DNA of 64,000 nucleotides from contig NZ_FTNR01000001.1 in NCBI RefSeq assembly GCF_900156475.1, forward strand, positions 310,001-374,000, written 5' to 3'. The position numbers were made by a program, and so were the translations under genes. The notes under the pieces are model-generated. The model saw only the letters and a list, made by a program, of their open reading frames with translations, was not told the origin of the DNA and did not search any database. Below, piece after piece: positions 1 to 64,000 of the stretch. Source of the DNA: Natronorubrum thiooxidans. GTDB taxonomy: Archaea > Halobacteriota > Halobacteria > Halobacteriales > Natrialbaceae. Within the stretch, counting starts at the first letter, position 1. Each line of letters begins with the position of its first letter.

Positions 1-1
1 C

Positions 2-967
2 ATGACAAGCCTGACCGAGGCCTACGACGGGAGCGCACGGGAGGTGACGAGTTCCAGGCGGCTGTATGCCGGGACGGTACTCGTCTTGCTTGGCGCGATC
101 CTGGCCGTCGTCGCCGTGCTTCTGGCGACGACCAACCTTTTCGGAGGGTACGCGACGACGCTCTCGCCGGGGATGGATGCCCACTACGCGTCGATCCGGA
201 TCGCGGGTGTCCTCGCCGGGCTCGGCGTGCCGACCGCGCTCGTCGGCGTCTTCCTCGTGTTACCGGCCGGTCGCCGCGTCCAGGCCGCCGCCGCGATCAG
301 CGTGAGCCTGTGCCTGCTCGGCGTCGTCCTCTTCTGGGACGCCTACCCCCATCATTGGCGAGGCTACAACAAGGACCTGACACTGCGTGTCTCAGCCGTC
401 TACCTGCTCGGGCTCTTTACCGCCGTCTGGAGCCTGTTTACCGCCGTCGTCAACTTCAAAACGCGTAACGACCCCGGTGGTGCCCTCGAGATGAACGTCA
501 CTCGCCACAACCAGACCGTCGTCGAAGTCACCGAATCGAACGACTCGGGTGGGCTCGGCGGGATCGGCTTCCTCGGTGGAACGCCCGACGGCGAGGTCGA
601 AACACAGACCAATACGGACGACGCTGACGACACCACGTTCTCGTACGACGATGCGTCGGCCCAGTCGACATCGAAATCGACATCCGGCAACGGCCGCACT
701 CGAGCCCAGGCTGCCGGCGTGGCGACCAGTGACGGCGGCACGGCCGCCTCGGATATCTCCTCGCCGCTCGATGCTGGCGACGGTCGTGACGCAGAGATCG
801 TCGACGCGCCGACGGAACAGCCAACCGAAGCTACGGACCGCTACTGTGGCAACTGCAGCCAGTTCGAATACGTTCGCTCGTCGGACGGGATGGTCCCCTA
901 CTGTGCCCACCACGAGACGGCGATGGACGATATGGACGCCTGTGCGGAGTGGACGCCGAACAACTAG
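2..967 (+). CDS. DUF7139-like haloarchaeal membrane protein with C-terminal Cys knuckle
   Basis: Protein of 321 aa whose function is unknown. The ATG is at base 2 of the window, so an upstream extension cannot be excluded. Four hydrophobic segments are visible near residues 22-46, 66-88, 92-112 and 130-150, with the motif FWDAYPHHWRGY between the third and fourth. A long acidic Ser/Thr/Asp linker (about 165-275) leads to a C-terminal knuckle C282-x2-C285-x15-C301-x12-C314, which probably binds a metal on the cytoplasmic side. The membrane half resembles the N-terminus of the large protein at 44641-47535, so the two are paralogues. The family name is recalled, not searched. Confidence 0.8.
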   Translation: MTSLTEAYDGSAREVTSSRRLYAGTVLVLLGAILAVVAVLLATTNLFGGYATTLSPGMDAHYASIRIAGVLAGLGVPTALVGVFLVLPAGRRVQAAAAISVSLCLLGVVLFWDAYPHHWRGYNKDLTLRVSAVYLLGLFTAVWSLFTAVVNFKTRNDPGGALEMNVTRHNQTVVEVTESNDSGGLGGIGFLGGTPDGEVETQTNTDDADDTTFSYDDASAQSTSKSTSGNGRTRAQAAGVATSDGGTAASDISSPLDAGDGRDAEIVDAPTEQPTEATDRYCGNCSQFEYVRSSDGMVPYCAHHETAMDDMDACAEWTPNN

Positions 968-1066
968 CCGTTCGACCCGATCCCGATCCTCTCGGTCCTG
1001 TTGTGTTTTCATCTCGAGGATGTCAGTTCCGAACGCCCTCGAGTGATCGAACTCGAAGCCGTCGGT

Positions 1067-1552
1067 CTAGAAGCCGGCTGCCTGTCGTCCCATCTCGAAG
1101 CCCCACTGGGGGACCTCGTAGACGATCAGGGCGACGATCAGCAGTTCGAGGACGGTGATGATCACCGTTACCAGATCCGCGCGACTACTGCTGACGGTGA
1201 CACCTGTCGGGAGTCCGTACTCCTGTTTCAGCAGTGGGTAAAATAGCGCGATCCCGCGCCTGCTGCCCGCCATGTCGAGCACGTAGTGGGTCAAGACGCC
1301 GATCCAGACGTACTCGAGGTTGCCGAAGACGTACGGGAAGGCGAGAAAGGCGGCCAGAAGCGGCAGGTTGTGTAACGTTTTGCGGTGTTTGCCAAACGCC
1401 GTGTCGATGTCGGGCACCATCGCCCCGAGCGTCACCGGTACCCCGATCGCGACGATCGTCCGAAACGTCTCGAGATCCCCTGCTGGCTCGAGGAGATACC
1501 CCAGTCCGAGACTCAAGAGGATGGCATTGAGTACGTGTCCCTTCTTGTTCAT
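1067..1552 (-). CDS. YdjM/LexA-binding-type membrane-bound metal-dependent hydrolase family protein
   Basis: Protein of 161 aa with hydrophobic segments near residues 8-22, 30-45, 62-90 and 125-148. The signature residues of the YdjM (DUF457) family are visible: an N-terminal MNKKGHVLNA with His, then PDID and a later THYVLDMAGS, which together form the likely metal site in or at the membrane. Family members are called inner-membrane hydrolases, but no substrate is established. It is convergent with the DUF7139-like gene to its left and 72 bases downstream of the CinA gene, which is read in the same direction. Confidence 0.75.
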   Translation of the reverse strand: MNKKGHVLNAILLSLGLGYLLEPAGDLETFRTIVAIGVPVTLGAMVPDIDTAFGKHRKTLHNLPLLAAFLAFPYVFGNLEYVWIGVLTHYVLDMAGSRRGIALFYPLLKQEYGLPTGVTVSSSRADLVTVIITVLELLIVALIVYEVPQWGFEMGRQAAGF

Positions 1553-1624
1553 CTACCCGCTACTGGCGACGCGAGCCTCGAATAGTTTTCTTTCGGGGAC
1601 TGTCTCCGTGTGGTACTAATCTGT

Positions 1625-2143
1625 CTACTGCGAATCAATCGCCGCGAGTAGGTCCTCGAGTGCCTGGTCGACGGTTTTCGACCGGACAGCGGCGCGGTCG
1701 CCGTCGAAGACGTATCGGGAGACGGACGCAAACGACGACTCGCTGCCCCATGGGCCGGCGTAGGCGACGCCGATGTAGACGGTGCCGACCGGGTTTTCTT
1801 CGGTTCCGCCGGTCGGGCCGGCGATTCCCGTCGTTGCGACGCCCCAGGTAACGTCGGTGACGTCCCGAACACCCTGGGCCATCTGGCGGGCGACGGGTTC
1901 GGAGACGGCGCCGTGTTCGTCGAGTGCCTCACGGCTGACCCCGAGATGGCGACGTTTGGCGTCGTACGCGTAGGTCGCCAGCGCCGAATCGAAGTAGTCG
2001 CTTGCGCCCGGGACGGCCGTGATGGCAGCCCCGATCAACCCGCCAGTACAGGACTCCGCGACGGCGACGGTTTCGTTGCGGTCTCGAAGCGCGTCGCCGA
2101 CTGCTACAGGGAGGTCGCGATCGATGTCGTCGGTCATGTTCAT
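1625..2143 (-). CDS. CinA C-terminal domain protein (nicotinamide-nucleotide amidohydrolase, PncC type)
   Basis: Protein of 172 aa from the ATG at 2143; the frame stays open to 2986, but that extension lies across the divergent aminotransferase and is rejected. It is a stand-alone CinA C-terminal domain: VAVAESCTGGLIGAAIT carries the catalytic Ser, and TTGIAGPTGGTEENPVG and GTVYIGVA follow. Family members deamidate nicotinamide mononucleotide to nicotinate mononucleotide in NAD recycling. The N-terminal molybdopterin-like domain of bacterial CinA is absent, as is usual for PncC. A second in-frame ATG lies two codons later at 2137. Divergent from the aminotransferase at 2252. Confidence 0.88.
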   Translation of the reverse strand: MNMTDDIDRDLPVAVGDALRDRNETVAVAESCTGGLIGAAITAVPGASDYFDSALATYAYDAKRRHLGVSREALDEHGAVSEPVARQMAQGVRDVTDVTWGVATTGIAGPTGGTEENPVGTVYIGVAYAGPWGSESSFASVSRYVFDGDRAAVRSKTVDQALEDLLAAIDSQ

Positions 2144-2251
2144 ATGCGAGCCGACGCGTTGCTGGACCGTCAAAGCCGAGGGTCGAGTGGGGCGCTGTCT
2201 CGCCGACGAGAAACGGAAAGAACGACGGTCCGTGGCCCCCGTGCTTCCGAT

Positions 2252-3352
2252 ATGAACTACGAGACGCCGCTGTTCTTTCACGTGATGGAGTATGCGGGGC
2301 GGGCGGACCGCGACGTGATCGACATGGTCAGCGGCAACCCCGACTGGGAGCCGCCGCAGGCGCTTCGTGACGGGCTCCACGAGTACGCCGACCTCGAGCC
2401 CGACCAGTTCCAGTACCCGCCGAGTCACGGGTTGGGCGAGTTGCGCGAGGAGATCGCCGCCCGCCGGGGCGTCGACAGCGAGCAAGTCGTCGTCACGAAC
2501 GGGGCCGGTGAGGCGAACTACCTCGCGATGGCGCGCGCACTCGAGCGCGACCGCGGCGACGAGATCATCCTGACGGACCCGGTCTACCCCTACTATCCCG
2601 GGAAGACGACGATGCTCGGCGGGATACAGCGGTTCGTCCCAACGGACGAGACAGGCCAACTCGATCCTGCCGACGTCCGCGCCGCCGCGAGCGAGGAGAC
2701 GGCGGCGATCGTGGTCAACTCGCCGAACAACCCGACGGGCGCGGTCTACCCCGAGGAGACGGTCGAGGCGCTGGTCGAGATCGCCGAGGAGTACGACGCA
2801 ATCGTCGTCAGCGACGAGGTGTACGACCACTACGACCTCTCGGGGACGTTCTCGAGTGCGCTCGCTGTCGACTCGGACCACCGAATCATCACCAACGCGT
2901 TCTCGAAGTCGCTGGCGATCACGGGCTTTCGCGTCGGCTACGCGATCTTTCCGCCGGAACTCGTCGAAGACGCCAAGAGCCGACACATGCTGGTCAACGT
3001 CGCCGGGAGCCGTCCCAGCCAGTACGCCGTGTTACACGCGCTCCGGGAGACGGGACCGGAGTACTACGAACAAAATCGCGAATTACTCCGCGAGCGCGTC
3101 GAGACGTTCACCGACGCGTTGGATGCCGCAGGTGCGTCGTACACGACGCCGCAGGGTTCGTTTTACGTGCTGGCGCGCTTCGACGGCTATCCCGGCACCC
3201 TCGAGAACGTCGAACGGCTGATCGACGAGGCCGGCGTCGCCGGAATGCCCGGCGAGGCGTTCGGTAACTCGCGGTCGGAGTGGCTCCGGTTTGCCCTCGT
3301 GACGCCACGCGTCGAGGCGGCAGCCGAGCGACTAGCAGCCTACTTCGACTGA
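2252..3352 (+). CDS. PLP-dependent class I/II aminotransferase
   Basis: Protein of 366 aa starting MNYETPLFF at 2252; the frame is open upstream to 1913 but that part overlaps the CinA gene. Fold-type I aminotransferase features are in order: GNPDWEPP near the N-terminus, TNGAGEANYLAMA for phosphate binding, NSPNNPTGAVY with the substrate and PLP Asn, VSDEVYDHY with Asp and Tyr, and the PLP lysine in NAFSKSLAITGFRVGY. A conserved Arg for the substrate carboxylate is in EWLRFALV. The exact substrate cannot be read; aspartate or a hydrophobic amino acid are the usual options in this subgroup. Confidence 0.88.
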   Translation: MNYETPLFFHVMEYAGRADRDVIDMVSGNPDWEPPQALRDGLHEYADLEPDQFQYPPSHGLGELREEIAARRGVDSEQVVVTNGAGEANYLAMARALERDRGDEIILTDPVYPYYPGKTTMLGGIQRFVPTDETGQLDPADVRAAASEETAAIVVNSPNNPTGAVYPEETVEALVEIAEEYDAIVVSDEVYDHYDLSGTFSSALAVDSDHRIITNAFSKSLAITGFRVGYAIFPPELVEDAKSRHMLVNVAGSRPSQYAVLHALRETGPEYYEQNRELLRERVETFTDALDAAGASYTTPQGSFYVLARFDGYPGTLENVERLIDEAGVAGMPGEAFGNSRSEWLRFALVTPRVEAAAERLAAYFD

Positions 3353-3389
3353 CGACGGAGTTGGACGGCTGTTCGACACCGACCGGTAA

Positions 3390-3647
3390 CTATCGGAGCG
3401 TGCCCGACCACGAGCAGTCGGTACACGTGAACAGGCCAGCGCCGTTGGTTGTCTCGCTGTCACAGGCCGGACAGGACAGCGAGCCGGCGGCACCAATCGC
3501 GCCGGCCGTCTCGGTCGGCCGGAGGACGCCTCGAGCGGTCGGCGTCGGCAGTGAGTAGCCGGAGCGGTCACCCTCGTAGGGGAATCGTTCGTTGTCCGTG
3601 CGGTCGGTCGTCGAGTCGCTGGAGTTCTGAATGAGCTGGGATGTCAT
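3390..3647 (-). CDS. Small zinc-ribbon protein
   Basis: Protein of 85 aa from MTSQLIQNSS at 3647; an ATG ten codons upstream (3677) is the alternative. The C-terminus holds CPACDSETTNGAGLFTCTDC, two CxxC knuckles 12 residues apart, typical of the very small single-zinc proteins common in haloarchaea. The N-terminal half is polar and probably disordered. No function can be assigned. It is convergent with the aminotransferase, 37 bases away, and divergent from the Get3-like gene at 3892. Confidence 0.65.
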   Translation of the reverse strand: MTSQLIQNSSDSTTDRTDNERFPYEGDRSGYSLPTPTARGVLRPTETAGAIGAAGSLSCPACDSETTNGAGLFTCTDCSWSGTLR

Positions 3648-3891
3648 GGGGTTGGTGAAACGGTGATGAATCATCACCGCTGTTGTCTGGCTGGAAGGCC
3701 AACGTTCTCCTAATTAATGTTGGGGCTAAAACAATTATGATGATGGGCAGAACAGCAGTATGTCCTAGTATGTATTAGGTCGGTATTATATGTCGTGCCA
3801 GCAGCGGATGGTAGACACGACCGCGTCTCGTGAGAGACAGCTCTCGGCCGGGACCGACGACTACTCGTGTCGGGGCGGGAAAACGGCTGGT

Positions 3892-5058
3892 ATGAGTGGA
3901 ATCGACGTCGAACCGGTCGATGAGACGGACGAGGACACGAGGACGGACGATGACGGCGCACACAGTATCGAGGTGACGCCAACGGACTCCGTGACTGACG
4001 ACGAACAGGAGACGATCGACGTCGCGCCGTCCGACGAGCCGTTCGACGGCCCCGATTACGTGCTCTACGGCGGGAAAGGCGGCGTCGGGAAGACGACGAT
4101 GGCCGCCGCGACGGCCCTCGAGAGCGCCCGCGGCGGGACCAGCACGCTCGTCGTCTCGACGGACCCGGCACACTCCCTGTCGGACACCTTCGAGACCAAC
4201 GTCCCGGCCGAACCCGGCCGCATTCGAGAGGATATCCCGCTGTATGGTGCCGAAATCGACCCGGAGCGCGCCATGGAAGAGGGCCAGGCGGCCTTCCTCG
4301 GCGGCGAGGGCGGTCCGGGGGCTGCTGGTGCTGGCGGTCCGATGGGTGGGCTTGGCGAACTGCTCGGCGGTGAGGAGTCGCCGATGGACGCCCTCTTCGG
4401 CGGGGCAATGCCCGGTGCCGACGAGGCCGCCGCGATGCAGCTCTTGCTCGAGTATCTGGACGACCCACGATTCGAGCGCGTGGTCGTCGACACCGCACCC
4501 ACAGGCCACACCCTCAGACTGCTCCAGTTGCCCGAACTGATGGACTCGATGATGGGGCGCATCCTCAAGTTTCGCCAGCGAATCAGCGGGATGCTCGAGG
4601 GCATGAAAGGGATGTTCGGCGGCCAGGAGCCGCCAGAAGACGAGGCCGACCTCGATGATCTCGAGGAACTTCGGGAGCGGATCGAACGGCTTCGGGCGGT
4701 CCTGCGCGATCCCGCCCGAACGGATTTCCGGATCGTCATGGTGCCCGAGGAGATGAGCGTGTTCGAGTCGAAACGCCTGCGTCAGCAACTCGACGAGTTC
4801 GACATTCCGGTCGGCACCGTCGTCGTCAACCGCGTCATGGAACCACTCTCGGACGTCACTGACGACGTCCACGGCGAGTTCCTCGAGCCCAACTTAGACG
4901 ACTGTGCGTTCTGCCAGCAACGCTGGGATGTCCAGCAATCCGCACTTGTGGAAGCACAGGACCTCTTCCGTGGAACCGACGTTCGCCGGGTTCCGCTTTT
5001 CGCTGATGAGGTTCGCGGTGAGGAGATGCTCGAGGTCGTCGCGGCCTGTCTACGCTGA
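3892..5058 (+). CDS. ArsA/Get3-like ATPase
   Basis: Protein of 388 aa from MSGIDVEP at 3892; an ATG at 3790 would add 34 residues. An acidic N-terminal tail of about 50 residues precedes the deviant P-loop GGKGGVGKTT (60-69), followed by VVSTDPAHSLSDTF (switch I), VVDTAPTGHTLRLL (switch II) and a C-terminal C338-x2-C341 pair. Gly/Met-rich stretches (around MGGLGELLGG and MLEGMKGMFGG) resemble the hydrophobic client-binding region of Get3 rather than an arsenite pump, and no arsB or arsR lies nearby. A role in delivering tail-anchored membrane proteins is an inference. A TATA-like TATTATAT lies at 3783-3790. Confidence 0.88.
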   Translation: MSGIDVEPVDETDEDTRTDDDGAHSIEVTPTDSVTDDEQETIDVAPSDEPFDGPDYVLYGGKGGVGKTTMAAATALESARGGTSTLVVSTDPAHSLSDTFETNVPAEPGRIREDIPLYGAEIDPERAMEEGQAAFLGGEGGPGAAGAGGPMGGLGELLGGEESPMDALFGGAMPGADEAAAMQLLLEYLDDPRFERVVVDTAPTGHTLRLLQLPELMDSMMGRILKFRQRISGMLEGMKGMFGGQEPPEDEADLDDLEELRERIERLRAVLRDPARTDFRIVMVPEEMSVFESKRLRQQLDEFDIPVGTVVVNRVMEPLSDVTDDVHGEFLEPNLDDCAFCQQRWDVQQSALVEAQDLFRGTDVRRVPLFADEVRGEEMLEVVAACLR

Positions 5059-5092
5059 GCCGCGGCTCGTCACGTAGCGACGGCTGAACGCG

Positions 5093-5554
5093 TTACTCGT
5101 CGTCGAGTGGAACGACGGTGACCGGTCGATTACTCTCGAGTAACACGTCCTGAGCGATGCTCCCGAAGAGCATCTTGCCGACCGGCGACTGATCGCCATT
5201 TCCGAGCATGATCACGTCGCTGTCCTGTTCGGTCGCGAGTTCCAGAATCGTCTCGGCCGGCTCACCGACTGCCTCGTGAACCACGTACTCGACGTCACCC
5301 GCCTCGAGGCTGTCGACGACGGCCTCGACCGCCGCCGGAATGCGATTGCTCTCTCGGACGTTCGCCGCCATCTCCTCCGTGTAACTCTCGGAGAACCCGC
5401 CGGCTGCCCACTCGGCGTCCGGCGTCGTTTCGTCGTGAACGTGAACTACGTCGATGTGAATCTCGTCGGCCGTTGCGGGGATCTCGAGGACGGCGTCGAC
5501 CTGGGCACGCGCTCGCGCTTCGTTTGTATCAACTGGCAGTAAGACACGGTACAT
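5093..5554 (-). CDS. Universal stress protein (UspA family)
   Basis: Protein of 153 aa with the UspA fold: the start MYRVLLPVDTNE carries the first beta strand and Asp, DVIMLGNGD precedes the nucleotide-binding loop, and GKMLFGSIAQDVLL then PVTVVPL close the domain. The G-x2-G-x9-G(S/T) loop is partly altered (GNGDQSPVGKMLFGS), so ATP binding is likely but not certain. Family members act in stress adaptation, often as dimers in the cytoplasm. Convergent with the Get3-like gene, 34 bases apart. A second UspA is at 36102-36575. Confidence 0.88.
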   Translation of the reverse strand: MYRVLLPVDTNEARARAQVDAVLEIPATADEIHIDVVHVHDETTPDAEWAAGGFSESYTEEMAANVRESNRIPAAVEAVVDSLEAGDVEYVVHEAVGEPAETILELATEQDSDVIMLGNGDQSPVGKMLFGSIAQDVLLESNRPVTVVPLDDE

Positions 5555-5651
5555 AGTCGATGTTTGGTTTCAGAGGGCAAAAATGATCCTTTCTCGCCAC
5601 TGTAGCCGCGTTTTGCTACCGACACACATGTTCCGATCGCGGAGAGACTCG

Positions 5652-6848
5652 TCACTCACGCATCGCTGGCTCGTCGACCGGCGACTCGAGTCGGACGGCA
5701 TAGAGCAGGAGGCCAGCGGCGACGACGGTGCCAGTGGCCAGCAGCCACCACGAGCCACGGTAGCCGACGGTGTCGGCGAGATAGCCGAAGGCGGGTGGGG
5801 CGACGACCGAACCGGCGACGAGCGAGAGCTGGCCGCCGGCGGTCGCCCCGCCCATCTCGTCGGCCGAGACTAGCGTCGCCATATACGAGTAGTAGACGCC
5901 GGTGTTGCCGAGGACGAAAAAGCCGAGCGCGGAGAACGCGATGGCAGCGCCCCACGGACTCGAGGTCGTCGCGACGACGACGAACAACACGGCACTGGCC
6001 AGGGCCTGAACGATCAGGATCGCGCCGATCCGGTGTTGTGGGTCACCGGGAAGGGTGTCGCTCAACCAGCCCGTGAGGAGACGGCCACCGCTGCCAAAGA
6101 GTTGGACGAGCGCGAGGACGACGCCACCGAAGGCGACTGAAGCGCCGACCGCTTCCTCGACGTAGAGGACGGTGTAGCCGGTCGTCGTAAACAGCGCCGC
6201 GCCGAGGAAAAACCCCGCGGCGACGAATACTCGGTAGGGTCGGTTATCCAACAGGCCTCTGAAGTCGGGATACGACGCCCGGCCACCGTCCCTTCGGTGT
6301 GGATACCACAGTGCAAAACAGCCGGCGACGACGACGCCGACACCCGCGGCGAGCAGAAAGCCGGCTTGCCAGAACAGAATCCCTGCAAGCCCGGTCACGA
6401 GGAGTGCACTGATCCCGCTGCCGGCGGTGACGCCGACCTGTTTGATGCCGATCGCGAGGTTCTGCCGGCCCGCGGGGATGGTGTCGTAGATCGCCTTGTT
6501 CGTCCCCGGCATCGCCGTCGCATACAGCGACCCGAGGACGAACACCGCCGCGAGCAAGGCGGCATACGTCGGCGCGCCGGCAACCAGCGTGACGCCGGCG
6601 GCCAACCCGACGAGGCCGAGCGTGAGTGTCCGTCCCTCACCGAAGCGATCGACCACCGCGCCGACCGGCAACAACCAGATCGCGTATCCAAGCGTGAGCG
6701 CGGTGACGACGAGCCCCACCGAAAACCTCGAGAGACCGAACTCGTCGCGGAAAAACGGCGTCGCCGCGAAGACGGCGTAGTAGCAGATACTCGCCGAAAC
6801 CTGCCACAGAGTCACAAGCGAGACGGTCCGCCAGTACGATCGGTCCAT
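5652..6848 (-). CDS. Major facilitator superfamily transporter
   Basis: Protein of 398 aa from MDRSYWRTVS at 6848; the longer open frame lacks membrane character in its extra 44 residues. About twelve hydrophobic helices can be counted. The loop after the second helix reads PVGAVVDRFGEGRTL, a form of the MFS signature G-x3-D-R-x-G, and a related LLTGWLSDTL occurs after the central loop in the second half. No substrate can be deduced. It follows the tautomerase gene in the same direction after a 94-base gap, so they may be cotranscribed. Confidence 0.87.
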   Translation of the reverse strand: MDRSYWRTVSLVTLWQVSASICYYAVFAATPFFRDEFGLSRFSVGLVVTALTLGYAIWLLPVGAVVDRFGEGRTLTLGLVGLAAGVTLVAGAPTYAALLAAVFVLGSLYATAMPGTNKAIYDTIPAGRQNLAIGIKQVGVTAGSGISALLVTGLAGILFWQAGFLLAAGVGVVVAGCFALWYPHRRDGGRASYPDFRGLLDNRPYRVFVAAGFFLGAALFTTTGYTVLYVEEAVGASVAFGGVVLALVQLFGSGGRLLTGWLSDTLPGDPQHRIGAILIVQALASAVLFVVVATTSSPWGAAIAFSALGFFVLGNTGVYYSYMATLVSADEMGGATAGGQLSLVAGSVVAPPAFGYLADTVGYRGSWWLLATGTVVAAGLLLYAVRLESPVDEPAMRE

Positions 6849-6942
6849 CGAATGTCGCGTGCTTACGCGGGGACGTGTATCACTGTGCTGATCTCGGTGG
6901 TGTATTCGACAGCCGGGACGTGGGGTCAACCGTCTCCTACCA

Positions 6943-7317
6943 TCACTCGCCGTCCCACTCGCCGCCGACGCGGTCAACACCCATCATCGACTTGCCAGGA
7001 TGGTCGGTGAACACGACCTTCATGTTCTCGTCGGGGACGTCGAACGTCTCGCCGAGAAACGCCATGGTGGCGACGGCGAACGCACGTTTGCGATCGAACG
7101 GTCGACCCCGTCGGATCTCGGCGTCGAGAAACACCAGCGGCCCTTCGACGGCCCGTCCGAGGTGGAGATCAGCCGACTCACGCTCGCGGATCGTCACCGC
7201 GACGTGACCCGCCGTCGTCGCCATCTCCGTCGTATACAGTTCCGTCACCCGATCCGCAAGTGCCGTCTTTTCCTCGGCCGACAGCGACAGCGTCGTATCG
7301 AACTGCAACAGGGGCAT
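6943..7317 (-). CDS. Tautomerase family protein (4-oxalocrotonate tautomerase-like fold)
   Basis: Protein of 124 aa from MPLLQFDTTLSL at 7317. This start is chosen over the open frame reaching 7473 because it puts Pro directly after Met, the catalytic N-terminal proline exposed after Met removal in the tautomerase superfamily. The pattern beta strand, TALADRVTELYTTEM helix, VAVTIRE strand is clear once. The C-terminal half (MKVVFTDHPGKSMMG) could be the second beta-alpha-beta unit of MIF/CHMI-like fused forms. The substrate is unknown. Confidence 0.78.
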   Translation of the reverse strand: MPLLQFDTTLSLSAEEKTALADRVTELYTTEMATTAGHVAVTIRERESADLHLGRAVEGPLVFLDAEIRRGRPFDRKRAFAVATMAFLGETFDVPDENMKVVFTDHPGKSMMGVDRVGGEWDGE

Positions 7318-7510
7318 ACCTCGAGTTGGCCAGCCGCCGGTTTGTGGGTTCCGACGGACGAGCGAGCGAAATGCGGACTCGAGTCCCCCGCGCTCGAGCC
7401 AGGCCGTTTCGAAACCACGCCAACTTATCACGATCCAACTAGTCATCTGTTTACTTGACACTCGATTACACACCGAAATATTCGTGATATTTATTGGCGG
7501 AGATCGACAC

Positions 7511-7520
7511 TATTTATACT
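7511..7520 (+). promoter_or_regulatory. TATA box of the SLC13 transporter gene
   Basis: TATTTATACT centred 28 bases upstream of the ATG at 7544. The usual archaeal TATA-to-start distance is about 25-27 bases, so transcription would begin within a few bases of the ATG and the mRNA would be essentially leaderless. It lies in the 226-base divergent region shared with the tautomerase gene. Confidence 0.6.
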
Positions 7521-7543
7521 GACTGCTGAAAACAGATTCAAAA

Positions 7544-9343
7544 ATGGTGTACGACTCTCGAAAAACACTTCAAAAGTTCATTCAGAACATCTGGCTATAT
7601 CTGTGGCGGCTCAACGCACAGACGAAAGCGTACCTCACGCTCGATGGGCCGGCCATGGTCAAAGATATGGACGGTGTGTCAGACGAGGAAAAACGCCTTG
7701 CGGAAAAAGCGTTCAGTGACGGTGGCCAAACGGCCAGTGATGAAGCCGGGTCGGCTGCCAGCGCTGGAGGCAGTGGTGACGGGCAAGGTGGCAACGACAA
7801 ATCGCCCTTCGACGTCGACGGCTCGTACGGTCTTCGTCAAAAAATCGGCTTCGTCCTCGGCCCGGTGTTGTTCGCGCTCATTTTCCTCGCGCCGACACCG
7901 GCTGGCCTCGAGCCCGCGGGACAAGCCGTCGCGGCTGTCACCGCGTGGGTCGCCGTCTGGTGGATGTCGGAGGCGATTCCGATCCCCGCGACGTCGTTAC
8001 TGCCGATCGTCCTGTTCCCGTTGACCGGCGCGCTTCCGGTCGATGCGACGACACCGTCGTACGGGCACCCGCTAATCTTCCTCTTTATGGGTGGCTTCTT
8101 CCTCGCCATGGCGATGCAGCGGTGGGGGCTCCACAAGCGAATCGCACTGCGCACGATCAAGGCCGTCGGCACGAAGCCCTCGCGACTCATTCTCGGCTTT
8201 ATGATCGCCACGGCGTTCCTCTCGATGTGGGTCTCGAATAGCGCGACCGTGATGATGATGGTCCCCATTGCGCTGGCAGTCATCTATCAGACCGCAGATC
8301 TGGTCGACGAAACTGGCCTCGACATCGACACCAGCGAGGGCAACTTCTCGTTCGGGATCGCGCTCATGCTCTGTATCGCCTACGGCGCGTCCGTCGGCGG
8401 GGTCGCGACGCTCATCGGCACGCCGCCGAACATCCTCTTTGCAGGGCAGGCAGGCGAACTCTTCGGGACGACCATCGGCTTCGCCGAGTGGATGCTCTAC
8501 GGCGTCCCAATCTCGATCGTCGGCCTCGTGGCCGTCTACATCTACGTCACTCGCATTGCGATGTCCCCCGAGTTCGACCGGTTACCGATGGGTGCCGACA
8601 CGATCGATCGTGAACTCACCGCGCTCGGTCCGATGCGGTCGCCGGAACGGTGGGTGCTCGTCGTTTTTATCGGAATGGCTGCCACCTGGATCGGTTCCAG
8701 CCTGCTCGAGCCAGTGCTCGGGATCACGCCGCCCGACGACGCCGACACGATCGTCGCCATCGGCGGCGCGTTGGTTCTGTTCACCCTGCCGACGAAGACC
8801 GAAGACGGTGACCGAACCTTCCTGCTCGACTGGTCGAACGCGGTCGATATCCCGTGGGGGGTTATCCTCCTGTTCGGTGGCGGCCTCGCGATCGCGACCG
8901 GCTTCGGTGAAACCGGCCTCGCAGTCTGGATCGGCGAACAGCTCCAGTTGCTCGAGGGCGTCTCGATGGTCCTCATCCTGCTGGCCGTCGTGATGATGAC
9001 GATCTTCCTGACCGAAGTGACCTCGAACACGGCGACGACGGCGATGTTGATGCCGATCCTCGCCGGCGTCGCGGTCGGGATCAGCGTCCACCCCTACGGA
9101 CTCATGATCGCGGGTGCGACCGCGGCCTCCTTTGCGTTCATGCTGCCGGTTGCGACGCCACCAAACGCGATCGTTTTCGGCAGCGGCTACATCACGCTGC
9201 CCCAGATGGCCCGCGTTGGGGCTGGTCTCAACGTCATCGGGATCATCCTGATCACGATCGTCGCGATCGCGTGGCTGCCGTTTGCGTGGGGGATCGACAT
9301 CACGACGCTCCCGTCGGCGTTCGAGGCGGCGTTTAACTCGTAG
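7544..9343 (+). CDS. SLC13/DASS family permease (Na+/dicarboxylate or sulfate symporter type)
   Basis: Protein of 599 aa. A cytoplasmic N-terminal region of about 105 residues (polar, Gly/Ser/Asp-rich after residue 60) precedes 11-12 membrane segments. The two family hallmark motifs are present: VSNSATVMMMVPIA in the first half and TSNTATTAMLMPIL in the second, each with the Ser-Asn-Ser/Thr triplet that forms substrate and sodium sites. LIGTPPNILFAG and PVATPPNAIVFGSG follow them, as in citrate/succinate carriers. Dicarboxylates are the likeliest substrates, but sulfate is possible. Divergent from the tautomerase gene, with a TATA box at 7511-7520. Confidence 0.9.
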   Translation: MVYDSRKTLQKFIQNIWLYLWRLNAQTKAYLTLDGPAMVKDMDGVSDEEKRLAEKAFSDGGQTASDEAGSAASAGGSGDGQGGNDKSPFDVDGSYGLRQKIGFVLGPVLFALIFLAPTPAGLEPAGQAVAAVTAWVAVWWMSEAIPIPATSLLPIVLFPLTGALPVDATTPSYGHPLIFLFMGGFFLAMAMQRWGLHKRIALRTIKAVGTKPSRLILGFMIATAFLSMWVSNSATVMMMVPIALAVIYQTADLVDETGLDIDTSEGNFSFGIALMLCIAYGASVGGVATLIGTPPNILFAGQAGELFGTTIGFAEWMLYGVPISIVGLVAVYIYVTRIAMSPEFDRLPMGADTIDRELTALGPMRSPERWVLVVFIGMAATWIGSSLLEPVLGITPPDDADTIVAIGGALVLFTLPTKTEDGDRTFLLDWSNAVDIPWGVILLFGGGLAIATGFGETGLAVWIGEQLQLLEGVSMVLILLAVVMMTIFLTEVTSNTATTAMLMPILAGVAVGISVHPYGLMIAGATAASFAFMLPVATPPNAIVFGSGYITLPQMARVGAGLNVIGIILITIVAIAWLPFAWGIDITTLPSAFEAAFNS

Positions 9344-9520
9344 CGATCGACGCCCGACCGGGCGGACCGCTCTTTTCGATTCGACCAGCGTTACTCGATA
9401 GCCAGTCACAGCGCTCTCTCCTCGAGCCCGAGTCATAACTATCAGTAATCGGATTCCAACCGACTGAGAACCGGCGTCGTGGTTGATACCACTCTCGGCA
9501 CATGACTTGGATGAGACGGA

Positions 9521-9757
9521 ATGCCAGACTCGGACTCACTCGCACAGCAACAGACTGACGCCATCCTTGAGGCACTCGACGACTCGAGTCCGGCGACGAC
9601 TGCCGAACTGGCGACCACACTCGAGACACACCCGATGACTGTCGAACGCCACTGTCAGATGCTGCAGCGGGATGGCTGTATTCGCCGCTGTACGGGCGGG
9701 ATGTACACGCTCGTCGAAACCAGTACGGAGCGACTGCCGACGCGACTCGCGGACTGA
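9521..9757 (+). CDS. Small winged-helix DNA-binding protein
   Basis: Protein of 78 aa, essentially one winged-helix domain. A first helix (TDAILEALDDSSP) is followed by TTAELATTLETHPMTVERHCQML, which fits a helix-turn-helix, and DGCIRRCTGGMYTLV fits the beta wing. The paired Cys in this segment is not a known motif. The regulator family is not identifiable. It is read alone between the SLC13 gene and the convergent zinc protein at 9781. Confidence 0.62.
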   Translation: MPDSDSLAQQQTDAILEALDDSSPATTAELATTLETHPMTVERHCQMLQRDGCIRRCTGGMYTLVETSTERLPTRLAD

Positions 9758-9780
9758 CTGGTTGTTCGACGCGCTCGAAA

Positions 9781-10038
9781 TTACCGTCGCTCGAGGGATG
9801 GCTTGCTCTTGTTTGTCTCGTACTCGTTGGCTGTCCCGACAGCGGACGGCGACGGCTCGCCGCCTCGGAGTTCGGTCGTTGCACACTCGAGACAGTAGTG
9901 ATTGTAGCCGACAGACCTCGTATAGATGGGAATGCCCGCAACGGCGTACTCCTCGCGGTAGCGCCGAACCATCCCCTGCTCGACTCGTGTGCCACAGGCG
10001 ACACAGCGTTCGGAGCACTGTTCGTCGGGACGGATCAC
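9781..10038 (-). CDS. Small double-knuckle zinc protein
   Basis: Protein of 85 aa from a GTG start at 10038. Two CxxC knuckles, CVACGTRVEQG near residue 12 and YCLECATTELRGGE near residue 48, flank a basic and aromatic stretch (RRYREEYAVAGIPIY), consistent with a single-zinc ribbon. The C-terminal 30 residues are polar. Function is unknown. The long antisense frames over this region lack such motifs. It lies 23 bases from the convergent winged-helix gene. Confidence 0.6.
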   Translation of the reverse strand: MIRPDEQCSERCVACGTRVEQGMVRRYREEYAVAGIPIYTRSVGYNHYCLECATTELRGGEPSPSAVGTANEYETNKSKPSLERR

Positions 10039-10194
10039 TCGCTGGTCGACGCTTTGGATCCACCCGAACTGCGCCGGCGCGTGGCGGCGCTCGAGTCGGA
10101 CATCTCGAATCAGCTAGCAGCTATTGGGTATATGACATGAATATTCCGCTGACTCTCGCGGTCGGCGTCCTCGAGGCCCAAAACGGAGACGAGT

Positions 10195-11121
10195 TCAGAC
10201 GAGTTTCTGCAGGAGCCGATAGCCTGCATCACGCAGCGTGTCGGGCAAGAACCGGGCGTAGACAGCGTACTGTGCGAGCGCGCCAACTGGGTACCGAGCC
10301 GGCGGTTCGGAGACGGTGCTCGCCTCGAGGATCGCATCCGCGACGTCCTCGGGCGAGGAGGCGAAGGGACCGCCCGAGCCGCCGCCGATGAGCTGCATCT
10401 CGTCGTACAGTTCGTACAGCGTCTCGTAGGCCGGCGTTCGCTGGTCGCCGGGTAACTCCTCGTCGACGCGCTCGGTGAAGTCCGTCTCGACGGGCCCGGG
10501 TTCGATGACAGTGACGTCGATGTCGAACTCTTCGACTTCCGCGCGCAGCGCGTCGCTCATCGCCTCGAGGGCGTGTTTCGAGCCCGCGTACGCGCCCGAG
10601 CCGGGGATCGAGATCCGGCCGACGACGCTCGAGACGTTGATGATCTGTCCCTCGCCCTGGGCGCGCATGTGGGGCAGTGCAGCGCGGACGAGCCGGTGGG
10701 GACCGTAGACGTTGACGTCGAACTGTCGGTGCAGGTCCGTCGTCGAGATGTCCTCCATCGGCCCCATCTGGGCGTAGCCGGCGTTGTTGACCAGACAGTC
10801 GATCGAGCCGCCGATTTCGACGGTTTGCTCGACCGCCCGTGCGACCTGGTCGGGGTTGGTGACGTCGAGTTCGAGGGTTGTACAGCCCGCCTCCTCGAGT
10901 GCCTCGATATGGTCGGTGTTTCGCGCCGTTGCGAACACCTGCCAGTCGTTCTCGAGAAACGCTGTCGCGGTCGCCCGGCCAATGCCCGACGAACAGCCGG
11001 TGATCAGCACGCATTTCTTTCGGGTGTAGCGGTCGTCTCTCTGGTCCGTTTCGTGATCGTCCTCGACGACGGTGCCAACTGGCCCGTCGTCGGTTTCCTC
11101 GACGTCCTCAGCGGTGGCCAT
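10195..11121 (-). CDS. Short-chain dehydrogenase/reductase (SDR)
   Basis: Protein of 308 aa from MATAEDVEET at 11121; the longer frame crosses the repeat region upstream. After an acidic 35-residue tail comes the classical SDR pattern: nucleotide loop VLITGCSSGIGRAT, NNAGY, the catalytic Ser in VSSVVGRIS, and the Tyr-Lys pair in YAGSKHALEAM, followed by EPGPVETDFTE. The layout and length match oxidoreductases of the 17-beta/retinol dehydrogenase-like group, for which haloarchaeal substrates are unknown. It probably forms a single-gene unit; the next gene upstream (endonuclease V) is 318 bases away. Confidence 0.9.
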   Translation of the reverse strand: MATAEDVEETDDGPVGTVVEDDHETDQRDDRYTRKKCVLITGCSSGIGRATATAFLENDWQVFATARNTDHIEALEEAGCTTLELDVTNPDQVARAVEQTVEIGGSIDCLVNNAGYAQMGPMEDISTTDLHRQFDVNVYGPHRLVRAALPHMRAQGEGQIINVSSVVGRISIPGSGAYAGSKHALEAMSDALRAEVEEFDIDVTVIEPGPVETDFTERVDEELPGDQRTPAYETLYELYDEMQLIGGGSGGPFASSPEDVADAILEASTVSEPPARYPVGALAQYAVYARFLPDTLRDAGYRLLQKLV

Positions 11122-11439
11122 ACGTGACTGGTTCGAGAGACGATACCTAAGTATCGACGGTTTGTCGCGCTCGTCGGACGGTCCAATTGGCGTAAGTATT
11201 GTTTCTCGAGAATGCCTCGAGTCAGCAGTGGGACGAACAGCCCGAAAGCCCCCGATCCAGTCGGATCGCGCGCCTCGCTGCGCGCTCACTTCGTTCGCGT
11301 GCTTGCGTCGTCGTGCGTGGCCGACTGGCCCGGCCCCTTTCAGTCCCACCCGCGCGCGGCTGGTTGGGTAGCTATCGCCGGTGGATAGTCAATCAGCTCT
11401 CGAGCGTGGGTCGGCAGGACTCTCGCACGCGGTTGATCG
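11122..11439. other. Gene-free stretch with a palindromic intergenic motif
   Basis: No coding region is supported. Bases 11262-11345 hold a skewed stretch of alternating CGCT/TCGTTCGCG words ending in GGCCCCTTTCAGTC. Read on the minus strand it begins GACTGAAAGGGGCC, and the similar GACTGAAAGGAGCGAGCGG occurs at 41955-41973. It looks like a recurrent intergenic element rather than a gene. The remainder holds the presumed SDR promoter (close to 11121) and nothing else recognisable. Confidence 0.4.
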
Positions 11440-12231
11440 TCACTCCTCGAGGCCGCGTTTGGCCTCGCCAGCGTAGCTGTCGGCCAGTCGGACGGGCTCG
11501 GGGAGCTTGTACGAGTCGGAAAGCGCGAGGATGATGTCGGCCGCGGTGTCGGGCCCGACGCGGTGGCCGGGGCTGACGTACAGCGGGTTGATGTACCGAT
11601 TCGGCGAGTCGTACTGGCGCGTCTGAACGGCATATCCAAGGAGGGTGCCATCGGGCGCATCGACCCGCGCGTTGGCCTCGATTGGCACTCGAGTCCCCGC
11701 TTCGAGGGTCTCGAGGTCGCCCTGTGGCGAGCCACAGAGTAAGCTCTTGGCGACACCAATGGCTGGCACGTCCCGGACGACGCCAATGTGGGTCGCAATA
11801 CCGGCCTGACGGAAGTGGATGCGCCCGCTGCCATCGAAGAGGAACAGATCAGGCTCGACGGAGAGTACCTCGAGCGCCTCGAGGATCGGCCCACCCTCGC
11901 GGAACGCGAGCAGGCCTGGGATGTAGGGGATCTCGAGTGGCGTCACCGCGTGGACGCGCTCGATCACCTCGCCGCCGCGCATGGCGACGACGGCGGAAAG
12001 CGCGCGATCCTGCTCGCCGTCGGCGTTGGTGAGAAACGACTGGTCGACGCCGGCGACGATCGGCGGCGCGTCGGCACTCGAGGATGCCGCTAACGGGTCA
12101 CCGAGGACGGCGGGGTCGAACGCGAAGTCGTCCTCGAAGGCGGCGGCGTCCGCGATTTCGCGCTGGAGGGCTTCCATCTCCGCGCGCTCAAGTCGGGGAT
12201 CGGGTGCGAGGTCGGGCCGGGGTGGAGCCAT
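11440..12231 (-). CDS. nfi: Endonuclease V
   Basis: Protein of 263 aa matching deoxyinosine 3' endonuclease, which nicks DNA one base 3' of deaminated adenine (inosine). Active-site signatures are in order: VAGVDQSF with D63, TPLEIPYIPGLLAFREGGP with the catalytic Glu, LFLFDGSGRIHFRQAGIA with the catalytic Asp and His, and IGVAKSLLCG. The N-terminal 45 residues form the usual helical extension. Deamination repair is relevant in a GC-rich genome. It is 56 bases downstream of the rhomboid gene and read in the same direction. Confidence 0.93.
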   Translation of the reverse strand: MAPPRPDLAPDPRLERAEMEALQREIADAAAFEDDFAFDPAVLGDPLAASSSADAPPIVAGVDQSFLTNADGEQDRALSAVVAMRGGEVIERVHAVTPLEIPYIPGLLAFREGGPILEALEVLSVEPDLFLFDGSGRIHFRQAGIATHIGVVRDVPAIGVAKSLLCGSPQGDLETLEAGTRVPIEANARVDAPDGTLLGYAVQTRQYDSPNRYINPLYVSPGHRVGPDTAADIILALSDSYKLPEPVRLADSYAGEAKRGLEE

Positions 12232-12287
12232 AGCTGCTCGAGGATTGGCAGCGGGCGAAAATCAGTTTCAGGGTTCGAAACGAGGGC

Positions 12288-13232
12288 TCAGAAGCGACGC
12301 CGACCGCCCGGCCCACCGGGGCCACCAGGACCGCCCGGCCCACCGGGACCACCGCCGCCGAGTTGGAACTGACTCGGTGTTCGGACGTTCTGGGTGCGTT
12401 TGACGTACTCTCCGTAGCCGAGCCCGATCACGAGGCCGACGAGGTGGGCCATGTGGGCGATGTTCCCCCCGCCCCCGGTGCCGATGAAGACAACGCTGAT
12501 GAGCGCCGTCCCCGCCGTCAGCACCCAGATCGGGACTGGGAGGATGAAGTAGAGATAGACCGTCAGGTTCGGGTTCAGAATCGTGATCACACCCATGATC
12601 GCGAGTGCGGCACCGCTCGCGCCGAGCACGCCGGGTGTGAATGGGGTGATGCCACCCTGTAAGATCTGGATCCCGATCTGGCCGAGTCCGGCAAGCGCAC
12701 CGCTGACGAGAAAGAGGATCGCGAACTTCTTCGAGCCGACGTAGCGCTCGACGAGCGGGCCGAAGAAGAATATCACGATGCTGTTGAACACGATGTGCAT
12801 GAAGCCGCCGTGGGCGAAGATCGACGTGAACCACGTCCAGACGTACTCGGGGTTCTGTGGCGTCAAGACGAACACCGTCCGCATCGTCCCGGCACCGAGT
12901 GTCGCCTGCACGACCAACTGTAACAGGAAGGTAATCCACATCAACGCGAGGAACGTGTAGGTCGCGTTCCCGCGGAAGTACGCGAGTGGCCCACCTGGAC
13001 CCGTATCGATCGGAAGTTTATCAGTGATGCTCGAGGACTGCGCCGTACTGCCACTGTTCCCGACGCTGTCGTCAAAGCCGCTGTCGAACACCCCTTGCGG
13101 ATCGTTCCAGTTCTGCAGCCCCGTACAGCTGTGGTTTTCGGGGAGCCGGTGTTCTGAACAGTAGGTCCCCCCGCAGTGCCGACAGTTGTAGGGCATGCTT
13201 TCTTCTTTCCCACAGACGTCGCACGTGGCCAT
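12288..13232 (-). CDS. Rhomboid-family intramembrane serine protease with AN1-type zinc finger
   Basis: Protein of 314 aa. The N-terminus (residues 4-36) is an AN1-type zinc finger: C4, C7, C17, C20, C25, H28, H34 and C36. Six hydrophobic helices follow from about residue 91, with the rhomboid features HGGFMHIVFN, the catalytic serine in GVLGASGAALAIMG (S206) and the partner His in NIAHMAHLVGL. The tail is a repetitive GGPGGPGGPGG stretch ending RRRF. Haloarchaeal rhomboids cut membrane-anchored substrates; the finger probably recruits partners. Divergent from the DUF5788-like gene, 128 bases apart. Confidence 0.92.
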   Translation of the reverse strand: MATCDVCGKEESMPYNCRHCGGTYCSEHRLPENHSCTGLQNWNDPQGVFDSGFDDSVGNSGSTAQSSSITDKLPIDTGPGGPLAYFRGNATYTFLALMWITFLLQLVVQATLGAGTMRTVFVLTPQNPEYVWTWFTSIFAHGGFMHIVFNSIVIFFFGPLVERYVGSKKFAILFLVSGALAGLGQIGIQILQGGITPFTPGVLGASGAALAIMGVITILNPNLTVYLYFILPVPIWVLTAGTALISVVFIGTGGGGNIAHMAHLVGLVIGLGYGEYVKRTQNVRTPSQFQLGGGGPGGPGGPGGPGGPGGRRRF

Positions 13233-13360
13233 TGCCCGGGGATATGTGTGGCACCGCTAAGGGATTTGGGGTTCAGGCCGTCTCGTCGGTTTGCGCTCGC
13301 GGCGACGGCCTCGAGTCGTCGGACTGTACATTTTTGCCCACCCAACCCGGATATCGAACT

Positions 13361-13801
13361 GTGCAAGCATACGAGCGCAAGCAGTTGCTCGAGCGGGTCG
13401 AACGCGAGAGCGCGACCGTCGGCGCGGACATCCCCGAGACGATCACCGTCCAGGGCAAAGATATCGATCTCCGAACGTTCGTCTTCGAGATCAAACGCCG
13501 CGAGACGGTGCCAGCCGGGGAACGCGACCGTGTCGAACAGGCAAAACGCAACCTGAGACGCGAACGAACCGAGCGCATCGAACTGATCGAGGAGGGTGAC
13601 ATCACCCGCGAGGAAGGCGAGGAACTTGCCGGGAGCATCATCGGGATCGATCGGGCGCTGAACGCCCTGGAGAGCCTCGGCCCGACGGATCTCGAGCGCG
13701 AGCAACAAGCCCAGCAGGCCGCCGACAGGAAACGCTGGATGTCGTTCCTGCAGAAAGCACTCGGCCGGGAGGACGACGGTGCGTCACGGAGGGGGCGCTG
13801 A
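13361..13801 (+). CDS. DUF5788-like protein in front of PolX
   Basis: Protein of 146 aa from a GTG at 13361 (reading MQAYERKQLLERVE). This start is preferred to upstream codons because a TATA-like TACATTTTTG lies at 13326-13335, about 30 bases before it, giving a leaderless message. The sequence is highly charged and mostly alpha-helical with no catalytic motif seen. The stop overlaps the PolX ATG (TGATG, sharing base 13801), so the two are translationally coupled. I recall this family, DUF5788, as a usual neighbour of PolX in haloarchaea. The function is unknown. Confidence 0.78.
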   Translation: MQAYERKQLLERVERESATVGADIPETITVQGKDIDLRTFVFEIKRRETVPAGERDRVEQAKRNLRRERTERIELIEEGDITREEGEELAGSIIGIDRALNALESLGPTDLEREQQAQQAADRKRWMSFLQKALGREDDGASRRGR

Positions 13802-15552
13802 TGGCGACCAACGCCGAGATCGCTGGCCGATTCGAGGAGTTCGCCGACCTGCTTGAGGCCGACGACGTCGAGTACAAACCACGTGCTTATCGCCGGGCAG
13901 CCGAGAACATCCGCGCCCACCCCGTCCCGATCGCTGATCCCGTCGCGAGCGGCAACGAGGACGTCCTCGAGGAGATCGACGGCGTCGGCGACGCTATCTC
14001 GGCCAAAATCGTCGAGTACGTCGAAACCGGGACGATCGAGGAACTCGAGGAACTGCGCGCGGAGTTGCCGATCGACATCGCCGACATCACCCGCATCGAA
14101 GGCGTCGGTCCCAAAACCGCGGGCAAACTGTATCGCGAGTTGGGTGTCGAGAGCTTAGACGACCTCGAGGCAGCCGCCGAAGCCGGCGACATTCAGGAGA
14201 TCAAGGGCTTCGGCCCGAAGACCGAACAGAACATTCGGGACAACCTCGAGTTCGCCCGCCAGATCGGCCAGCGCTACCTGCTGGGGGAAGGGCGACCCCT
14301 CGCCGACGACGTGCTGGCGTTTCTCGAAGGGCTCGAGACAGTCGAACGTTGTGAGGTCGCCGGCTCGATCCGCCGGTGGCGCGAGACGATCGGCGACGTA
14401 GACGTGCTCGCGGCGACGAATGCGGGCGAGGACGTCGTCGAGGCGTTCGTCGACTGGGAATCAGTCGACGGCGAGATCGAATCCGGTCCCGAGAAGGCGA
14501 GCGTCCGCGTCGGTGAGATTCGCGTCGACCTGCGGGTCGTCGTCCCCGAGGAGTTCGGCTCGGCGCTGCAGTACTTTACGGGCAGCAAAGACCACAACGT
14601 CCGGCTTCGCAACTACGCGATCGACCGCGGGATGAAACTCAACGAGTACGGCGCGTTCGACGTCAGTGAGATCGACGACCCCGATGCCGGGCTGCGTGTC
14701 GGCGACCGCGTCGCGGGCGACACGGAGGCAGGAATGTACGAGGCGCTTGGCCTGCCGTGGATCCCGCCGGAGCTGCGCGAGGATCGCGGGGAGATCGTCG
14801 CCGCCGAGAACGACGCGTTGCCGGACCTGCTTACACGCGCAGACATTCAGGGCGACCTCCACACCCACACTGAGTGGTCCGACGGCAACACCTCGCTCGA
14901 GGCGATGGTCGAGGGGGCCGCGGACATGGGCTATGAGTACTACGGCGTCGCCGACCACGCTGAAGGCCCCGGCATCGTCGGCGGGATGGGGCTCTCGAAC
15001 ACCGAGATTCTAGAACAGATCGAAATCGTCCGCGAGGTCGCCGCCGACAGCGAGATTGCCGTCTTCGCGGGCATCGAGGCCAACGTCGACGCCGACGGCG
15101 AGATCCGGCTCTCCGAGGACGTGATCGACGCGCTGGACGTCGTCGTCGCCTCGCCACACAGCGGCCTCGATCAGGAAGCCCAGACGGCCACGAAGCGACT
15201 CGTTCGGGCGATCGAAAACCCAGCAGTCGACGTGCTGGGCCACCCCAGCGGGCGACTGCTCAACGAACGCTCCGGCCTCGAGTTCGACGCGACCGCCCTC
15301 GGGGCCGCTGCCGCCGACAACGACACCGCCCTCGAGATCAACGCCAATCCCCGACGACTCGATCTCTGGGGCAGCGCCGTTCAGGCCGCCCTCGAGGAGG
15401 GGGCACCGATCGCGGTCAACACCGACGCCCACCAGCCGTCGACCCTCGAGTACATGCGCTGGGGCGTCCACACCGCCCGGCGGGGCTGGGCCGAACCAGC
15501 GGACGTGATCAACACGTGGGGGCTCGAGGACCTGCGCGCGTTCTTGCACTGA
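13801..15552 (+). CDS. polX: Family X DNA polymerase / 3'-5' exonuclease PolX
   Basis: Protein of 583 aa. Helix-hairpin-helix motifs lie at the N-terminus (EEIDGVGDAISAKI, RIEGVGPKTAGKL, EIKGFGPKTEQNI), then the pol-beta nucleotidyltransferase site AGSIRRWRETIGDVDVL with the two Asp and a third in IRVDLRVV. The C-terminal PHP domain starts at D352 (DLHTHTEWSDG) and continues with VADHAEG, FAGIEANV, VVASPHS, VDVLGHPSG and VNTDAH, all metal-binding positions. This is the complete bacterial/archaeal PolX architecture for gap filling with proofreading or AP-site processing in base-excision repair. Downstream Mut7-C gene starts 5 bases after the stop. Confidence 0.95.
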   Translation: MATNAEIAGRFEEFADLLEADDVEYKPRAYRRAAENIRAHPVPIADPVASGNEDVLEEIDGVGDAISAKIVEYVETGTIEELEELRAELPIDIADITRIEGVGPKTAGKLYRELGVESLDDLEAAAEAGDIQEIKGFGPKTEQNIRDNLEFARQIGQRYLLGEGRPLADDVLAFLEGLETVERCEVAGSIRRWRETIGDVDVLAATNAGEDVVEAFVDWESVDGEIESGPEKASVRVGEIRVDLRVVVPEEFGSALQYFTGSKDHNVRLRNYAIDRGMKLNEYGAFDVSEIDDPDAGLRVGDRVAGDTEAGMYEALGLPWIPPELREDRGEIVAAENDALPDLLTRADIQGDLHTHTEWSDGNTSLEAMVEGAADMGYEYYGVADHAEGPGIVGGMGLSNTEILEQIEIVREVAADSEIAVFAGIEANVDADGEIRLSEDVIDALDVVVASPHSGLDQEAQTATKRLVRAIENPAVDVLGHPSGRLLNERSGLEFDATALGAAAADNDTALEINANPRRLDLWGSAVQAALEEGAPIAVNTDAHQPSTLEYMRWGVHTARRGWAEPADVINTWGLEDLRAFLH

Positions 15553-15557
15553 CTCCG

Positions 15558-16022
15558 ATGAAGCTCCTGCTCGACGTCATGTGTGGCGGCGTGGTCTCGT
15601 ATCTTCGGATGTGCAACCACGACACCGTCTACGCCGGCGACCGCGACCTCGAGGCCGACGACGCCCTCCTCGACGTGGCCCGAGACGAAAATCGAACGCT
15701 GGTCACTCGAGACGTCCACCTCGCGAACCGCGCCGACGAGTCGATCTTGCTCGAGTCACGCGACGTCGAGGAACAACTTGCCGAACTCGAGGCTGCCGGC
15801 GTCGAGCTGACGCTCGCAACCAACCCCGCGTTCTGCGGGCGGTGTAACGGCCCGCTCGAGGACGTCGAGCAATCGGCGTCGACACCCGAGTACGCGCCCG
15901 ATCTCGCTACGGTCGACGTTCGGCGTTGTCGACGCTGCGGGCAGTACTTCTGGCGCGGCAGCCACTGGGACCGGGTTGCAGAGACACTCTCGACGATCCG
16001 GCGAGGCGGCGACGAGCCGTAA
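15558..16022 (+). CDS. Mut7-C RNase domain protein with zinc ribbon
   Basis: Protein of 154 aa from MKLLLDVMCGG at 15558. The N-terminal half is a PIN-like Mut7-C (DUF82) fold: D6 in LLLDVM, LRMCNHDTVYAG, the acidic DLEADDALLDVA and RTLVTRDVHLANRA with a further Asp. The C-terminal half has two zinc knuckles, FCGRCNGPL and RRCRRCGQYFWRGSHW. The domain is regarded as an RNase, but activity and target are unproven here. Only 5 bases separate it from polX, so it is probably cotranscribed. Confidence 0.85.
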   Translation: MKLLLDVMCGGVVSYLRMCNHDTVYAGDRDLEADDALLDVARDENRTLVTRDVHLANRADESILLESRDVEEQLAELEAAGVELTLATNPAFCGRCNGPLEDVEQSASTPEYAPDLATVDVRRCRRCGQYFWRGSHWDRVAETLSTIRRGGDEP

Positions 16023-16102
16023 GCTGCGACCGCACTCGGGACTCTCACAGCGGTGAACTGACCCGAACGGTTTCGTCGGTCGACGACGAACGTACTGGAG
16101 CA

Positions 16103-16258
16103 ATGACAAACGGTAACAACGATCTCGACAGAGCGGGGAGACAGGCAGCGTATATTGCCAACGAGTGGAGCAACGATCCGGCGATCATGCAGACGCAGGC
16201 GCTCTGTTACGTCGGGATCCAACTCGAGCGGATCGCGGATGCACTCGAAGACGAGTAA
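16103..16258 (+). CDS. Small helical protein of unknown function
   Basis: Protein of 51 aa (MTNGNNDLDR to LEDE). It reads as one or two amphipathic helices: RAGRQAAYIANEW, then QTQALCYVGIQLERIADALED. No known motif. The coding character (acidic, GC-rich third positions) and its place 80 bases after the Mut7-C gene in the same direction favour a real gene, but it is too short to be sure. Confidence 0.55.
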   Translation: MTNGNNDLDRAGRQAAYIANEWSNDPAIMQTQALCYVGIQLERIADALEDE

Positions 16259-16294
16259 GCAAGGGGTGCGGACGTCGGAGACGAAACCGGGTGA

Positions 16295-17053
16295 TCAGTA
16301 GACCGAAACGTCGTCGAACCGACCGTCGTAGGCGATGTGGTGTGGATGTGTCGGCTCAGTGCCCGACAGAAAGAGTCGGTCGACCTTCTCCCAGGTGTTT
16401 TCGTACGCGAGATGGGCGAGTTCGCGTGCTGTCGTTCGCCACCGCTTGCAGCCGTTGTCGTAGACGACTCGTCTGGCGACACCGTCTTTGAGTGCAGCGA
16501 CGAGGTCGGCTTCGGTTTCGATGGCTCGCTCGAACGCGGTGTGTGCAACCCCGACAGAACGCGGAAGATGTGCGTACGACGACGTAAACGGCGGATACCC
16601 CAGTCGTTCGGCGATCCCACGCGCCCGCTCGTTGTGTAGTGGCAGATGTTTTGGATTGAATATTTCGACGGCATCGATGTCGTTTCGATACTGTTGTAAA
16701 TCCGCTTCTGTGAGGCTGACGTTGGCAAATTCGGGATGGGGAGCAAGCACCGCAGCCTCCTGCCGTTCGAACTCGTCCATCGCCGCCTCGAGCGGAATAA
16801 AATCCGGCACCGGCTCCTCGAGGCCGACCGCCAAAAGGTGTTTGCGATCTCGCCACGAGCCGGTAAACACCTCCCGTGCGGGGATCACCAGGAGGTCGTT
16901 GCTCGAGTAGCTGGCTGCCTGTCGTCGGATGTCCGGGAGTCGAGTGAAATGTGGTGCGTAAATGATCGCATCGAGTCCCACAGCACGGGCTCGCTCGACG
17001 ACTGCGTCGTTGAGCACCTTCACGTGACAGTCGACTCGGGCCTCCGCTGCCAT
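16295..17053 (-). CDS. PHP-like protein with partly substituted metal site
   Basis: Protein of 252 aa from MAAEARVDCHVKV at 17053; an upstream ATG at 17155 would add 34 residues and overlap the next gene. The order of segments follows the PHP phosphoesterase superfamily: DCHVKV (usually DxHxH), AIIYAPHF (usually TDHN), VIPAREVFTG with Glu, HLLAVGL, VLAPHPEFAN and SSYAHLPRSVG (usually SDAH). Several metal ligands are therefore replaced (second His by Lys, Asp by Ala and Tyr), so activity may be changed or lost. It follows the crotonase gene in the same direction after 86 bases. Confidence 0.72.
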   Translation of the reverse strand: MAAEARVDCHVKVLNDAVVERARAVGLDAIIYAPHFTRLPDIRRQAASYSSNDLLVIPAREVFTGSWRDRKHLLAVGLEEPVPDFIPLEAAMDEFERQEAAVLAPHPEFANVSLTEADLQQYRNDIDAVEIFNPKHLPLHNERARGIAERLGYPPFTSSYAHLPRSVGVAHTAFERAIETEADLVAALKDGVARRVVYDNGCKRWRTTARELAHLAYENTWEKVDRLFLSGTEPTHPHHIAYDGRFDDVSVY

Positions 17054-17139
17054 GCCGTCGCTCACGGCAGTCCCTTTTGGGACAATTGAGTTATGAATTC
17101 TGATTTGTCGGCCACGAACGTCGGTTGTCGCGGGCCCGA

Positions 17140-17952
17140 TTACTCGCCGGGCCACTCGTCGGCATCGAGTGGGTCGCCCGAGAGGAACGCGTCGATCCCC
17201 TCACGCGCGTCCGCCGTCGTACAGAGTGCCCCGAACTGTTCGTTAGAGTACTCAAGTGCGTCGTCGTACTCGCGGTCGAACATTTCGTAGACCGCCTTTT
17301 TGCCCATCTGGACGGCTGTCGGACTCTTGGTCGCAATGGTTTCGGCGAGTTCGAGGGCGTGTGCTCGGTGTTCGCCGCTCGGTGCCACGCGATTGATCAG
17401 CCCCCACTCGAGGGCCGTTTCGGCGTCGATCAAGTCACCGGTCAGAACCAACTCGAGACACCGCTTTCTGGAGAGGGCCTTCATCAGCGGCACGGACGGC
17501 CCCATACAGAACAGGCCGACTTTGGGCGCTGTCGCCCCGAACTGGGTCCCCTCGGCGGCCACGGCCAGATCACAGGCCGCGACCAGCCCGATGCCGTTGG
17601 CGGCCGCGTGGCCGTGGGCGGCGGCGATCACCGGCGTGCCCATCTCCGTGACCGTCTGGAACGGCGCTTCCATCACCGTGACCCACTCCTCGTACTCCGC
17701 TTCGGTCTCGTGGTCGCCGTGTTCGGAGAGGTCGATCCCGGCCGAGAACGTCTTGCCGGCCCCATCGATGACGATCGCCCGGACCTCAGAGTCTGCCTCG
17801 AGTGCGTGCAACGCGTCGTCGAGGTCCCGTGCGAGTCCCGTACTGAACGTGTTCATCGCCTCGGGTCGGTCGAGGGTGATTTGCCCGACGTAGCCGTCGT
17901 GGCTGACTGTCACTGATTCGAACTGCTCGGTGGTGGACGGGTCACTCGACAT
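17140..17952 (-). CDS. Enoyl-CoA hydratase/isomerase family protein, ECHDC3-like
   Basis: Protein of 270 aa with the crotonase fold: TLDRPEAMNTFS, the first oxyanion-hole segment KTFSAGIDLSEH, the second AHGHAAANGIGLVAACDLAVA, and ALEWGLINRV near the C-terminus. The usual catalytic Glu regions are replaced; the segment after the second oxyanion loop reads APKVGLFCMGPSVPLMKAL, as in the ECHDC3 subgroup. It probably binds acyl-CoA, but whether it hydrates is open. The promoter region carries ATCAC-GTACA-GTGAT (17958-17972), an inverted repeat just before the start. Confidence 0.85.
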   Translation of the reverse strand: MSSDPSTTEQFESVTVSHDGYVGQITLDRPEAMNTFSTGLARDLDDALHALEADSEVRAIVIDGAGKTFSAGIDLSEHGDHETEAEYEEWVTVMEAPFQTVTEMGTPVIAAAHGHAAANGIGLVAACDLAVAAEGTQFGATAPKVGLFCMGPSVPLMKALSRKRCLELVLTGDLIDAETALEWGLINRVAPSGEHRAHALELAETIATKSPTAVQMGKKAVYEMFDREYDDALEYSNEQFGALCTTADAREGIDAFLSGDPLDADEWPGE

Positions 17953-17957
17953 GAGAG

Positions 17958-17972
17958 ATCACGTACAGTGAT
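17958..17972. promoter_or_regulatory. Possible operator in front of the crotonase-like gene
   Basis: Inverted repeat ATCAC - 5 bases - GTGAT ends 6 bases upstream of the crotonase-like start (minus strand), between an AT-rich TATA-like region (near 17977-17995) and the ATG. The position suits a repressor site, but the repeat is short and could be chance. Confidence 0.25.
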
Positions 17973-18185
17973 ATGATGACAACAATCATTATGAATCGAT
18001 CGATCGCCCGCTGGCGCTGGTTCCCCCCGACGAGTGGGTAAGCGTCGTTCAGGGCGCACTCGAGTCCTTGCGGAAGGGTGTGCCGAACGAACAGCGGCCT
18101 CGCCATCGGTCAGTCCGGCCGGATTGTGGCGGATGGCTGCGAAAAGATCATTAGGCACGCCACTCGAAGCCTTCAATGAGAGTGA

Positions 18186-18473
18186 ATGGCCTGGGAATGC
18201 GGAATCGACGGCTGTAATGCGGTGTTCGAGGACGTCGAGTCGACGATCGTCCATCAAGCGACCGAACACACCCGACAGGAGTGTAAAGTCTGTGGCACCG
18301 TCGTCCCTGACGGGTACCTCGCGATTCGACACGCCTTCACCGAACATAGCCGCGCCGAATACGTCCGCGCCTACGGCGCGAGTTCCGAGGAGGTCCGCAA
18401 TCGGGAAGCGCTCTTAGAAGAGATCGACGACGTCGCGGATATGGAAGCGATCGCGACCGAACTGAAACGGTGA
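18186..18473 (+). CDS. Tandem C2H2 zinc-finger mini-protein (DUF7565-like)
   Basis: Protein of 95 aa containing two regularly spaced C2H2 units: C5-x4-C10-x12-H23-x4-H28 and C33-x2-C36-x12-H49-x4-H54, joined by a four-residue linker. The remainder is a charged helical tail (SSEEVRNREALLEEIDD). Tandem fingers with x12 and x4 spacing suggest nucleic-acid or protein binding. The C-terminal tail could form a short coiled coil. The DUF name is from memory. It is divergent from the crotonase gene at 17952 and 256 bases ahead of the cupin gene. Confidence 0.75.
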   Translation: MAWECGIDGCNAVFEDVESTIVHQATEHTRQECKVCGTVVPDGYLAIRHAFTEHSRAEYVRAYGASSEEVRNREALLEEIDDVADMEAIATELKR

Positions 18474-18720
18474 CCTCCCGCGCGTTGACTTCCCTTTTGG
18501 AGCCTCGGATCCCAGTCGGCAGAGCGAGGTGACTCACCCAGCCGTGGTGTCGCCACTCGAGTCGAGACAGCCGTCCGCTTGCTGGCCCCAAAGGCGGGGC
18601 CGTCGATGAACGCTCTCAAAATATGCTATATGGGGACCTCTATCATGGATCGCGGCGAAAGGGGACACGGTGCTCGGTGTGCGGCCAGGCTGGCGTCGGG
18701 CCGAACTGAGCGCTGTAACT

Positions 18721-18725
18721 GGAGG
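18721..18725 (+). promoter_or_regulatory. Strong Shine-Dalgarno site of the cupin gene
   Basis: GGAGG ends five bases before the ATG at 18730. It fixes that start. A clear ribosome-binding site is unusual in this window, where most single genes look leaderless; a TATA-like ATATGCTATA at 18621-18630 implies a leader of about 75 bases. Confidence 0.6.
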
Positions 18726-18729
18726 AAAC

Positions 18730-19122
18730 ATGAAAGTAGCAAAAGAAGACATCCCAGTCAAGATCGATACCCCAGATGCCGTGGCTCGCCATCAACCCGA
18801 GTTCGGTGATACAGCCGACTACGGGCACATCGCCGCGGAATATTTTACGTTTACGAAGGGGACCGACATCACCGCACTACTGGAAGGACTCGAGGACGAT
18901 CTCTGCCAGTCGCCCCACTGGGGATACATTGTCGACGGCGCGCTGACCGTCACCTATACCGACGGGAGCGAGGAGGTCGACGTGCGCGGCGACGTGTTTT
19001 ACTGGCCACCGGGACATACCGTCCGGGCCGACGAAGACACGGATGTCGTCCTCTTTAGTCCACAGCACGAACACGGGGCGGTTATCGAACACATCCGCGA
19101 GAAGGTGGAGGAGAGTTCGTAG
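18730..19122 (+). CDS. Cupin-domain protein
   Basis: Protein of 130 aa from the ATG after the GGAGG site. A single cupin barrel is suggested by CQSPHWGYIVDGALTVTYTDGSEE (first motif, with His and Gly positions), then a DVFYWPPGHTVRADED segment and VVLFSPQHEHGAV. The usual HxH pair is not intact, so metal binding is uncertain. Function unknown. The gene runs towards spt5 and is followed by 265 gene-free bases holding a degenerate copy of the spt5 3' end. Confidence 0.75.
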   Translation: MKVAKEDIPVKIDTPDAVARHQPEFGDTADYGHIAAEYFTFTKGTDITALLEGLEDDLCQSPHWGYIVDGALTVTYTDGSEEVDVRGDVFYWPPGHTVRADEDTDVVLFSPQHEHGAVIEHIREKVEESS

Positions 19123-19195
19123 GTGGCGCATCTGCCGCGGGCAACGAGATCAGTGCGATCTATCATGGGTGCAGTATCACACGCTCGTCGGAGTC

Positions 19196-19243
19196 TCATA
19201 CACGACTCTGATCGCCCCGCACCGTTACCGAAATCGGAGCCAC
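19196..19243 (-). repeat. Degenerate downstream copy of the spt5 3' end
   Basis: Bases 19208-19241 match 19418-19451 inside spt5 at 31 of 34 positions. Read in the spt5 frame the copy encodes APISVTVRGDQSRV then stop, against [14 protein letters not shown] in Spt5. It lies about 200 bases downstream of the original on the same strand. The 145 bases between are gene-free and include a TGTTATTGCG...GCAACATG near-inverted repeat. Confidence 0.75.
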
Positions 19244-19377
19244 CGCGCTCCGATATGTTATTGCGTCGCGTTCGCTCACGTCGGTCGCTCACCGCTCCGT
19301 GCAACATGTAATATAAAACAGCCGACTCGCTACCGTTCGTCGCTGTATTCAGCCCGGCTCTGCCGCGCTGACTGCTT

Positions 19378-19399
19378 GACGAGCGCGTTAGCGCTCGTC
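19378..19399. terminator. Perfect hairpin over the spt5 stop codon
   Basis: Nine-base inverted repeat GACGAGCGC - GTTA - GCGCTCGTC. It covers the last codons of spt5 and contains its TAA stop in the loop (minus strand). It may aid termination or protect the message end; no T-run follows directly. Confidence 0.45.
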
Positions 19400-19825
19400 A
19401 CTGTCTAACACGCGAATCTGATCGCCCCGCACCGTAACCGGAATCGGAACCGTTGCCTCGTACAGTTCGACTGTCACCTGGTCTTTGCCCTCGTCGATGC
19501 GCTGGACCTGTGCTTTCTCGCCTTTGAACGGACCAGCGATGAGTTCGACGATGTCGCCCTCGGCGATCCCCTCGACGTCCGGCTTTGGCGAGAGGAAGTG
19601 CTCGACCTCTGAAATATCGGAGGTGCCGGGCACGATACTCTGGGCGTGGGGAATGTCCTCGAGGACACGATTCAACACGGCGTTGCCCTCCGCTTCGACC
19701 ATTACATAGGAGGTCAGCGAATCAGGCGCGAGTGCGGCATGAATTTCTGGCTCCTCACGGTTGATGATCATATCCGCGACGGTGCGCTCTTGGCTCGCCG
19801 TGGTCTTGACTGCGTAAATACCCAT
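19388..19825 (-). CDS. spt5: Transcription elongation factor Spt5 (NusG homologue)
   Basis: Protein of 145 aa. The NGN domain spans roughly 1-85 ([44 protein letters not shown]) and the KOW domain 90-140 ([23 protein letters not shown]). It binds the RNA polymerase clamp with Spt4 to increase processivity. Its ATG overlaps the secE stop (ATGA), forming the conserved archaeal secE-spt5 operon. A hairpin sits on its stop and a degenerate copy of its 3' end lies downstream. Confidence 0.96.
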
Positions 19826-19998
19826 CAGAAACCACCAGTCAAGACGAGCATCACGACTCCGATAAGGAAGCCGATCAACCCGATGAGCAGGATTCCTGCA
19901 CCGGCGATCTTCGACACCTGAAGGAACTCCTCAGTCGTGGGTGTCGTCGCCATCTTCAACACCCGAACGTACGAGGTCAGGTCGTACGGAACGTCCAT
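19825..19998 (-). CDS. secE: Protein translocase SEC61 gamma subunit (SecE)
   Basis: Protein of 57 aa ([20 protein letters not shown] at the N-terminus). It has an amphipathic surface helix then one membrane segment ([17 protein letters not shown]), the normal SecE/Sec61-gamma layout. It is an essential part of the SecYEG export channel. The stop overlaps the spt5 start by ATGA. A TATA-like AAATAAAAG lies about 30 bases upstream of the ATG (near 20024-20032). Confidence 0.93.
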
Positions 19999-20145
19999 AT
20001 ATGCCTAGACACAGCGCTGCGTCTTTTATTTGTCTTTCGTGTCTGCTGGGAAACCCGGAGTGGCCGGTCCTCAAGAACGTCAATAAACGGACCTGTGCGG
20101 TCGATGGTGTCGGTGATCGGCGGTCAGTGACGACAGCAGCCCGTA

Positions 20146-21222
20146 TCAGGGCACGTCGACGTCCGGTCGGGGCTCGAGAGTGAGATCGACCGTCTCGCGC
20201 TCGCCGTCCCGGACGACCTCGACCGCGACCGTCTCGCCGGGGGCCGTCTCGAGCGCGAGCGTCGAGGAGAGGATGTCCTGATTGGGAATTTCCTGGTCGG
20301 CAATGGCGACGATCACGTCACCGCCGACGGGGACGGGGGCTCCGTCGACGGGCTCCGTCTCATCCGCTGGCTCGAGGATGCCGTCCGCCGGCGCATCGGG
20401 AACGACGTCGATGACCAGCACGCCCCGTGGCTCCTCGAGGTCGTTGGCGTCGGCGATCTGTGGCCCGACGGGCAAGACGTTCACGCCCATGTACGGGTGG
20501 TCGTACGCACCGTCTTCGATGAGTGCAGGGACGACGCGGTCGGCGAGCAGCCCGGAGATCGCAAAGCCGATCGCCTGCCCGGCCCCGGCGAAGACGACGC
20601 CGACGACGTCACCCTCGAGATCGACGAGCGGGCCACCGCTGTTGCCGGGGTTGACCGGTGCGTCGGTCTGAATCGCCGCCGGGATCGAGAACCCGGTCGG
20701 ACTCGGGAGCGAGCGATCGACTCCGCTGACGATCCCCTGGGAAATCGACGCGTCGAGGCCCAGGGGATTGCCCAGCGCGAGCACCTCCGCACCGATTTCG
20801 GGTTTTCCGTCGGCAAACGCGAGGCTGTCGGGGCCGTCGGGCAGGTCGTCGACGGCGAGTACGGCGAGGTCGCTGTGGACGTCCGACCCGACGACCGAGG
20901 CCGTTCGCCACTGCTCGTCGCGAAACTGGAGTTCGACCTCGTTCGCGTCCTGAACGACGTGTTGGTTGGTTACGACGTGCTCGTCGTCGATGACGAATCC
21001 GGAACCGAGTCCGCCAGCCATCTCGCCGTCGGTTCCGAACACGTTGACGAGCACAACGTCGTCGATCGTCTCCTCGTAGATGTCTACGTACCGGCGATCC
21101 GACTCGAGGTCATCGTCCTGAGCCGCTGTCGCTGTAGAGCCGCCGAGACCGAGTACCGCGGTCGATCCGGCGGCCAATCGCAGGAATTGCCGCCGAGGAA
21201 GGGTGTGAGTTGGTGATGACAC
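20146..21222 (-). CDS. Tat-exported HtrA/DegP-type serine protease with PDZ domain
   Basis: Protein of 358 aa from a GTG at 21222, chosen because it lies about 28 bases after TATTATAAAA and gives a proper twin-arginine signal (LPRRQFLRLAAGSTAVLG). The trypsin-like domain has the triad in VVTNQHVVQDA (His), HSDLAVLAVD (Asp) and DAPVNPGNSGGPLV (Ser). The PDZ domain follows (about 250-355: YMGVNVLPVG, RGVLVIDVV, GGDVIVAIADQEI). It is probably a surface protein-quality protease. Divergent from the GH15 gene. Confidence 0.92.
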   Translation of the reverse strand: MSSPTHTLPRRQFLRLAAGSTAVLGLGGSTATAAQDDDLESDRRYVDIYEETIDDVVLVNVFGTDGEMAGGLGSGFVIDDEHVVTNQHVVQDANEVELQFRDEQWRTASVVGSDVHSDLAVLAVDDLPDGPDSLAFADGKPEIGAEVLALGNPLGLDASISQGIVSGVDRSLPSPTGFSIPAAIQTDAPVNPGNSGGPLVDLEGDVVGVVFAGAGQAIGFAISGLLADRVVPALIEDGAYDHPYMGVNVLPVGPQIADANDLEEPRGVLVIDVVPDAPADGILEPADETEPVDGAPVPVGGDVIVAIADQEIPNQDILSSTLALETAPGETVAVEVVRDGERETVDLTLEPRPDVDVP

Positions 21223-21243
21223 GTACAGTGCCACCCCGACGAG

Positions 21244-21253
21244 TATTATAAAA
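21244..21253 (-). promoter_or_regulatory. TATA box of the HtrA-like gene
   Basis: TATTATAAAA (plus-strand reading) centred about 27 bases upstream of the GTG start at 21222, as expected for a leaderless message. It decides the start codon of the protease. Confidence 0.55.
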
Positions 21254-21397
21254 CACTGGCCAGCACGGCCATCCCGGCAGCGAACGCGACCGTTCCCTGC
21301 CGCTGCCTGCCGACGCTTCTTGGAGCTGGTCTGTGTTGTTGAACCACCCGGAACGCTCGCTGACCAGTCACCGTCACCAGCCACTTTGCCCGCTCGC

Positions 21398-23302
21398 ATG
21401 GAGTACCCACCGCTTCGTGAGTACGGTCTCATCGGCAACGATGACCGCTGTGCACTCGTCAGTCGCCACGGATCGATCGACTGGTGTTGCTTTCCCCACC
21501 TCGAGTCGCCGAGTGTCTTCGCTCGGATTCTCGACGCCCAGCGGGGCGGCCACTTCGCCGTGTCCCCGACCGCCGACTACGAATCGAACCACCGCTATCT
21601 CGATCGGACAAACGTCCTCGAGACGACGTTCGAGACGGCCGATGGGCAGGCGACGGTGACGGATTTCATGCCACTGTGCAACGGCGGGGAGCCGGACGAC
21701 GATCGGTTCCAGCAGGCGATCTATCGCTATCTCGAGTGCGATCGCGGTCGCGTCGAGTTCGACGTCGAGTTCGCGCCACGGTTCGATTACGCGCGAACCG
21801 AGCCGGCGCTCGAGCGAACCGACGACGGCGTGCTGGCGACTGGCAACGGCGAGCGGCTCCAGCTTGCCGCTGACGGCCCACTCGCGCGAACCCTCGAGAT
21901 CACGACCTCGACGACGGCGACGGGAACCGTCTCGCTCGAGGCGGGCGAGCAGTGTTGGTGTTGGGTGCAGTACGGGGGTCGAGAGCCAGCCTCGTCAGCC
22001 GATCAGGAGCGCGTGCTCGACGAGACGAAACGCTACTGGCGCGAGTGGGTCGGCAGCCGCGACAGCGCGCCGGACTCGATGCTAGAACGCTGGCACGAGA
22101 TGGTGATCCGCTCGGAACTCGTGTTGAAGCTGTTGATCCACCACGAAACCGGCTCTATTCCGGCTGCGGCGACCACGTCGATCCCCGAGACGATCGGCTC
22201 GGACCGTACGTGGGATTACCGGTACAACTGGATCCGCGACGCGAAATTTACCATCCAGTCGCTACACGATACGGGACACACACAGGAAGCGCGAGAGTAC
22301 TTCGAGTGGTTCTCCGACATCGCCCGCACCGATCCGGCGTCAATCACGCCGGTCTACGGGCTCCACGGCGAGTCGGGCGACGAACTCGAGGAGCGATCGC
22401 TCGAGCACCTCGCCGGCTATCGCGGGACGGGTCCCGTCCGGATTGGGAACGCTGCCGGCCCCCAACAGCAACTCGACATCTACGGGACGATCGTGCAGGC
22501 CGTCTACGAGACGATGCAGTTCGACTCGGCAACGACGATCACCGGCGACGAGTGGGGCGCGGTCCGCGATATCGTCGACCACGTGTGTAACCACTGGGAC
22601 GAACGCGACGCCGGAATCTGGGAGTTCCGGGAGGAGCGCCGCCATTTCCTCCACTCGAAACTCCTGTGCTGGGTCGCCCTCGACCGCGGTATCGCCCTCG
22701 CGACCGAAAACGACCTCGAGGCACCGCTCGATGCCTGGCTCGAAGAGCGCGACGCCGTCCGTGAGGCCATCGAGGAGCGCGGATTCAGTGAGAAGGCGAA
22801 CAGTTTCGTCCAGCACTTCGAGACCGACGAGGCACTCGACGCGACCGCCCTCCTGATTCCGATCTACGAATTCCTCCCGCCGGCGGACGACCGCGTGCAG
22901 GCGACGATCGATGCCGTCCTCGAGCGGCTCACGACTGACGACGGGCTCGTCGTCCGGTTCGTCGACAGCGATATCCGCCGTGATGAACAAAAAGGCTTCT
23001 TCCTGTGTTCGTTCTGGCTCGTCGACGCGCTTGTCCTCTCGAACCGCGTCGCGCGTGCTCGAGAGTATTTTGAGCGCCTGCTCGAGTACGCGACGCCGCT
23101 TGGCCTGTACTCCGAAAAGGTCGATCCCGAAACCGGCCAGTTGCTGGGGAACTTTCCGCAGGCGTTCTCCCACCTGGGCCTGATAAACAGCGTGACCTAC
23201 CTGACGCGGGCGCTCGAGTGCGATGGCGAGGTCACGCCGGCGGATTTCGATCCCGAAAACGTCGAGACGCTGTTTCGCCGTGGCGATTCGCCGGGGACGT
23301 AA
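21398..23302 (+). CDS. Glycoside hydrolase family 15 protein (glucoamylase/trehalase type)
   Basis: Protein of 634 aa from MEYPPLREYG at 21398. The N-terminal signature REYGLIGNDDRCALVSRHG followed by SIDWCCFPHLESPSVFA is typical of intracellular GH15 alpha-glucosidases, including archaeal and mycobacterial trehalases. The (alpha/alpha)6 barrel follows: WDYRYNWIRDAKFTIQSL, GIWEFREERRHFLHSKLL with a probable catalytic Glu, and LGNFPQAFSHLGLINS with the second. No signal peptide is seen, so it acts in the cytoplasm on trehalose or alpha-glucosides. It may supply glucose to the neighbouring glucose dehydrogenase pathway (inference). Confidence 0.9.
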   Translation: MEYPPLREYGLIGNDDRCALVSRHGSIDWCCFPHLESPSVFARILDAQRGGHFAVSPTADYESNHRYLDRTNVLETTFETADGQATVTDFMPLCNGGEPDDDRFQQAIYRYLECDRGRVEFDVEFAPRFDYARTEPALERTDDGVLATGNGERLQLAADGPLARTLEITTSTTATGTVSLEAGEQCWCWVQYGGREPASSADQERVLDETKRYWREWVGSRDSAPDSMLERWHEMVIRSELVLKLLIHHETGSIPAAATTSIPETIGSDRTWDYRYNWIRDAKFTIQSLHDTGHTQEAREYFEWFSDIARTDPASITPVYGLHGESGDELEERSLEHLAGYRGTGPVRIGNAAGPQQQLDIYGTIVQAVYETMQFDSATTITGDEWGAVRDIVDHVCNHWDERDAGIWEFREERRHFLHSKLLCWVALDRGIALATENDLEAPLDAWLEERDAVREAIEERGFSEKANSFVQHFETDEALDATALLIPIYEFLPPADDRVQATIDAVLERLTTDDGLVVRFVDSDIRRDEQKGFFLCSFWLVDALVLSNRVARAREYFERLLEYATPLGLYSEKVDPETGQLLGNFPQAFSHLGLINSVTYLTRALECDGEVTPADFDPENVETLFRRGDSPGT

Positions 23303-23321
23303 CCGACGGCCATCAGCCAGG

Positions 23322-24560
23322 TTACGCTTCGTCGAACAGGTCCTCGCCGTCGACCATGTGCTCGGCGACGGCGTCCATGTCGAGGGTGACACCGAGCCCC
23401 GGTTTCTCGGGGATCTCGATGTAGCCGTCCTCGATGACGTCCTCTTGGACCAGGTCTTCCCACCAGCCGAGTTCGTAGGAGTGGTACTCGACGGCGAGCG
23501 AGTTCGGGATCGCTGCACCGACGTGAGCGCTTGCCATCGTCGCGACGGGCGAGGCGACGTTGTGCATCGCGACGGGGACGTAGTACATGTCCGCAAGGTC
23601 AGCGATCTTCCGGGTCTCGCGCATCCCGCCGACTTTCGGCATGTCGGGGGCGATGATGTCGACGGCCTGTTCCTCGAGCAAGCGGCGCTGGCCGTGTTTG
23701 CGGTAGACGTTCTCACCGACGGTGATCGGCGTCGTCGTCGACTGGGTTACTTCGCGCTGGACGTCGTGGTTCTCCGGCGGCACCGGGTCCTCGAGCCACC
23801 AGACATCGTACTCCTCGAGACGCTTGGCAAGGCGTTTTGCACTGCCACCGGAGAACGTCCAGTGACAGTCGAAGGCGACGTCGGCGCGCGAGCCGACGCG
23901 TTCGGTGATCGCCTCGACGATCGACGCTTTGTGTTCGATCTCCGGGCCGCGGAGGTGACGGTTCGCACGATCCTTCTCGTGGCCCGAGGGAACGTCGAGG
24001 TCGAACTTCAGCGCGTCGTAGCCGAGGTCCTCGACGACGCGCTCGGCTTCGTCGGCACACGCGATCGGGTCGGCCTCTTCCTCGGTGTGACAGTCGCAGT
24101 AGACGCGCACTTCGTCGCGATATTTCCCACCGAGGAGCTGGTAGGCTGGAACCTCGAGGATCTTGCCCGCCAGATCGTGGAGCGCGACTTCGATGCCCGA
24201 GATTGCAGTGACGGTGACGCCGCCGATCGACCCCTCGCCGGACATCTTCTGGACGAGATGCTCGGTCAGGCGGTCGATATCGAGGGGGTTCTCGCCACGG
24301 AGGAACGGTGCCATTCGCTCGATGAGTTCGGGCGCGCCCGCGCCCCAGTAGGCCTCGCCGGTGCCCACGATCCCGACATCAGTATAGATGCGCACGAGCG
24401 TCCACGGGAAGTTGCCGTCGACCATTGTCGTCTGGACGTCCGTGATCTCGACGTCGCGGCCGTCGCCGCGCTCGCGCGTGACCTGCATCGTCTCCGCAGA
24501 GAGGTCTCGCATCGTATACTCCGCGTTCGGGTCGTGTAACTGCGTGTAATCGACACCCAT
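23322..24560 (-). CDS. Enolase-superfamily sugar-acid dehydratase, copy A (gluconate/xylonate dehydratase type)
   Basis: Protein of 412 aa of the mandelate racemase/muconate lactonizing group: capping domain to about 140, then the barrel with metal ligands in AFDCHWTFSGG (Asp), WLEDPVPPENHD (Glu) and ITVGENVY (Glu), then APDMPKVGGM and VAMHNVASPV. In haloarchaea this family dehydrates gluconate or xylonate to the 2-keto-3-deoxy acid. It starts 50 bases after glucose dehydrogenase in the same direction, so gluconate is the natural substrate guess. It is about 94 % identical to the gene at 27114-28352 (some 25 differences by eye). Confidence 0.88.
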   Translation of the reverse strand: MGVDYTQLHDPNAEYTMRDLSAETMQVTRERGDGRDVEITDVQTTMVDGNFPWTLVRIYTDVGIVGTGEAYWGAGAPELIERMAPFLRGENPLDIDRLTEHLVQKMSGEGSIGGVTVTAISGIEVALHDLAGKILEVPAYQLLGGKYRDEVRVYCDCHTEEEADPIACADEAERVVEDLGYDALKFDLDVPSGHEKDRANRHLRGPEIEHKASIVEAITERVGSRADVAFDCHWTFSGGSAKRLAKRLEEYDVWWLEDPVPPENHDVQREVTQSTTTPITVGENVYRKHGQRRLLEEQAVDIIAPDMPKVGGMRETRKIADLADMYYVPVAMHNVASPVATMASAHVGAAIPNSLAVEYHSYELGWWEDLVQEDVIEDGYIEIPEKPGLGVTLDMDAVAEHMVDGEDLFDEA

Positions 24561-24610
24561 GCGTTGAATACTAACTTCGAAAGTAGTAATAATTTCCGTT
24601 TCTGCCGAGA

Positions 24611-25678
24611 TTAGACGCTGTCGAATTCGACCGCCGTCTTTACGATGTCGTCACCGGTTTCGAAGGCGGCGTTGAATTCCTCGAGGCCGTAGACGCCGGT
24701 AACGAGGTCGTCGGTGAACGATTCGGGGAGCTGTGAGAGGGTGTCGACCGCGGACTCGAAGTGGCCACGGTGGGAGTTGACGGTCCCCAGCAGCGCCTTG
24801 TTGTGGAGGACGAGTTCGCGGTGGAGTCGGCCACCGTCGACTTCGAACTCCCAGGGCTCGGGGACACCGAGCAAGACGCCGACGCCGTTCGGAGCGAGCG
24901 CATCGACCGTCTCGAAGGCGTGTTTGGCGTGGCCGGTCGCCTCGTAGATCAGATCAGCGGGTTCGTGCACGTCCGGAATCTCGGAGACTGGCGTTTCGCG
25001 GGAGTCGATGTACGTCGAGCCGAGCGCTTCGATAATATCGATCGTCGGATGCGGGCGGTCGCGCCGGCCAAGACAGTAGGTGCGGTCGATGTCCAGTACC
25101 GTCTCGAACATCGCGAGCGTGATCAGCCCGAGCGAGCCGTTCCCGAGGACGAGCGCCGATTCGGGGTCCCACTCGAACGCCGAACGGGAGGCGACGGCGT
25201 GTTCGATAGCCTTCTCGGAGATGCTGATCGGCTCGACCAGAAAGCCAAGCGGGGCGAGTCGGTCGGGGATCGACACGAGGTACTCCGCCGGGCTGGTGAA
25301 ATACTCCGACATGAACCCGTGCGCGCCGACAATGCCCCGCTCGGTGTACTGGCCGTCGGGAGCCATGTCGGGTTCGCCGCGCTCGAAGTACTCGTTCGTC
25401 CCGTTCGGTTGGCGCCGAACCGTCGGGACGACGAACTCACCTTCCTCGAGGTCGGTCCCGTTCGGGTCCTCGACGACGCCGACGGCTTCGTGCCCGAGCA
25501 CGAGTCGGTCTGCACCCTCGGGTGGCGCACCGTGGTGGCCCGCGATGACTTCGTGGTCGGTCCCATCGACGCCGACGCGAAGCGTGCGAACGAGCGCTTC
25601 GCCAGAGGACGGTTCGGGACGGGGTTTCTCGACGAGGACGGGTTCCCCGGCCCCGGGTTCGACAGCGATCGCTTTCAT
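24611..25678 (-). CDS. gdh: Glucose 1-dehydrogenase (zinc MDR family)
   Basis: Protein of 355 aa, near the size of the characterised Haloferax mediterranei enzyme, whose sequence it recalls throughout. D38 in RVGVDGTDHEVIAG takes the place of the usual catalytic zinc Cys, as known for that halophilic enzyme, with the zinc His in LVLGHEAVGV and Glu in FLVEPISISEKA. The Rossmann loop is VLGNGSLGLITLAMFE. It oxidises glucose to gluconolactone, the first Entner-Doudoroff step, in the cytoplasm with NAD(P)+. It is upstream of dehydratase copy A by 50 bases. Confidence 0.92.
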   Translation of the reverse strand: MKAIAVEPGAGEPVLVEKPRPEPSSGEALVRTLRVGVDGTDHEVIAGHHGAPPEGADRLVLGHEAVGVVEDPNGTDLEEGEFVVPTVRRQPNGTNEYFERGEPDMAPDGQYTERGIVGAHGFMSEYFTSPAEYLVSIPDRLAPLGFLVEPISISEKAIEHAVASRSAFEWDPESALVLGNGSLGLITLAMFETVLDIDRTYCLGRRDRPHPTIDIIEALGSTYIDSRETPVSEIPDVHEPADLIYEATGHAKHAFETVDALAPNGVGVLLGVPEPWEFEVDGGRLHRELVLHNKALLGTVNSHRGHFESAVDTLSQLPESFTDDLVTGVYGLEEFNAAFETGDDIVKTAVEFDSV

Positions 25679-26292
25679 ATCTCGAGTAAGGCTGCCAGTC
25701 GATAAAAGATTTACCCTATCCGTAGTAAATGTTTGAACAGCGCTGCGCGACCGACAGTACCTCTCCGGAAACAGACACGATCGATCGTGGGACTCGAGCG
25801 AAGCGTCATGCGCGACCGCCGTAGATCGCGTTTTCGCCGCCGAGAACGACGCTACCCGGAATGTAATCTAACCAGACACGCAATCTCCGGAGCCGGTGAC
25901 AGTTGCCATAGTCGGACGATCCCTCGTCCTCGAGCGTCAGCCGTCGAGTCTGCTGCCGATTTCGACGGTCGTTCAACGGGGAACTGATCACGTCGGCCGG
26001 TCCGTTGGCCGCCGTCGCCGCATTCATGAATAGCGATGGTCGACCGACAGTAAATATCATATTCTCGATCATAATCTGGCCGGTGTTCGCGGCTGAATTC
26101 GATCGAGGTAGCGCGTTCCCGGTCAAAATCGAGTGTAGTGGGACGTCCGTGGTGTCGTTCTGATCTCGGTTGCGGCTCGGACAAACGGCGGTTCGCGTTC
26201 GTGGTGGATATACCGATGCCGGGCCACCGAGAGTCACTACCGATCGGCGGCCGGAGCGCGGCGAGTAACCCGCGACTCGAGTCGCCCTCGGA
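25679..26292. other. 614-base gene-free stretch in the sugar-acid cluster
   Basis: No convincing gene. AT-rich promoter sequence for gdh lies at 25700-25735. On the minus strand bases 25809-25900 read RVWLDYIPGSVVLGGENAIY then GGRA and stop, which looks like a coherent protein C-terminus without an intact body upstream; a decayed gene is possible. An AT-rich patch lies at 26033-26075. Antisense frames over the rest have biased, proteome-unlike composition. Confidence 0.35.
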
Positions 26293-26946
26293 TCACTCGC
26301 TGCGCGCGTCGTCGACGGCGTCGACGAACGCGGCGGCCGTTTCTCGGACCTGCTCCATATCGCCGGCGGCGATGGCGTCGTCGTCGACGATCGCACCACC
26401 CGCGCCGACGGCGACAGCGCCGGCCTCGAGGTAGTCAGCGGCGTTCTCACGCGAGATCCCACCGGTCGGAATGACGTCGACGTCGCCGAGCGGCCCCCGA
26501 AGCGCACCGATGTGACCCGGCCCCATCGACGATGCAGGGAACAGTTTGAGCACGTCCGCACCGGCGTCTATCGCGGTTACGGCCTCCGTCGGCGTCATGA
26601 CGCCCGCCGCACAGAGCACGCCGTGTCGGTTGCAGGTGCGAACGATCTCGGCGTCGGTGTGTGGCGAGACGACGAATTCTGCGCCCGCGTCGATCACTGA
26701 CTGTGCAGTTGCGGCGTCGAGGACCGTCCCAGCGCCGACGATGGCGTCGGTGTCGGCGAGTTCCCTGTCGATGGCCGTGATCTTCTCGCTTGTCCGTTTT
26801 CCGTCGGCCGTCACCTCGAGTGCGGCGACGCCGCCGTCGTGGATCGCCCGCGCGACCGGCACGATATCGTCCTCGTCGACGCCACGGAGGACGGCGATGA
26901 CGCCGCCGTCGACGATCCGATCCCTGATACTACGCGCGTCAGTCAT
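26293..26946 (-). CDS. eda: KDPG aldolase, bacterial class I type (2-dehydro-3-deoxyphosphogluconate aldolase)
   Basis: Protein of 217 aa matching the Eda family throughout: GVIAVLRGVDEDDIVPVARA, the catalytic Glu in VAALEVTADG, VGAGTVLDAATA, EFVVSPHTD, the Schiff-base Lys in ADVLKLFPASS and VIPTGGISRENA. It splits 2-keto-3-deoxy-6-phosphogluconate into pyruvate and glyceraldehyde 3-phosphate, the lower step of the semi-phosphorylative pathway. Eda-type aldolase is the form used in haloarchaea. An AT-rich TATA candidate TAAATTTA lies at 27061-27068. The KDG kinase needed before it is not in the window. Confidence 0.92.
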   Translation of the reverse strand: MTDARSIRDRIVDGGVIAVLRGVDEDDIVPVARAIHDGGVAALEVTADGKRTSEKITAIDRELADTDAIVGAGTVLDAATAQSVIDAGAEFVVSPHTDAEIVRTCNRHGVLCAAGVMTPTEAVTAIDAGADVLKLFPASSMGPGHIGALRGPLGDVDVIPTGGISRENAADYLEAGAVAVGAGGAIVDDDAIAAGDMEQVRETAAAFVDAVDDARSE

Positions 26947-27113
26947 CGAACCCCTCCGCTCGAGGGCTGGTGTGGTTCCGGTGGCGTCGCCGCTTGGCCG
27001 CTTGCTCGCAGGTCTGTGGACAGCCGTCTCATCATGGGGATCCGTTCGCGCTCTGTATCAATAAATTTACTCACAGTCGAAATACAGGGCTGCGACTGTC
27101 CAGCGTGAGGACG

Positions 27114-28352
27114 CTACGCGTCGTCGAAGAGGTCCTCGCCCTCGACCATGTGTTCGGCGACGGCGTCCATATCGAGGGTGACACCCAGCCCCGGTTGCTC
27201 GGGAATCTCAATATACCCATCCTCGATGACGTCCTCTTCGACCAGATCCGCCCACCAGCCGAGTTCGTAGGAGTGGTACTCGACGGCCAGCGTGTTCGAG
27301 ACCGCCGCGCCGACGTGGGCACTCCCCATCGTCGCCACGGGCGAGCCGACGTTGTGCATCGCGACGGGGACGTAGTAGAGATCCGCGAGATCAGCGATTT
27401 TGGCCGTCTCTCGCATGCCGCCCACTTTGGGCATGTCCGGCGCGATGATGTCGACGGCCTGTTCCTCGAGCAGCCGGCGCTGGCCGTGTGTCCGATAGAC
27501 GTTCTCGCCGACGGTGATCGGCGTCGTCGTCGACTGCGTGACCTCCCGCTGGACGTCGTGGTTCTCCGGCGGCACCGGGTCCTCGAGCCACCAGACATCG
27601 TACTCCTCGAGACGCTCGGCAAGGCGTTTCGCGCTGCCCCCCGAGAACGTCCAGTGACAGTCGAAGGCGACGTCAGCCCGTGAGCCGACCTGTTCGGTGA
27701 CCGCCTCGACGATACTGGCTTTGTGCTCGATTTCGGGCGCCCGGAGGTGGCGATTCGCACGATCTTTCTCGTGGCCCGAGGGGACATCAAGATCGAACTT
27801 CAGGGCGTCGTAGCCGAGGTCTTCAACCACGCGTTCTGCTTCGTCAGCACAGGCGATTGGATCGGCCTCTTCCTCGGTGTGACAGTCACAGTAGACCCGA
27901 ACCTTGTCACGGTATTTTCCCCCGAGTAGTTGGTAGGCCGGGAGTTCGAGGATCTTGCCCGCCAGATCGTGGAGCGCGACCTCGATGCCCGAGATTGCAG
28001 TGACGGTGACGCCACCAATCGACCCCTCGCCGGACATCTTCTGGACGAGATGCTCGGTCAGGCGGTCGATGTCGAGGGGGTTCTCGCCACGAAGGAACGG
28101 TGCCATTCGCTCGATGAGTTCGGGCGCGCCCGCGCCCCAGTAGGCCTCACCGGTGCCGACGATGCCGGCGTCTGTGTAAACCCGCACGAGCGTCCACGGG
28201 AAGTTCCCGTCGACCATCGTCGTCTGGACGTCCGTGATCTCGATATCCCGGCCAGCACCGCGTTCTCGCGTGACGTTCATCGTCTCCGCGGAGAGATCGC
28301 GCATCGTATACTCCGCGTTCGGATCACGCAGTTGTGTGTAATCGACTCCCAT
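27114..28352 (-). CDS. Enolase-superfamily sugar-acid dehydratase, copy B
   Basis: Protein of 412 aa, the same length as copy A at 23322-24560 and differing at about 25 residues by eye (around 94 % identity). All metal ligands (DCHWTFSGG, WLEDPVPPEN, TVGENVY) are kept. Changes cluster in surface positions and in the C-terminal third (for example IPNS to VSNT, ASPVATMAS to GSPVATMGS). It has its own promoter: CTATTATTAG (minus-strand reading) lies about 26 bases before the start. It may serve a second sugar acid such as xylonate or galactonate, or add dose (inference). Confidence 0.87.
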   Translation of the reverse strand: MGVDYTQLRDPNAEYTMRDLSAETMNVTRERGAGRDIEITDVQTTMVDGNFPWTLVRVYTDAGIVGTGEAYWGAGAPELIERMAPFLRGENPLDIDRLTEHLVQKMSGEGSIGGVTVTAISGIEVALHDLAGKILELPAYQLLGGKYRDKVRVYCDCHTEEEADPIACADEAERVVEDLGYDALKFDLDVPSGHEKDRANRHLRAPEIEHKASIVEAVTEQVGSRADVAFDCHWTFSGGSAKRLAERLEEYDVWWLEDPVPPENHDVQREVTQSTTTPITVGENVYRTHGQRRLLEEQAVDIIAPDMPKVGGMRETAKIADLADLYYVPVAMHNVGSPVATMGSAHVGAAVSNTLAVEYHSYELGWWADLVEEDVIEDGYIEIPEQPGLGVTLDMDAVAEHMVEGEDLFDDA

Positions 28353-28444
28353 ACCGGATCGATCACCACCACACTAATAATAGGTTTCACCACGGTCGCC
28401 GATGGCACGAGCGAGCGCAGTCCATAGCCGCCGCGTTATCGCCC

Positions 28445-28975
28445 CTACTCGGCCAGTGTCACATCCAGTTGTTCCTCGAGCGCCTCGATCAAGCCGCCGC
28501 CGATGCCGGCTTGCGTCGCCCGCCCCTGTTCGACCGCGAGAATGTCCTTTTCGCGTGCGCCGAGTTCCTCGGCAAGTTCCTCGCGCTGGAGTCCGGCATC
28601 CCGGCGGGCCTCGATCAGCGTCTCGCCGTAGCCGGAGACGAGATACGGCAGTGGATCCTCGTTGTAATTCGTCCCGTCTTTCTCCCAGTGTTCGGAGTCG
28701 CCGTCCCAGACAGGGTTCGCTTTGGCGGCGTTCTGGGCAGCCTTCTGTTTGCGAGTCGGCCCGTCGCTCGAGCCACCGTGGCCGCCCTGGGATCCGCGCT
28801 GGCCCCCGCTTCCGTGGGAACGGCTCTGATTGTCGTCGTGTGGTGCACAGTCCGGACAGACCTCGAGTTCGGCACCCGCAACAGAGGCGAGTCGAAGCGA
28901 ATCGCTCTCGGCACCGCAGAGTTCGCAGTTCGTCCCGCCGCCGCCGGAGGACGAACCCGTTGAATACTTAGCCAT
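28445..28975 (-). CDS. mbf1: Multiprotein bridging factor 1 (MBF1) homologue
   Basis: Protein of 176 aa from MAKYSTGSSS at 28975. The N-terminal zinc ribbon has CELCGAES and VCPDCAP pairs; a Gly/Ser/His-rich linker follows (about 50-85), then a Cro-type helix-turn-helix (LIEARRDAGLQREELAEELG, ILAVEQGRA). This is the archaeal MBF1 architecture; archaeal MBF1 is linked to translation and 30S subunits as well as transcription. An alternative upstream start at 29032 adds 19 basic residues. The tRNA-Leu lies divergently upstream. Confidence 0.92.
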   Translation of the reverse strand: MAKYSTGSSSGGGGTNCELCGAESDSLRLASVAGAELEVCPDCAPHDDNQSRSHGSGGQRGSQGGHGGSSDGPTRKQKAAQNAAKANPVWDGDSEHWEKDGTNYNEDPLPYLVSGYGETLIEARRDAGLQREELAEELGAREKDILAVEQGRATQAGIGGGLIEALEEQLDVTLAE

Positions 28976-29113
28976 GGTATTCTTTGGCAACTGCCGCATT
29001 TCAAATCTCCGCTCCGATCGGTCCCGTGTCATCCCAGCGCAGGGCGGGATGAAAAGAAAGGGCTTTTGTAATACCCGTGGCTACGATTGAGTGCAGCAAG
29101 ACAGAGACCGCGA

Positions 29114-29198
<85 letters not shown>

Positions 29199-29205
29199 TC
29201 GCATG

Positions 29206-29224
29206 CGCGGCGCGACGCGCCGCG
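29206..29224. terminator. GC hairpin just after tRNA-Leu
   Basis: CGCGGCGCG - A - CGCGCCGCG, a perfect nine-base inverted repeat 8 bases after the tRNA 3' end. As RNA it would fold with a larger loop. It may end or process the tRNA transcript. Confidence 0.4.
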
Positions 29225-29232
29225 AACCGCAA

Positions 29233-29247
29233 GGCGGTGAAACCGCC
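29233..29247. terminator. Second hairpin after tRNA-Leu
   Basis: GGCGGT - GAA - ACCGCC, a perfect six-base stem with a three-base loop, eight bases after the first hairpin. Confidence 0.35.
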
Positions 29248-29446
29248 GAGCACGACGATGCAGGTGATTTCCCTTCGCGGACATCACCCACGCATAACTT
29301 CTGAGGAAACTACACTACACAGCAACAGCGTCGTTCCTCGAGGCAGGCCACACGCGACAAGCGACGGCTGACAGCGAATCGCCTCCCAAGCCGTCCGCGT
29401 CGTCGCGGACAGCAACCCCTTTCCTGTCTCGGTCGAACGACGACAT

Positions 29447-30010
29447 ATGGAGTACGTTCCTCGAGAGCGCGTCACCGCTCTCACCGCTGTCTTGAGTATC
29501 GTCTCGCTTGCGGTGGTGTTCGCGGCGGCAGGGGGTCGGATTCCGGCCTCGGCGGTGCCGGCCGCGCCCCAGTGGTTCCTCGACGCGATTCCCCACCTCA
29601 ACGTCGCAATCAGCATCACGGCGATCGGGACGATCACGCTGGGCTGGCGAGCGATCCGCCGCGGAAACGTCGAGCGACACCGCGTTGCGATGGTCACCTC
29701 GTTCGGACTGTTCGTGGCCTTCCTGACGTTCTATCTGTATCGGCTGGTCGCAACCGGCGGCCCACAGCCGTTTCCCGGCCCCGATGTCATCTACCAGTTC
29801 GTCTATCTGCCGGTGCTCGCGATTCACATCCTGCTGGCGGTCATCTGTGTGCCGCTGGTCTACTACGCACTGTTGCTCGCCGCCTCACGGCCCATCACGG
29901 AGCTGTACCACACCAGCCACGCCCGCGTCGGCCGGCTCGCGGCAAGCCTGTGGCTGATCTCTTTCTCGCTCGGTATCGTCGTCTACGTGCTCTTGCACGG
30001 CGTCTACTGA
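29447..30010 (+). CDS. DUF420 membrane protein
   Basis: Protein of 187 aa with five hydrophobic helices (about 10-30, 46-66, 80-102, 118-142, 158-182). His residues at helix edges (FLDAIPHLNVAIS, VERHRVAMVTSF, AIHILLAVICVPLVY, YHTSHARVGRLA) match the conserved His of DUF420, a family found with haem-copper oxidase assembly genes. A role in respiratory oxidase maturation is plausible, but no oxidase genes are near. Convergent with purF, 57 bases apart. Confidence 0.85.
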   Translation: MEYVPRERVTALTAVLSIVSLAVVFAAAGGRIPASAVPAAPQWFLDAIPHLNVAISITAIGTITLGWRAIRRGNVERHRVAMVTSFGLFVAFLTFYLYRLVATGGPQPFPGPDVIYQFVYLPVLAIHILLAVICVPLVYYALLLAASRPITELYHTSHARVGRLAASLWLISFSLGIVVYVLLHGVY

Positions 30011-30067
30011 GTCCCTCGAGTGGGTCCCTCGAGCCAGCGGAAACAGAAAAATCGGCTGCTGCGTGTC

Positions 30068-31579
30068 TTAGTCGTCGGCCTGTAACGGCTGCCCGCCGAG
30101 ATCCGGCCGGCGAACGTCGCGGTCGGTTTCCTCGCCGTCGATATCGTAGGGGTACTCCCCGGTGACACAGCCGAGACAGAGGTCGATACGCTCCTTGCCG
30201 AGGACCTCGGCGACGGAATCGGTCGAGAGGTACGCGAGGCTGTCGGCGGCGATGGTGTCACGAATCTCCTCGGTCGTCTTATCTGAGGCGATCAGTTCCT
30301 CGCGGGTCGCCATGTCGATCCCCATGTAACACGGCGCGACGATCTCCGGGGCACCGATTCTGACGTGGACCTCTTCGGCCCCACAGTCTTTGAGCAACTG
30401 GACTAGCTGTGTCGAGGTGGTCCCGCGGACGATGCTGTCGTCGATGACCGTGACGGTCTTGCCCTCGATGGTGGATTTGATCGGATTGAGCTTCAGCCGA
30501 ACCGCGCGTTCGCGCTCGTCTTGTGTCGGCATGATGAACGTCCGGCCGACGTAGCGGTTTTTCATCAGCCCTTCTGCGAACTCGACGCCGTCGTCGTCCT
30601 CGTCTCGAAGGTCGCCGTCGGCCGTCGTCTCCGTCGCCGCGTCGGCATAGCCCGAGGCGAACGCCCGTCCGGAGTCGGGAACCGGCATCACGACGTCGGT
30701 CTCGACACCGCTTTCCTCCCAGAGCTTGCGACCCAGGTTCCGGCGTGCTTCGTAGACTAACGTCTCGTCGATGACGCTGTCCGGGCGGGCGAAGTACACG
30801 TGTTCGAAAAAGCAATGGGCCGTGTTCTTGTTTTCGACGAGCTGATACGAGTCGTATCCAGCGCCGTTTTCCTGCAGGACGACCAGTTCGCCCGGCCGAA
30901 CGTCACGGACGAGTTCGCCGTCGAGTGTATCGATCGCCGCCGATTCCGAGGCGAGAATGTAGCCATCATCGATTTTACCGATACACAGCGGTCGGTTCCC
31001 CTGCGGGTCCCGGACCCCGAGGACGGTGTCGTCGTGGCTAATCGTCAGCGCATACGAGCCGTGGATCCGCCCCATTGTTCGCTTGACCGCGCGGACGAGG
31101 TCTTCCTCGAGCAAGTTGCGCGCGAGGTCGTGGGCGATGACCTCGGTGTCGCCGTCGCTGGTAAAGGCGTGGCCCACCGCCGCGAGTTCCTCGCGGATCT
31201 CGTCGGCGTTGACGAGGTTGCCGTTGTGGCTGAGCCCGAGCGAGCCGCTTTTGAACGACACCGAAAACGGCTGGGCACACGAGGAGTCGACGGAGCCGGC
31301 CGTCGGATACCGGACGTGGCCGATCCCCGCCCACCCGTTGAGCGTGTCGAGGTCCCTTTCATCGAAGACGTCGCCCACGAGCCCCATATCGACGTGGCTG
31401 TGTTGCTGGAACCCGTCGTGGGTAATGATTCCAGCGGACTCCTGGCCGCGGTGCTGGAGTGCATAGAGCGCATAGTACAACGGTCGTGCCGCGTCTCGAC
31501 CGTCCAGTGAGACGCCGACGACGCCACACTTTTCGGTCATCCCTGTTCGCCGGGGAGTTTCGCCCCGCCCATCAGTCAT
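30068..31579 (-). CDS. purF: Amidophosphoribosyltransferase (PurF)
   Basis: Protein of 503 aa from the ATG at 31579, chosen because a TATA-like GATAAAAAT (31603-31611) lies about 28 bases before it; the ATG at 31540 gives 490 aa. The glutaminase nucleophile is Cys in MTEKCGVVGVSL, so either a 17- or a 4-residue propeptide would be removed. YALQHRGQESAGI and SHNGNLVN follow. The phosphoribosyltransferase loop is VTVIDDSIVRGTTS. Enzyme of the first committed purine step, making phosphoribosylamine from PRPP and glutamine. Divergent from the MutS2-like gene. Confidence 0.95.
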   Translation of the reverse strand: MTDGRGETPRRTGMTEKCGVVGVSLDGRDAARPLYYALYALQHRGQESAGIITHDGFQQHSHVDMGLVGDVFDERDLDTLNGWAGIGHVRYPTAGSVDSSCAQPFSVSFKSGSLGLSHNGNLVNADEIREELAAVGHAFTSDGDTEVIAHDLARNLLEEDLVRAVKRTMGRIHGSYALTISHDDTVLGVRDPQGNRPLCIGKIDDGYILASESAAIDTLDGELVRDVRPGELVVLQENGAGYDSYQLVENKNTAHCFFEHVYFARPDSVIDETLVYEARRNLGRKLWEESGVETDVVMPVPDSGRAFASGYADAATETTADGDLRDEDDDGVEFAEGLMKNRYVGRTFIMPTQDERERAVRLKLNPIKSTIEGKTVTVIDDSIVRGTTSTQLVQLLKDCGAEEVHVRIGAPEIVAPCYMGIDMATREELIASDKTTEEIRDTIAADSLAYLSTDSVAEVLGKERIDLCLGCVTGEYPYDIDGEETDRDVRRPDLGGQPLQADD

Positions 31580-31602
31580 GGAAGTCAGTAGGGCTCCCAG
31601 TC

Positions 31603-31611
31603 GATAAAAAT
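31603..31611 (-). promoter_or_regulatory. TATA box of purF
   Basis: GATAAAAAT (plus-strand reading) about 28 bases upstream of the ATG at 31579, supporting a leaderless purF message from that codon. Confidence 0.5.
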
Positions 31612-31822
31612 CCCCGTGTTTGTGCTTTTCAGCTACCCACCGAACTTCGTTACTATCCATGTTTGTGCATACTCTGTCGATATCCGGGCGACGGCACTCG
31701 GTTCCCATGTCGTGAGCCCCCATGTGACTCGATCGCCCTACAAGTCGCCGACGGGACAGAACCACACCTGGTGGCAACGCAAATCCCCACGTGTTCAAGA
31801 CCGTTGCCTCGAGTCTCTGTGT

Positions 31823-33598
31823 ATGCGACTCGAGGAGTACTGGGGGGTCGGTCCGAAGACGAGCGCGACGTTAGTCGAACAACTGGGCAGCGAACGGGCG
31901 ATCGAGGCGATCGAGAGCGGCGACGTGCGCACCCTCTCGGACGCCGGGCTCGCCCGCGGGCGAGCGACACGGATCCTCCGCCGGGCGACGGGCAGCGGCG
32001 GGATGGACACGCTGGCAACGAGCGACGCCCGCGCGGCGTATAAGGAACTGCTCGAGATCGTGGTCGAACACGCCGTTACGGAACGTGCAGCCGACCGCAT
32101 CAGGGTGCTCACGCCGCTTTCGAGCCGCGAGGCCATGGACGATCGGCTGGACGACGTCCTCGCGGCTCGCGACGCCTGGGCGGCACTCGCCGACGACGAC
32201 CGCGAAACCGTCCTCACCGCCTACAAACGCTACGACGAGCGCAATGGGAGCGAACACGCCGCCGTCGAGGCCGCACTCGCCTTACTCGAGTCCGGCGTCG
32301 ATTCCGGGACGTTCGCAGCGGTCGCCGACCTCGAGCGGGCGCGACTGACCGACGCGGCACGCGCACTTGCCGCCCTCGACGACGGCCGCGTCAACGAGGG
32401 CGCAGACAGGGAACTCGACCGGCTCCGGAAGACGCTAGGGGCGATCGAGGATATCGACGCCAACGCATCCGACCTGCTCGCGGAACTTCGCTCGGATGGC
32501 GTGCGTGACGTCGGGCAGTTCCGCGAGGCCATCGAGGAGCACCTGCTGACCGAGACGGCAGTCACGGTCGACCGGGTTCGGGAAGCGATGGCGACCGACG
32601 CGGCCGACGCGACGGATTTCATCAGAACCACCCTCCGAACCCTCCGCGCCGATCTCACCGCGGCGATCGACGAGCGCGAGGAAACCGTTGCCAGCGACCT
32701 CGAGGCAACCCTCGACGCCTCCCGTGCGGCCGTCGATCAAGCTGTCACGGCGGTTGACGACATCGCCCTGTCGCTCTCGCTTGCGCGGTTTGCACTCGCC
32801 TACGACTGCACGCGACCGCGGTTTGTCACCGAACCCGGCGCTGCAGTCTCCGTCGTCGACGCCCGAAACCTCACGCTCGCCGCACACGACGCGGCCGAAT
32901 CGGTCCAGCCGGTCACCTACGCGCTGGGCGAACACGGGATCGAGCGCGTTCCCGACGGCGTCAACGCGGTTCCCGACACGGAACGCGTCGCCGTCCTCAC
33001 CGGAGCCAACAGCGGCGGGAAGACGACGCTGCTCGAGACGCTGTGTCAGGTCGTCTTGCTCGCGATGATGGGGATCCCCGTCCCTGCCGAGCGGGCCGAG
33101 GTACCGCCCGTCGAGTCGCTCGTCTTCCACCGCAGACACGCGAGTTTCAACGCAGGCGTCCTCGAGTCGACGTTGCGCTCGATCGTGCCGCCACTGTCGG
33201 CCGGCGGGCGCACCCTGATGCTGGTCGACGAGTTCGAGGCGATCACCGAACCCGGCAGCGCGGCGGAGCTACTGCACGGGCTCGTCCAACTCGCCGTCGA
33301 TCAGGACGCTCTCGGCGTTTTCGTCACCCATCTGGCCGACGACTTAGCGCCGTTGCCGGCGACCGCACGCGTCGACGGCATCTTTGCGGAGGGACTGGAC
33401 TCCGAGCTGGAGCTACTGGTCGACTACCAACCCCGGTTTGACACCGTCGGGCGATCGACGCCGGAGTTCATCGTCTCGAGACTCATCGCGAACGCCGACG
33501 ACCGGAGCGAGCAAGCGGGCTTCGAGACGCTCGCGGAGGCAGTCGGGAGCGACGTCGTCCAGCAGACGCTGGCTGACGTCCACTGGGACGACGAGTAG
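31823..33598 (+). CDS. MutS2-like ATPase with N-terminal helix-hairpin-helix
   Basis: Protein of 591 aa from MRLEEYWGVGP at 31823. A helix-hairpin-helix (VGPKTSATLVEQLG, 9-22) opens the protein, followed by a long helical lever region with Ala/Asp/Glu heptads (about 60-330) and the MutS ATPase: GANSGGKTTLLETL (P-loop from G394), then MLVDEFEAITEPGSAAELLHG (Walker B) and VFVTHLADDL (signature His). MutS domains I-III for mismatch reading and the MutS2 Smr nuclease are absent. Such short archaeal MutS2-type proteins probably act on branched DNA (inference). Confidence 0.88.
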   Translation: MRLEEYWGVGPKTSATLVEQLGSERAIEAIESGDVRTLSDAGLARGRATRILRRATGSGGMDTLATSDARAAYKELLEIVVEHAVTERAADRIRVLTPLSSREAMDDRLDDVLAARDAWAALADDDRETVLTAYKRYDERNGSEHAAVEAALALLESGVDSGTFAAVADLERARLTDAARALAALDDGRVNEGADRELDRLRKTLGAIEDIDANASDLLAELRSDGVRDVGQFREAIEEHLLTETAVTVDRVREAMATDAADATDFIRTTLRTLRADLTAAIDEREETVASDLEATLDASRAAVDQAVTAVDDIALSLSLARFALAYDCTRPRFVTEPGAAVSVVDARNLTLAAHDAAESVQPVTYALGEHGIERVPDGVNAVPDTERVAVLTGANSGGKTTLLETLCQVVLLAMMGIPVPAERAEVPPVESLVFHRRHASFNAGVLESTLRSIVPPLSAGGRTLMLVDEFEAITEPGSAAELLHGLVQLAVDQDALGVFVTHLADDLAPLPATARVDGIFAEGLDSELELLVDYQPRFDTVGRSTPEFIVSRLIANADDRSEQAGFETLAEAVGSDVVQQTLADVHWDDE

Positions 33599-33604
33599 TG
33601 TGGG

Positions 33605-34213
33605 TTAGTCTCCATTCTCGTCGTCCGTTCCCCTGTCGCCGTCCTCAGCGTCTGTGTCCCGATGCATGTCGTCCTCGAGCCAGCTGTCCGGCGTCGGCGT
33701 GTACGAGTCGTCCGACCCCGATTCGGCTCTGGTGTAGGTGTAGACCGTTCCGTCCTCGTCCGCACAGACCCGGGACTCGAGATACGCCTGTGCCGCACGC
33801 CGCGAGAGCGCGCCCATCTCGATGAGATCGGCGAGGGCCGTCTTGGTCGCGCGAAACCACGTTCGCACGCGCCGGTCGGCGGCGTCGCTGTCGACGGCGA
33901 TGATCGCTCCGCGGCCGCCATCGCGGCCGTCGCCCCACTCGAGCCAGCAGACGCGGTAGGCGGTGACGTCGTAGTCGGCATCGGGGGCGACGAGATACAG
34001 CGCCTCGTGGATACAGGGGTCGAGAAAGTCCGTCAGGATGCGCTCTCGAGCGACCGAATCCGCGAGCAGGGTGGCATCGATCGCGCCGGCAGCGAGCGGT
34101 GTCTCGTCGCTGATCCGCTCGCCGAGGGCGACGTCCTCGCCGCCCCAGTGGCTGTACCGCAGGTCGTAGAGTCGATCCGGCCGTCGGTAGGCGACAAGCG
34201 CTCTATGTCCCAT
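33605..34213 (-). CDS. DUF6735-like haloarchaeal protein
   Basis: Protein of 202 aa from MGHRALVAYRRPDR at 34213 (a GTG two codons upstream is the alternative). The conserved-looking start continues YDLRYSHWGGED, then an alpha/beta body (EALYLVAPDADYDVTAYRVCWLEWG) and an acidic disordered tail from about 165. No catalytic motif is recognised. I recall the family as DUF6735, haloarchaea only. Stop lies 7 bases from the stop of the convergent MutS2-like gene. Confidence 0.75.
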   Translation of the reverse strand: MGHRALVAYRRPDRLYDLRYSHWGGEDVALGERISDETPLAAGAIDATLLADSVARERILTDFLDPCIHEALYLVAPDADYDVTAYRVCWLEWGDGRDGGRGAIIAVDSDAADRRVRTWFRATKTALADLIEMGALSRRAAQAYLESRVCADEDGTVYTYTRAESGSDDSYTPTPDSWLEDDMHRDTDAEDGDRGTDDENGD

Positions 34214-34393
34214 CGGCACCCTGCCTCGAACGCACCGAACGGCTGTGTGTGTCCCTCGAGCGACGACGGATCGTAGTCTGGCGTGCCATCGCTGGTGCTG
34301 GTCGCCCGTCCGTACTTGAACCTGCGGACCGGTTGCCGGCGCGGGTCGAACCGTAATCTAGCGCCACCAGCCGGGACTCGGCGGGGCAGCTCG

Positions 34394-34840
34394 CTAGTTC
34401 GCCAGTTCAACCCGCGCTTCGGCGCGTTGTTTTACGGCGGCGTTCATCACCGCGAACCCTGCCTCGAGTGCGTCCCGATCGAACAACAGCGGTACGAGCG
34501 CGCCGCGGACCGTCTCGCGGTGGAGTAGCCGCGTTCGCTCGCCGTTGTTGATCGGCTCGAGATGGAACTCGTGGTAGCCGTCAAAGACGAACGGGACGAC
34601 GAGTCGGCCAAGCCAGACGAGCCGGCGATGCTCCTCGACGGCGACGACCTCCGGGTTGACCGTCATTCCTCGAGCGCCGGGCGGTTCGATCCGGATCCGA
34701 AGCTGTTCACCCTCGGTCGGCTCACCCTCGATCGCGCGGACGAACGGGTTCCACTCGGGGTAGCTCTCGAACTCGAGGAGGACGTCCCAGACGACGTCGG
34801 GCGGGGCGTCGATCTCTTCGAACACTTCGATCTGATTCAT
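34394..34840 (-). CDS. SRPBCC (START-like) domain protein
   Basis: Protein of 148 aa with the helix-grip fold pattern: IEVFEEIDAPPDVVWDVLLE, FESYPEWNPFVRAIEG, then beta strands RLVWLGRLVVPFVFDG and YHEFHLEPINNGERTRL and a long C-terminal helix (FAVMNAAVKQRAEARVE). It resembles the polyketide cyclase/CoxG-like group that binds a hydrophobic ligand. Ligand unknown. Short and alone, 159 bases from the divergent amidohydrolase. Confidence 0.85.
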   Translation of the reverse strand: MNQIEVFEEIDAPPDVVWDVLLEFESYPEWNPFVRAIEGEPTEGEQLRIRIEPPGARGMTVNPEVVAVEEHRRLVWLGRLVVPFVFDGYHEFHLEPINNGERTRLLHRETVRGALVPLLFDRDALEAGFAVMNAAVKQRAEARVELAN

Positions 34841-34999
34841 GCTAGCAAGTCACGCTCTTGAGTATCATCCCAGTGTCGGTGTCATGACTGGGACGGTAGG
34901 GAGTGTGCAGACGACAACTGGCGGCGAGCCGCTGCCAGTGGCGAAGACGTGAGCAGTCGACGCCGAACCGTTGAAGGCACACACGACGAAGACAGTGGT

Positions 35000-36022
35000 A
35001 TGGAACGAACGGGGACGATCCTCCGGGGTCGTGAGTTCGAGCCCGTCGAGGGACGGGTCGTGATCGACGACGACGGGCGGATCGAGGCGATTGAAGAAAC
35101 GGCAGCCGACAGTTCGAACATCATCCTGCCGGCGTTCGTCAACGCCCACACCCACATCGGCGACTCGATCGCCAAAGAGGCGGGTGGCGGTCTTTCACTC
35201 GAGGAACTGGTCGCGCCGCCGGACGGGCTGAAACACCGTCTGCTCCGGGAGGCCTCGCGTGAAGAACTGGTCGCTGGGATGCGCACATCTCTCGAGTTCA
35301 TGCAACGAGCCGGCACCGCGGCCTGTCTCGATTTCCGCGAGAATGACGTTGCGGGTGTTCGCATGCTCGAGGAGGCTGCATCTGGACTCGAGATCGACGC
35401 CCGATCGTTCGCCCGCGGCTCCGTCGAGGCGATGGCAGCGGGCGATGGGTTCGGCGCGAGCGGCGCGAACGACGACACCTTCGATCGGGAGCGGCGGGCG
35501 ACCCGCCGCGCCGGCAAACCGTTCGGGATCCACGCCGGCGAGGTCGACGCGAGCGACATCCACCCGGCGCTCGACCTCGAGCCGGACTTTCTCGTGCACA
35601 TGGTCCACCCCGAATCCGTTCATCTCGACCGGCTCGCCGACAGCGAGATCCCGATTGTCGTCTGCCCGCGTTCGAACCTCGTCACGGACGTCGGCCTCTC
35701 TCCCTACGCGGAATTAAACGAGCGGACGACGCTCGCACTCGGGACGGACAACGTGATGCTCAACTCCCCCTCGATGTTCCGGGAGATGGAGTTTCTCGCC
35801 AAATTCTCCGATCTACCGGCCGCGGAGATCCTTCGCATGGCGACGATACACGGGGCCGAGATTGCCGATCTCGAGTACGGGCTCATCGAGCCGGGACGGG
35901 AGGCCCGGTTGCTGGTGCTCGATGGCGATTCGCCAAACCTCGCGGGCGTGCGGGACCCGGTTCGAGCCGTGGTTCGACGGGCCGGCGTCAGCGATGTCGA
36001 GGAGGTCTGCTTCGGGATCTGA
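35000..36022 (+). CDS. Amidohydrolase-family protein
   Basis: Protein of 340 aa from MERTGTILRGREFEP at 35000. It belongs to the cytosine deaminase/chlorohydrolase-like amidohydrolases: PAFVNAHTHIGDS (HxH metal pair), FGIHAGEVDASD (His), FLVHMVHPESV (His) and LALGTDNVML (Asp). The C-terminal beta-sandwich (DLEYGLIEPGREARLLVLDG) completes the fold. It is somewhat shorter than 400-residue family members. The substrate is probably a small amide, imidine or aminohydrolase target; it cannot be named. Confidence 0.86.
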   Translation: MERTGTILRGREFEPVEGRVVIDDDGRIEAIEETAADSSNIILPAFVNAHTHIGDSIAKEAGGGLSLEELVAPPDGLKHRLLREASREELVAGMRTSLEFMQRAGTAACLDFRENDVAGVRMLEEAASGLEIDARSFARGSVEAMAAGDGFGASGANDDTFDRERRATRRAGKPFGIHAGEVDASDIHPALDLEPDFLVHMVHPESVHLDRLADSEIPIVVCPRSNLVTDVGLSPYAELNERTTLALGTDNVMLNSPSMFREMEFLAKFSDLPAAEILRMATIHGAEIADLEYGLIEPGREARLLVLDGDSPNLAGVRDPVRAVVRRAGVSDVEEVCFGI

Positions 36023-36065
36023 CGGCGGGGAAAGACAGCTGCGTGTCGGATCGACACAGCAACGC

Positions 36066-36077
36066 TATTATATTTTT
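36066..36077 (+). promoter_or_regulatory. TATA box of the UspA gene
   Basis: TATTATATTTTT about 30 bases upstream of the ATG at 36102, giving a leaderless or nearly leaderless message and confirming that start. Confidence 0.6.
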
Positions 36078-36101
36078 CTGCCGTACGCTAGCATACACCG
36101 T

Positions 36102-36575
36102 ATGTACGACTGTATCCTCGTTCCGACCGACGGATCGCCGGAAGTCGAGCGGGCCCTCGAGCACGCCTTCGAGCTGGCGCGCGCACACGACGCGACGGTT
36201 CGGGCGATCTACGTGGTCAACGTCGCCGGCTACGGGAGCCTCCCCATGGAAAGTGCGCTGGAAGGAATCAGCGGTGCGCTTCGGGACGAAGGCGAGGCCG
36301 CCCTCCGTCGAGTCGAGGAGCTCGCACCAGACGATATCGAGCTTGAGACGATGATTCTCGAGGGGACGCCGAGTCGCACCATCATCGATCAGGCCCAGCC
36401 GGGGGCGTGTGATCTCGTCGTGATGGGGACCCACGGCCGCGGCGGGATCGATCGCCTCCTGCTCGGCAGCGTCACCGAACGCGTCGTCCGGCAGGCACCG
36501 GTGCCGGTGTTGACGGTCCATGTCGATCCGGGGAGCAACGAGGATCAGTCGGAACAACACGCAGCCCTCGAGTGA
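36102..36575 (+). CDS. Universal stress protein (UspA family, ATP-binding type)
   Basis: Protein of 157 aa from MYDCILVPTDGSPEV at 36102. The complete ATP loop is visible as MGTHGRGGIDRLLLGSVTERV (G-x2-G-x9-G-S), so it should bind ATP, unlike the weaker match at 5093-5554. A 15-residue acidic tail follows PVLTVHVDP. Convergent with birA, 30 bases between stops. Confidence 0.92.
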   Translation: MYDCILVPTDGSPEVERALEHAFELARAHDATVRAIYVVNVAGYGSLPMESALEGISGALRDEGEAALRRVEELAPDDIELETMILEGTPSRTIIDQAQPGACDLVVMGTHGRGGIDRLLLGSVTERVVRQAPVPVLTVHVDPGSNEDQSEQHAALE

Positions 36576-36605
36576 CTGTCACGAGAGGGCGTATCCAGCC
36601 AGCGA

Positions 36606-37550
36606 TCAAACGGGACGCAGGTGTTCACAGTCGCCCGCCGAAACTATCTGTTCGCCTTCATCAGTGTCGATCACGAGCGCGCCCGAGGCCGTGACGTCGA
36701 CTGCCTCGCCGACGATATCGCCCGCGGCTCGATCGATTCGGACCCGCTGGCCAAGCGTCAACGCGAGGTCGCGCCAGGCCGGCACGACCGACTCGAGGTC
36801 GTTCCGATAGGCGTCGAACTCCTCTAACACTCGCTGGACGAACAGCCGCCGGTCGACGTCGCCAGCCTCATCACGGATCGTCGTCGCCCCCTCGGGGAGA
36901 CTCTCGGCGTCGATGTTCGCGTTGATCCCCATCCCAACGGCGATCCACTCGACGCGGTCCGTTTCGCCTTCCATCTCGGTGAGAATCCCTGCGATCTTCC
37001 GGTAGTCGCCGTCCTCACCGACCGGGATGACCACGTCGTTCGGCCACTTGATTCGGGCGTCGACGCCGGCCTCACGAATCGCCCGCGCCATCGCGACCGA
37101 CGCCGCGAGCGTATACAACGGCGCTTGTGCCGGCGTGATCTCGGGCCGGGTGAGGACGCTGACCCAGACGCCACCCGAGGGAGCCGACCACGCGCGCTCG
37201 AGTCGGCCGCGCCCGCCGGTCTGTTCGTCCGCGAGGACGGCCACGTCTGCCGCCCCCTCGGTCGCCAACTCGCGCGCTCGAGCGTTGGTGCTTCCGACCG
37301 AGTCGTGGTACTCGACCGAAAACGGGGCCTCGAGTCCATACTCGACCGTGGGGCCGGTGTAGGCCGTGACAGCGACCAATTCGTAGCCGGTTGGCCCGCT
37401 CTCGATCTCGAATCCGGCGTCGCGAAGCCCGTCGATCTGCTTCCAGATCGCCGCTCGCGAGACGTCCAGTGACTCGGCCAACTCCGGTCCCGAGACCGGC
37501 CCGTCTGCAAGCGCCTCGAGAATCGCGCGTCGTGTCTCGTTCGTGGTCAT
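36606..37550 (-). CDS. birA: Biotin--[acetyl-CoA-carboxylase] ligase (BirA, with DNA-binding domain)
   Basis: Protein of 314 aa from MTTNETRRAIL at 37550. The N-terminal winged helix (VSGPELAESLDVSRAAIWKQIDGLRDAG) is followed by the biotin ligase domain: DSVGSTNARARELA, the biotinyl-AMP loop TGGRGRLERAWSAPSGGVW, IKWPNDVVI with the catalytic Lys, and a C-terminal SH3-like domain (QRVRIDRAAGDIVGEAVDV). It attaches biotin to carboxylases and may also repress transcription. No biotin synthesis genes are near. Confidence 0.94.
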   Translation of the reverse strand: MTTNETRRAILEALADGPVSGPELAESLDVSRAAIWKQIDGLRDAGFEIESGPTGYELVAVTAYTGPTVEYGLEAPFSVEYHDSVGSTNARARELATEGAADVAVLADEQTGGRGRLERAWSAPSGGVWVSVLTRPEITPAQAPLYTLAASVAMARAIREAGVDARIKWPNDVVIPVGEDGDYRKIAGILTEMEGETDRVEWIAVGMGINANIDAESLPEGATTIRDEAGDVDRRLFVQRVLEEFDAYRNDLESVVPAWRDLALTLGQRVRIDRAAGDIVGEAVDVTASGALVIDTDEGEQIVSAGDCEHLRPV

Positions 37551-37746
37551 GGGCTCGAAAGGGGGACGCTCGTACTTCAATCGGCGGGATCGTCGCCGAC
37601 CGGCTGGGATCGCGCTCGTCTCGGGACGCAGGGGCAGCCATGCCGACTGATCGTACAAAAAATAGGTTCGTTCGTTTACGATTCCCTAGGCTTTTGCCGA
37701 TGGTTGGCGGAGGTGTAACTGAACGAGAGGTGTGACCCCAAGGAGC

Positions 37747-37917
37747 ATGAAAATCGGAACGACCTGTACGGTCTGCAACACGCGTATCGGGGACGACGAG
37801 AGTGTCCACTGCAACACGTGTGGTCGAGACGTCCACGAACGGTGCGAGGCGTACGAGACGAGCTTCGAGTGTCGGTACTGCGGTGACGAGCCGTGGATCG
37901 GCGCGGTCGAGTTCTGA
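37747..37917 (+). CDS. RING/PHD-like mini zinc protein
   Basis: Protein of 56 aa from MKIGTTCTVC at 37747; a GTG at 37732 is possible. Cys/His residues C7, C10, H21, C22, C25, H30, C33, C42 and C45 are enough for a two-zinc cross-brace of RING or PHD type. AGGAG lies only one base before the ATG, too close for efficient use there. It may bind proteins; no function can be assigned. Divergent from birA. Confidence 0.65.
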   Translation: MKIGTTCTVCNTRIGDDESVHCNTCGRDVHERCEAYETSFECRYCGDEPWIGAVEF

Positions 37918-37942
37918 CCGCGATTTTTTCGGGACGGGTCCG

Positions 37943-39082
37943 CTACAGCAACTGGTCAGCGATGATGTTCTTTTGAATCTCGCTCGTTCCGTCGTAGATT
38001 TTCGTGATCCGCGCGTCCCGATAGAACCGCTCGACCGGGTGGTCGGAGACGTAGCCCGCGCCCCCGTGAACTTGCAACGCGTCGTCGGTCACCTCGACGG
38101 CACGTTCGCTCGCGAAGAGTTTCGCCATCGAGGCCAGTCTCGTCGCGTTGTCGCCGTCGCCTGACTCGAGGCTCGCCGCCGCTCGATACGCAAGCGATCG
38201 CGCCGCCTCGACGGTCGTGGCCATCTCGGCGATCGTGTGCTGGATGGCCTGAAACTCCGCGATCGATCGATCGAACTGCTCGCGATCCGTAGCGTAGGCG
38301 ATGGCTTCCTCGAGGGCGGCCTGTGCCACCCCAGTTGCCTGCGCGGCGACGTCGACTCGAGCAGGTGGGAAGAAGTCCATCAGTTGGTAAAAGCCGCGGT
38401 CGACCTCGCCGACGATATTTTCGGCGGGGACCCGAAGGTCGTCGAGGACGATTTCGGCGGTGTCTTGGGCTTTGATCCCCAGTTTGTTCGTAATCTGTGT
38501 CGCCTCGTAGCCGTCGACGTCGGTCGGGGTGAGAAAGGCGGTGATCCCGCTGTGACTCGCCTCGGGTGACGTCTTGGCCATGACGATCGCGACGTCTGCG
38601 ACGGTGCCGTTCGTGATCCACATCTTCTGCCCGTTGATGACCCACTCGTCGCCGTCTTCGGTGGCTCGAGTTTCCATTCCGGCCACGTTCGAGCCGTGTG
38701 CCGGCTCCGAAATGCCGGTCGCGATCGGTGTCTGGCCCGCCGTCACCGTCGGAAGCCACTCCTCGCACATCCACTCGTCGCCGTACTCGAGGAGCATTCC
38801 GGTGCCGAAGTCGGCCGCAGAGATCGAGCCGCCGACGCCAGGATCGGCCCGCCACAGTTCCTCGGTCACGATCGCCGTCGCGATCGCGTCCATGCCCGCG
38901 CCGCCGTATTCGGCCGGCACGTGCGGTGCGACGAGGTCGAGGTCGGCTGCGTCCGCAAGCAGCCCATCGGGATAGCGCTGCTCGCGTTCGTACTCGGCGG
39001 CGATCGGCCGGATCTCTTCGGTTCCGAACTCGCGAACCGCGTCGCGGATCGCCTCGTGTTCTGCCGTGAGTTGGTAGGACAT
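37943..39082 (-). CDS. Acyl-CoA dehydrogenase
   Basis: Protein of 379 aa from MSYQLTAEHEAIRD at 39082. Flavoenzyme features in order: APHVPAEYGGAGMDA, PIATGISEPAHGSNV and WVINGQKMWITNG for FAD and substrate, and HGGAGYVSDHPVERFYRD and TKIYDGTSEIQKNIIA at the C-terminus. The catalytic Glu is probably in the TSEIQ segment as in short/branched-chain enzymes (Glu aligned with Glu376 type). It performs alpha-beta desaturation of an acyl-CoA. Substrate chain length not predictable. It is 94 bases downstream of tyrS in the same direction. Confidence 0.93.
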   Translation of the reverse strand: MSYQLTAEHEAIRDAVREFGTEEIRPIAAEYEREQRYPDGLLADAADLDLVAPHVPAEYGGAGMDAIATAIVTEELWRADPGVGGSISAADFGTGMLLEYGDEWMCEEWLPTVTAGQTPIATGISEPAHGSNVAGMETRATEDGDEWVINGQKMWITNGTVADVAIVMAKTSPEASHSGITAFLTPTDVDGYEATQITNKLGIKAQDTAEIVLDDLRVPAENIVGEVDRGFYQLMDFFPPARVDVAAQATGVAQAALEEAIAYATDREQFDRSIAEFQAIQHTIAEMATTVEAARSLAYRAAASLESGDGDNATRLASMAKLFASERAVEVTDDALQVHGGAGYVSDHPVERFYRDARITKIYDGTSEIQKNIIADQLL

Positions 39083-39176
39083 GTCACGATACTCGAGTGC
39101 CACCATCGTCAACGCATCGACGGGATTCGCCACGAGGCGAGTGGAACAAAGAGCCGTGACAGGACCGCTGTGCCGA

Positions 39177-40157
39177 TCAGTTCCGCAGTTCGCGCAGCTT
39201 CTTGCGGCCCGGCGCGATCAGTTCGTCGAGGTAGGTCGCAAGCGTCCCCTTCGCGTCGGCGGGGTGGAGTTCGCCGGACTCGAGGTCCTCGGCCAGGGTC
39301 TCGTAGTCCTCGTAGGTGAGGTTGCCGCCGTACTTCTCGGGCCGTTCGACGACGACCTCCTCGAACCGCGGGAAGACGTGGTACTCGAACAGTTCGAGCA
39401 CGGGGTTCTCGAGGTCGTCCTCCGGGTCTCGGGTCGGCGGACAAAAGGCCGAGTTGACCTTCTCCTCGAGTTCCTCCGTGGAGTCCTCCATCGAGATCGT
39501 CACGCCCTCGCTCGAGGACATCTTCCCCTCGCCGGTGGTGAGGTCGGCGACGATGGGGGTGTGTAGACAGGGTCGGGCGTCGTAGCCCAGGTCCGGCAGT
39601 TCCTCGCGGGCGAGCATGTGGACCTTCCGCTGGTCTAAGCCGCCAACGGCGAGGTCGAGGTCGAGGTACTCGATGTCTAAGGTCTGCATCAGCGGGTAGA
39701 CAAGGTGGCTGACCTTCGCGGTCTCGCCGCTTTGCAGTTCGGCCATCGCGCGCTGGGCGCGGTTCATCGTCGTCGACAGCTCGAGTTCGTGCAGGTCGAG
39801 GGTGTAGTCCTCGTCGAGTTGGAACGACGAGCCGTAGACGAACTCGGTGTTCTCCTCCTCGAGGCCGTAGGCGACGAACTGGGCTTTCATCTGTTCGGCG
39901 GTCTCACGGATCTCCTCGAATGTACCTTTCCCGTTCAGGTAGGCGTGGACGTCCGCGAGCAAGACGACGATCTCCAGACCCGCCTCCTGGAGGTCGATGA
40001 GTTTGTTCGCCGTCAGCAGGTGCCCGAGATGGAGCACGCCGGAGGGTTCGTAGCCGACGTAGACGCGCTTACCGTCAGGATCGGCGGCAAGCTCGCGTAC
40101 CTCCTCGTCGGTGACGACCTCCTCGGCGTTTCGCATAATCAGGTCGTACGTATCCAT
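39177..40157 (-). CDS. tyrS: Tyrosyl-tRNA synthetase, archaeal type
   Basis: Protein of 326 aa from MDTYDLIMRN at 40157. The class I signatures are EPSGVLHLGHLLTANKLIDL (HIGH) and LTTGEGKMSSSEG (KMSSS). The length and the lack of a C-terminal S4 domain identify the archaeal/eukaryal form. The tyrosine pocket (YVGYEPSG, VYGSSFQ, YPLMQTLDIEYLDLDLAVGG) is complete. A TATA box AATTTATAGT at 40181-40190 sits 28 bases before the ATG, so the mRNA is leaderless. Confidence 0.96.
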   Translation of the reverse strand: MDTYDLIMRNAEEVVTDEEVRELAADPDGKRVYVGYEPSGVLHLGHLLTANKLIDLQEAGLEIVVLLADVHAYLNGKGTFEEIRETAEQMKAQFVAYGLEEENTEFVYGSSFQLDEDYTLDLHELELSTTMNRAQRAMAELQSGETAKVSHLVYPLMQTLDIEYLDLDLAVGGLDQRKVHMLAREELPDLGYDARPCLHTPIVADLTTGEGKMSSSEGVTISMEDSTEELEEKVNSAFCPPTRDPEDDLENPVLELFEYHVFPRFEEVVVERPEKYGGNLTYEDYETLAEDLESGELHPADAKGTLATYLDELIAPGRKKLRELRN

Positions 40158-40180
40158 ATGTGGACTGAAACCGGAGCAGG

Positions 40181-40190
40181 AATTTATAGT
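40181..40190 (-). promoter_or_regulatory. TATA box of tyrS
   Basis: AATTTATAGT (plus-strand reading; CTATAAATT on the coding strand) centred about 28 bases before the tyrS ATG at 40157. Confidence 0.6.
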
Positions 40191-40312
40191 CGATGAAAGA
40201 TCCTCGAGCGAGCGACCACAACGGCGACGGCGATCGGCGGCACTCGTTCTCGCCTCGTGGCGAATGCCTGCCGAACACACTTTCCGCGGGCAGCCGTATC
40301 CCAGTCGATCAC

Positions 40313-40969
40313 ATGGGTTATCGAGAAGACGCCGTCAACGCCGTCCGCCGAACGGTTATTCCACAGCTCCACTACCTGTTCAAGGGCAGCTTCGACGGCT
40401 ACGCCGTCAGCCACACCACGGTCGACGAGTACGCCCTGACCGCCCACTGTTCGGAGGAAACGATCGAAGCGATTCTCGAGCGACTGGGCTTTTCGCGCAA
40501 CCCCATCGCGTCGCTGAAGGTTCGGATGGACGGCAACACCGCCGAAGGGTCGTGGGTCTGGCGTGCGTCCCCGCTTGCTGACAACCAGCTTCATATTGTT
40601 CTCCACGAACTCGAGGACGCCGAGAAAGTCGACGTCTACGCCCACTGGGAGTGTTCCTGGATCCGCCATCCGTACAACCACTACGTCGCACGCGGCTACG
40701 ACGCCGAGAAAGGTGTCGAACTGGCCCGCCGCTGGCTCGTCGATGCTGGCGACGAGCGACTCAACGGCTCGAGTGGCATCGCGTACGAGATCGACGACTC
40801 GCTATCACGGCGCGCGAGCGAGTATCTCTCGGTGTCGTACTATCAGATCGAAGAACGCCTGACAGCGCTCAGATCCCGGCTCCCTGTGCTCGACGGGGAC
40901 AAGAACAGAATTATTGACCGCGACGGAAAACGGGACGCCGTCTCGCCGACGATCACGGACGAGTTCTAA
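40313..40969 (+). CDS. Haloarchaeal protein of unknown function
   Basis: Protein of 218 aa from MGYREDAVNAVRR at 40313 (the open frame extends back to 40193, across the tyrS promoter). It is rich in aromatic and His residues: HYLFKGSFDGYAVSHTTVDEYAL, GSWVWRASPLADNQLHIVLHEL, VYAHWECSWIRHPYNHYVARGY. A C-terminal helix region (YLSVSYYQIEERLTALRSRL) follows. No motif that I recognise; the repeated acidic and aromatic patterning is compatible with an alpha/beta domain. Convergent with the phosphopantoate ligase, 18 bases between stops. Confidence 0.75.
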   Translation: MGYREDAVNAVRRTVIPQLHYLFKGSFDGYAVSHTTVDEYALTAHCSEETIEAILERLGFSRNPIASLKVRMDGNTAEGSWVWRASPLADNQLHIVLHELEDAEKVDVYAHWECSWIRHPYNHYVARGYDAEKGVELARRWLVDAGDERLNGSSGIAYEIDDSLSRRASEYLSVSYYQIEERLTALRSRLPVLDGDKNRIIDRDGKRDAVSPTITDEF

Positions 40970-40987
40970 TCAGCTGCCGTCGCTCAC

Positions 40988-41767
40988 TCACAGCTCGCCC
41001 GATCGAATTCGGTCCTCTGCCTGCTCGAGTGCCGCCTCACGATCGAACTCGTCAATAATCGATCGCAGTTCGGCCTCGTCTTCGTCGGCCAACACCCGGG
41101 CATGCTCGGTCATGTTCGGCACAGCACGGATGATGTTGTCCACGATCGGGACGTCCGCGACCTGTGGCGACCGCGAGAGCGGATTGAGGTCGATAACGAT
41201 CTCGGTTTTGTCCATCTCGTTGAGCGCCTCCGCACGATCGCCATCCTCGAGTGGCACCACGACGACGTCGGCCGCGTAGATGCCGTCTTCGTCCACTTTC
41301 GCGCGCTGGTGATCCAAGTTCGGAATTCGGGCGTCGGCCTCGAGGCCCTTGACGTCTTCAGCACCGTGCTCGCGGAGGTGGTCCGCGATGGCTTCGATCC
41401 GCTCGGGTGTGCGATTGAAGAGGTTGATCTCGAGGTCAGCGCCCGTGGCTTCGGCCAGTTCGACCATCTCGCCGGGAACCAGTGCCGCCACGTTGCCGTT
41501 GATCGAGAGCACAGGGTGGTCGGCCAGCAGGAGGTGGGCTGCCGCGACGCGTTCGGCTTCCTCCGCGCTGGAGATCGTCGCTTCGCCCAGCAGGTAGTCG
41601 AACGCGCTCCCCCGACCCTCGGCGTGCATCCCCTGCAAATGGGTGATCCCCTTCTCGACACCCTTTTCGATTCGGTGGCGGGTGAGCAGGTCCTGGTATC
41701 TGGGATGGTCCTTCGGAATCTCCTCTTCGTGTTCGACGTCGGCTGAGACGGTGTCGTAATCGGTCAC
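40988..41767 (-). CDS. 4-phosphopantoate--beta-alanine ligase (archaeal phosphopantothenate synthetase)
   Basis: Protein of 259 aa matching the archaeal DUF137 family throughout: HPRYQDLLTRHRIEKGVEKG, MHAEGRGSAFDYLLGE, HPVLSINGNVAALVPGEMV, DLEINLFNRTPERI and VIDLNPLSRSPQVA with VDNIIRAVPNM. It joins 4-phosphopantoate with beta-alanine using ATP, the archaeal bypass in CoA synthesis, and works after pantoate kinase, whose gene lies at 47862-48695 on the same strand. The two genes are about 6 kb apart here. Confidence 0.92.
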   Translation of the reverse strand: MTDYDTVSADVEHEEEIPKDHPRYQDLLTRHRIEKGVEKGITHLQGMHAEGRGSAFDYLLGEATISSAEEAERVAAAHLLLADHPVLSINGNVAALVPGEMVELAEATGADLEINLFNRTPERIEAIADHLREHGAEDVKGLEADARIPNLDHQRAKVDEDGIYAADVVVVPLEDGDRAEALNEMDKTEIVIDLNPLSRSPQVADVPIVDNIIRAVPNMTEHARVLADEDEAELRSIIDEFDREAALEQAEDRIRSGEL

Positions 41768-42016
41768 GATCGATCACTGGTTTCGGTCGATAAAAAACGG
41801 CCCGATCGCTCGACGATCGACTCCCGTGGGCCGTGGGACTGCGGTGGTCGGAATCGATCCGACCGGTAGTTGGTTATACGGTTTCTTTATTTAGAGTTGC
41901 TCGTGAAACCCGTGGTAAGTACAGGCGGAGCAGTGTGCACTCACCGCGAGCGACTGAAAGGAGCGAGCGGGCCGACGACCGACCCGTAGGGGAGGGAGGA
42001 GTGCTTTTCATCGAAG

Positions 42017-42057
42017 TTTTGCCGAGGGCGCGACTCCGTCGCGCCCGCAGCGCAAAA
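42017..42057. repeat. Long two-part stem-loop in intergenic DNA
   Basis: Inner stem GGGCGCGA (42026-42033) pairs with TCGCGCCC (42039-42046) around a five-base loop; outer TTTTGC (42017-42022) pairs with GCAAAA (42052-42057). The RNA would form an imperfect long hairpin, typical of intergenic palindromic elements or terminators. No adjacent gene uses it obviously: it lies about 250 bases upstream of the ligase start and 157 before the methyltransferase. Confidence 0.5.
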
Positions 42058-42151
42058 GTTCGGTCTGCAGACGTAGTTACCGAACTGCCTGATTCACAGG
42101 TATCGTTCTGAATACAGAAATCGTGATACTGTCTACTGCTATCCTCGAGAG

Positions 42152-42161
42152 GAATATAAAT
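42152..42161 (+). promoter_or_regulatory. TATA box of the methyltransferase gene
   Basis: AATATAAATT, a near-consensus archaeal TATA box. Transcription would start near 42185, leaving about 30 bases of leader before the ATG at 42214. Confidence 0.6.
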
Positions 42162-42213
42162 TCCCGATACAGTTCGTGATGAGGTACTCGCCGCTCTCGA
42201 GCCAACTGCAACT

Positions 42214-42912
42214 ATGGCCACAGAGACTCCCGATCGAGAACACGCGCCGGCGAACGAGACACGCGACCCGGGCGACAGCCAGTATGCGGCCCATCTCGAG
42301 CGTAGTCGAACCGTCTGGGACCGCTGGAGTGACTACTACACGATGAGCGAGACCGACCTCGAGCCGCTGCGCGAGGCGGCCATCGATCGAATCGAGTTGC
42401 AGCCGGGCGATCGCGTTCTCGAGATCGGCTGTGGGCCGGGCGTCAACTTCGAGCGGGTTCGCGGCGAGGTCGGCGAGCAGGGCGAACTCGTCGCCGTCGA
42501 CTACAGCCCGGAGATGATCGCAAAGGCACGGGCGCGAATCGAGAATCACGGCTGGGAGAACGTCGAGGTTCGCCGCGCCGACGCGACGACGGCCGCGTTC
42601 GACGACCCCTTCGATGCGGCGATCGCGACGCTTTCGTTGTCCGTCATGCCTGACATCCGCCGTGCCGCCGAAACCGTCTCCCAGTCGCTGGTCTCCGACA
42701 CGACGTTCGTGGTCGTCGATGTTCGACCGGTCCCTGACGGCCCCGCTCGTGTCCTGAACCCGCTGCTGTGGCGGTTCCTTCGCTGGTATGCGAACTGGAA
42801 CCCCGACGACGACGTCGTGGATGCGCTCGCAACTGTCTTCGACACCCACGAACTCGTCGACAGTTCGTTAGCCGGGACTCTCTACACTGTCGTCTGCGAA
42901 AAAGAGAGCTAG
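42214..42912 (+). CDS. Class I SAM-dependent methyltransferase
   Basis: Protein of 232 aa. After an acidic 40-residue tail come the Rossmann motifs: VLEIGCGPGVNFERV (motif I), ELVAVDYSPEMIAKARA (acidic loop after strand 2), VEVRRADATTAAFDDPFDA and AIATLSLSVMPDIRRA. The group resembles UbiE/MenG-like methyltransferases, but the substrate is unknown. Convergent with the Bat-type regulator at 42917 (4 bases between stops). Confidence 0.88.
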   Translation: MATETPDREHAPANETRDPGDSQYAAHLERSRTVWDRWSDYYTMSETDLEPLREAAIDRIELQPGDRVLEIGCGPGVNFERVRGEVGEQGELVAVDYSPEMIAKARARIENHGWENVEVRRADATTAAFDDPFDAAIATLSLSVMPDIRRAAETVSQSLVSDTTFVVVDVRPVPDGPARVLNPLLWRFLRWYANWNPDDDVVDALATVFDTHELVDSSLAGTLYTVVCEKES

Positions 42913-42916
42913 TGGC

Positions 42917-43564
42917 CTACGGGCCGCGCTCGAGCACGCGTTCGACCGCGTTCGCTTCGCCGCGCCGGACGAGTGCTGACGCCGTCGAGACGGCACACTC
43001 GAGTTCGTCGGCGACGGCCTCGATGCCACCTTCGCGCGGCACCTCGTAGAAGCCGACGTCCCAGGCGGCCTGTAGTGCGGCCAGTTGTCGATCGGAAACC
43101 GCCGTGTCGGTGGTCGTAATCGCCTGACTGAGCCAGCGCACGTCGTGTTTCATTCCGTCGGGAATCTCCGCCATAACGGCGGTGAGCGCCGACGAATGCC
43201 CGACAAGCGTCAGTCGAATCGTGCGGTCGGATCGGATCTCGATCGGCGGGACGACCACGACGGTGTCCTGTGCGAGCGCGTTCAACAGCGACAGCCCATC
43301 CGGCCCGAGATCACGACGAAGATAGAGAAAGAAGCCGTCGTCGGCTGGCGTTATCTCGTACTCGAGAACCGCCTCAAGGTCGTCTAACAGCGGTTCGTAG
43401 GCCTCGGGATCGCCGTAGACAAAGGACGTGATCGTTTCGACGCCATCGACAGCCTGCCCGCCGACGATAATCTCCCGTTCGAGGTCCGGTGAGGTACAGA
43501 TCCCCTCGTGTAGTGGGGGGATCGCTGCCGCCGTGTAGCGGAGTTCGATTCGCATCGATTTCAT
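42917..43564 (-). CDS. Bat-type HTH-10 transcriptional regulator
   Basis: Protein of 215 aa from MKSMRIELRY at 43564; MRIELRY at 43555 is the alternative. The N-terminal 145 residues are a haloarchaeal sensor-like domain of unknown ligand. The C-terminus is the HTH-10 (bacterio-opsin activator) domain: SDRQLAALQAAWDVGFYEVPRE, then EAVADELECAVSTASALVRRGEAN. Divergent from the DUF6176-like gene, 83 bases apart. It could regulate that gene or itself. A paralogue is at 52786-53466. Confidence 0.8.
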   Translation of the reverse strand: MKSMRIELRYTAAAIPPLHEGICTSPDLEREIIVGGQAVDGVETITSFVYGDPEAYEPLLDDLEAVLEYEITPADDGFFLYLRRDLGPDGLSLLNALAQDTVVVVPPIEIRSDRTIRLTLVGHSSALTAVMAEIPDGMKHDVRWLSQAITTTDTAVSDRQLAALQAAWDVGFYEVPREGGIEAVADELECAVSTASALVRRGEANAVERVLERGP

Positions 43565-43647
43565 GGCTCGAGAATCCGGAGGTGAGAACTTAAATCCCCG
43601 ATAGCTATCGGGAGTATCCCGAGGGCGCACCCAGTACGAGTCTGAAT

Positions 43648-44616
43648 ATGGACAGTCAACGACTCCGACGGTTGTGCTGGAGTGGCCTCCTGCTCGGTGC
43701 GGGCCTCGCTGGTGTGTCCGCTCGATATCGGTCTCGAATCGAGCGCTCGCCTGACGAGGGGACGATCATCACGGAACGTCACGCGACCGCCGTTCTCGTC
43801 AGTCGACGGATCGACCCCGGTCATGTCGAGACGATCAAAAACGAGGTCTCACGGACGTGTCTCGGAGTCGATCCGAACCGCGTGCTTGGATTCGAGGAGG
43901 CGAGTACGGCGTCACTTTTTATCAACCGGAGCGAGGCTACCCCCGAACTCGTCTGGTACGTCGAACTCCCACGCGCGGTCGTCGACGAGTGGGACGATCC
44001 ACGGTCGACAGTGGCGAGCGCGTTTCCCGTCGATCACGACGCGCTCGAGCCAGTCGACCACCCGGACGAACGGACGCTGCTTGTCCACGCCGTGCATCCA
44101 GGGCGACCGCGCACGACCGACCCCGGTCAAAACAGGACCGGACGCTCTCTCGAGGATTCGGCTGCTTCCACCCAGCCAGCCGTCGATGTCGAACTGGTAC
44201 GGATGCGTCTCAAGCCCGGTCTTCCGGAACGGCTCGCAGACTGGTTCGAACGCCTGACCCAGCAGGTGATCTCCGGTGAGCGAACGCTCGACCGACTTGA
44301 ATCTTGGAGCGCCGAGATGCTCGAACAAGAGCGGATGTATACGGAATCGATCGTTCTCGACCGGCGCAACGGCTACACGCTGTACCAGTACATGGAAGCC
44401 GACGAGATGCAGCAGGTGTACGACGCCTACTACGATACCTGGAATCCGGTCGCTCGGGTTGCCGAACACCTGATGGGCCGACTGCTCGAGAATCCGGCGT
44501 GCATCCTCGAGTACCCGCTCGAAACTGAGTTCGAACTGCTGGCACACGCAATCGACCCGGACCGCCCCCGGCGAGTCGGTGACTGTCTCGAAACGGAAAA
44601 CAGGCAAAAACGGTGA
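43648..44616 (+). CDS. DUF6176-like protein, two tandem domains
   Basis: Protein of 322 aa. It has a hydrophobic N-terminus (RLCWSGLLLGAGLAGVSA), which could be a signal anchor. Two ferredoxin-like halves follow: about 40-145 (TAVLVSRRIDPGHVETIKNE, PELVWYVELP) and about 172-310 (VELVRMRLKPGLPERLADWF, ERMYTESIVL and YTLYQYMEADEMQQVYDAYY). The pattern of long helix then strand with Met/Glu is typical of the haloarchaeal DUF6176 family, named from memory. It ends 24 bases before the stop of the convergent giant repeat gene. Confidence 0.72.
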   Translation: MDSQRLRRLCWSGLLLGAGLAGVSARYRSRIERSPDEGTIITERHATAVLVSRRIDPGHVETIKNEVSRTCLGVDPNRVLGFEEASTASLFINRSEATPELVWYVELPRAVVDEWDDPRSTVASAFPVDHDALEPVDHPDERTLLVHAVHPGRPRTTDPGQNRTGRSLEDSAASTQPAVDVELVRMRLKPGLPERLADWFERLTQQVISGERTLDRLESWSAEMLEQERMYTESIVLDRRNGYTLYQYMEADEMQQVYDAYYDTWNPVARVAEHLMGRLLENPACILEYPLETEFELLAHAIDPDRPRRVGDCLETENRQKR

Positions 44617-44640
44617 ACGGTTCGGGCTCGAGGTCGAGCC

Positions 44641-47535
44641 TTATTCCGTGAACGTGATCCAGCCGTCGGGAGCCTGCGATTTCACGTCGTTCATCGCCTC
44701 GCGGGCCGCTGTACGGCTCTCGTAGGTCTGTGTGCTCTCAGCCATCGTCGAGCCGTGTTCGTCGACCAGCCGCCACACCCAGCCGTCCGCTGCGGTGTGG
44801 AGTTCGAAGGAGACGCTATCGATCTCGAGAATGCTCGCGTCCTCGATCAGGGTCCGAACGTTCTCGAGGGCAGCGCGTGCGGCCTCGCTCGAGGCGTGCG
44901 TTTCGGTGCCGGTGGCGACCGTCTGCCCGTCCTCGTCGATGAGCCGCCAGCGCCAGTGGTCCTCGTCGTCGGCAACGAGTTCGAACGAGGCGATATCGAA
45001 ATCGACCCGGCCGGCCATCGGCGCGAGCTGGCGAACGTCCTCGATGGCCGATCGCACGGCGTCTTTCGTCGAAAGAGAGGCAACTGCGCTTGCGATCACC
45101 TCGCGATCGCGGTCGACGAGTTCCCATGTCCAGTCGTCGGTTCGGTCCAGTCGGATCGCAGCGTCTTCGATCGCGAAGATCGGCGCGTCACTGGCGCGTG
45201 CCTGTAGCGTCTCGGCGGTGTTCATCGCGGCGTCGCGGTCGCCGTAGGAGACGGTCGAGTCAGCAATCTCCTCGCGGTCGCGATCGAGCAGCCGCCAGTG
45301 CCAGTCGCCGCTTTCGTACAGTTGTACGGTGACGTCGCCGATGGTGTGACTGGACGCGCGAGCAGCCGACTCGCGAACGTCGTCGATGCCGTCGACGAGT
45401 TCGTCGCGGGTCGGATGTGCCATCGCGTCATCCGCGACGACCTCGCCCGATGGCAGCACAAACCGCCAGTGCCAATCGTCGTCGGCGTACGTCTGGAACA
45501 CTGCCCGATCCATCGTCCGAACGTCGGCATCGAGATGCTCGAGCAGCCGGTTCATCGCCTGTCGGGCGGCCCCGCGAGTCGAATGGGTCTCGGGACCTTC
45601 GGCGACGAGTTGGCCGCCCTCGTCGATGAGTCGCCAGCCCCAGCCGTCGTCTTCGTCGACGAACAACTCGAACGCAGCCGTCTCGATCTCGAGCAACTCG
45701 GCGTCGGGGGCCTGCTCTTTGAGCGTCATCATCGTCTCTGCGGCCTCTCCACGCGACGTGTGTTCATCGCCGCTGTCGGCCAAGACGTTGCCGTCCTCGT
45801 CGATGAGTCGCCAGCGCCACTCGCCGGAGTCGGCCTCGTAGACCTGAAACGCCGCGTGTTCGAACTCGATGAGTTCGGCCTCGCTGGCTTGCTCGCGAAC
45901 CCGCTGGATCGCCTCGGTCGCCGTGTCGGCGTCGGGATGGGGCTCGGTGCTTGCAGCGACCACCTCGCGGTCGTCGGTGACGAGCCGCCAGTGCCAGTCG
46001 GAGCCGGTGTCGTCGTCGTACTCGAGTGTGGTGCCGCCGTCCGGTGTCGCTGCGGGCTCGTCAGCCGTCACCGGGAGGTCGTCGTTGGGTTCGGCGGCCG
46101 CTGTGGCGGCGTGGTCGTCCGGGTAGACTTCGTACTCCGCGTCCTCGATTTCGACGATGTCGGCCTCGAGTGCGTGCTCGGCGAACTGGTCGGCACTGCG
46201 CTCGACGGCTGCGTCTGCCGTCGTCTCGTGGGGACTCCGCGCGACGACGTGCTCGGTCTCGTCGACGAGCCGCCAGCGCCGCTGGTCGCCCGCGTCGTAC
46301 AGTTCGTAGGCTGGCTCGCCCGCAACGGTCACCGACGCCGACTCAAGTGCGGGGAGCAACGTCTCGGCAGCCGCCTCGGCATCGCGTCGACTCTCGAACG
46401 TCTCCGAGCAGGTGGCAACGACGTCGTCGCCGTCGTCGACGAGCCGCCACGTCCAGCCCTCGAGTCGCTCGACGAGTTCGACCCCGACGTGTTCGATATC
46501 GAGCAGGCTCGCATGGCCGAATCGATCGACGAACGTCTGGGCGGCGTCCTCCGCTCGTGACTGGGTTTCGTGTCCCGTCTCGCTTGCGGCCAGTGGGGTT
46601 CGGTCGTCGTCGACCAGTTGCCAGTACCACTGATCCCGGCGCTCGGCGTAGGTGAACGCGGCACCGTCGATCTCGATGACGTCCGCGTTGGGGCCGCGGT
46701 CTTTCAGGAAGCTCACCGACCCTTCGGCGTCGTCTCGCTCGGTGAACTCGCCGGCACTGGCACCGACGACGCTGCCGTCGTCGCGGGCGAGGGTCCACTG
46801 CCACGTCCCATCACGATCCTCGTAGAGTCGGAACGCAGAGGTGGTCAACTCCATCAGACCCGCAGAACTGATCTGGGATTGCACGCGTTCGATGCTCTGG
46901 GTCGCATCGGGTCGCGTAACGGCACTTTCGTTGCTCGCTGCGAGCGCTTCTAGATGCAGGACATGCCACTTCCAGTCGCCGTGTTCGTCGCGGAAGACAG
47001 CGAACTGTGCGCCCTCTATCGCATCACCAGTCAGAATAGCTGGATCGTCGGTTGTGCCTTCTTCGTCGACGAACATCCCTTTCCGGCCCGTCAGAATGGG
47101 GACGAGGGCGGTGACGCCTGCGATGAGTCCGACACCGAGCGTATAGACGGTAATGACCTGCACGCTGTAGTCGACACCGAGTTCCCGCCAGTTGTACGGA
47201 TACGCCCAGCCGAAAAAGACGACGCCGGAGAGCGCAACGACCAGCCCCAGCACGCTCGCATAGATCCCGATCCTGCGAACCGGGAGCATCAACACGATCC
47301 CGAACAGACAGAGCGCGAGGCCCGCCGCCGCTGTCACCCCTGAGCCCCTGATTAGCGTATAGGAGTCCGCACTCCCCGCGTAGCCGACGACGAACACGGC
47401 CACTCCTGCCGCACCGAGGATGTAGCCCACGATGAACACCCAGTAGCCGTAGACGTCCGTGCTCGAGTCGGGTTCACCGACGTAGTGTTCGTACAGTCGA
47501 AACAGCTTGTGATGAATTTCACTTAGTGAGGACAT
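44641..47535 (-). CDS. Membrane protein with DUF7139-like N-terminus and 13 DUF1508 (YegP-type) repeats
   Basis: Protein of 964 aa, function unknown. Residues 1-160 hold four hydrophobic segments with GWAYPYNWRELGVDYS, related to the protein at 2-967. From about 172 to the end there are 13 repeats of some 55-60 residues, each built as F-x-L/V-Y, polar turn, W-x-W-R-L-V/I-D-D-x-G-x-V-V-A, S-x-E-x-Y/H-x-S-R-x-A, then helix and A-x-x-L-E-I-E. This is the pattern of DUF1508/YegP. Repeat 6 has an insertion of about 35 residues rich in Ala, Asp and Pro. The repeats are probably cytoplasmic. An AT-rich TTTATTATG (minus strand, near 47562-47570) is the likely promoter. Confidence 0.85.
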   Translation of the reverse strand: MSSLSEIHHKLFRLYEHYVGEPDSSTDVYGYWVFIVGYILGAAGVAVFVVGYAGSADSYTLIRGSGVTAAAGLALCLFGIVLMLPVRRIGIYASVLGLVVALSGVVFFGWAYPYNWRELGVDYSVQVITVYTLGVGLIAGVTALVPILTGRKGMFVDEEGTTDDPAILTGDAIEGAQFAVFRDEHGDWKWHVLHLEALAASNESAVTRPDATQSIERVQSQISSAGLMELTTSAFRLYEDRDGTWQWTLARDDGSVVGASAGEFTERDDAEGSVSFLKDRGPNADVIEIDGAAFTYAERRDQWYWQLVDDDRTPLAASETGHETQSRAEDAAQTFVDRFGHASLLDIEHVGVELVERLEGWTWRLVDDGDDVVATCSETFESRRDAEAAAETLLPALESASVTVAGEPAYELYDAGDQRRWRLVDETEHVVARSPHETTADAAVERSADQFAEHALEADIVEIEDAEYEVYPDDHAATAAAEPNDDLPVTADEPAATPDGGTTLEYDDDTGSDWHWRLVTDDREVVAASTEPHPDADTATEAIQRVREQASEAELIEFEHAAFQVYEADSGEWRWRLIDEDGNVLADSGDEHTSRGEAAETMMTLKEQAPDAELLEIETAAFELFVDEDDGWGWRLIDEGGQLVAEGPETHSTRGAARQAMNRLLEHLDADVRTMDRAVFQTYADDDWHWRFVLPSGEVVADDAMAHPTRDELVDGIDDVRESAARASSHTIGDVTVQLYESGDWHWRLLDRDREEIADSTVSYGDRDAAMNTAETLQARASDAPIFAIEDAAIRLDRTDDWTWELVDRDREVIASAVASLSTKDAVRSAIEDVRQLAPMAGRVDFDIASFELVADDEDHWRWRLIDEDGQTVATGTETHASSEAARAALENVRTLIEDASILEIDSVSFELHTAADGWVWRLVDEHGSTMAESTQTYESRTAAREAMNDVKSQAPDGWITFTE

Positions 47536-47861
47536 TCGTGAACTTGACTCGATAACTGAAATACATCATAATAAAGTTCCGGCCACGGTACAAATTCTAG
47601 ATATGTTCGTTAAACTATGGCTGTTACGCAGCGAAGACTAGTCGCCTAACACGACCTAACGGTTGATCGTGGGGACACTACCAGCTCGAGAAACACCGCT
47701 CGAGACGGAACAGAGACCCTGTTTCTGGGATGGGATCGATACTGCCGAACGGCATGGGCAGTCAAGAGTTAGTTAAGCGACGACGAAACGGAGTCTCACG
47801 ACACTGTCAGGCGATTCGAAACCAAACCGGTCAGATCGCTGCAAAGATCGACGGATGTAAT
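47536..47861. other. 326-base gene-free stretch
   Basis: No gene is seen. The left 90 bases are AT-rich and hold the promoter of the 964-residue protein. Bases 47880-47840 side hold only the 3' flank of pantoate kinase. No repeat or tRNA was found by eye. Confidence 0.4.
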
Positions 47862-48695
47862 TTATTTCAACAGTGCACCCGCCGGATGGGTCGCACAGAC
47901 GGTCGGCTCGTAGCCAGCGTCCGACAGGCCCGTTCCGAGGGCGAAGACAGTCTCGCCGAGCATCGCCATCGAGGCTTGCCCCCCAGCGTCTGCAACGTCC
48001 GTGATCGTCGCTGCAACCTCGTCGGTCAACAGCCCTGCCTCGCGGGCGAACAGCCGGGAGGCGTACATGAACGACAACAGCGTCGGCTCCTCGACGACAC
48101 GGGACAGCGCCTGTTTCCCGGCCGCCGACAGCTGGTCGGTCTCACCGGAAAGGACCTCCGCCGTCGAGAGTTCGCCGAACGAAACGTACTCTACGCGCGC
48201 TCGCTCGGGAATCGCATCGAGTTTGTTCTCCTGTGGCCCACCGGGCTCGAGGCGGATCGGAACGCCGCCATGGGCCTGTGCGACCACGTCGCCCAGTCCA
48301 GTTCCAGCCTGCACTTCGGCCCCGTGAGCGATCGTGACGAGTTCGTTTCGCGAGAGTTTGCGTTCGAACACGCAGTTGGCCGCGAGCGCGGTGCCAAGCG
48401 CCATCGCACCCGAGACGCCAAAGCCCGACCCGAGTGGCAGTTCCGACTTGGCCACGACGCGGGCCGGCGTCTCGAGTGTCTCGAGAACGGTGTCGACGGG
48501 ATCGATCTCGAGTTCCTCGCCGTCGAGGACGATCGTCGACTCCCCGCTAGCTGCCGGTTCGACTGTGACTTCGACGCCATTGGTAAGCGTCAGCCCGGCC
48601 CCGCGAGAGCCCGCTATCGTCGGATCCTCGGCTGGGTGGGCGCTGAAAAAGCCCGTGATATGCCCCGGTACGAACGCGGTCGCCTCCTCACGCAT
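47862..48695 (-). CDS. Pantoate kinase (GHMP family)
   Basis: Protein of 277 aa from MREEATAFVPGHITGFF at 48695. GHMP hallmarks: the N-terminal FVPGHITGFFSAHP, the ATP loop KSELPLGSGFGVSGAMALGTAL, HGAEVQAGTGLGDVVAQAHGG, and a C-terminal GQASMAMLGETVFALG. The match is to archaeal pantoate kinase, which phosphorylates pantoate before the ligase at 40988-41767 adds beta-alanine. No regulation is visible. Confidence 0.92.
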   Translation of the reverse strand: MREEATAFVPGHITGFFSAHPAEDPTIAGSRGAGLTLTNGVEVTVEPAASGESTIVLDGEELEIDPVDTVLETLETPARVVAKSELPLGSGFGVSGAMALGTALAANCVFERKLSRNELVTIAHGAEVQAGTGLGDVVAQAHGGVPIRLEPGGPQENKLDAIPERARVEYVSFGELSTAEVLSGETDQLSAAGKQALSRVVEEPTLLSFMYASRLFAREAGLLTDEVAATITDVADAGGQASMAMLGETVFALGTGLSDAGYEPTVCATHPAGALLK

Positions 48696-48756
48696 TGGGG
48701 ACCCTTGCGACCGCGGCGATATAACAGTGAAGATTCGACATAGATTCAGTCACCCG

Positions 48757-49542
48757 TTACCGATACGAGCCCTGCTCCGCCTCGAGGCCGCCGGAGACGG
48801 CGACCCAGTCCGCCTGCGGGCCGGTGAGATCGACGGTCAACTCGTCCGTGTACCGGTTGCCGTTCCAGCCGCCCACCCACCACGAGTTCTCGCCGCGGTG
48901 GGTGACCCGGATCGAAACCTCGGTAGACGGATCGGCGTCGTACTCGGCGTAGACGACGCTCGCGTACTCGAGACAGCGGTCTGTTCCGTCGAGACACGTC
49001 GTCTCGGTGACGTCGGTGCGTGGCTCGAGCACCGGCTCGATCCCGACTGGGTCACGTGTCTCGATGGGGTCGTCGCTCTCGAGTCGGAGGTGTAGTTCGT
49101 ACTGCTCGCGGTCGCGGACGAACATGTCGGGATCGTCCGGATCATACTCCTCGGCCGTGATCGGCTCCGTTCGACCCAGGTCGCCGTCCTCGACGACCCG
49201 GTAGTACTCGGGTTCGACGACGAACTCGTCGACGGTCACCTCGAGCATCGGGCCGCGGTCAGTCTCGACGAGCCGACTCGAGAACGCCTCGGGCTGGGCA
49301 TAGTAGTCGCCGTCCTCGAGCGCGCCCGTGACGGAGACTTCGCCGTCGGCGATCGGCACCGGGACGAGCACCGTTGCGTTCGTCAACGTCCCGTTTGTCG
49401 ACACCTCGACGTCGTAGCTGTACTCGCTCGTGTAGCTGTCCTCTGCAAGTGAGTCGGAGAGGAGGGCGAGCCCGCCGATCACGAGCGCAGCGACAACAAC
49501 CAGCGCCACGAGTCCAATGACGATTGTGCGTTTGTCTTTCAT
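48757..49542 (-). CDS. Single-pass membrane-anchored extracellular protein, function unknown
   Basis: Protein of 261 aa from MKDKRTIVIGLVALV at 49542. One N-terminal membrane segment (TIVIGLVALVVVAALVIGGLAL) is followed by an acidic, beta-rich domain with two Cys (TTCLDGTDRCLEY), possibly a disulfide. A WWVGGWNGNRYTDELTVDL segment near the C-terminus is distinctive. It is predicted outside the cell. Lies 62 bases before the stop side of pantoate kinase start, both read left. Confidence 0.7.
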   Translation of the reverse strand: MKDKRTIVIGLVALVVVAALVIGGLALLSDSLAEDSYTSEYSYDVEVSTNGTLTNATVLVPVPIADGEVSVTGALEDGDYYAQPEAFSSRLVETDRGPMLEVTVDEFVVEPEYYRVVEDGDLGRTEPITAEEYDPDDPDMFVRDREQYELHLRLESDDPIETRDPVGIEPVLEPRTDVTETTCLDGTDRCLEYASVVYAEYDADPSTEVSIRVTHRGENSWWVGGWNGNRYTDELTVDLTGPQADWVAVSGGLEAEQGSYR

Positions 49543-49695
49543 CGTGTTCCTCGAGCGGACGACCCTCGCAAACCGAGACACCGGCCACTGGCGGTCGATA
49601 CGGTCGGAGGAGTGGTAGCAATAGCGGACCGTTCCCCAATCGTGAGAATTCGGGGTTCGTGGTCGACTCGAGTCGTCAGCAAACGGCGAGCCCGG
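49543..49695. other. Gene-free stretch between membrane-anchored protein and aspS copies
   Basis: No gene supported. It contains the presumed promoter of the membrane-anchored protein near 49560-49600 and ends in the tandem copies of the aspS 3' end. Confidence 0.35.
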
Positions 49696-49840
49696 TTACG
49701 GGCTCAGACGCTGCCGGTCCGGCGAGGCGTTCGCACGCGACCGTCTCGCTGGCTCCCAGAGACTTCGCCCTATGGGCTCAGTCGCTGGCGATCTCGCAAG
49801 ACGTCCTTCGGACGCCTTGCTAGCTCTCAACGTCTTCGTC
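49696..49840 (-). repeat. Two degenerate tandem copies of the aspS 3' end
   Basis: Units of 71 bases (49770-49840) and 74 bases (49696-49769), downstream of aspS in its direction. Each ends with a copy of the last eight aspS codons: bases 49770-49793 and 49696-49719 match 49841-49864 at about 20 of 24 positions each and still read D-R-Q-R-L-S-P-stop in frame. The first unit also carries a near-palindrome CAAGACGTCC-TTC-GGACGCCTTG (49797-49819). The two units are visibly related to each other over their whole length. Confidence 0.75.
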
Positions 49841-51145
49841 CTACGGGCTCAGACGTTGACGATCTCGCGGGAAGAGAACAGCCTCTCGAATGTTGTCCAG
49901 TCCGAGGATTGTCATGATCAGGCGCTCGCCACCGAGGCCGAAGCCGGCGTGGGGCGGCATGCCGTATTTGAACATCTTTGTGTAGTACTCGAACTGCTCG
50001 GGGTCGAGCCCTTGCTGTTCGAAGCCTTCGATGAGCTTCTCGTGGCGGTGTTCGCGCTGGCCGCCGGAGACGAGTTCCATCCGCGGGTGCATCAGGTCGA
50101 AGCCCGTCGAGAGCTGGTCGTCGTCATCGTGGTCTTTGATGTAGAACGGCTTGATCTCGCTTGGCCAGTCGGTGATGAAGTAGTGGCCGCCGACGTCGTC
50201 GCCGAGTGCTTTCTCGCCCTCGGTCGGCAGGTCGTCGCCCCAGACGAGTTGCTCGTCGAGTTCGCCCGTCGCGTTGATGCGCTCGATGGCCTCCTCGTAG
50301 CTGATGCGTGGGAACGCCTCCTCGGGCACCTCGAACTCGTCTTCGAGGCCGAGTGCCTCGAGTTCGTCGGCGCAGTTCTCGGCGATGGCTTCGTAGGCGG
50401 CTTTGACGACGCCTTCGACGACGTCCATGGCGTCGTTCTGGTCGCAGAACGCGCCCTCGAAGTCGATCGAGGTCGCCTCGTTCAGGTGTCGCGGCGTGTT
50501 GTGTTCCTCGGCGCGGAAGATCGGGCCGATCTCGAAGACGCGCTCGACGTTCGAGCCGGCAATCAGCTGCTTGAACAGCTGTGGTGACTGGTTCATGAAG
50601 GCCTCCTCGCCGAAGTAGGTGATCGGGAAGAGTTCGGTGCCGCCTTCAGTCCCCGTGGCGACGATCTTCGGCGTGGTGATCTCCGTACAGGAGAACTCGC
50701 GGAACTGCTCGCGGACGGCACGCAGGATCTCCGAACGGATCTCGAAGACGGCCTGCACGTCGTCTTTTCGGAGGTCGAGCGTGCGGTTGTCGAGTCGCGT
50801 CGAGAGGTCAGCGTCGACCTTCCCCGAGGGGTCAAGCGGCAGTTCGGGGTCGGCTGGCGCGACGATCTCGACGCTTTCGGGCGTGATCTCGACGCCCGTC
50901 GGCGCGCGCGGCTCCTCTTCGACGGCGCCCGAGACCGAGACGACACTCTCTCGAGAGACGCCGAGGCCGGTGTCGACGAGCTCCTCGTCCATCTCGTCTT
51001 TTTCGAACTTGATCTGGATCTTGCCCGTGCTGTCCCGGAGAATCAAGAAGGCAATGCCACCGAGGTCGCGGATTTCGTGCACCCAGCCGGCGACCGTTAC
51101 GTCGTCGCCCGGCTCGGCGTCAGCAGTATGGATTCTGTCCTGCAT
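49841..51145 (-). CDS. aspS: Aspartyl-tRNA synthetase, archaeal, nondiscriminating type
   Basis: Protein of 434 aa from [14 protein letters not shown] at 51145. The OB anticodon-binding domain spans 1-105 and the class II core follows: motif 2 [40 protein letters not shown] and motif 3 [17 protein letters not shown]23 (in AGWVHEI) and P82 (in PRAPTG) occupy the positions that are Trp and Lys in discriminating archaeal AspRS (T. kodakarensis W26/K85), so it should also charge tRNA-Asn with Asp for the GatCAB route. Promoter-like CTTAAGTTCC lies about 27 bases upstream. Its 3' end is followed by two degenerate copies. Confidence 0.95.
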
Positions 51146-51290
51146 ACCACTCGGTTCCCGTCGCCGGAACTTAAGCGCAATCGTTCTGTGCCGGCCGAGT
51201 GCGCTCGAGACCGAGTATCGACGCGATGCGAGATAGACGAGGGAGCGGACGGTCAATAAAATGGCTGTGAGCCGCGACTGTCCGGCGGTT

Positions 51291-52637
51291 TCAGCGCTCG
51301 TGGACAGTCATCGGAATCTCGTGTTTCGGGCGCGCGGTGATCGTCGCCATCAGATCGAGGTCCGTTCCGGGGACGAGTTCGAGGTGATAGTTCTGGTAGA
51401 TCGTCGCGAGCATGAGTCGGGCCTCGAGCATCGCAAACCGGTCACCGATACACCGGCGCGGCCCCGCCGCGAACGGGAAGTAGGCGAGTTTCGGGAGATT
51501 GGACTCCATCTCGTCGGTCCAGCGCTCGGGCCGGAACGCGAGCGGGTCGTCGTACCAGCGCGGATCGCGGTGGACCACCCACTGGTGCATCCGGACCGTC
51601 GATCCCGGCTGGATCTCGTAGCCGCCGATGACGTCCGGCTTGACCGGCTCGCGGACGATTCCCGGCACCGGCGGGTAGAGGCGCATCGACTCTTTGACGA
51701 CCTGCTCCGTGTACGTCAGCTCCGAAAGGTCCGCCATCGTTGGCGTCTCACCGTCGAGTACCTCCTCGAGTTCCTCGACGAGTCGCTGCTCGGCAGCCGG
51801 GTTGGTCGCGAGGAGATACGCCGTAAACGTCAGCGAGAGCGCCGTCGTCTCGTGGCCGGCGAGCAACAGCGTCACGACCTCGTCTCTGATCTGCTCGTCC
51901 GAGAGCGTGGCCCCTTCCTCGTCGCTCATCTCGAGGAGTTTCGAGATGACGTCCTCATCTGTAGGGTTCGCCCGCCGCTTGTCGATCAATCGGTAGACGA
52001 CGGCGTCGAGGTCCTCGCGTGCGCGCTGGATTCGCCGTCGGGAGGGCGTTGGAACTTTCGGCGGGAGGACCAGATGCGAGAGGCTCTCGCTCGCCAGCAT
52101 GAACTCCTCAAGCGCGTCGCCGACGGTGTCGACGTAGTCATCGATATCCACCCCGAACAGCGCTCGAGCGACGATCTTCAGCGTCACCTCCATCATGTCC
52201 TCGTGGAACAGCCGGGTCTGGCCGTCGTCCCACTCCTCGAGGGCCGCCTCGGTGAACTCGGTCATCATCGAGGCATATTCCTGGATCCGGTTGGGGTGGA
52301 ACGCGGGCTGGATGAGGTGGCGATTTTGCCGCCAGACTGCGCCCTCGCTGTTCAGGATGCCGTTGCCTGTGACCGGTCCGAGAATAGACTGGAACCGCTC
52401 ACCTTTGACGTAGTGCTGGTTGTTCTGGACGAGTACCTGTTCGATGTAGTCGGGGTGGTTGAGCTGGTAGACGGGACCACCGGGGTCCTCCCACTGGGCG
52501 ATGTCGCCGTACTCTTTGGCCGTGTCTGTCATGAAGCCGTACGGATCGCGGAGAAAGGCGAGTTGGTTGCCAAGAAGCGGCAGTCCACTGGGACCAGGCG
52601 GCTGCTCGTTACGGATCGCGGGGGTGTCGCTGCTCAT
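51291..52637 (-). CDS. Cytochrome P450
   Basis: Protein of 448 aa from [16 protein letters not shown] at 52637. The P450 features are the Pro-rich start ([13 protein letters not shown]), the I-helix [13 protein letters not shown], the E-R-R ExxR in LRLYPP-side [11 protein letters not shown], and the haem-Cys loop [18 protein letters not shown]. It is soluble, without a membrane anchor. Substrate and redox partner are unknown; no ferredoxin gene is adjacent. Divergent from a Bat-type regulator (52786), 148 bases apart, which is a likely controller. Confidence 0.94.
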
Positions 52638-52785
52638 TACAACTCGTTTTGAGGGACGCGAACCACCTATGTCTACGGCCGAGCATCCTCGGCACGCTTA
52701 ATTACGACCCGGCCTCGTCTCCTGGCATGCAAACTGATTCGAGCAAACGAACCCCAGCGACACATACGCGACGCCGGGTGTCGAG

Positions 52786-53466
52786 ATGAGAGCCGCGACG
52801 GTGACGCTCTCGTGGGACCACAGCCACGAGAACCCGATCCCCGACGTCTTCGGTACCGACGACACGGTTTCCCTCGAATCGATCCGCTACGTCAATCCCA
52901 TCCACGACGGCCGATACGTCGAACTGCTCGACCTGCGTGGCGACCTCGAGCGGGCGCGGACGTTACTCGAGGATTCGTCCGAGGCGATCGAATACGACCT
53001 CGTCGGCGATGACGACCGGGGCGTCGCCTACGTCCAGTGGCGCACCATCGGACTCGTCGGCGACCTCCTCTCGATCCTCGACCAGCGCGAGATTGTCGTC
53101 GACTGGCCGATCACGGCCGTCGAAACCGAGACCGATCGCGGGCTCGAGTTGACGGTGGTCGGGACGAGCTGGGCGATCGAACAGGCAGCCACGGATCTGC
53201 CCGATGGCGTCACCCTCGAACTCCACCGACTCGGTAGCTACCGCCCGCAGGCAGATCAGCAGTTTGCGACGCTCACCGAGCGCCAGCGAGCGGTCTTCGA
53301 GCTGGCGCTCGCGGAGGGCTACTACGAGGTGCCACGGGAGACGACACAGCGCGACCTCGCCGACCAACTCGACTGCGCGACGGGAACCGTCGCTGAACAC
53401 CTCCAGCGCATCGAGTCGGCGTTCGCGAGCGCCTACGCCGCGTCGATCCAGTCGCAGGATCACTGA
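52786..53466 (+). CDS. Bat-type HTH-10 transcriptional regulator
   Basis: Protein of 226 aa. Residues 1-155 are a sensor-like domain of unknown ligand; the HTH-10 domain is C-terminal: LTERQRAVFELALAEGYYEVPRE, then DLADQLDCATGTVAEHLQRIESA. It resembles the protein at 42917-43564 in layout. Divergent from P450. Confidence 0.82.
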   Translation: MRAATVTLSWDHSHENPIPDVFGTDDTVSLESIRYVNPIHDGRYVELLDLRGDLERARTLLEDSSEAIEYDLVGDDDRGVAYVQWRTIGLVGDLLSILDQREIVVDWPITAVETETDRGLELTVVGTSWAIEQAATDLPDGVTLELHRLGSYRPQADQQFATLTERQRAVFELALAEGYYEVPRETTQRDLADQLDCATGTVAEHLQRIESAFASAYAASIQSQDH

Positions 53467-53573
53467 CTCGGACGATGGCTCGATTCGAGCCAGTCGCTGA
53501 CGCCGATCAGCCGTCCGAGCCTGCGCTGGCTGGCACCAGTCCCGTTTTCACTCTACACCGATAATCGCCCGGT

Positions 53574-54344
53574 ATGGACGACCTCGAGCGACTCGCCGCC
53601 GACATCGGGCGTGCAGACACTGTGGTTGCGTTCACCGGCGCAGGGATTTCTGCACCCTCCGGCGTCCCAACCTTCCGCGGCGACAACGGCGTCTGGGAGC
53701 ACTTCGACGAGGGCCAGTTCACCTACGGGCGCTTTCAGCGCGATCCGGAGGGGTTCTGGGCGGATCGCCTCGAGTTGCAGCGGGTGATGTTCGACGGCGA
53801 GTTCGAACCCAACGTAGCCCACGAGGCGCTGGCTGCGATGGGGCGTAAGGAACACCTCGAAGCAATTTTGACCCAGAACACGGATGGGCTGCATGCGGAT
53901 GCCGCCGACTCGGTTTCGAGCGACTCGAGTGAGACGACGCTGCTCGAACTCCACGGCAACGCTCGGCGCGTGCACTGTCCCGACTGCGGGCGTCGTACCG
54001 ACTGCGATCCGGTTTTCGAACGCGCTGCCGACGGCGAGTTGCCGCCGACCTGTGACTGTGGCGGCGTCTACAAACCCGACGTCGTCCTCTTTGGCGAACA
54101 GCTTCCGGGGGCGGTCATCCAGCGCGCTCGAGCACTCGCCCGCGAAAGCGACGTCTTCCTCGCGATTGGCTCGTCGCTGGTGGTCGAACCCGCCGCGTCG
54201 CTGCCCCGACTCGCGGCGTCGCCAGAGACGACCGTCGGCATCGTCAACCTCGAGCCGACACCGGTCGACTCGACGGCCGACGTCGTCTGTCAAGAGGACG
54301 TGACAGCTGTGTTGCCGCGGCTTCGCGACCTGCTTGCGGAGTGA
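53574..54344 (+). CDS. NAD-dependent protein deacylase (sirtuin)
   Basis: Protein of 256 aa with sirtuin motifs: VVAFTGAGISAPSGVPTFRG for NAD+, LTQNTDGLH, LHGNARRVHC with the catalytic His, a zinc site from CPDC and C-x-C (PTCDCGG), KPDVVLFGE, and AIGSSLVVEPAASLP. It removes acyl groups from lysines; archaeal targets such as Alba or metabolic enzymes are inferred only. Followed by the ZIP gene after 188 bases. Confidence 0.93.
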   Translation: MDDLERLAADIGRADTVVAFTGAGISAPSGVPTFRGDNGVWEHFDEGQFTYGRFQRDPEGFWADRLELQRVMFDGEFEPNVAHEALAAMGRKEHLEAILTQNTDGLHADAADSVSSDSSETTLLELHGNARRVHCPDCGRRTDCDPVFERAADGELPPTCDCGGVYKPDVVLFGEQLPGAVIQRARALARESDVFLAIGSSLVVEPAASLPRLAASPETTVGIVNLEPTPVDSTADVVCQEDVTAVLPRLRDLLAE

Positions 54345-54466
54345 TATCGGTTCGCGAACCAGTATCGAGACCGATCAACCGTTCCGACTTCGGGTTGTCG
54401 CGGAGAGGAGTGGAGATCCCAACCGGGTTCAGTCAGCCAAAATATATTCCAACCTCACGCTGTATT

Positions 54467-54482
54467 TTTCGGTTGGCCAAAT
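54467..54482. promoter_or_regulatory. Palindromic operator candidate upstream of the ZIP transporter gene
   Basis: TTTCGG-TTGG-CCAAAT, an inverted repeat (TTTsGG...CCAAA) 51 bases before the ZIP ATG and overlapping the AT-rich promoter (AAATAATT at 54479-54486). Its form suits a DtxR/SirR- or Fur-like metal repressor. The repressor is not in the window. Confidence 0.4.
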
Positions 54483-54532
54483 AATTCTTTTTCAGTCTGA
54501 AAAGCTTTTTACCTTGTACCCACAAGTCGTAG

Positions 54533-55423
54533 ATGAACATGGAAAACTACGTGCTGGTGTTCGTCGCGGGCCTCGTCACCGCGATCGCGACGGGACTTGG
54601 GGCGATCCCGTTCTTCTTCGTCGACGATTTCAGTGATCGGTGGAACGTGGCGCTGTGGGGCATCGCGTCCGGGATCATGGTCGCGGTGTCAGTCTTTGGG
54701 CTCGTCGACGAAGGGCTGGCCTACGCCACGGACGGCTTTCCAACGCTGCTGGTCGGCGGCCTCGTCACGGGCGTCGCACTGGTGATCGTCTCCGACAAGG
54801 TGCTCGACGGCGTCGACCTTCACGACGACCGCGAACACGACCACGGTGCGACCGGGGATGAACTCCGCACTGACGGCGTCGGTCACGACCACGACGAGCA
54901 CGCGCTCGAGGCCAAGGCGTTCGCTCAGGGCGACCTGAAAACGCTCGTTCTCATCCTCGGCATCCTCACGGTGCACAGTTTCCCGGAGGGCGTCGCGGTC
55001 GGCGTTTCGTTCGCCGAACTCGGGCTGGACGGCGGTACCCCGATCCTCGGGTTCACGATCCCGCTGCTCGCGGTGTTTATGACGGTCGCCATCTCCATCC
55101 ACAACATTCCGGAGGGGACCGCCATCGCGATCCCGATGCGGGCGATGGGCCTGTCGAAATGGCGGATGGTCGGCGCGGCGATCTTCTCGAGTCTGCCCCA
55201 GCCCATCGGCGCGGTCATCGCGTTCGCGTTCGTCTCGTGGGCCGAGGCGTTCCTCCCGTTCGGCTTCGGGTTCGCCGCCGGCGCGATGGTATATCTGGTC
55301 GCGACGGAGTTTATTCCCGAGGCACTGGAGACCGGTGCTGCGCTCCCGAACCGTGGTCACTACGAACTCCTCGCTGGCTTCGGTGCCGGCGTCGCAGCGA
55401 TGGTTCCGCTACTGTTCATTTAA
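54533..55423 (+). CDS. ZIP-family metal transporter
   Basis: Protein of 296 aa. Eight membrane helices are likely. The ZIP metal motifs are HSFPEGVAVG and HNIPEGTAIA in the central pair of helices. A His-rich loop (HDDREHDHGATG, GHDHDEHALE) connects the third and fourth helices. Zinc, iron or manganese uptake is expected, with metal-responsive control suggested by the palindrome at 54467-54482. ATG at 54533 or 54539. Confidence 0.92.
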   Translation: MNMENYVLVFVAGLVTAIATGLGAIPFFFVDDFSDRWNVALWGIASGIMVAVSVFGLVDEGLAYATDGFPTLLVGGLVTGVALVIVSDKVLDGVDLHDDREHDHGATGDELRTDGVGHDHDEHALEAKAFAQGDLKTLVLILGILTVHSFPEGVAVGVSFAELGLDGGTPILGFTIPLLAVFMTVAISIHNIPEGTAIAIPMRAMGLSKWRMVGAAIFSSLPQPIGAVIAFAFVSWAEAFLPFGFGFAAGAMVYLVATEFIPEALETGAALPNRGHYELLAGFGAGVAAMVPLLFI

Positions 55424-55474
55424 GTCGGGCATCCGACAGCGGACACGAACCCGAATGCAAGAATAGCCGCGAGT

Positions 55475-56182
55475 TCAGACGTTGTTGGCCGCTTCGACCG
55501 TCTCGAGGACGGCCTCGACGCCCTCGTCGTGAGCGAGGTCGCCGACGACGATGACGTCGGCGTACTGGGCCATCGTCGCGGCCGAGTCGTAGTCGTGGAT
55601 GCCGCCGCCGTAGAACAGCGTCGACTCCTCGGTCGCCTCGCTTGCAGCCTGGACAACGTCCGGATCGCCGAATGTCCCGGAGTACTCGAGATAGACGATC
55701 TCCTGACCGAACATCCGTTCGGCGACCTCCGCGTAGGCGGCGACGTCGTCAGCATCGAGGTCACAGTCAGCTTCGGTGTACGTCGCGACGTCCGCCTCGG
55801 GGTTCATGACGATGTACGCCTCCGTCCACGTGCGATCCCAGTCCATGTCGCCGTCGAGTCGGACCCACTCTTTGTGTGCGCCCGTGATCCAGAACGGCGA
55901 GCCGGCGTTGAACACCGTCGGAATGAGATACCCCTCGAGCGCCCGGTTGTCGATGACGACCTCGGGATTCGACGGCTCCTGATAGAGCGGCACGTCGTGT
56001 TCGGCACAGGCGTCGACGACGGCCTCCATGTTCTCCTCGGTGATGCCCATGGTGCCGCCGACCTCGATCGCGTCGGTGCCGGTCGCACAGAGGTCTCCGT
56101 AGGTGACGCCCTCGGGAAGCTGCTTGTCGGGATCGATCTTGAGAATGTGGTTCCAGTCGTCCCAGGGGCAGGCGGTAGTCAT
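55475..56182 (-). CDS. Geranylgeranylglyceryl phosphate synthase (PcrB-like)
   Basis: Protein of 235 aa from [18 protein letters not shown] at 56182. TIM-barrel motifs are [59 protein letters not shown] and [10 protein letters not shown]. It makes geranylgeranylglyceryl phosphate from G1P and GGPP, the first archaeal lipid-specific ether step. It stops 52 bases before the end of the convergent ZIP gene. Confidence 0.94.
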
Positions 56183-56247
56183 ACCGCTCCGTTTCCCGAC
56201 AACCGGCAAAAACGCTACGAATGCGACCGTTACAGAAAATTGGCAGT

Positions 56248-57177
56248 TCAGACGTACTCGAACCACTCGTCGTACGCGTCCGTTTTGCGCTCGACGATAT
56301 CGAAGAACCGCGACTGGATGTCTTCGGTGACGGGACCGCGAGAGCCGTCGCCGATGACAACGTTATCGACTTTCCGGATCGGCGTGACTTCGGCGGCCGA
56401 GCCGGTAAAGAACAGTTCGTCGGCCGTGTTGAGTTCGCCACGGGAGATCGAGACGTTGTCGTGGACGGTGTAGCCGAGATCCTCGGCGATCTGAATCACG
56501 CTGTCGCGGGTGATGCCGTCGAGAATCGACTCCGAGAGGCCGGGCGTGTAGATCTCATCATCACGAACCAGGAAGATGTTCTCGCCAGGGCCTTCCGCGA
56601 CGTTGCCCTCCTTGTTCAACACGATTGCTTCGGCGTAGCCGTTTCGGCGGGCTTCCTCGCCGGCAAGCATGCTGTTGACGTACAGGCCCGTCGTCTTCGC
56701 GTTCGTCGGAATCTGGCTCGAGGCGTGTTTGCGCCACGAGGAGATCATCACGTCGATGCCCTCCTCGAGGGCTTCCTCGCCGAGGTAGGCCCCCCACGGC
56801 CAGACGGCGACGGCAGTCCGCGTCGGGCAGTCTTTCGGGCTGACGCCGAGGGAGTTGTAGCCGTAGAAGGCGATCGGTCGAATATAACAGGAGGGAAGCT
56901 CCTGGCGCTGAATGAGCTGTTTGGTCGCCTCGGTGAGTTCCTCCTTGGTGTGGTCGATCTCCATCTCGTACGGTTTCGCGGACTGAAACAGCCGCTCGAG
57001 ATGCTCTTCCCAGCGGAAAATTGCAGGGCCGTCTTCGGTGTCATAACAGCGTGCGCCCTCGAAGACGCCGCTGCCGTAATGAAGGCCGTGTGTAAGCACG
57101 TGGACCTGCGCGTCGTCCCAGTCGACGAACTCGCCGTCCATCCAAATCGTGTCGACATCCATCTCGTCAAATCCCAT
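56248..57177 (-). CDS. ilvE: Branched-chain amino acid aminotransferase
   Basis: Protein of 309 aa, PLP fold type IV. Motifs: [32 protein letters not shown], the PLP lysine in [15 protein letters not shown] and [11 protein letters not shown], and [18 protein letters not shown] near the C-terminus. It transfers amino groups between leucine, isoleucine, valine and 2-oxoglutarate. It is immediately upstream of the GGGP synthase gene in the same direction (65 bases). A TATA-like AATACTTAC (minus strand) lies about 30 bases before the start. Confidence 0.94.
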
Positions 57178-57255
57178 GCTCGACTGTGAGGAAACCCACT
57201 GTAGTAAGTATTCGTGATTTGCGGGACGAGACCGCAGAACGAAGCAGGAGCCGTC

Positions 57256-57783
57256 TTACCGCGCGTCGTGGCTACCTTCGAGCAGCCCGTCGACGAGCCG
57301 GGTGAACCGATCGACCAGCCGATCGGGCACCGTTGGCGTCACTTCCGAGAGCAGCGGGGCGGTCCGATCGGGATCTGCGAGCGAGAGCGTGACCCGGTTA
57401 CGTTCGTCGTAGCGTTTGTCGACGATATCGCGCTCGACCAGATGATCGAGGTGATACTCGAGCGTGCTCCGGGCGATCCCCAACTCGTCTGCGACTGCAG
57501 CGGGGCGACTCGATTCGTGCTCGATCAAGTGGATAACGATCTCTCGAGCCGTTTCGCGACGGAATAGCGCCAGCGCACCGCGTTCCCACTCGCTGTACTG
57601 TGGCGTGTAGTAGTGGGTCTGGCCGTAGAGTTCCTCGCGAACGAGATCGTCGGCGTCGATCAACCGACGGATGTGATACTGTATCTGTCCCGGTGCGAAC
57701 TCCGACGTCCGGACGAGTTCGTTGAAGTGGATGCCGGCGTTCGCCTGGACGTGTGCTCTGATTTGTCGTCGAGTGTCACTCAT
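57256..57783 (-). CDS. Double winged-helix transcriptional regulator
   Basis: Protein of 175 aa with two HTH units: RRQIRAHVQANAGIHFNELVRT then QIQYHIRRLIDADDLV (first wing), and IVIHLIEHESSRPAAVADELG with RSTLEYHLDHLVERDIV (second wing, ArsR/MarR-like). Typical of haloarchaeal regulators. It is divergent from the small membrane protein at 58009, with a perfect palindrome 57890-57909 between them, so the pair may act together. Confidence 0.85.
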   Translation of the reverse strand: MSDTRRQIRAHVQANAGIHFNELVRTSEFAPGQIQYHIRRLIDADDLVREELYGQTHYYTPQYSEWERGALALFRRETAREIVIHLIEHESSRPAAVADELGIARSTLEYHLDHLVERDIVDKRYDERNRVTLSLADPDRTAPLLSEVTPTVPDRLVDRFTRLVDGLLEGSHDAR

Positions 57784-57889
57784 GGAATCTCTTACACCGT
57801 GTTTTTGCTCCCGTGGCCGAGAGCGCGCTCTTAATTGAGACTAGTAATGCTGTCCTGATAACGGCTTCTGATCGTTCCCGAGGAGTGAG

Positions 57890-57909
57890 AACGGGTCATA
57901 TGGCCCGTT
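57890..57909. promoter_or_regulatory. Palindrome between the regulator and the small membrane protein
   Basis: AACGGG-TCATATGG-CCCGTT, six-base arms around an eight-base centre. It lies 107 bases upstream of the regulator start and about 100 before the membrane gene. It could be an operator or a terminator-like element. Confidence 0.35.
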
Positions 57910-58008
57910 TTGTTCGATCCCAGGGAACCGGTGCCGACCGCACCCCTATGTCCGGAACGAGCGACCGAAGCACATAGGTAACTCTCGCCCCGAAAGACGG
58001 TCGCGGAG

Positions 58009-58389
58009 ATGGATCATATGAACCCTTTCGATATCGCGTGGCTGGACCCGCAACTGGCTCCAGTGCTCCTCGGCGTTATCGTCCTCGCCGTCATCGGGAC
58101 GACGATCCTCTTTTGCTGTGGGGTCGTCGCCTATTTGCAACGGCGATCGACCCGGTATCTGTTGATCACGATCGTTCTCGGATTGCTCGTGGGACGATCG
58201 ATCGTCGGCCTCGGGACCGTCTTCGGGCTGGTTCCGATGACGGTCCACCATCTCGTCGAACACAGCGTCGATTTTACGATCGCCGTACTCATCCTGTATG
58301 CCGTCTATCGAAGCGGGCCGCTATCAGGGACGACTGCTGAGAACGCCGTCGATTCCGGAGCCGTCCCGCCGGACTCGAACGACGACTGA
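58009..58389 (+). CDS. Small haloarchaeal membrane protein
   Basis: Protein of 126 aa (start 58009, or 58018 behind the SD-like GGAG). Three hydrophobic helices: about 19-41 (VLLGVIVLAVIGTTILFC), 50-72 (LLITIVLGLLVG) and 88-108 (DFTIAVLILYAVY), with two adjacent Cys in the first. A polar acidic tail follows. Divergent neighbours with a HTH protein are common for this type, suggesting a sensor pair, but nothing more is known. Confidence 0.7.
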   Translation: MDHMNPFDIAWLDPQLAPVLLGVIVLAVIGTTILFCCGVVAYLQRRSTRYLLITIVLGLLVGRSIVGLGTVFGLVPMTVHHLVEHSVDFTIAVLILYAVYRSGPLSGTTAENAVDSGAVPPDSNDD

Positions 58390-58411
58390 TACCGTCGACT
58401 GACCGACTGAT

Positions 58412-59119
58412 CTACCCCAGTCGCTCGAGGACGTCCCGGCCCTCGAGATAGGGGAAGTCGTATCGGTCCGCGTACGCACGGGCGTCGACAGGCGTCAGCG
58501 CCTCGCCGGTTTCGTCGTCCAACATCTCACAGACCACGACAGCCGAAGAGAGTCCGGCTGCGTTGGCGAGCGCGACGCCAAGCTCGGTGTGTCCTTCACG
58601 TTGTGCGAGGAGTTCTGGCGCTGCCCGCAGCAAGTGCACGTGACCGGGGACGCGAAACGCCGCGGCGAAGTCCGTCGCCGATGGGTTCGCCGCGGCCTCG
58701 CCGAGTGCCTGAATCGTCGTCGAGCGATCGACGTCCGTGATCCCGGTGTACGTATCTCGGTGGTTGACCGTCAGCGAGAACGACGAGCGCTCGTCGTAGC
58801 CGAGTTCGTGGTCGCCCGTTGCGGGATGATCGACCGCCTCGCCGTAGAAGGGCAACTCGAACGCCTCAGCGACCTCGTGGCCGAGTGCGACACAGACCAA
58901 TCCACCGGCATCGTTTCGCAGTCGGGCAACGGCGTCGGGCGTGACGCTATCGGCGTGATAGATCAGATCCGTCTCACCCTCTCGGTCGGCCGCATCGTGG
59001 ACGAGGATTGGCTCGCCAGCCCGGAGTGACTCGAGGGCGCTGTCGATCGCGGCCGTCGTCGCCGTGGACCCGCGATCCGCGTTCGCGTTCGATCGAGGGC
59101 CGGCGTGATGGCCCGTCAT
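58412..59119 (-). CDS. ribB: 3,4-dihydroxy-2-butanone-4-phosphate synthase (RibB)
   Basis: Protein of 235 aa. The metal and substrate motifs are [17 protein letters not shown], then [19 protein letters not shown] and [17 protein letters not shown]. It makes the four-carbon unit of riboflavin from ribulose 5-phosphate. The ATG overlaps the ribK stop (ATGA), so ribK-ribB is one translationally coupled operon. Confidence 0.95.
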
Positions 59120-59823
59120 TGGCGATCACCCACGTAGACGACGACGTGATCGTCGTCCTCGAGACCGAGTTCCTCGCGGAGTTTGTCCGGCGCGATGACC
59201 TCGAGTTGGTCCTCGTCGTGGTGGGTCCGTTCGGGGGCGATGATATGGGCGGTGTCGTAGCGCTCGCCGTCGGCCGTCTCGATCGTGGCCGAATAGCAGA
59301 CTGCGGGGCCGTACGTCCGGTCGTCGTCTTCCCAGCCGTCGATCGGAACCGGCTCGAGCGAGCCGATTGCGCTGCGTCGGCGAACGCTGTCGTCGTGCAA
59401 GTCGACGTTCAGCGTTCCCGGAAACGGCTCGTAGCCGAGGCGGTCTTCGAACTGGCGTTGGTATCCCGGCAGCGAGATGTAGTGGCGACCCTCGCCCATG
59501 CCGCTGGTAATAATGCCGTCGAGTTCGATCTCCGAGTTCGCCTCGAAAATTCGACGGTAGTCCTCGTACTCGGCGTGAAGCGTCCGTTCTCCGTCGTCGG
59601 TGATCGCCACCCACTGGCCGTCACTGACCGTATCGCGCCCGAGCAGCCCCGCACTCTCGAGGCGCTGGAGGCGGCGCGACGCGGTCTGGTTCGAGGCGTT
59701 GAGACGATCCGCGAGGTGAGAACAGGAAATCTTGACGTCGCCCTCGAGTCCACCCTCGAGTGCGAGCAGTTTGAGCACGGCGAGTTCGTCGTGCCCGACA
59801 GCGGACTCAGCTGACACTGGCAT
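59116..59823 (-). CDS. ribK: CTP-dependent riboflavin kinase with winged-helix domain
   Basis: Protein of 235 aa from [13 protein letters not shown] at 59823. The N-terminal winged helix ([27 protein letters not shown]) is fused to the DUF120 CTP-dependent kinase: [30 protein letters not shown], and [20 protein letters not shown]. It makes FMN with CTP. The HTH could let it act as its own regulator. Confidence 0.93.
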
Positions 59824-60023
59824 ACCAGTGAGTTTGGGGGGATCGCCTAAAAGCATACCGAATGTGGCATGCATAACGAAACTGTGATGCAGTTCTCGAG
59901 CGTTTATCCGCGGTGTCCGTTCGTTGGAGAGTCGAAGCAAAAAGCCATCGGTCACGCGTCGGGCGGTCAGAACTCGCGTGCGATGGCCTCGTCGATCGCG
60001 ACGACACGCTCCGGATCGTCGGT

Positions 60024-60758
60024 CTAGAACCCGTCCCAGACGCGTGGCTCGTCCTCGAGACAGACCAGGGCGGATCCGTCGCCGTCGGCCGGATCGTCGG
60101 GACGGTAGACGACGAACCAGGCGTTTCGATACCGCTGCTCCGTCCCGCTGTGGACGGTGACGTCGAGATCGATCGCCGCGTCATCGACGCCGTAGACGTG
60201 CACGTCGACGTCGCTCGCCGCGAGTTCCGTGTACACCTCGTGGGTCCCAATCTCGTCGGTGATCCGCGAGAGTTGCTGGACCGCGCTGCGCAGCGTGCCA
60301 CCGTTCCCGTTCCAGGCCAGTTGCTCGATGCGCCTGGAGACGATGATCAACAGCAGCTTCTCCTTGTGGGCGACCGGAGAGCCACGCAGCCGAAGCTTGG
60401 TCTCGTCGAGGTTTGCGAGGACCTCCGGGAACTCGATCTCGCCGAGGCCGCGCGTGCCGGTCACGAACAGATCCGAGTTGATCGCGAGGAGCGACTCGTA
60501 GAGGTCGGCCATCGACGAGGTGGCCACGGGGACGCCGTCCTCGAGGAGCACGGCAATATCGCCGCCATCGGCCTCGAGTTCGAGGTCGAACTCGCCAGTA
60601 AACTCGATAGCGTCGCTGGTGCTCGTCTCGACGGTGATCGACTGCGTCTCGAACGTCTCGTCGAGCATCGCCTCGAGCGGGCCGGGTTGGTCGTCGCCGA
60701 CGACGGCAATCGTCGCCGTTGGGGGACCAGTGTCCTCGATGAACGATCGCAGGGTCAT
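60024..60758 (-). CDS. DICT-domain sensory/regulatory protein
   Basis: Protein of 244 aa. The central region matches the haloarchaeal DICT group as I recall it: [16 protein letters not shown]-like strand pattern, [44 protein letters not shown] and [20 protein letters not shown], then [11 protein letters not shown]. The domain is thought to sense small signals with two-component or diguanylate cyclase systems. No partner is seen beside it. It is 201 bases from the ribK start and lies on the same strand. Confidence 0.7.
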
Positions 60759-61070
60759 CTACGGAACGGTTGTGGCTGGGAGCGCTAAAGAGTTCGTTCA
60801 TTCAACTCACCTGACGTCTACTGTGGCGACCGAACTGATGAACACATCCATCGTCGGACTCTCGTGTCGCTTGTCCATCGCCGAACGCCGAATCACAGTG
60901 TCGATGGCGAGACAACTGGATTGCCCGCCGGACGGTTCGGTCGGGTTGAACATAATTCCACAAAAAGAACTAAGTAATATACTATCGGAGAAATACTGGT
61001 GCTTAGTAACAAGGACCACATGACAGGACACAGATCACCGCTTGGGACGCGGAAAACGGTGTGATTGCAC
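60759..61070. other. 312-base gene-free stretch
   Basis: Holds the promoters of the DICT gene (left part) and the DUF1059 gene (AT-rich TAATATACTA at 60976-60985). Small frames on either strand lack recognisable features. No repeat stands out. Confidence 0.4.
60976..60985 (+). promoter_or_regulatory. TATA box of the DUF1059 mini-gene
   Basis: TAATATACTA; transcription would begin near 61010, leaving a leader of about 60 bases before the ATG at 61071. Confidence 0.45.
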
Positions 61071-61244
61071 ATGGCGAAAGCACACAAACTCGATTGTGAA
61101 TCGGCAGAAGCGGATTGCCGGTTCATTATTCAATCGGAAAACGAAACAGAGGCGATCGAACTGGCCAGAGACCACATGAAGGATGTCCACGGGAAAGACG
61201 TCACCGACGAGGAGCTTCAAGAAGAACACCTGCAAGTGGTGTGA
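61071..61244 (+). CDS. DUF1059 mini-protein
   Basis: Protein of 57 aa (MAKAHKLDCESAEADCRFII start). C9 and C16 with the pattern DCESAEADCRFIIQSENETEA, then ELARDHMKDVHGKDV and DEELQEEHLQVV, fit the DUF1059 family, small proteins with a conserved Cys pair and His-rich helix. Function unknown, perhaps redox or metal-linked. Convergent with Taw1 after 135 bases. Confidence 0.85.
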   Translation: MAKAHKLDCESAEADCRFIIQSENETEAIELARDHMKDVHGKDVTDEELQEEHLQVV

Positions 61245-61379
61245 CTCCTCTTTTTATCATGATATCTGAGTGGGTTTCACACCGGTCGCGGGGCCGTCGC
61301 TCGATCAGATATGTGCTGCCGTTCAGTGGTTCCGATAGGGCGGAGGAAGCACGTCCTCAGAGACTGCCGGCCAACAGTA

Positions 61380-62414
61380 TCAGTTACCGGTCACCGAATC
61401 GCGCGCCCAGAACTCGCTGTCTTTTTTCAGCTTTGGAACCCACGTGTCGTTCGTCTTCGAGAGGAGTGCCACACGGGAGGCAGGAACGCCCTTACACTCC
61501 GTGAACTCGGGCATGTACTCCCCGACCCGTTCGGTGAACTCGACGACTTCCTCGTGGTCAGGCATCGCCGAGCGGTCGAGTCGACCCTGCGAGTGACCCA
61601 CGTGCATGTAGGCTTTCATCTCGATGAAGTCCGGATCGGCCTGCTGGAAAAAGCCGGCGTACCAGTCGGGGTGGTGCATGTTCTCGCCTTTGACGAGTGT
61701 CGTCCGGAGCACGGTTCGGGTTTCGTCCTTGTCGGCGAGAACGGCCATCGTCTCGAGTAACTTCTCCCAGGCGTCGTCTTCCATCGCGCCGACGACCTGA
61801 TCGAAGGTGTGGCGTTCGGGGGCGTCGACGCTGACGTACAGTTGTGTGGGGTCACACTCCCGGAGCACCTCCGGTCGGGTGCCGTTCGAGACGAGAAACG
61901 TAGTGATGTCGCGGTCGTGGAAGGCCTCGATGAGTTCCGGCAGGTAGGGATACAGCGACGGTTCGCCGTCGAGCGAGATGGCGACGTGGCGGGGCTCCAT
62001 CGCCTGATCGAACACCTCGCGTGGAACGTCGTCGTTGCCACCGAAGCCGGAAAGGAGTCGTTTCTGGAGTTTGAGCGAGGCGTCGACGACAGCTTCGGGG
62101 TCGTCCCACTCGACGTCGTCCATCTCGTAGGAGTGACCCTGATGGTCGCGCCAGCAGAAGACACAGCGCTCGTTACACCGCACGACGGGCGTCATCTGGA
62201 TACAGCGATGGGACTCGATTCCATAATAGATGTTCTTGTAGCATTTTCCCTCGCCACGGATGGCGTTTGCCGTCCACCCACACGTTTGGGCGGCGGTGTG
62301 GTTCTCGCTGTGATAATCTGGACTCGAGACCTGCATCGCACCGCCGTCGCCGTCGCCCTCGTTCTGTTCGGCGTCGGATCCGGCGTCGACGCCTGTCTCG
62401 GCGGAATTGCTCAT
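61380..62414 (-). CDS. taw1: 4-demethylwyosine synthase (Taw1/TYW1-like radical SAM)
   Basis: Protein of 344 aa. The radical SAM cluster is C-x3-C-x2-C in VVRCNERCVFCWRDHQGHS, preceded by CGWTANAIRGEGKCYKN and SHRCIQMTPV, which supply a second 4Fe-4S cluster in this family. AISLDGEPSLYPYLP and FLVSNGTRPEVL follow. It builds the tricyclic base of wyosine at position 37 of tRNA-Phe from N1-methylguanosine and pyruvate. The acidic N-terminal 35 residues are a halophilic extension. Confidence 0.95.
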   Translation of the reverse strand: MSNSAETGVDAGSDAEQNEGDGDGGAMQVSSPDYHSENHTAAQTCGWTANAIRGEGKCYKNIYYGIESHRCIQMTPVVRCNERCVFCWRDHQGHSYEMDDVEWDDPEAVVDASLKLQKRLLSGFGGNDDVPREVFDQAMEPRHVAISLDGEPSLYPYLPELIEAFHDRDITTFLVSNGTRPEVLRECDPTQLYVSVDAPERHTFDQVVGAMEDDAWEKLLETMAVLADKDETRTVLRTTLVKGENMHHPDWYAGFFQQADPDFIEMKAYMHVGHSQGRLDRSAMPDHEEVVEFTERVGEYMPEFTECKGVPASRVALLSKTNDTWVPKLKKDSEFWARDSVTGN

Positions 62415-62466
62415 GTTGCCCCCGATTGGGTGGGCGCGGACAAAAGCCGTGTGGTGTGGGTTTGGG

Positions 62467-62769
62467 TTACTCGCCGTTCGATTTGTGCGGGAGCTCGCCC
62501 GGTTCGGCGGGCTCGTCGTCCTCGGTCGTCACCTCGCGCTCGAAGCCGTACAGGACCAGCCCCGTGTTGGCGGTCAGGAGAACGCCGGTCATCGGGGCTG
62601 TCGGGACGAACAGATACAGCCCGACGCCAACTGCGAAGGTCCCCGCCACGAGCACGGCCCACAACAGCGGCCGCGAGACGTCGACTCGCATCGCATCCCA
62701 GTAGGTCACGCCAAAGAGACCGACCGTCGCCACGAGTCCGAAGACGGCGACGAGGACAGCAGCTACCAT
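62467..62769 (-). CDS. Small membrane protein
   Basis: Protein of 100 aa. Three hydrophobic helices (about 2-24, 36-54, 59-76) with short polar loops and an acidic tail (EVTTEDDEPAEPGELPHKSN). No motif recognised. Its start is 71 bases from the stop of the HAD gene and its stop is 52 bases from Taw1, all read left, so the three may be one operon. Confidence 0.7.
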   Translation of the reverse strand: MVAAVLVAVFGLVATVGLFGVTYWDAMRVDVSRPLLWAVLVAGTFAVGVGLYLFVPTAPMTGVLLTANTGLVLYGFEREVTTEDDEPAEPGELPHKSNGE

Positions 62770-62840
62770 ACACGGTGGTTAGCCGGCGAAAAGAAAAGCG
62801 TTCTGCGTCTCACACGGATTCGATCGAGTCCTCCCACCGC

Positions 62841-63524
62841 CTACGCCGTTCCGCGGACCTGCTCAAGCACGGCCAACGTTCCATCCGCGTGGGTCGCCTC
62901 GAGCACTTCGTCGGCCGCGGTTTTGGCCATCTCGTCGGCGTTCGCGACGGCAAAGCTCCGGCCGACGGCGTCGAACGACGAGACGTCATTGATCGAGTCG
63001 CCGACGGCGACGGCTGCCTCGAGGTCGAACGAGACGTGGTCGGCGATCGTTTCGAGGCCGTCGCCTTTCGTCGGGGTCGTATCCTTGACGTGGTAGGCGT
63101 AGCCGGTGTCGATCACCTCGAGGCCGTGTTTCGCAGCGATCTCGCGCAATGGCTCGATGGGCTGCTCGAGATTGATGGCGATCTCGGTTTCCCGCCAGCG
63201 ATTAACAGTGTCTTCTGTGCCCCAGCCGAGCGTGTAGCCGGCGGCGCGGTACTCCTCGGTGACGGCCTGGGCGGCCTCGCGATCGGCGGTAAAGAAGACG
63301 TCGTCGCCGGTGTAGACGACGCCGCCGTTTTCGGCGACGACGAGTTCCGGAATCCCGGTGAAATGACAGAGTGCGACGGGGTAGGGAAACGCCTTCCCGG
63401 TCGCGATCACGACGGGTGCCTCCCACTCGCGGATGGGGTCGAAGATGCGCGGGTCGATACCCCACCCGTCGGGCCGGGTCAGCGTGCCGTCGATGTCGAG
63501 CACGAGCGGCGGATCGGCAGTCAT
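62841..63524 (-). CDS. HAD-family phosphatase (archaeal phosphoglycolate phosphatase type)
   Basis: Protein of 227 aa from MTADPPLVLDIDGTLT at 63524 (a GTG three codons upstream is possible). HAD motifs: VLDIDGTLTRPDG with the nucleophile and acid Asp, VVIATGKAFPYPV (motif II), and VAVGDSINDVSSF (motif IV) with the Lys near TPTKGDGLETI. The C2-cap layout matches the archaeal phosphoglycolate phosphatase of Cof-like HADs, which detoxifies 2-phosphoglycolate. Other sugar phosphatases remain possible. Confidence 0.9.
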   Translation of the reverse strand: MTADPPLVLDIDGTLTRPDGWGIDPRIFDPIREWEAPVVIATGKAFPYPVALCHFTGIPELVVAENGGVVYTGDDVFFTADREAAQAVTEEYRAAGYTLGWGTEDTVNRWRETEIAINLEQPIEPLREIAAKHGLEVIDTGYAYHVKDTTPTKGDGLETIADHVSFDLEAAVAVGDSINDVSSFDAVGRSFAVANADEMAKTAADEVLEATHADGTLAVLEQVRGTA

Positions 63525-63597
63525 AGCCGTCACTCGAGCGTTCCGTCACCTAAAGGAGTCGGTTCACGGAAAGTGGCGGTGGCTCCTCGAGGCTCGT

Positions 63598-64000
63598 TCA
63601 GAGCGCGAGGTAGCCCGCGTTGGGGAGGAGCCCGAGCAGATAGAGGATGCCGAGGAGGAACATGAAGATCGCGATCGCCATCGCCGGCGGGTCGACGTGG
63701 GTCCCGGAGTGGGAGTAGAACATGCGCTGGGTCACTTCGGCGAACAGGCCACTGATCGCGCCGAACGCGCCGGCGGCGAGTAACGCGACCGGCTCGCTCC
63801 CGATGACGGGCATCGCGAGAATCGCCCCCACCGCGCCGAGCAGCGTGATGTGGTGTGTGACAGGGATCTTCTCGACGCCGAGGTTGAGAAACAGCAGGCT
63901 GATCGCGGAGATCGCATAGCCCATGAAGATGCTTCCCGTCTCGAGCCAGATGTAGCCGCCGAGGACGCCACCGATGAGGCCGATGGTGACGATGCCGGAC
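63598..64000 (-). CDS. Multi-pass membrane protein, 5' end cut by the window
   Basis: The open frame continues past 63924 to the end of the window (SGIVTIGLIGGVLGGYIWLE then TGSIFMGYA), so the start lies outside. At least four hydrophobic helices are visible in the 134 codons present. His residues in THHITLLGAVG and TQRMFYSHSGTH stand between helices. No family identified. It is 73 bases upstream of the HAD gene in the same direction. Confidence 0.75.
   Translation of the reverse strand, partial: SGIVTIGLIGGVLGGYIWLETGSIFMGYAISAISLLFLNLGVEKIPVTHHITLLGAVGAILAMPVIGSEPVALLAAGAFGAISGLFAEVTQRMFYSHSGTHVDPPAMAIAIFMFLLGILYLLGLLPNAGYLAL

Follow-up and report, generated by a model that had tools for sequence, protein, structure and literature searches.

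What a membrane protein may do with 13 copies of a DUF1508 domain is the question raised by a gene at positions 44641-47535 of the window, the whole 64,000-nt stretch of DNA analysed here, from a genome close to Natronorubrum. The DUF1508 (YegP) domain is widespread and, to our knowledge, has no known function, and we know of no role assigned earlier to a DUF1508 array. This kind of protein is already known at the domain level, where its parts are listed as domains of unknown function. From the gene order, two candidate partners of the array can be named, which makes its role directly testable.

The membrane module and the 13-unit array

The open reading frame encodes 964 aa on the minus strand, with an ATG start and zero internal stops, and its nearest named orthologues are 81-90% identical. 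The 964-residue membrane protein described in the initial annotation, which gave no strand, is real, and so are its 13 DUF1508 units. The NCBIfam model NF041908 (HVO_2922 family) finds 13 stretches (E 1.6e-94, 310 bits vs a cut-off of 90), Pfam DUF1508 (PF07411) finds 11 significant ones (E 2.9e-80, 264 bits vs a cut-off of 22), and a unit HMM likewise gives 13 units, whose cores are 45-51 residues long and usually spaced 56-59 apart (Table 1). Because the unit HMM was built from all the loci fetched, its counts there are not independent evidence; for the window protein, NCBIfam supplies an independent count. These E-values, together with over 40 additional non-redundant complete arrays from relatives, exclude chance. 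The first unit core begins at residue 177, in agreement with the array start proposed at about residue 172. A W-x-W-R-L-V/I-D centre in each unit, as previously described, is too uniform a picture, since unit 1 has WKWHVL, unit 2 WQWTLA, unit 5 RRWRLV, and unit 9 WHWRFV. The only exception to the usual spacing is one insertion near residues 475-510, inside unit 6, which varies in length and is missing from some orthologues, giving a unit 5-to-6 spacing of 58-103. A hidden 14th unit was not found by the unit HMM. The array is strongly acidic (23.3% D+E, 7.9% K+R), a composition that is usual for haloarchaeal cytoplasmic proteins.

Table 1. Features of the array gene and its two conserved neighbours (window positions)
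Feature	Position	Strand	Evidence
Whole gene: DUF7139 membrane module + 13 DUF1508 units, 964 aa	44641..47535	-	ORF + Pfam, NCBIfam, unit HMM
DUF7139 four-helix membrane module, residues 10-153	47077..47508	-	Pfam PF23600, AF2 model, hydropathy
DUF1508 unit 1, residues 177-225	46861..47007	-	unit HMM
DUF1508 unit 2, residues 234-284	46684..46836	-	unit HMM
DUF1508 unit 3, residues 296-342	46510..46650	-	unit HMM
DUF1508 unit 4, residues 353-400	46336..46479	-	unit HMM
DUF1508 unit 5, residues 409-458	46162..46311	-	unit HMM
Low-confidence insertion inside unit 6, residues ~475-510	46006..46113	-	pLDDT <50
DUF1508 unit 6, residues 506-553, first strand precedes insertion	45877..46020	-	unit HMM
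DUF1508 unit 7 (central), residues 562-612	45700..45852	-	unit HMM
DUF1508 unit 8, residues 621-669	45529..45675	-	unit HMM
DUF1508 unit 9, residues 680-727	45355..45498	-	unit HMM
DUF1508 unit 10, residues 736-784	45184..45330	-	unit HMM
DUF1508 unit 11, residues 797-841	45013..45147	-	unit HMM
DUF1508 unit 12, residues 850-900	44836..44988	-	unit HMM
DUF1508 unit 13, residues 909-957	44665..44811	-	unit HMM
Pantoate kinase (PoK), upstream partner in conserved order	47862..48695	-	NCBIfam panto_kin_Meth E 1.6e-54
4-phosphopantoate-beta-alanine ligase (phosphopantothenate synthetase, PPS), downstream partner	40988..41767	-	NCBIfam NF041123

The N-terminal module matches DUF7139 (Pfam PF23600, E 9e-40, 136 bits vs a cut-off of 30). 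As had been noticed from the sequence, the module exists separately in the window gene 2-967, where DUF7139 is fused to DUF7140 (E 8.6e-52, 7.9e-23; Pfam). Its partners include DUF7140, arrays of 13, 5, or 3 DUF1508 units, and CHAD, and non-haloarchaeal members of the phylum have weaker matches that are still above the cut-off. Among the papers searched, none was found to name DUF7139. Within the same genome, the sole DUF1508 match above the cut-off outside the array gene is one canonical unit that follows an Amphi-Trp domain (L001:1492-2157). Next to the array gene and convergent with it, window positions 43648-44616 encode a 322-aa protein with a DUF6176 match (E 1.5e-8), which few relatives have.

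An AlphaFold2 model of the 964-aa protein, built from 44 sequences (mean pLDDT 84, pTM 0.56), places four long helices (25-53, 58-83, 88-111, and 124-149) before 13 beta-beta-beta-alpha units and contains no single irregular domain. As most units also match DUF1508, neither of the two outcomes named in the initial annotation as refuting it was seen. Confidence is low at residues 152-173 and 475-510. Residues 551-620 (unit 7) have a mean pLDDT of ~73, vs roughly 80-96 in the other units. The loop between helices 2 and 3 and the one after helix 4 are rich in arginine and suggest, by the positive-inside pattern, that both termini are intracellular, so that the array is probably cytoplasmic, as the initial annotation had assumed. 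Reverse transcriptase matches in the fold comparison (Z ~5) reflect a local strand-helix resemblance and were given no weight, and the membrane module resembles leukotriene C4 synthase, receptors, and VTC only at a level (Z 5-7.5) too low to be meaningful for helical bundles.

Unit number, unit individuality, and sister proteins

The number and order of the 13 units have been fixed since the haloarchaeal families diverged. The 42 non-redundant orthologues with DUF7139, which represent seven haloarchaeal families, all have 13 units by the unit HMM, and this number is kept down to ~40% identity; recent repeat expansion is ruled out, as orthologues at that level show the same 13 positions. Lower unit counts are explained by truncation at the ends of loci or, in genome G076, by one frameshifted gene, where the 13-unit gene (L080) is split into two overlapping frames by a frameshift or sequencing error. 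Six paralogues without DUF7139 were sampled, and by the same HMM five have 13 units and the sixth has 12. In such paralogues (L096-L101), a short N-terminus of a different kind, with hydrophobic stretches, takes the place of DUF7139; L096 has an FtsQ/DivIB C-terminal match (E 8.7e-9) with no single stretch significant, and one paralogue of this type is encoded on a 255-kb replicon of Natrialba magadii (NC_013924 166686-169193).

The units of the array are individuals. Their pairwise identity within the window protein is 22-49%, and units in the same position share 0.33-0.67 identity with those of distant families. For nine of the 13 units the best match in distant families is the unit in the same position, as it is for all 13 in comparison with the paralogues lacking the module. 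Unit 7 has the highest column identity in the divergent set (0.65, vs 0.36-0.56 in the others, unit 13 being next at 0.56) and is nearest to HVO_2922, whose structure (PDB 6q2z) superposes on it with Z 7.3 and an rmsd of 2.5 over 53 residues. Its low model confidence despite this conservation leads us to infer that a partner may be missing from the monomer. The canonical N-G ... S-x-x-G-Y residues are absent from most of the 13 units and kept in 5-unit relatives, where the longer motif R-H-x-N-G-N...S-G-E-G-Y is strongly conserved. These residues are a conserved feature of the sister family outside the formal definition of the DUF1508 profile, and because the profile matches and the fold are both present despite the motif loss, the array protein is a divergent DUF1508 member. 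Taken together, motif loss, low identity between units, and positional conservation mean that the array lacks equal sites. A scaffold or sensor presenting many identical binding faces had been proposed for this protein; a scaffold is still the most natural kind of function, but identical faces are rejected by the within-protein identities and the positional conservation.

The survey of haloarchaeal genomes for repeat number, suggested in the initial annotation, also uncovered a sister set in which DUF7139 is followed by five (19 proteins) or three units (two proteins) according to the unit HMM. The unit numbers of the DUF7139-DUF1508 proteins are odd throughout (3, 5, and 13). In a DUF7139 tree of only 142 columns, in which the deeper order is unsure, a 100/100 branch separates the DUF1508-bearing proteins from the DUF7140 type, and the 5/3-unit set forms one group (95/87). 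Four genomes (G042, G060, G126, and G162) encode both 13-unit and 5-unit proteins, and the two are therefore old paralogues. Residues 341-450 of a 5-unit model (units 3 and 4) superpose on Escherichia coli YegP (2k8e) with Z 17.0 and an rmsd of 1.5 over 108 residues, whereas YegP and HVO_2922 each align to one unit only of the 13-unit model, which is long and, with a pTM of 0.56, places its units relative to one another only tentatively. This agrees with the spacing of the units, which has a median of 53 in the YegP-like pair of the 5-unit family and medians of 56-59 in the 13-unit array outside the insertion.

Gene order with two coenzyme A enzymes

PoK and PPS catalyse consecutive steps of archaeal coenzyme A synthesis. 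In the window, PoK, the array gene, and PPS follow one another in this order on the minus strand, with a 326-nt gap between the first two and three other genes before PPS. The window PoK has panto_kin_Meth as its best NCBIfam match, at a score short of the curated cut-off of the model. A strong PoK match occurs once in each of 145 haloarchaeal genomes. The window PPS scores 311.8 bits with NF041123, vs an equivalog cut-off of 300. Gene order was compared in 142 haloarchaeal genomes that are at least 90% complete, three genomes without a PPS match being left out. The array lies between PoK and PPS in 29 of the 37 genomes with a 13-unit protein (family f1, n = 24; f4, n = 2; f7, n = 2; f10, n = 1) and next to only one of the two enzymes in another four, in two of which the other enzyme is on a different contig. 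The remaining four, from genera g61 and g63 of family f4, have the array gene elsewhere. The same PoK-array-PPS order is found at a locus from family f8 (L104), and PoK adjoins the array at one from f16 (L103), so that the full order is kept in at least five families. Gaps within it are 61-133 nt in f4 and f7, measured between match edges.

Among the 105 genomes lacking the array, 60 have PoK and PPS less than 300 nt apart. One genome (G163, L129:1919-2560) contains a relic of the array between the two genes, in which helices 1-2 are joined to units 12-13 and an in-frame TAG is present. From the gene order and this relic it follows that the array was at the PoK-PPS site before the families diverged or reached it early, and it was later lost in some lines. 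A thiazole-synthase-like gene (its identity read from the sequence) is also syntenic beyond the trio in several families, and given this neighbour, the linkage may in part be plain vertical synteny. The region of the window is flanked by two similar HTH_10-type regulators (42917-43630 and 52786-53466), and a homologue of the former is located between PoK and PPS in a genome without the array (G174, L130). A scan for sigma-70 promoters and terminators was uninformative, the models being unsuited to archaea. The fixed unit number, the 5/3-unit sister family, and the gene order with the two coenzyme A enzymes had all escaped the initial annotation.

Proposed role and comparison with known systems

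A frozen repeat number combined with position-specific units is, in our judgement, unusual among tandem-repeat proteins and suggests that the architecture is a defined one. The best reading, which we hold tentatively and just short of even confidence, is a membrane-tethered cytoplasmic scaffold of fixed architecture; the scaffold reading is moderately supported. The four helices would anchor the N-terminus in the membrane, from which the acidic array would reach into the cytoplasm as a long arm, and each specialised unit would provide a different contact or joint instead of one of 13 equal binding sites. Units of the DUF1508 family seem to pair, because the deposited structure of the single-unit HVO_2922 contains two chains and YegP is itself made of two units, and an odd-numbered array would leave one unit unpaired. 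Unit 7, the best conserved and the least confidently placed in the monomer model, would be the likeliest site of self-association or partner binding; self-association through it is possibly correct and rests on one pLDDT pattern and on parity.

Judged from gene order alone, the clients of such a scaffold would most likely be PoK and PPS, and the arm might gather or regulate the coenzyme A step at the membrane. We regard this client role as plausible but rather doubtful, and a dedicated coenzyme A scaffold, with a 13-unit arm that pairs with itself via the central unit and docks PoK and PPS at the membrane, as unlikely. If true, a DUF1508 array would, as far as we know, have been given a role for the first time, and a central archaeal pathway that is usually regarded as soluble would gain a membrane part. 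Most haloarchaea have working PoK and PPS but no array, which counts against the client role, and the window itself, with its upstream gap and three intervening genes, does so as well. The four genomes with the array elsewhere also count against it; PoK and PPS stay near each other in them, which, along with the many array-less genomes, would fit a membrane scaffold or envelope-linked structural protein that is unrelated to coenzyme A and occupies a rarely rearranged region. The thiazole-synthase-like gene, which likewise stays near in several families, and the other genes found between the array and PPS in many Natrialbaceae favour the same explanation, and we consider it a realistic possibility, if still doubtful. 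It is harder to reconcile with the trio of f4 and f7, which keeps one order, one strand, and short gaps despite mostly differing wider flanks, and with the 5-unit proteins and the paralogues without the module, which show no such linkage.

The units could also bind a small molecule, e.g. a coenzyme A precursor, with the membrane module relaying or localising the signal. The conserved motif of the 5-unit sisters would suit a binding or pairing site, and HVO_2922 is among the genes induced by perchlorate in Haloferax volcanii (PMC12175516), but the motif is gone from most of the 13 units, the array protein has no output domain, and the literature found reports no ligand for any DUF1508 protein, leaving a sensor improbable. 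A part in DNA-damage or anti-phage responses is suggested by the bacterial yegP genes downstream of capK-capS, where 57 loci have a YegP homologue next (PMC13373217), and by DUF1508 domains in phage proteins. We consider this very improbable, since the gene keeps a stable chromosomal place among housekeeping genes in many genera, is matched by no PADLOC model, and is not a defence-island gene. A mobile or phage gene was rejected, since neither phage records nor PADLOC gave a match; the array protein has only a small number of plasmid matches, mostly short ones, and the single near-complete copy is the Natrialba magadii paralogue. Four known groups of proteins come closest to the array protein.

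Proteins of the DUF1508/YegP type (PF07411, HVO_2922; 6q2z, 2k8e, 2k49, and 3bid) belong to the same family above the cut-off and have the same beta-beta-beta-alpha unit. Members with a solved structure consist of one or two units and lack a membrane module. The array is unusually long, with 13 specialised units, which differ further in mostly lacking the canonical N-G and G-Y and in being usually spaced at 56-59 residues, vs a median of 53 in the YegP-like pair of the 5-unit family. The 5/3-unit proteins (L107-L128) share both the membrane module and the repeat family and cluster with the 13-unit proteins in the DUF7139 tree, but their few units are near-canonical, a long helix is often predicted between the module and the units, and no PoK/PPS linkage is seen in the neighbourhoods compared.

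The same kind of membrane module carries a different cytoplasmic binding module in family f19. One protein (L151) matches both CHAD (E 5e-54) and DUF7139 (E 1.6e-10) in Pfam, and the CHAD-type C-terminus of a second (L152) was assigned by close similarity to the first. In both f19 genomes the gene is beside a PPK1-like frame. CHAD domains bind polyphosphate (PMC6537752). DUF7139 can therefore bring a binding domain to the membrane beside the gene of a related enzyme, and it is a general membrane tether.

A profile of the 13-unit family also matches All3315 (Cis12), which belongs to the thylakoid-anchored contractile injection system of Anabaena (E 9e-6), in which residues 964-1161 are DUF1508 according to Pfam (E 2.6e-7). 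In the structure (PDB 7b5h, chain AD), DUF1508-type units occupy residues ~680-1161 in the membrane-connecting extension. The extension missing in AFP is reported to span residues 610-1,100, and an extra domain of Cis12 has been described as the wide connector to the thylakoid membrane (PMC8894136); DUF1508 is not mentioned in the main text of that paper. Cis12 resembles the array protein in that its extension carries DUF1508-type units in tandem and reaches a membrane. It differs in being part of the baseplate of an injection machine and in having no identified transmembrane domain. Claiming no shared function, we take Cis12, by analogy, as a precedent for a DUF1508 array that may serve as a physical arm.
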